Shown in pieces: positions 1-8,825 of a DNA stretch of 8,825 nucleotides. This DNA is from a bacterium. GTDB lineage: Bacteria > ARS69. The stretch's first letter is position 1, and the number at the start of each line of letters is the position of its first letter. A program made the position numbers and the translations under genes. Location: contig JALGZO010000507.1 of NCBI GenBank assembly GCA_025774865.1, positions 1 to 8,825 of the forward strand, given 5' to 3'. A model generated the notes under the pieces. It did no database searches. It saw only the letters and a list, made by a program, of their open reading frames with translations, and had not been told where the DNA came from.

Positions 1-117
1 GACTCGCGGATTCTCCAGCACGAGATCGACCACCTCGACGGGGTTCTCTTCATCGACCGGGTGGGGCCGATGAAGCGGGCCCTCCTGAAGAAGAAGCTCC
101 ACGCGTTCCTGGAGTGA
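1..117 (+). CDS. def: Peptide deformylase, C-terminal part (5' end outside window)
   Basis: Peptide deformylase removes the formyl group from the N-terminal Met of nascent proteins at the ribosome. Only the last 38 residues are in the window. They begin just before the metal-binding HExxH motif, seen as QHEIDHLDG at residues 6-14 of the fragment, followed by VLFIDRV and a basic tail ending KKKLHAFLE. In the family the two His of HExxH and a Cys further upstream bind the metal and the Glu is the general base; the Cys motif lies outside the window. The stop TGA (115-117) is 9 bases before the fmt ATG, the classic def-fmt pairing in which formylation and deformylation genes are co-expressed. Assignment rests on the HExxH context and on the neighbour. 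Confidence 0.93.
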
Positions 118-126
118 TGCCGCTCC

Positions 127-1075
127 ATGCGAATCGTCTTCTGCGGAACTCCCGAAAGCGCGGTACCGAGCCTCGATGCGATCGTCGCGCGGAAATCGGC
201 TTGGGAAGTCGTCGCCGTCCTCACGCAACCCGACCGGCGCGCCGGTCGGGGGCTCCGGCCGAGTCCGAGCCCCGTCAAAGAGCGTGCGCTCGCGCACGAC
301 CTGGCGGTGCAAACGCCTTCGCGGCTCCGGGACGTTCGCGAGACTCTCGAGTCGCTCGCGCCCGACGTCATCGCCGTCGTGGCCTACGGGCACATTTTCC
401 GAAAGTGGCTCCTCGAGCTACCGCCGCTGGGTTGCGTCAACCTGCACTTCTCGCTGTTGCCGCGCCACCGGGGTGTGGCACCCGTGGCGTGGGCGATCCT
501 CGCGGGAGACGAGGAGACGGGCATCACCACGATGCGAATGGACCGCGGGGTCGATACCGGTCCGCTGTTTCGCCGAGAGGCGGTGCCGATCGAGGGGGAC
601 GACACGCGGGGCTCGCTGACCGCGCGCCTCGCCGAGCGTGGCGGACCGCTGCTCGTGGAGACCCTCGCCGAGCTCGAGGCGGGGAGGGTGCGACCGCAAG
701 ACCAGGACGAGACGCGCGCGACTTACGCGCGCAAGCTCGAGAAGGAGGACGGCCGGGTCGACTGGCGCCAGCCCGCCACGGAGATCGAGCGCCGGGTCCG
801 GGGTCTGAACCCGTGGCCGGGGGCGTTCACGACGTTCCGAGGGACGATCCTCAAGGTTCACGCCGCCGACGCGATGTCGGGAGAGTTGCCGGCGGGCGCG
901 GTTCGCGAGCGGGACGGCCACGTGGTCGTCGGCACGGGAGACGGACTCCTCGGCCTCCGGGAAGTCCAGATGTCGGGCAAGCCCCGATTAGATGTCGGGC
1001 AAGCCCCGATTGTCGGGAGAGGCATGGTTTCGAGGGGCACGCGCCCGCGACACCGAAGCTCTCGGCGTGGAATGA
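127..1075 (+). CDS. fmt: Methionyl-tRNA formyltransferase (frame shifted near its 3' end)
   Basis: Fmt transfers a formyl group from 10-formyltetrahydrofolate to the amino group of Met-tRNAfMet in the cytosol. The N-terminal Rossmann-like domain starts MRIVFCGTPE. The active site is visible: N105 and H107 in VNLHFSLLPRHRG, and D143 in GVDTGP, equivalent to the E. coli N106/H108/D144 set. The tRNA-side loop and linker TYARKLEKEDGRVDW (199-213) and RGLNPWPGA (225-233) are present, followed by the C-terminal OB-like domain. ATG 127 is the start, with GGAG at 111-114 upstream. The 22-bp duplication at 968-1011 breaks the frame after R287. With one unit removed, the frame continues LSGEAWFRGARARDTEALGVE and stops at TGA 1073-1075, giving 308 residues, a normal family length. 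The given end is this ancestral stop, which is out of frame in the sequence as supplied. Confidence 0.9.
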
Positions 1076-2421
1076 GCCGCCCGACGGCCCGAGAGATCGC
1101 GCTCAGGTCTTTTCTCGACTGGGACGCGGGCCTCGAGACCGCGGACGAGCTCCTCGCTCGACACCTCGACGAGGCGGCCGTCCGAGGGCGCGAGCGTGAC
1201 CTCGCGTGGCAGCTGGTGCGCGGCGTCTTCCGGTGGCGGGGTCGCCTCGACTGGCAGCTGGCCGAGCTCGTGAGTCGGCCGCTCGAGAGTCTCCACCCGC
1301 CCATCCGGTGGATCCTCCGTCTGGGCCTCTACCAGCTCGAGCATCTCGATCGCGTGCCCGCCCACGCCGCGGTCGACACGTCAGTGGGGCTGGCGAAGCG
1401 GTTCGGACACCGGGGCTCGGCCTCGCTCGTGAACGCCGTACTGCGAAACGCGCCCGACGGTCTGGCGCGAATGACGCCGCCGGATGCCTCCGACGACCCG
1501 GTGGGCCATCTCGTGGCCCGGACGAGCCATCCCGCCTGGATGCTCGAGCGTTGGCTCGAGCGCTTCGGCTTCCGAAAGACCCTGAATCTCGCGGCGGCGG
1601 GCAACGAGCAACCTTCCTTGACCCTTCGCGTCACCTCCGACAGAGTCGACGCCGCCGGGCTTCTGGAGGATCTGCGCGGGCAGGGAATCGAGGCTGAACC
1701 GGGGTGTCTCCTGCCGGGTCACGTGCGCGTGATCGAGGGCTGGCGCCGCGAGCTGCGCCCGATCCTGGAGGCGGGTATCTGCGTCGTCCAGGACGAGGCG
1801 GCCGGATTGGTCGCGCACCTCGGATTACCCGCGCTCGGAGCCCGCATTCTCGATGTCTGCGCGGCCCCCGGCGGGAAGGTGTTCGCGTTCGCGGAGCTCT
1901 GCGGGGATGCGCAGATCGTCGCGTGCGATGTATCGTCGCGGCGGCTCGACCGGCTGCGCGAGACGGCGGAGCGCCTCGAGCGTCGCGTCCATCTCGTGGT
2001 CGCGGACGGGCGACATCCCGCGACGCGGGGAGGATTCACACGCGTGCTCGTCGACGTACCATGCACGAACACCGGCGTCCTCGCGAAGCGCGCGGACGCG
2101 CGCTGGCGGCGGCAACCCGAGGACGTTCCTCGACTCGCAAAGCTCCAGGGGACGATCCTCGACGCCGCGCGCGAGCAGGTCGGTCCGGGCGGGGTCCTCG
2201 TCTATTCGACGTGCTCTCTGGAGAGGGAGGAGAACGAGGACGTGATTCGGGACTTTCTCGAGCGGCACCCTTCGGACGAGCTCCTGCCAGCCTCCAACGT
2301 CCTTCCCCCGGAAGTCGTCGACGGTGAGTTCCTTCGTACCGATCCGTCCGCGTGGCCGGTGGACGGGGCGTTCGCGGCGGCGATCCGGCCGCATACCTCG
2401 AAGCTCAAGGTGGTCTCGTGA
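127..2421 (+). CDS. Fmt-RsmB fusion reading frame created by a 22-bp tandem duplication
   Basis: As sequenced, one frame of 764 codons runs through both fmt and rsmB with no stop. Residues 1-287 are a normal methionyl-tRNA formyltransferase. Residues 288-315 are a non-homologous, Arg-rich linker. Residues 316-764 are a complete RsmB beginning at its own expected Met. The linker exists only because a perfect 22-bp duplication (968-1011) adds 22 bases, which is 1 modulo 3, and moves the Fmt frame into the RsmB frame. If translated, the product would be an enzyme pair that never normally occurs in one chain, with Fmt lacking its last 21 native residues. It could be a real mutation, a slippage variant, or a sequencing or assembly error. 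I regard the two moieties as ancestrally separate genes and describe each in its own entry. Confidence 0.7.
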   Translation: MRIVFCGTPESAVPSLDAIVARKSAWEVVAVLTQPDRRAGRGLRPSPSPVKERALAHDLAVQTPSRLRDVRETLESLAPDVIAVVAYGHIFRKWLLELPPLGCVNLHFSLLPRHRGVAPVAWAILAGDEETGITTMRMDRGVDTGPLFRREAVPIEGDDTRGSLTARLAERGGPLLVETLAELEAGRVRPQDQDETRATYARKLEKEDGRVDWRQPATEIERRVRGLNPWPGAFTTFRGTILKVHAADAMSGELPAGAVRERDGHVVVGTGDGLLGLREVQMSGKPRLDVGQAPIVGRGMVSRGTRPRHRSSRRGMSRPTAREIALRSFLDWDAGLETADELLARHLDEAAVRGRERDLAWQLVRGVFRWRGRLDWQLAELVSRPLESLHPPIRWILRLGLYQLEHLDRVPAHAAVDTSVGLAKRFGHRGSASLVNAVLRNAPDGLARMTPPDASDDPVGHLVARTSHPAWMLERWLERFGFRKTLNLAAAGNEQPSLTLRVTSDRVDAAGLLEDLRGQGIEAEPGCLLPGHVRVIEGWRRELRPILEAGICVVQDEAAGLVAHLGLPALGARILDVCAAPGGKVFAFAELCGDAQIVACDVSSRRLDRLRETAERLERRVHLVVADGRHPATRGGFTRVLVDVPCTNTGVLAKRADARWRRQPEDVPRLAKLQGTILDAAREQVGPGGVLVYSTCSLEREENEDVIRDFLERHPSDELLPASNVLPPEVVDGEFLRTDPSAWPVDGAFAAAIRPHTSKLKVVS
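968..1011 (+). repeat. Perfect 22-bp tandem duplication inside fmt
   Basis: Bases 968-989 and 990-1011 are identical, beginning AGATGTCGGGC and ending CCCCGATT. The unit length is 1 modulo 3, so one extra copy shifts the reading frame. Each unit contains a small inverted repeat, TCGGG and CCCGA around a 5-base loop (973-987 in the first copy), which could promote replication slippage. A single copy restores the expected Fmt C-terminus exactly, so the duplication is the derived state. Confidence 0.97.
1072..2421 (+). CDS. rsmB: 16S rRNA (cytosine-C5) methyltransferase RsmB
   Basis: RsmB (Fmu/Sun) methylates C967 (E. coli numbering) of 16S rRNA using S-adenosylmethionine. Counted from ATG 1072 the protein has 449 residues, normal for the family. 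Residues about 5-135 are the NusB-like RNA-binding domain, and about 145-445 the methyltransferase domain. The SAM-binding motif is ILDVCAAPGGK (259-269). Motif IV is DVPCTNTGVL (328-337), with the product-release Cys331. Motif VI is YSTCSLEREENED (378-390), with the catalytic Cys381. The ATG shares ATGA with the ancestral fmt stop, so the gene was probably translated by coupling to fmt; there is no good ribosome-binding site of its own. In the supplied sequence this Met is residue 316 of a continuous fmt-rsmB frame, so independent translation from here is uncertain, although the domain assignment is firm. Confidence 0.9.
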   Translation: MSRPTAREIALRSFLDWDAGLETADELLARHLDEAAVRGRERDLAWQLVRGVFRWRGRLDWQLAELVSRPLESLHPPIRWILRLGLYQLEHLDRVPAHAAVDTSVGLAKRFGHRGSASLVNAVLRNAPDGLARMTPPDASDDPVGHLVARTSHPAWMLERWLERFGFRKTLNLAAAGNEQPSLTLRVTSDRVDAAGLLEDLRGQGIEAEPGCLLPGHVRVIEGWRRELRPILEAGICVVQDEAAGLVAHLGLPALGARILDVCAAPGGKVFAFAELCGDAQIVACDVSSRRLDRLRETAERLERRVHLVVADGRHPATRGGFTRVLVDVPCTNTGVLAKRADARWRRQPEDVPRLAKLQGTILDAAREQVGPGGVLVYSTCSLEREENEDVIRDFLERHPSDELLPASNVLPPEVVDGEFLRTDPSAWPVDGAFAAAIRPHTSKLKVVS

Positions 2422-3137
2422 GACGCGTACTTCTGTTCGCCGCCGCCGCCGGGGTTGCCTTTCTCACCGGTCTCGGGTTCTTCCACTTCGGGATGCTCGC
2501 GTTCGTGAGATCGGGCGCGGAGACGAAGGTGCCGGATCTCGTCGGCCTCGACGTCACCATCGCCCGAAGCGCTCTCGATCATTCGGGATTCACGTCGGTC
2601 GTGGAGCGCGAGATCTTCTCGCCGGACTTCGGCGAAGGACGTGTCGTGGAGCACCGCCCCACCGCGGGCGAGGTACTGCGCAAGGGGCGCAAGGTGTGGC
2701 TCACCGTCTCGCTGGGCGTACGCAAGACCGAGACGCCGAACATCGTCGGGCAGTCCTACCGTCAGGCCGGCATCGCGCTGGATCGCGGCGGACTCACCGT
2801 CGGCAGCGTCTCGCGATTACATCACGCGAGCGTGCCCCGCGGGCAGGTCGTTTCCCAGGACCCGCCGTTCGGTGCGCAGTGCGCGGAGGGCACTCGCGTG
2901 GACCTGCTCGTCAGTCTGGGCCCCCCTCCCGATGCGTGGGTGCTTCCCGATCTCACGGGTCGACCCGCCCGTGAGGTCGAGTCGCTTCTGCAGCGACACG
3001 GGATTCGCGTGGGCGAGAAGACCGTCCTCATCGATCGCGCCGTGCTCCCGTCGACCGTGCTCGAGCACGAGCCGCCGGCGGGAAGTCGCGTCGAGAGCGG
3101 CTCCGAAGTGGATCTGGTGATGTCGTCGCGGCGCTGA
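2418..3137 (+). CDS. Membrane-anchored protein with three PASTA domains
   Basis: The protein of 239 residues starts at GTG 2418, which overlaps the rsmB stop as GTGA and has AAGG seven bases upstream (2407-2410). The frame is open further upstream inside rsmB, but the overlap, the ribosome site and the RR-plus-hydrophobic N-terminus favour this start. Residues 4-30 form one transmembrane or signal-anchor segment. Three PASTA repeats follow: about 36-101 (starts KVPDLVGLD), 104-169 (TPNIVGQSY) and 174-236 (VLPDLTGRP). Each has the usual P-x-hydrophobic-G start and an LxVSLG-like end. In Ser/Thr kinases and penicillin-binding proteins PASTA domains bind peptidoglycan or muropeptides; here there is no kinase or transpeptidase domain. 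A role as a periplasmic cell-wall-binding protein is inferred. It is tightly coupled to rsmB and probably in the same operon. Confidence 0.88.
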   Translation: MRRVLLFAAAAGVAFLTGLGFFHFGMLAFVRSGAETKVPDLVGLDVTIARSALDHSGFTSVVEREIFSPDFGEGRVVEHRPTAGEVLRKGRKVWLTVSLGVRKTETPNIVGQSYRQAGIALDRGGLTVGSVSRLHHASVPRGQVVSQDPPFGAQCAEGTRVDLLVSLGPPPDAWVLPDLTGRPAREVESLLQRHGIRVGEKTVLIDRAVLPSTVLEHEPPAGSRVESGSEVDLVMSSRR

Positions 3138-3158
3138 GACTCGTGTCCGCGCTCAGCG
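3132..3158. terminator. Hairpin holding both convergent stop codons; possible bidirectional terminator
   Basis: CGCTGAG (3132-3138) and CTCAGCG (3152-3158) form a perfect 7-bp stem around a 13-base loop. The TGA of the PASTA gene (3135-3137) is in the left arm, and the TGA of the minus-strand gene (3153-3155 on the plus strand) is in the right arm. Only TTT follows on the plus strand, and there is no U-tract on the other, so intrinsic termination is plausible but weak. Confidence 0.35.
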
Positions 3159-3731
3159 TTTGCCGCGGTAGAATTCGCGGAGACGGTTCTGGACGCGACG
3201 ATGGTGGAGCTCGTCCGCCCGGCGGACGTCCGACGGCTCGACCGAGAGCAACGAGTCCCAATCCTGCGGAGTGATGGTACGCTTACGGCGCGGACCCTTC
3301 TTCTTGAATGCCCGAGCCGCCGCGAGCGCGTCTTCGTTCAGAGACACTCTCTCGGTCGCGGTGTGCGGGATCCAGGCGTATCGAAGGTTCGATTCCGGGT
3401 CGGTGGGGAAAAGAATGAAACCCGGCTCGTCCAGGTCGTACTCGTCCGTCCATCCGGCGAGTTCCTCGCCGTCCGTGAACTCGACCCATACCTTCGTGGG
3501 TGCGCGATCCACGCCGCCGAACTTCTTCCTCTCCGTATGGTGCGGATTCCCCTCGAGCGACTTCACGAAGAAGACCGCCTTCAGCTGAGTGCGAAGGACC
3601 CGTTCTGGCTCTCCGGTCCGGGGATCCATGACGTGGAAGAAGTAGCGATCCGGCCGGAAGTCTTCCGTCGTGCCTCGAATCAGCTCTCCGTCCTGGTTTC
3701 GAGCAACGATCAGGAACCCGAACTCGTCCAC
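3153..3731 (-). CDS. Conserved hypothetical protein, DUF6982-like
   Basis: The protein has 192 residues. I cannot assign a function. The start is GTG (3731-3729 on the minus strand) with a strong GGAGG nine bases upstream. The frame stays open far into the antisense of the next gene, but that part is low-complexity Arg/Pro/Ala shadow and has no such site. There is no signal peptide or membrane segment. The core at residues about 47-128 has LKAVFFVKSLEGNP, then KVWVEFTDGEELAGWTDEY and GFILFPTDPESNLRYAW. This matches my memory of a small beta-rich family (DUF6982 or similar) of environmental bacteria; the family name is from memory and unconfirmed. The tail (140-192) is highly charged, with FKKKGPRRKR. 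It lies 86 bases downstream of the SGNH hydrolase on the same strand and converges on the PASTA gene. Confidence 0.75.
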   Translation of the reverse strand: MDEFGFLIVARNQDGELIRGTTEDFRPDRYFFHVMDPRTGEPERVLRTQLKAVFFVKSLEGNPHHTERKKFGGVDRAPTKVWVEFTDGEELAGWTDEYDLDEPGFILFPTDPESNLRYAWIPHTATERVSLNEDALAAARAFKKKGPRRKRTITPQDWDSLLSVEPSDVRRADELHHRRVQNRLREFYRGKR

Positions 3732-3740
3732 GCGCCTCGC

Positions 3741-3745
3741 CCTCC
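3741..3745 (-). promoter_or_regulatory. Ribosome binding site deciding the GTG start at 3731
   Basis: The minus strand reads GGAGG here, nine bases before GTG. This is the best Shine-Dalgarno match upstream of the gene and is the reason for preferring the short 192-residue form over the much longer open frame. Confidence 0.65.
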
Positions 3746-3780
3746 GGGGATGTCCGTCCCAGGATATCGGCCGAACGGGG

Positions 3781-3813
3781 GGCGCGGATGAGGCCCGTCC
3801 GGAAGGCCGCGCC
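3781..3813 (-). terminator. Possible hairpin after the SGNH hydrolase gene
   Basis: GGCGCGG (3781-3787) and CCGCGCC (3807-3813) can form a 7-bp GC stem with a 19-base loop, starting 5 bases past the stop of the minus-strand hydrolase gene. No U-tract follows on the minus strand. It may be an RNA-stabilising or attenuating hairpin in the 86-base spacer, or chance in GC-rich DNA. Confidence 0.2.
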
Positions 3814-3817
3814 AGCG

Positions 3818-4747
3818 CTACTGGCTGACGGTCTTCAGGAGGTCGTGGCTCGACAGCGTCTCCAGCAACAGGGCCGCGAGAGCCTGGTTCCCGGCGTCTG
3901 AGAGGTGGATGCCGTCCGGTCGGAAGAGCTCGTCTCGCGCCGCTCCGGCCGCCGGGAATCGTCGCTCCGGGTCGCACAGGATCACCCCCTCTGCCTCGGC
4001 CACCTGGCGCACGATCGACACGTACTGCTGGTGGAGAGGGATCAGGTCGTCGAGCTCCTTCAAGTAGTTCTCCTCCCGGAGGAAGGACGGCTCCTCCCCG
4101 GGACGGTGCGAGGAGGCGGCTGTGACGAGAACCGGAACGGCCCCGCGGTTCCGAGCGAGCTGCACCATCGCGCGGAGGTTCTCCCGGAAGTCGGTGGGCT
4201 GGACGCGTGGGGGCGGATCGTGGCGGTCGGAGTGGAGCGCGATCCAGAGCTTCTGCACGAGCTGAACGAGTCGCCACCGGGGGAAACTCCAGAGTCGCGC
4301 CGCGCCGGCGTCCTCGATGCCGAAGCGGGTCCAGTGGTCGTTCCAGCCGAAGTACATCACGACCACCCGGGGTTCGAGACCGAGGATGTCGCGACGCAGA
4401 GCCCGGAGCCCTTGAAATGTAGACCATCCGCCGACGGCCAGGTTCGAGAACGAGAGATTCGCACCGCGCACGGCGACCATGGCGGCGAGCCTCTCGTCGT
4501 AGTCGCCCCACGCGGTGCACGAATCTCCCAGCAGAACGAGCGCCGGGCGGCTGGTCCGTGCCGCTCGTACTGCGGGCTCGTAGCTCGATGAGGTCCACAG
4601 GAGGTCCGGGTCGGGGACGAATGTTCCGACCGCAGCGCCGCGCGCAACTCCCCGCGGGTAGAGGTGAGGGTAAGGCTCGAACGAGAAGCCGGCAGCGCGG
4701 AGGACGAGCTCGGCGATCACCAGAGAGGCGACAAGACCCGCGAGCAC
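3818..4747 (-). CDS. Membrane-anchored SGNH/GDSL-family hydrolase
   Basis: The protein is 309 residues long from GTG 4747. All four SGNH blocks are visible. Block I is LLGDSCTAWG with nucleophile Ser76. The block II Gly is in AVGGWST (104-110), and block III is FGWNDHW with Asn136. Block V is RPDGIHLSDAG with Asp278 and His281. Members hydrolyse esters, often acyl or acetyl groups on lipids or glycans; the substrate here is unknown. Residues 1-20 are hydrophobic and look like a membrane anchor, placing the catalytic domain outside the cytoplasm. The start is doubtful: no Shine-Dalgarno is close to this GTG. The frame is open upstream to a TAG at 4834-4836 and encodes an Arg-containing stretch (PSRRGLTNIALV) typical of the cytosolic side of an anchor. 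However, it contains only CTG and ATC as start-like codons. It is transcribed away from the sulfatase-fold pair. Confidence 0.85.
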   Translation of the reverse strand: MLAGLVASLVIAELVLRAAGFSFEPYPHLYPRGVARGAAVGTFVPDPDLLWTSSSYEPAVRAARTSRPALVLLGDSCTAWGDYDERLAAMVAVRGANLSFSNLAVGGWSTFQGLRALRRDILGLEPRVVVMYFGWNDHWTRFGIEDAGAARLWSFPRWRLVQLVQKLWIALHSDRHDPPPRVQPTDFRENLRAMVQLARNRGAVPVLVTAASSHRPGEEPSFLREENYLKELDDLIPLHQQYVSIVRQVAEAEGVILCDPERRFPAAGAARDELFRPDGIHLSDAGNQALAALLLETLSSHDLLKTVSQ

Positions 4748-4889
4748 GAGCGCGATGTTCGTGAGGCCGCGGCGCGAGGGAACTCCTCCAGGACACGAGA
4801 CCGGTGACTCCAGGGCGATCTGCCGCGGAGCATCCTACCGGAGAATGTTCTGGAGCGGGGGCAGGAACCTGTGATCGAATGCCGCGGTC
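4748..4889. promoter_or_regulatory. Divergent intergenic spacer, presumed promoter region for both halves of the block
   Basis: This 142-base spacer separates the minus-strand hydrolase start from the plus-strand lipoprotein start, so promoters for both directions should lie here or nearby. A minus-strand GGAGGAG is present (4783-4789) but is about 35 bases from the annotated hydrolase start. I see no convincing -35/-10 pair and no clear operator. Confidence 0.3.
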
Positions 4890-6350
4890 ATGCTGAGGCA
4901 ACTCGAGCGCCCGCGTCGCGCGGGTTCGACCCGGGCCACGTGGATGAGCGGGCCGTTGTGCGCCGTCGTGCTCATCGTTCTGTCGTGCTCGTCACCGCCC
5001 GCCCGCCCTTCCATCGTGATCGTGGTACTGGACACGGTGAGGCGTGACTTTACCGGTCTTGGCTCGTCGGTCCCGCAGGGCCGCGCGTGGGCTCCCCACC
5101 TCGACGAGCTGGCGCGGGAGGCGGCCGTGTTCCCCCGCGCGTGGGCGAACGCTCCGTGGACCGTGCCGTCGCACGCCTCGCTCTTCACCGGTGAGCTGCC
5201 GGCCGCCCACGGGTGCACTTCCTTGCGACCGAGGTTCGACGCGCCGACCCCGGCACTCGCGGAGGTCCTCGGCGCAGCCGGCTACCGGTCCGCCGCCTTC
5301 TTCAGCAATCCCTGGCTCTCCGACGAGGTGACCGGGCTGCTGCGCGGCTTCGACGAAAAGCTAGCGGCCGAAACGCCCGGCCCGGTCGGTGAGCCCGGCC
5401 AAGACCAGGGTGGAGCGGCGACGCTTCGCAACGTCGACGAATGGCTCGGGCGCCGCGGAGACGAGCGTCCGTTCTTGCTCTTCGTGAACTTCTTGGAAGC
5501 GCACGCGCCATACGATCCGCCGAAATCGTCGCGCGACGAGCTCTTGCCGGACTTGTCATACGACGAGCGCGTCACGACGGAATGGATGCTCGACTTCCAG
5601 GCCGGACTGACGTCTCCCGAGGCAGTCGACTGGCCGACGGTCCGCCGCCTCTACGGCGGCGACGTGCACTTCGCCGACGCGCTGCTCGGGGAGCTGATCA
5701 GGCTCCTGCGGAAACACGACGTTTTCGACGACGGCGTGATCCTCGTCACGTCGGATCACGGGGAGAACCTCGGCGAGCTCGGTTACGTGAACCACCAATT
5801 CCGAATCGACGAAGCGCTGCTGGCCGTTCCGCTCCTCCTGAGAGCGCCCGGTCGCGTCGAACCCGGGGAGCGGAGCGATCCCGCCATGCTGACCGACGTC
5901 TTCGCCACCGTCCTGGAACTCGCCGGCGTGAAGCAGGAGTTGCCGCGCCACAGCCGTTCGCTGGTGAAGCCGGCGGAAACGTCGGAACCTCGGGCGCTGT
6001 TCGCGGAGTACACGGGTGGACCGCCGGCTCTCGTCCGGTATCTGCAGCAGAGAAATCCCCGGCTTGATCCGACTCCGTTGCGGGAGAGCCTCCGCACCGT
6101 ACGGTGGGGGGATCTTCGATTGACCGTGGGCGGGGGCGGGGTGGCCATGCTTCACGATCTCGCGGCCGATCCGCAGCAGAGAGTGGACATAGCGGCCGAG
6201 GCGGAGGAATCCGTCCGAACGCTCGCCGAACAGCTGGCCCAGGCGATGGGCCCCGCTGGACGTGGAGACGAGCCCGAGCGGACCGACGGCGCCCCCGACG
6301 TGAGCAAGAGCACGAAGGAGAGGCTCGAGAGTCTTGGCTACGTTCACTGA
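4890..6350 (+). CDS. Sulfatase-fold (alkaline phosphatase superfamily) lipoprotein with Thr nucleophile
   Basis: The protein has 486 residues. An Arg-rich n-region is followed by a short hydrophobic stretch and a lipobox-like VLSC (Cys33), so it is probably a lipoprotein facing the periplasm. ATG 4944 (Met19) is an alternative start that keeps the lipobox; neither start has a clear ribosome site. Superfamily metal ligands are visible: Asp48 (VVLDTVRRD), Asp289-His290 (TSDHGEN) and His302 (VNHQF). The nucleophile position is Thr91 in PWTVPSHASLFTG. Formylglycine sulfatases need C/S-x-P-x-R here, so this is probably not a sulfate ester hydrolase. Thr nucleophiles are known in NPP phosphodiesterases, EptA and LtaS, which makes phosphoester chemistry more likely by inference. 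It ends ERLESLGYVH, a tail shared with its neighbour. The gene overlaps the next one by 17 bases. Confidence 0.85.
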   Translation: MLRQLERPRRAGSTRATWMSGPLCAVVLIVLSCSSPPARPSIVIVVLDTVRRDFTGLGSSVPQGRAWAPHLDELAREAAVFPRAWANAPWTVPSHASLFTGELPAAHGCTSLRPRFDAPTPALAEVLGAAGYRSAAFFSNPWLSDEVTGLLRGFDEKLAAETPGPVGEPGQDQGGAATLRNVDEWLGRRGDERPFLLFVNFLEAHAPYDPPKSSRDELLPDLSYDERVTTEWMLDFQAGLTSPEAVDWPTVRRLYGGDVHFADALLGELIRLLRKHDVFDDGVILVTSDHGENLGELGYVNHQFRIDEALLAVPLLLRAPGRVEPGERSDPAMLTDVFATVLELAGVKQELPRHSRSLVKPAETSEPRALFAEYTGGPPALVRYLQQRNPRLDPTPLRESLRTVRWGDLRLTVGGGGVAMLHDLAADPQQRVDIAAEAEESVRTLAEQLAQAMGPAGRGDEPERTDGAPDVSKSTKERLESLGYVH

Positions 6351-7680
6351 CCTGCGCCTCGCGCCGCTCGCGCTCCTCGCGTTCGCCCCGTCTTGCGATC
6401 GCTCGCCTCCGCCCGCGCGCAACGCCGTGGTGATTCTGCTCGACACCTGCCGCTACGACGAGGTCGGCCGCACGACGCGACAGGGTCCGGTCACCCCGAG
6501 TCTCGACGCGTTCGCCGACGGTGCGACGCGCTTCACGAAAGCGACGTCGCCGGCGCCCTGGACGCTCCCCGCGGTGGCGACGCTCCTGACGTCCGCGCAT
6601 CCCACCGTACACGGAGCGAAGGGTCATTACCCCGACTTCACCGGCCTGCGTGACGTTCCGACCGGAGCCGAGGGCATGGCCCGATCCGGAATCCGGACCT
6701 GCGCGATCGTGAACTGTCCGTTTCTGGATCCGGTGCTGGGACTCGGTCGCGGCTTCGATCGCTTCGACTACTACGCCGACCACGGCCCGGAGATTCGGAC
6801 CGCGGGCGACGCACTCGATGCCGCCATCGACTGGGTACGAGAGAATCGTGACGAGCGGTTCTTCTTGTTCGTGCATCTCTTCGACGCGCACATGGACTAC
6901 GAGCCGGCGGAGCCGTTTCGCTCACGCTTCCTCGAGGGCGAGCCCCGTCCGTTCGACGGCCCCTTCGCAGGGGTCGGCCGGTGGCGTCGGTCGGGAGCCT
7001 CGTCGGCGGTGCGTCGATACGCTCGCGCCCTCTACCGCGCGGAGATCGCGGCGATCGACGATGCGATCGGGAGTTTCTTGACCGATCTGGAAGGACTCGG
7101 AGTGATCGAGGAAACGGCGGTCGTGATCACGTCCGACCACGGCGAGGAGTTCTGGGAGCACGGCCAGTTCGAGCATGGCCACACTCTGTATGAGGAGCTT
7201 CTGCACGTGCCACTGATCGTCCGCGCGCCCGGCCGCGCCACCACGCCCGAGGTGCGTGCCCGGGTCGGCTTGATCGACGTGATGCCGACCCTCTACGAGC
7301 TCCTCGCTTTGCCGCCGATCGAGAGCTTCGAGGGTCGATCGCTCGTCCCGCTGCTGGACGGTCGGACGCCGTCCGGCCCTCGAAACCGGTTCAGCGAGTC
7401 GATCCTCTACGGCCCGGAACGGAAGGCCGTGACGAGCGAGCGTTTCAAGTTCATTCGTTGCAAAGAGGATGGAACCCGTGCGCTCTTCGATCTCGAACAG
7501 GATCCCGGGGAGGCGCGCAACCTCATGGAGGAAGAGCCGGAGCGCGCGCGGGAGATGGAATCGCAGCTCGACGACTGGGAACGGCTCGAGGAGCGGCGAG
7601 CCCAATCGACGCCGGCGGCCGGGGTGATCGACATGGAGAACGTGATGAGCAAACTGCGGTCGCTGGGGTACGCGGACTGA
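6334..7680 (+). CDS. Second sulfatase-fold lipoprotein with Thr nucleophile (tandem paralogue)
   Basis: The protein of 448 residues starts at TTG 6334, overlapping the previous gene by 17 bases. AAGGAGAGG lies upstream at 6315-6323, so translation is probably coupled. The N-terminus is short and hydrophobic and ends in APSCDR; Cys21 could be lipidated, although Pro at -2 is a poor lipobox, and Asp follows at +2. Metal ligands are Asp37 (ILLDTCRYD), Asp268-His269 (TSDHGEEFWEH) and His283 (EHGHTLYEE). The nucleophile position is Thr77 in PWTLPAVATLLTS, so the CxPxR sulfatase signature is absent, and the usual Arg/His is Val81. FDAHMDYEP (183-191) carries the superfamily His186. The C-terminus is MSKLRSLGYAD, like the LESLGY tail of the upstream gene. 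It is a paralogue of that gene, most similar around the metal sites. The substrate is unknown; an extracytoplasmic phospho- or related ester is inferred. Confidence 0.85.
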   Translation: MATFTDLRLAPLALLAFAPSCDRSPPPARNAVVILLDTCRYDEVGRTTRQGPVTPSLDAFADGATRFTKATSPAPWTLPAVATLLTSAHPTVHGAKGHYPDFTGLRDVPTGAEGMARSGIRTCAIVNCPFLDPVLGLGRGFDRFDYYADHGPEIRTAGDALDAAIDWVRENRDERFFLFVHLFDAHMDYEPAEPFRSRFLEGEPRPFDGPFAGVGRWRRSGASSAVRRYARALYRAEIAAIDDAIGSFLTDLEGLGVIEETAVVITSDHGEEFWEHGQFEHGHTLYEELLHVPLIVRAPGRATTPEVRARVGLIDVMPTLYELLALPPIESFEGRSLVPLLDGRTPSGPRNRFSESILYGPERKAVTSERFKFIRCKEDGTRALFDLEQDPGEARNLMEEEPERAREMESQLDDWERLEERRAQSTPAAGVIDMENVMSKLRSLGYAD

Positions 7681-7736
7681 AGTGAAGGACCCATCCGGTG
7701 ACGGGGCGGCGCCCCCATGCTACCTTGCGCCGAGAT

Positions 7737-7741
7737 GGAGG
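7737..7741 (+). promoter_or_regulatory. Ribosome binding site deciding the rpe start
   Basis: GGAGG sits five bases before ATG 7747. It overlaps a second in-frame ATG (7735), and another in-frame ATG lies at 7717. The spacing and the family N-terminus (VAPSLLAADF) both support 7747. Confidence 0.7.
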
Positions 7742-7746
7742 ATGTC

Positions 7747-8421
7747 ATGAGTCGCCCGGTGCAAGTCGCGCCCTCGCTCCTGGCCGCGGACTTCGTGGCC
7801 CTCGCGGATTCCGTCCGTGAGGTCGAGGAAGCCGGCGCCGATCTCCTTCACCTCGACGTCATGGATGGTCAATTCGTGCCGAACATCTCGTTCGGCCCGG
7901 TTGTCGTGGAAGCGGTGAAGCGCGTCGCGCGGCTGCCCCTCGATGTTCATCTGATGATCGACGATCCGATCCGGTACGTGGACGCGTTCGCCGACGCGGG
8001 CGCCGAGTTCCTGACCGTGCACGTCGAAGCGTGTCCCGACGTCGCCGCTACTCTCGAGGCGATACGGTCTCGCCGGGTTCGGCCGGGGATCACCCTCCGG
8101 CCGCGCACCCCGTTCGCGGACGTCGAGCCGTTCCTCGCCGCCGTCGATTTGGTGCTCGTCATGACGGTGGAACCGGGATTCGGCGGGCAGGCGTACCTGC
8201 CCGACCAGGAGCCGAAGCTCTCTCGCGCCCGCGAGCTCCGCTCCGACTCCGGCCTCGACTACCACATCGAGGTCGACGGCGGTATCGGCGCCGAGACCGG
8301 TCCCCGGGCCGTCGGGGCCGGTGCCGACATCCTCGTCACCGGATCGGCGCTCTTCGGGTCCCGCGACATCTCGGGGCTCATCCGGGGCTTTCATGCGCTC
8401 GGAGGGGCCGCTGCCCGGTAG
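7747..8421 (+). CDS. rpe: Ribulose-phosphate 3-epimerase
   Basis: Rpe interconverts D-ribulose 5-phosphate and D-xylulose 5-phosphate in the pentose phosphate and Calvin pathways, in the cytosol. The protein has 224 residues from ATG 7747, a normal length for this (beta/alpha)8 barrel. Family motifs appear in order: VAPSLLAADF (7-16); LHLDVMDGQFVPN (34-46) with metal-binding His35 and catalytic Asp37; HLMIDDP (68-74) with His68; MTVEPGFGGQ (139-148); VDGGI (176-180) with catalytic Asp177; and the phosphate-binding VTGSALFG (197-204). All expected catalytic and metal residues are present, so it should be active. It lies 66 bases after the second lipoprotein gene on the same strand, and may be read from that transcript or from its own weak promoter. 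Confidence 0.96.
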   Translation: MSRPVQVAPSLLAADFVALADSVREVEEAGADLLHLDVMDGQFVPNISFGPVVVEAVKRVARLPLDVHLMIDDPIRYVDAFADAGAEFLTVHVEACPDVAATLEAIRSRRVRPGITLRPRTPFADVEPFLAAVDLVLVMTVEPGFGGQAYLPDQEPKLSRARELRSDSGLDYHIEVDGGIGAETGPRAVGAGADILVTGSALFGSRDISGLIRGFHALGGAAAR

Positions 8422-8441
8422 GGTGGGTGCCCGCCCGGCCG

Positions 8442-8507
8442 CGGGATGCTTCCCCCGCTCCGCGCGGGGAGCGCTCGGCCCGACCCCGGGATGCTTCCCC
8501 CGCTCCG
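8442..8507. repeat. Direct repeat pair A, 21 bp (8442-8462 and 8487-8507)
   Basis: The two copies are identical over 21 bases, beginning CGGGATGCTTCCC, with a 24-base spacer. The inner TGCTTCCCCCGC also occurs inverted as GCGGGGGAAGCA at 8565-8576, so the copies can pair with that site. In the first copy CGCTCC (8456-8461) can also pair with GGAGCG (8468-8473). Confidence 0.85.
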
Positions 8508-8669
8508 GCACCGGCGGGGCGACTTGCTGAGCGACACTTGGAGTGGGAGGCCCGCCGGCGAGTCGCGGGGGAAGCACACCCGGGCCCTGGCCGGCCTGAC
8601 GTGGATCGCTGGCGTCAGTCCGGCTCACGGGTCCGGGGAGAGACCTCACCCGCTCCGGCACCGGCGGGG
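8499..8669. repeat. Direct repeat pair B, 21 bp (8499-8519 and 8649-8669)
   Basis: Identical 21-base copies reading CCCGCTCCGG then CACCGGCGGGG lie 129 bases apart. The unit is an imperfect inverted repeat (CCCG...CGGG around CCGG-CA-CCGG), so each copy can form a small hairpin. The first copy overlaps the end of repeat A. Confidence 0.85.
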
Positions 8670-8723
8670 ATGACTCGCGCGACGACCATCGGTCCGTGAG
8701 ACCCGCCGGCGAGTCGCGGGGGA
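8551..8723. repeat. Direct repeat pair C, 22 bp (8551-8572 and 8702-8723)
   Basis: Identical 22-base copies begin CCCGCCGGCGAGTCGC and end in a G-run plus A. The distance from repeat B to repeat C is similar in both places (31 and 32 bases between them), so B and C behave as one composite unit of about 74 bases present twice. Confidence 0.85.
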
Positions 8724-8741
8724 GGCCCCTCTTCCCGGATC

Positions 8742-8816
8742 CCCGAGCCGGCCTTGTAACTCCTGCCGGGAGTCCTGGTGACTCCCGCCGCGGGAGTGGC
8801 TCGGGCGAAGCCGGCT
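8742..8816 (+). other. Foldable segment: possible structured RNA or attenuator with two competing stems
   Basis: CCCGAGCC (8742-8749) pairs perfectly with GGCTCGGG (8798-8805). It encloses two hairpins: ACTCC/GGAGT (8759-8763 with 8769-8773) and ACTCCCG/CGGGAGT (8781-8787 with 8791-8797, 3-base loop). Together these make a three-way junction. A competing pairing AGCCGGC (8746-8752) with GCCGGCT (8810-8816) would break the outer stem. It matches no RNA family I can name; the downstream gene is outside the window. Confidence 0.35.
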
Positions 8817-8825
8817 AACGATGGG

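Follow-up and report, generated by a model that had tools for sequence, protein, structure and literature searches.

Methionyl-tRNA formyltransferase (Fmt) and the methyltransferase RsmB share one open reading frame in this bacterial contig, and the question raised by the locus is whether that frame reflects a maintained joint enzyme, a recent mutation, or a faulty join in the assembly. The window (the whole stretch of DNA analysed, 8,825 nucleotides) comes from a single draft genome (785 contigs; estimated contamination, 8.3%). Lineage comparisons covered five genomes of a phylum-level group, each from a different genus.

As assembled, the 3′ end of fmt contains two back-to-back, 100% identical copies of the 22-bp unit AGATGTCGGGCAAGCCCCGATT (Table 1), where about 1.5e-7 perfect tandems of period 20 to 100 would be expected by chance in the window. 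The Fmt frame runs into rsmB without a stop, and the resulting 764 codons, uninterrupted over both genes, carry Formyl_trans_N, Formyl_trans_C, NusB, RsmF-B_ferredox, and Methyltr_RsmB-F together (Pfam); both the perfect units and the 764-residue frame had been described in a first-pass annotation and were borne out here. The copies are perfect and adjacent, their length is not divisible by three, and a single-copy ancestor can be reconstructed (see below). No microhomology was found at the unit borders (968-1011), and simple slippage at a border repeat was rejected for that reason.

Table 1. Coordinates of features at the fmt-rsmB junction
Feature	Position	Strand	Basis
fmt (methionyl-tRNA formyltransferase), residues 1-288 in native frame	127..990	+	Pfam Formyl_trans_N/Formyl_trans_C; TIGR00460
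First 22-bp unit	968..989	+	sequence
Second 22-bp unit; its length, 1 mod 3, moves the fmt frame	990..1011	+	sequence
Eleven new residues (DVGQAPIVGRG), the sole stretch that is neither Fmt nor possible RsmB	991..1023	+	translation
Native Fmt C-terminal tail MSGKPRLSGEAWFRGARARDTEALGVE, now out of frame; TGA stop at 1073-1075	992..1075	+	alignment
Purine-rich Shine-Dalgarno-like stretch GTCGGGAGAGGC ahead of ATG 1024	1012..1023	+	sequence
rsmB from probable native start ATG 1024 (alternative, ATG 1072)	1024..2421	+	domains, TIGR00563, relatives
Fused Fmt-RsmB frame, 764 codons, in the assembled sequence	127..2421	+	open frame

Translated in the fmt frame starting at the second unit, the DNA yields a family-like tail followed by a TGA. 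This restored tail was 44 to 48% identical to the Fmt tails of three family relatives (G002, G003, and G004), with G, K, AW, GAR, and LG invariant in all four aligned sequences (pattern K..AW.RGAR..LG). The comparison of the locus in relatives, which the first-pass annotation had proposed, found one unit and two genes in two members of the same family, G002 and G003 (fmt of 309 and 307 codons, respectively, then a separate rsmB). The fmt of G004 ends normally, and its contig stops short of most of rsmB; the fusion is thus not common to related genomes. Because the second unit opens onto a family-like tail and the two relatives have single-unit, separate genes, the single-unit state is, judged from these sequences, ancestral. 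The earlier proposal of a frame-shifting duplication of a one-unit ancestor is supported, with its recency probable. Translation also agreed that one unit would give an Fmt of 308 residues, ending on a TGA that overlaps ATG 1072. That the Fmt C terminus is replaced stands as well, but the earlier counts do not: 20 Fmt residues are lost rather than 21, and 27 residues rather than 28 precede Met316.

The fusion follows from the way the two genes overlap. Going upstream from ATG 1072 in the single-unit form, one meets no stop in the rsmB frame for 1,056 nt, a distance that spans all of fmt; the corresponding open stretches of G002 and G003 reach −940 nt and −454 nt, respectively, relative to the fmt stop. 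Since the rsmB frame is open across fmt, any insertion of 1 mod 3 in fmt would fuse the pair in this organism, provided that no stop precedes the shift. Taken alone, the fused frame is therefore no sign that a joint enzyme was selected for.

RsmB scored above the curated threshold (TIGR00563, 307.5 bits against a cut-off of 269.05, positions 1-433 of 437; NusB, ferredoxin-like, and methyltransferase domains present), and rsmB is single in the genome by a TIGR00563 search. Its probable start lies within fmt. In G002 and G003, an ATG sits at −55 nt relative to the fmt stop, and from there to the point at which RsmB homology begins the rsmB frame has no other ATG, GTG, or TTG; these relatives thus offer no other reasonable start. 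G004 has a GTG at the same place. In the relatives, GGAGG or AAGGAG is found a few nucleotides ahead of this start, where the window has GGGAGAGGC. ATG 1024 of the window, which lies downstream of the duplication, aligns with the −55 start of G002 and G003, and the residues that follow it, MVSRGTRPRHRSSRRG, align with the RsmB N termini of the relatives. Most simply, the linker from Met300 (ATG 1024) would be the native N terminus of RsmB, encoded by the same DNA as the Fmt tail but in a different frame, and only 11 residues of the linker are new. The linker is rich in arginine because it overlaps the fmt tail in a second frame. The first-pass annotation had seen the duplication as joining two activities through a new basic linker; this view did not hold, as the linker from Met300 matches the native RsmB N termini of relatives. 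ATG 1072 is a second possible rsmB start, also 3′ of the duplication. With its start sites downstream of the duplication, RsmB is probably still made as a free protein from its own start or starts.

An overlap of about 55 nt between rsmB and fmt was seen across the lineage (window, 1024-1075; locus L002, 1570-1624; locus L003, 1522-1576). The conserved rsmB start of the lineage and its Shine-Dalgarno sequence sit inside the codons of the fmt tail; among other bacteria checked, several have an overlap of 4 nt.

The consequence for Fmt is probably a loss. The window Fmt scored 266.7 bits with TIGR00460 (cut-off, 201.5; positions 1-299 of 315), with its N-terminal catalytic and C-terminal domains present, and was the only match above the cut-off in the genome. 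The native frame holds through residue 288, and the last 20 residues are lost. The structure predicted for residues 1-330 of the window protein was confident to about residue 290, with pLDDT below 50 at 297-304 and 308-330, and the fused protein had no helix at the tail position, so that a complete Fmt C-terminal tail is absent. The Fmt of a relative, predicted from the same aligned set, had a confident helix at 293-299 and pLDDT of about 91 to 93 to residue 310. These predictions are taken as supporting evidence only, because the lack of aligned homologues for the altered tail itself lowers confidence. Deletions of about 18 to 20 C-terminal residues reportedly lower the activity of Escherichia coli Fmt strongly. 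Fmt function is probably weakened in the fused protein.

The explanation that we favour, to which we give a little better than an even chance as a whole, is that of a real and recent duplication in the sampled strain. The 22-bp duplication would have caused a +1 shift from the fmt frame to the overlapping frame of rsmB, itself stop-free throughout fmt; with no stop there, the fmt stop would be skipped and a fused frame would result. Fmt residues 289-308, with the C-terminal helix, would be replaced by the 11 new residues and then by the RsmB N terminus. Translation begun at fmt would yield an 84-kDa fusion whose Fmt part is probably weakened, and translation begun at ATG 1024 or ATG 1072, both past the lesion, would yield free RsmB. 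On the most economical reading, the fusion is incidental to the overlap of two GC-rich genes and was not selected as a union of two activities. Counting against this explanation, the lesion falls in the only strong Fmt match of the genome, which is unexpected for a successful strain, the borders have no microhomology to suggest simple slippage, and the case rests on one fragmented and partly contaminated draft.

The quality of that draft bears most directly on whether the second unit exists at all, since contig ends or a gap fill joined without merging a 22-base overlap would leave two units where the true DNA has one. Fragmentation and contamination would favour such a join, as would the exactly intact gene pair that results from deleting one unit, the position of the lesion in a conserved and usually important gene, and the unit length, which we take to be near short assembly k-mers. 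Set against it, the ORFs are intact over the rest of the contig, and a survey of 48 other contigs of the genome, 389 kb of readable sequence in all, found no other perfect tandem of period 16 to 53, which argues that there is no systematic class of such joins. Perfect tandems of 10 to 150 bp were few in the same 389 kb (periods 11 to 15, plus one of 54), and 400 kb of G003 gave a similar picture. Frame-split homologous genes were rare and no more common here (2 of 170 pairs) than in the better assembly of G003 (2 of 159). These surveys argue against a systematic assembly fault and not against one bad join. We slightly favour a recent mutation over an assembly error, with about two thirds of our confidence on a real duplication, all its readings together, and about one third on an artefact. 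A perfect 54-bp tandem duplication was observed at 5317-5426 of locus L051, near the end of contig C5 of the same genome.

Were the DNA real, the frame could also be read as a working chimera, of one-step origin through overlapping open frames, that couples initiator-tRNA formylation to m5C methylation of 16S C967 in one chain. Both partners serve translation initiation and are often neighbours, every catalytic domain is present by sequence, the Fmt core is confidently predicted to residue 290, and a def-fmt fusion in Exiguobacterium was found to be functional (PMC12690207). A maintained enzyme of this kind is nonetheless very improbable: the fusion is absent from all other lineage genomes with a readable junction, the units are still 100% identical, and the Fmt tail helix is lost in the predicted structure. 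Nor was it seen elsewhere, with 0 of 55 same-strand pairs fused among 80 loci from named genomes, 0 of 23 further distinct neighbouring pairs fused when checked directly among searched genomes, and no other stop-free match spanning Fmt and RsmB among the matches listed in 98 and 386 genomes, lists that leave out weaker matches and so set a bound. Equally hard to credit is the reading that the duplication lowers Fmt as a reversible switch, or under selection for its loss (a peptide deformylase inhibitor being one such pressure), and that it reverts when a unit is lost. Mutations in fmt do confer actinonin resistance (PMC5954217; PMC12690207), and tandem duplications within wchA abolish the pneumococcal capsule and are counted as able to revert (PMC4022640), but here there is one perfect duplication in one genome and no sign of a mixture of unit counts, of repeat arrays in relatives, or of selection of this type.

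Three genomes with large open-frame values (G005, G079, and G117) were rejected as natural fusions; direct translation showed stops between the genes, and the measure reads through stops. In four others (G028, G036, G315, and G195), one or two stops separate fmt from an rsmB that is in frame with it. At four loci (L005, L207, L208, and L209), the two genes share a frame and the fmt stop is the sole stop before rsmB, so that one codon change would fuse them.

Returning to the favoured duplication, its closest counterparts place it as a new instance of an already known kind, and no new system is revealed. Gene order and strand in the window are those of the fmt-rsmB neighbourhood of many bacteria (ATGA or longer overlap), and rsmB lies in an overlapping frame here as there, its start falling 4 or 55 nt ahead of the fmt stop in several loci; the difference lies in the 22-bp duplication, which puts the fmt stop out of frame. 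The Exiguobacterium def-fmt gene likewise has fmt in one frame with an adjoining gene and is described as genus-wide and tested as functional (PMC12690207), which indicates that fmt tolerates being joined to a different neighbour. By contrast, the window fusion occurs in one genome, its partner is RsmB and not Def, and the join is at the Fmt C terminus, with loss of the Fmt tail. For the literature on methionyl-tRNA formyltransferase, fusion, and RsmB, the available part of PMC12690207 describes def-fmt and not an Fmt-RsmB fusion. The wchA duplications (PMC4022640) resemble that of the window in being short, gene-altering, and reversible in principle, whereas in the window the shifted frame enters an overlapping next gene.

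If the DNA is real, the locus offers a clear example of overlapping GC-rich genes fusing by one small mutation with the downstream start kept, and a plausible first step toward the birth of a fusion protein. If it is an artefact, it cautions that a single short duplicated join may be all that underlies a fused ORF in a draft genome.

Between rsmB and rpe, the window holds two adjacent long ORFs on the forward strand that overlap slightly (4890-6350 and 6334-7680). Their translations, inspected by eye, resemble sulfatase or phosphatase-type hydrolases. Directly after the rpe-like ORF (7717-8421) lie imperfect GC-rich repeats of about 20 bp (8439-8507; 3.1 copies).
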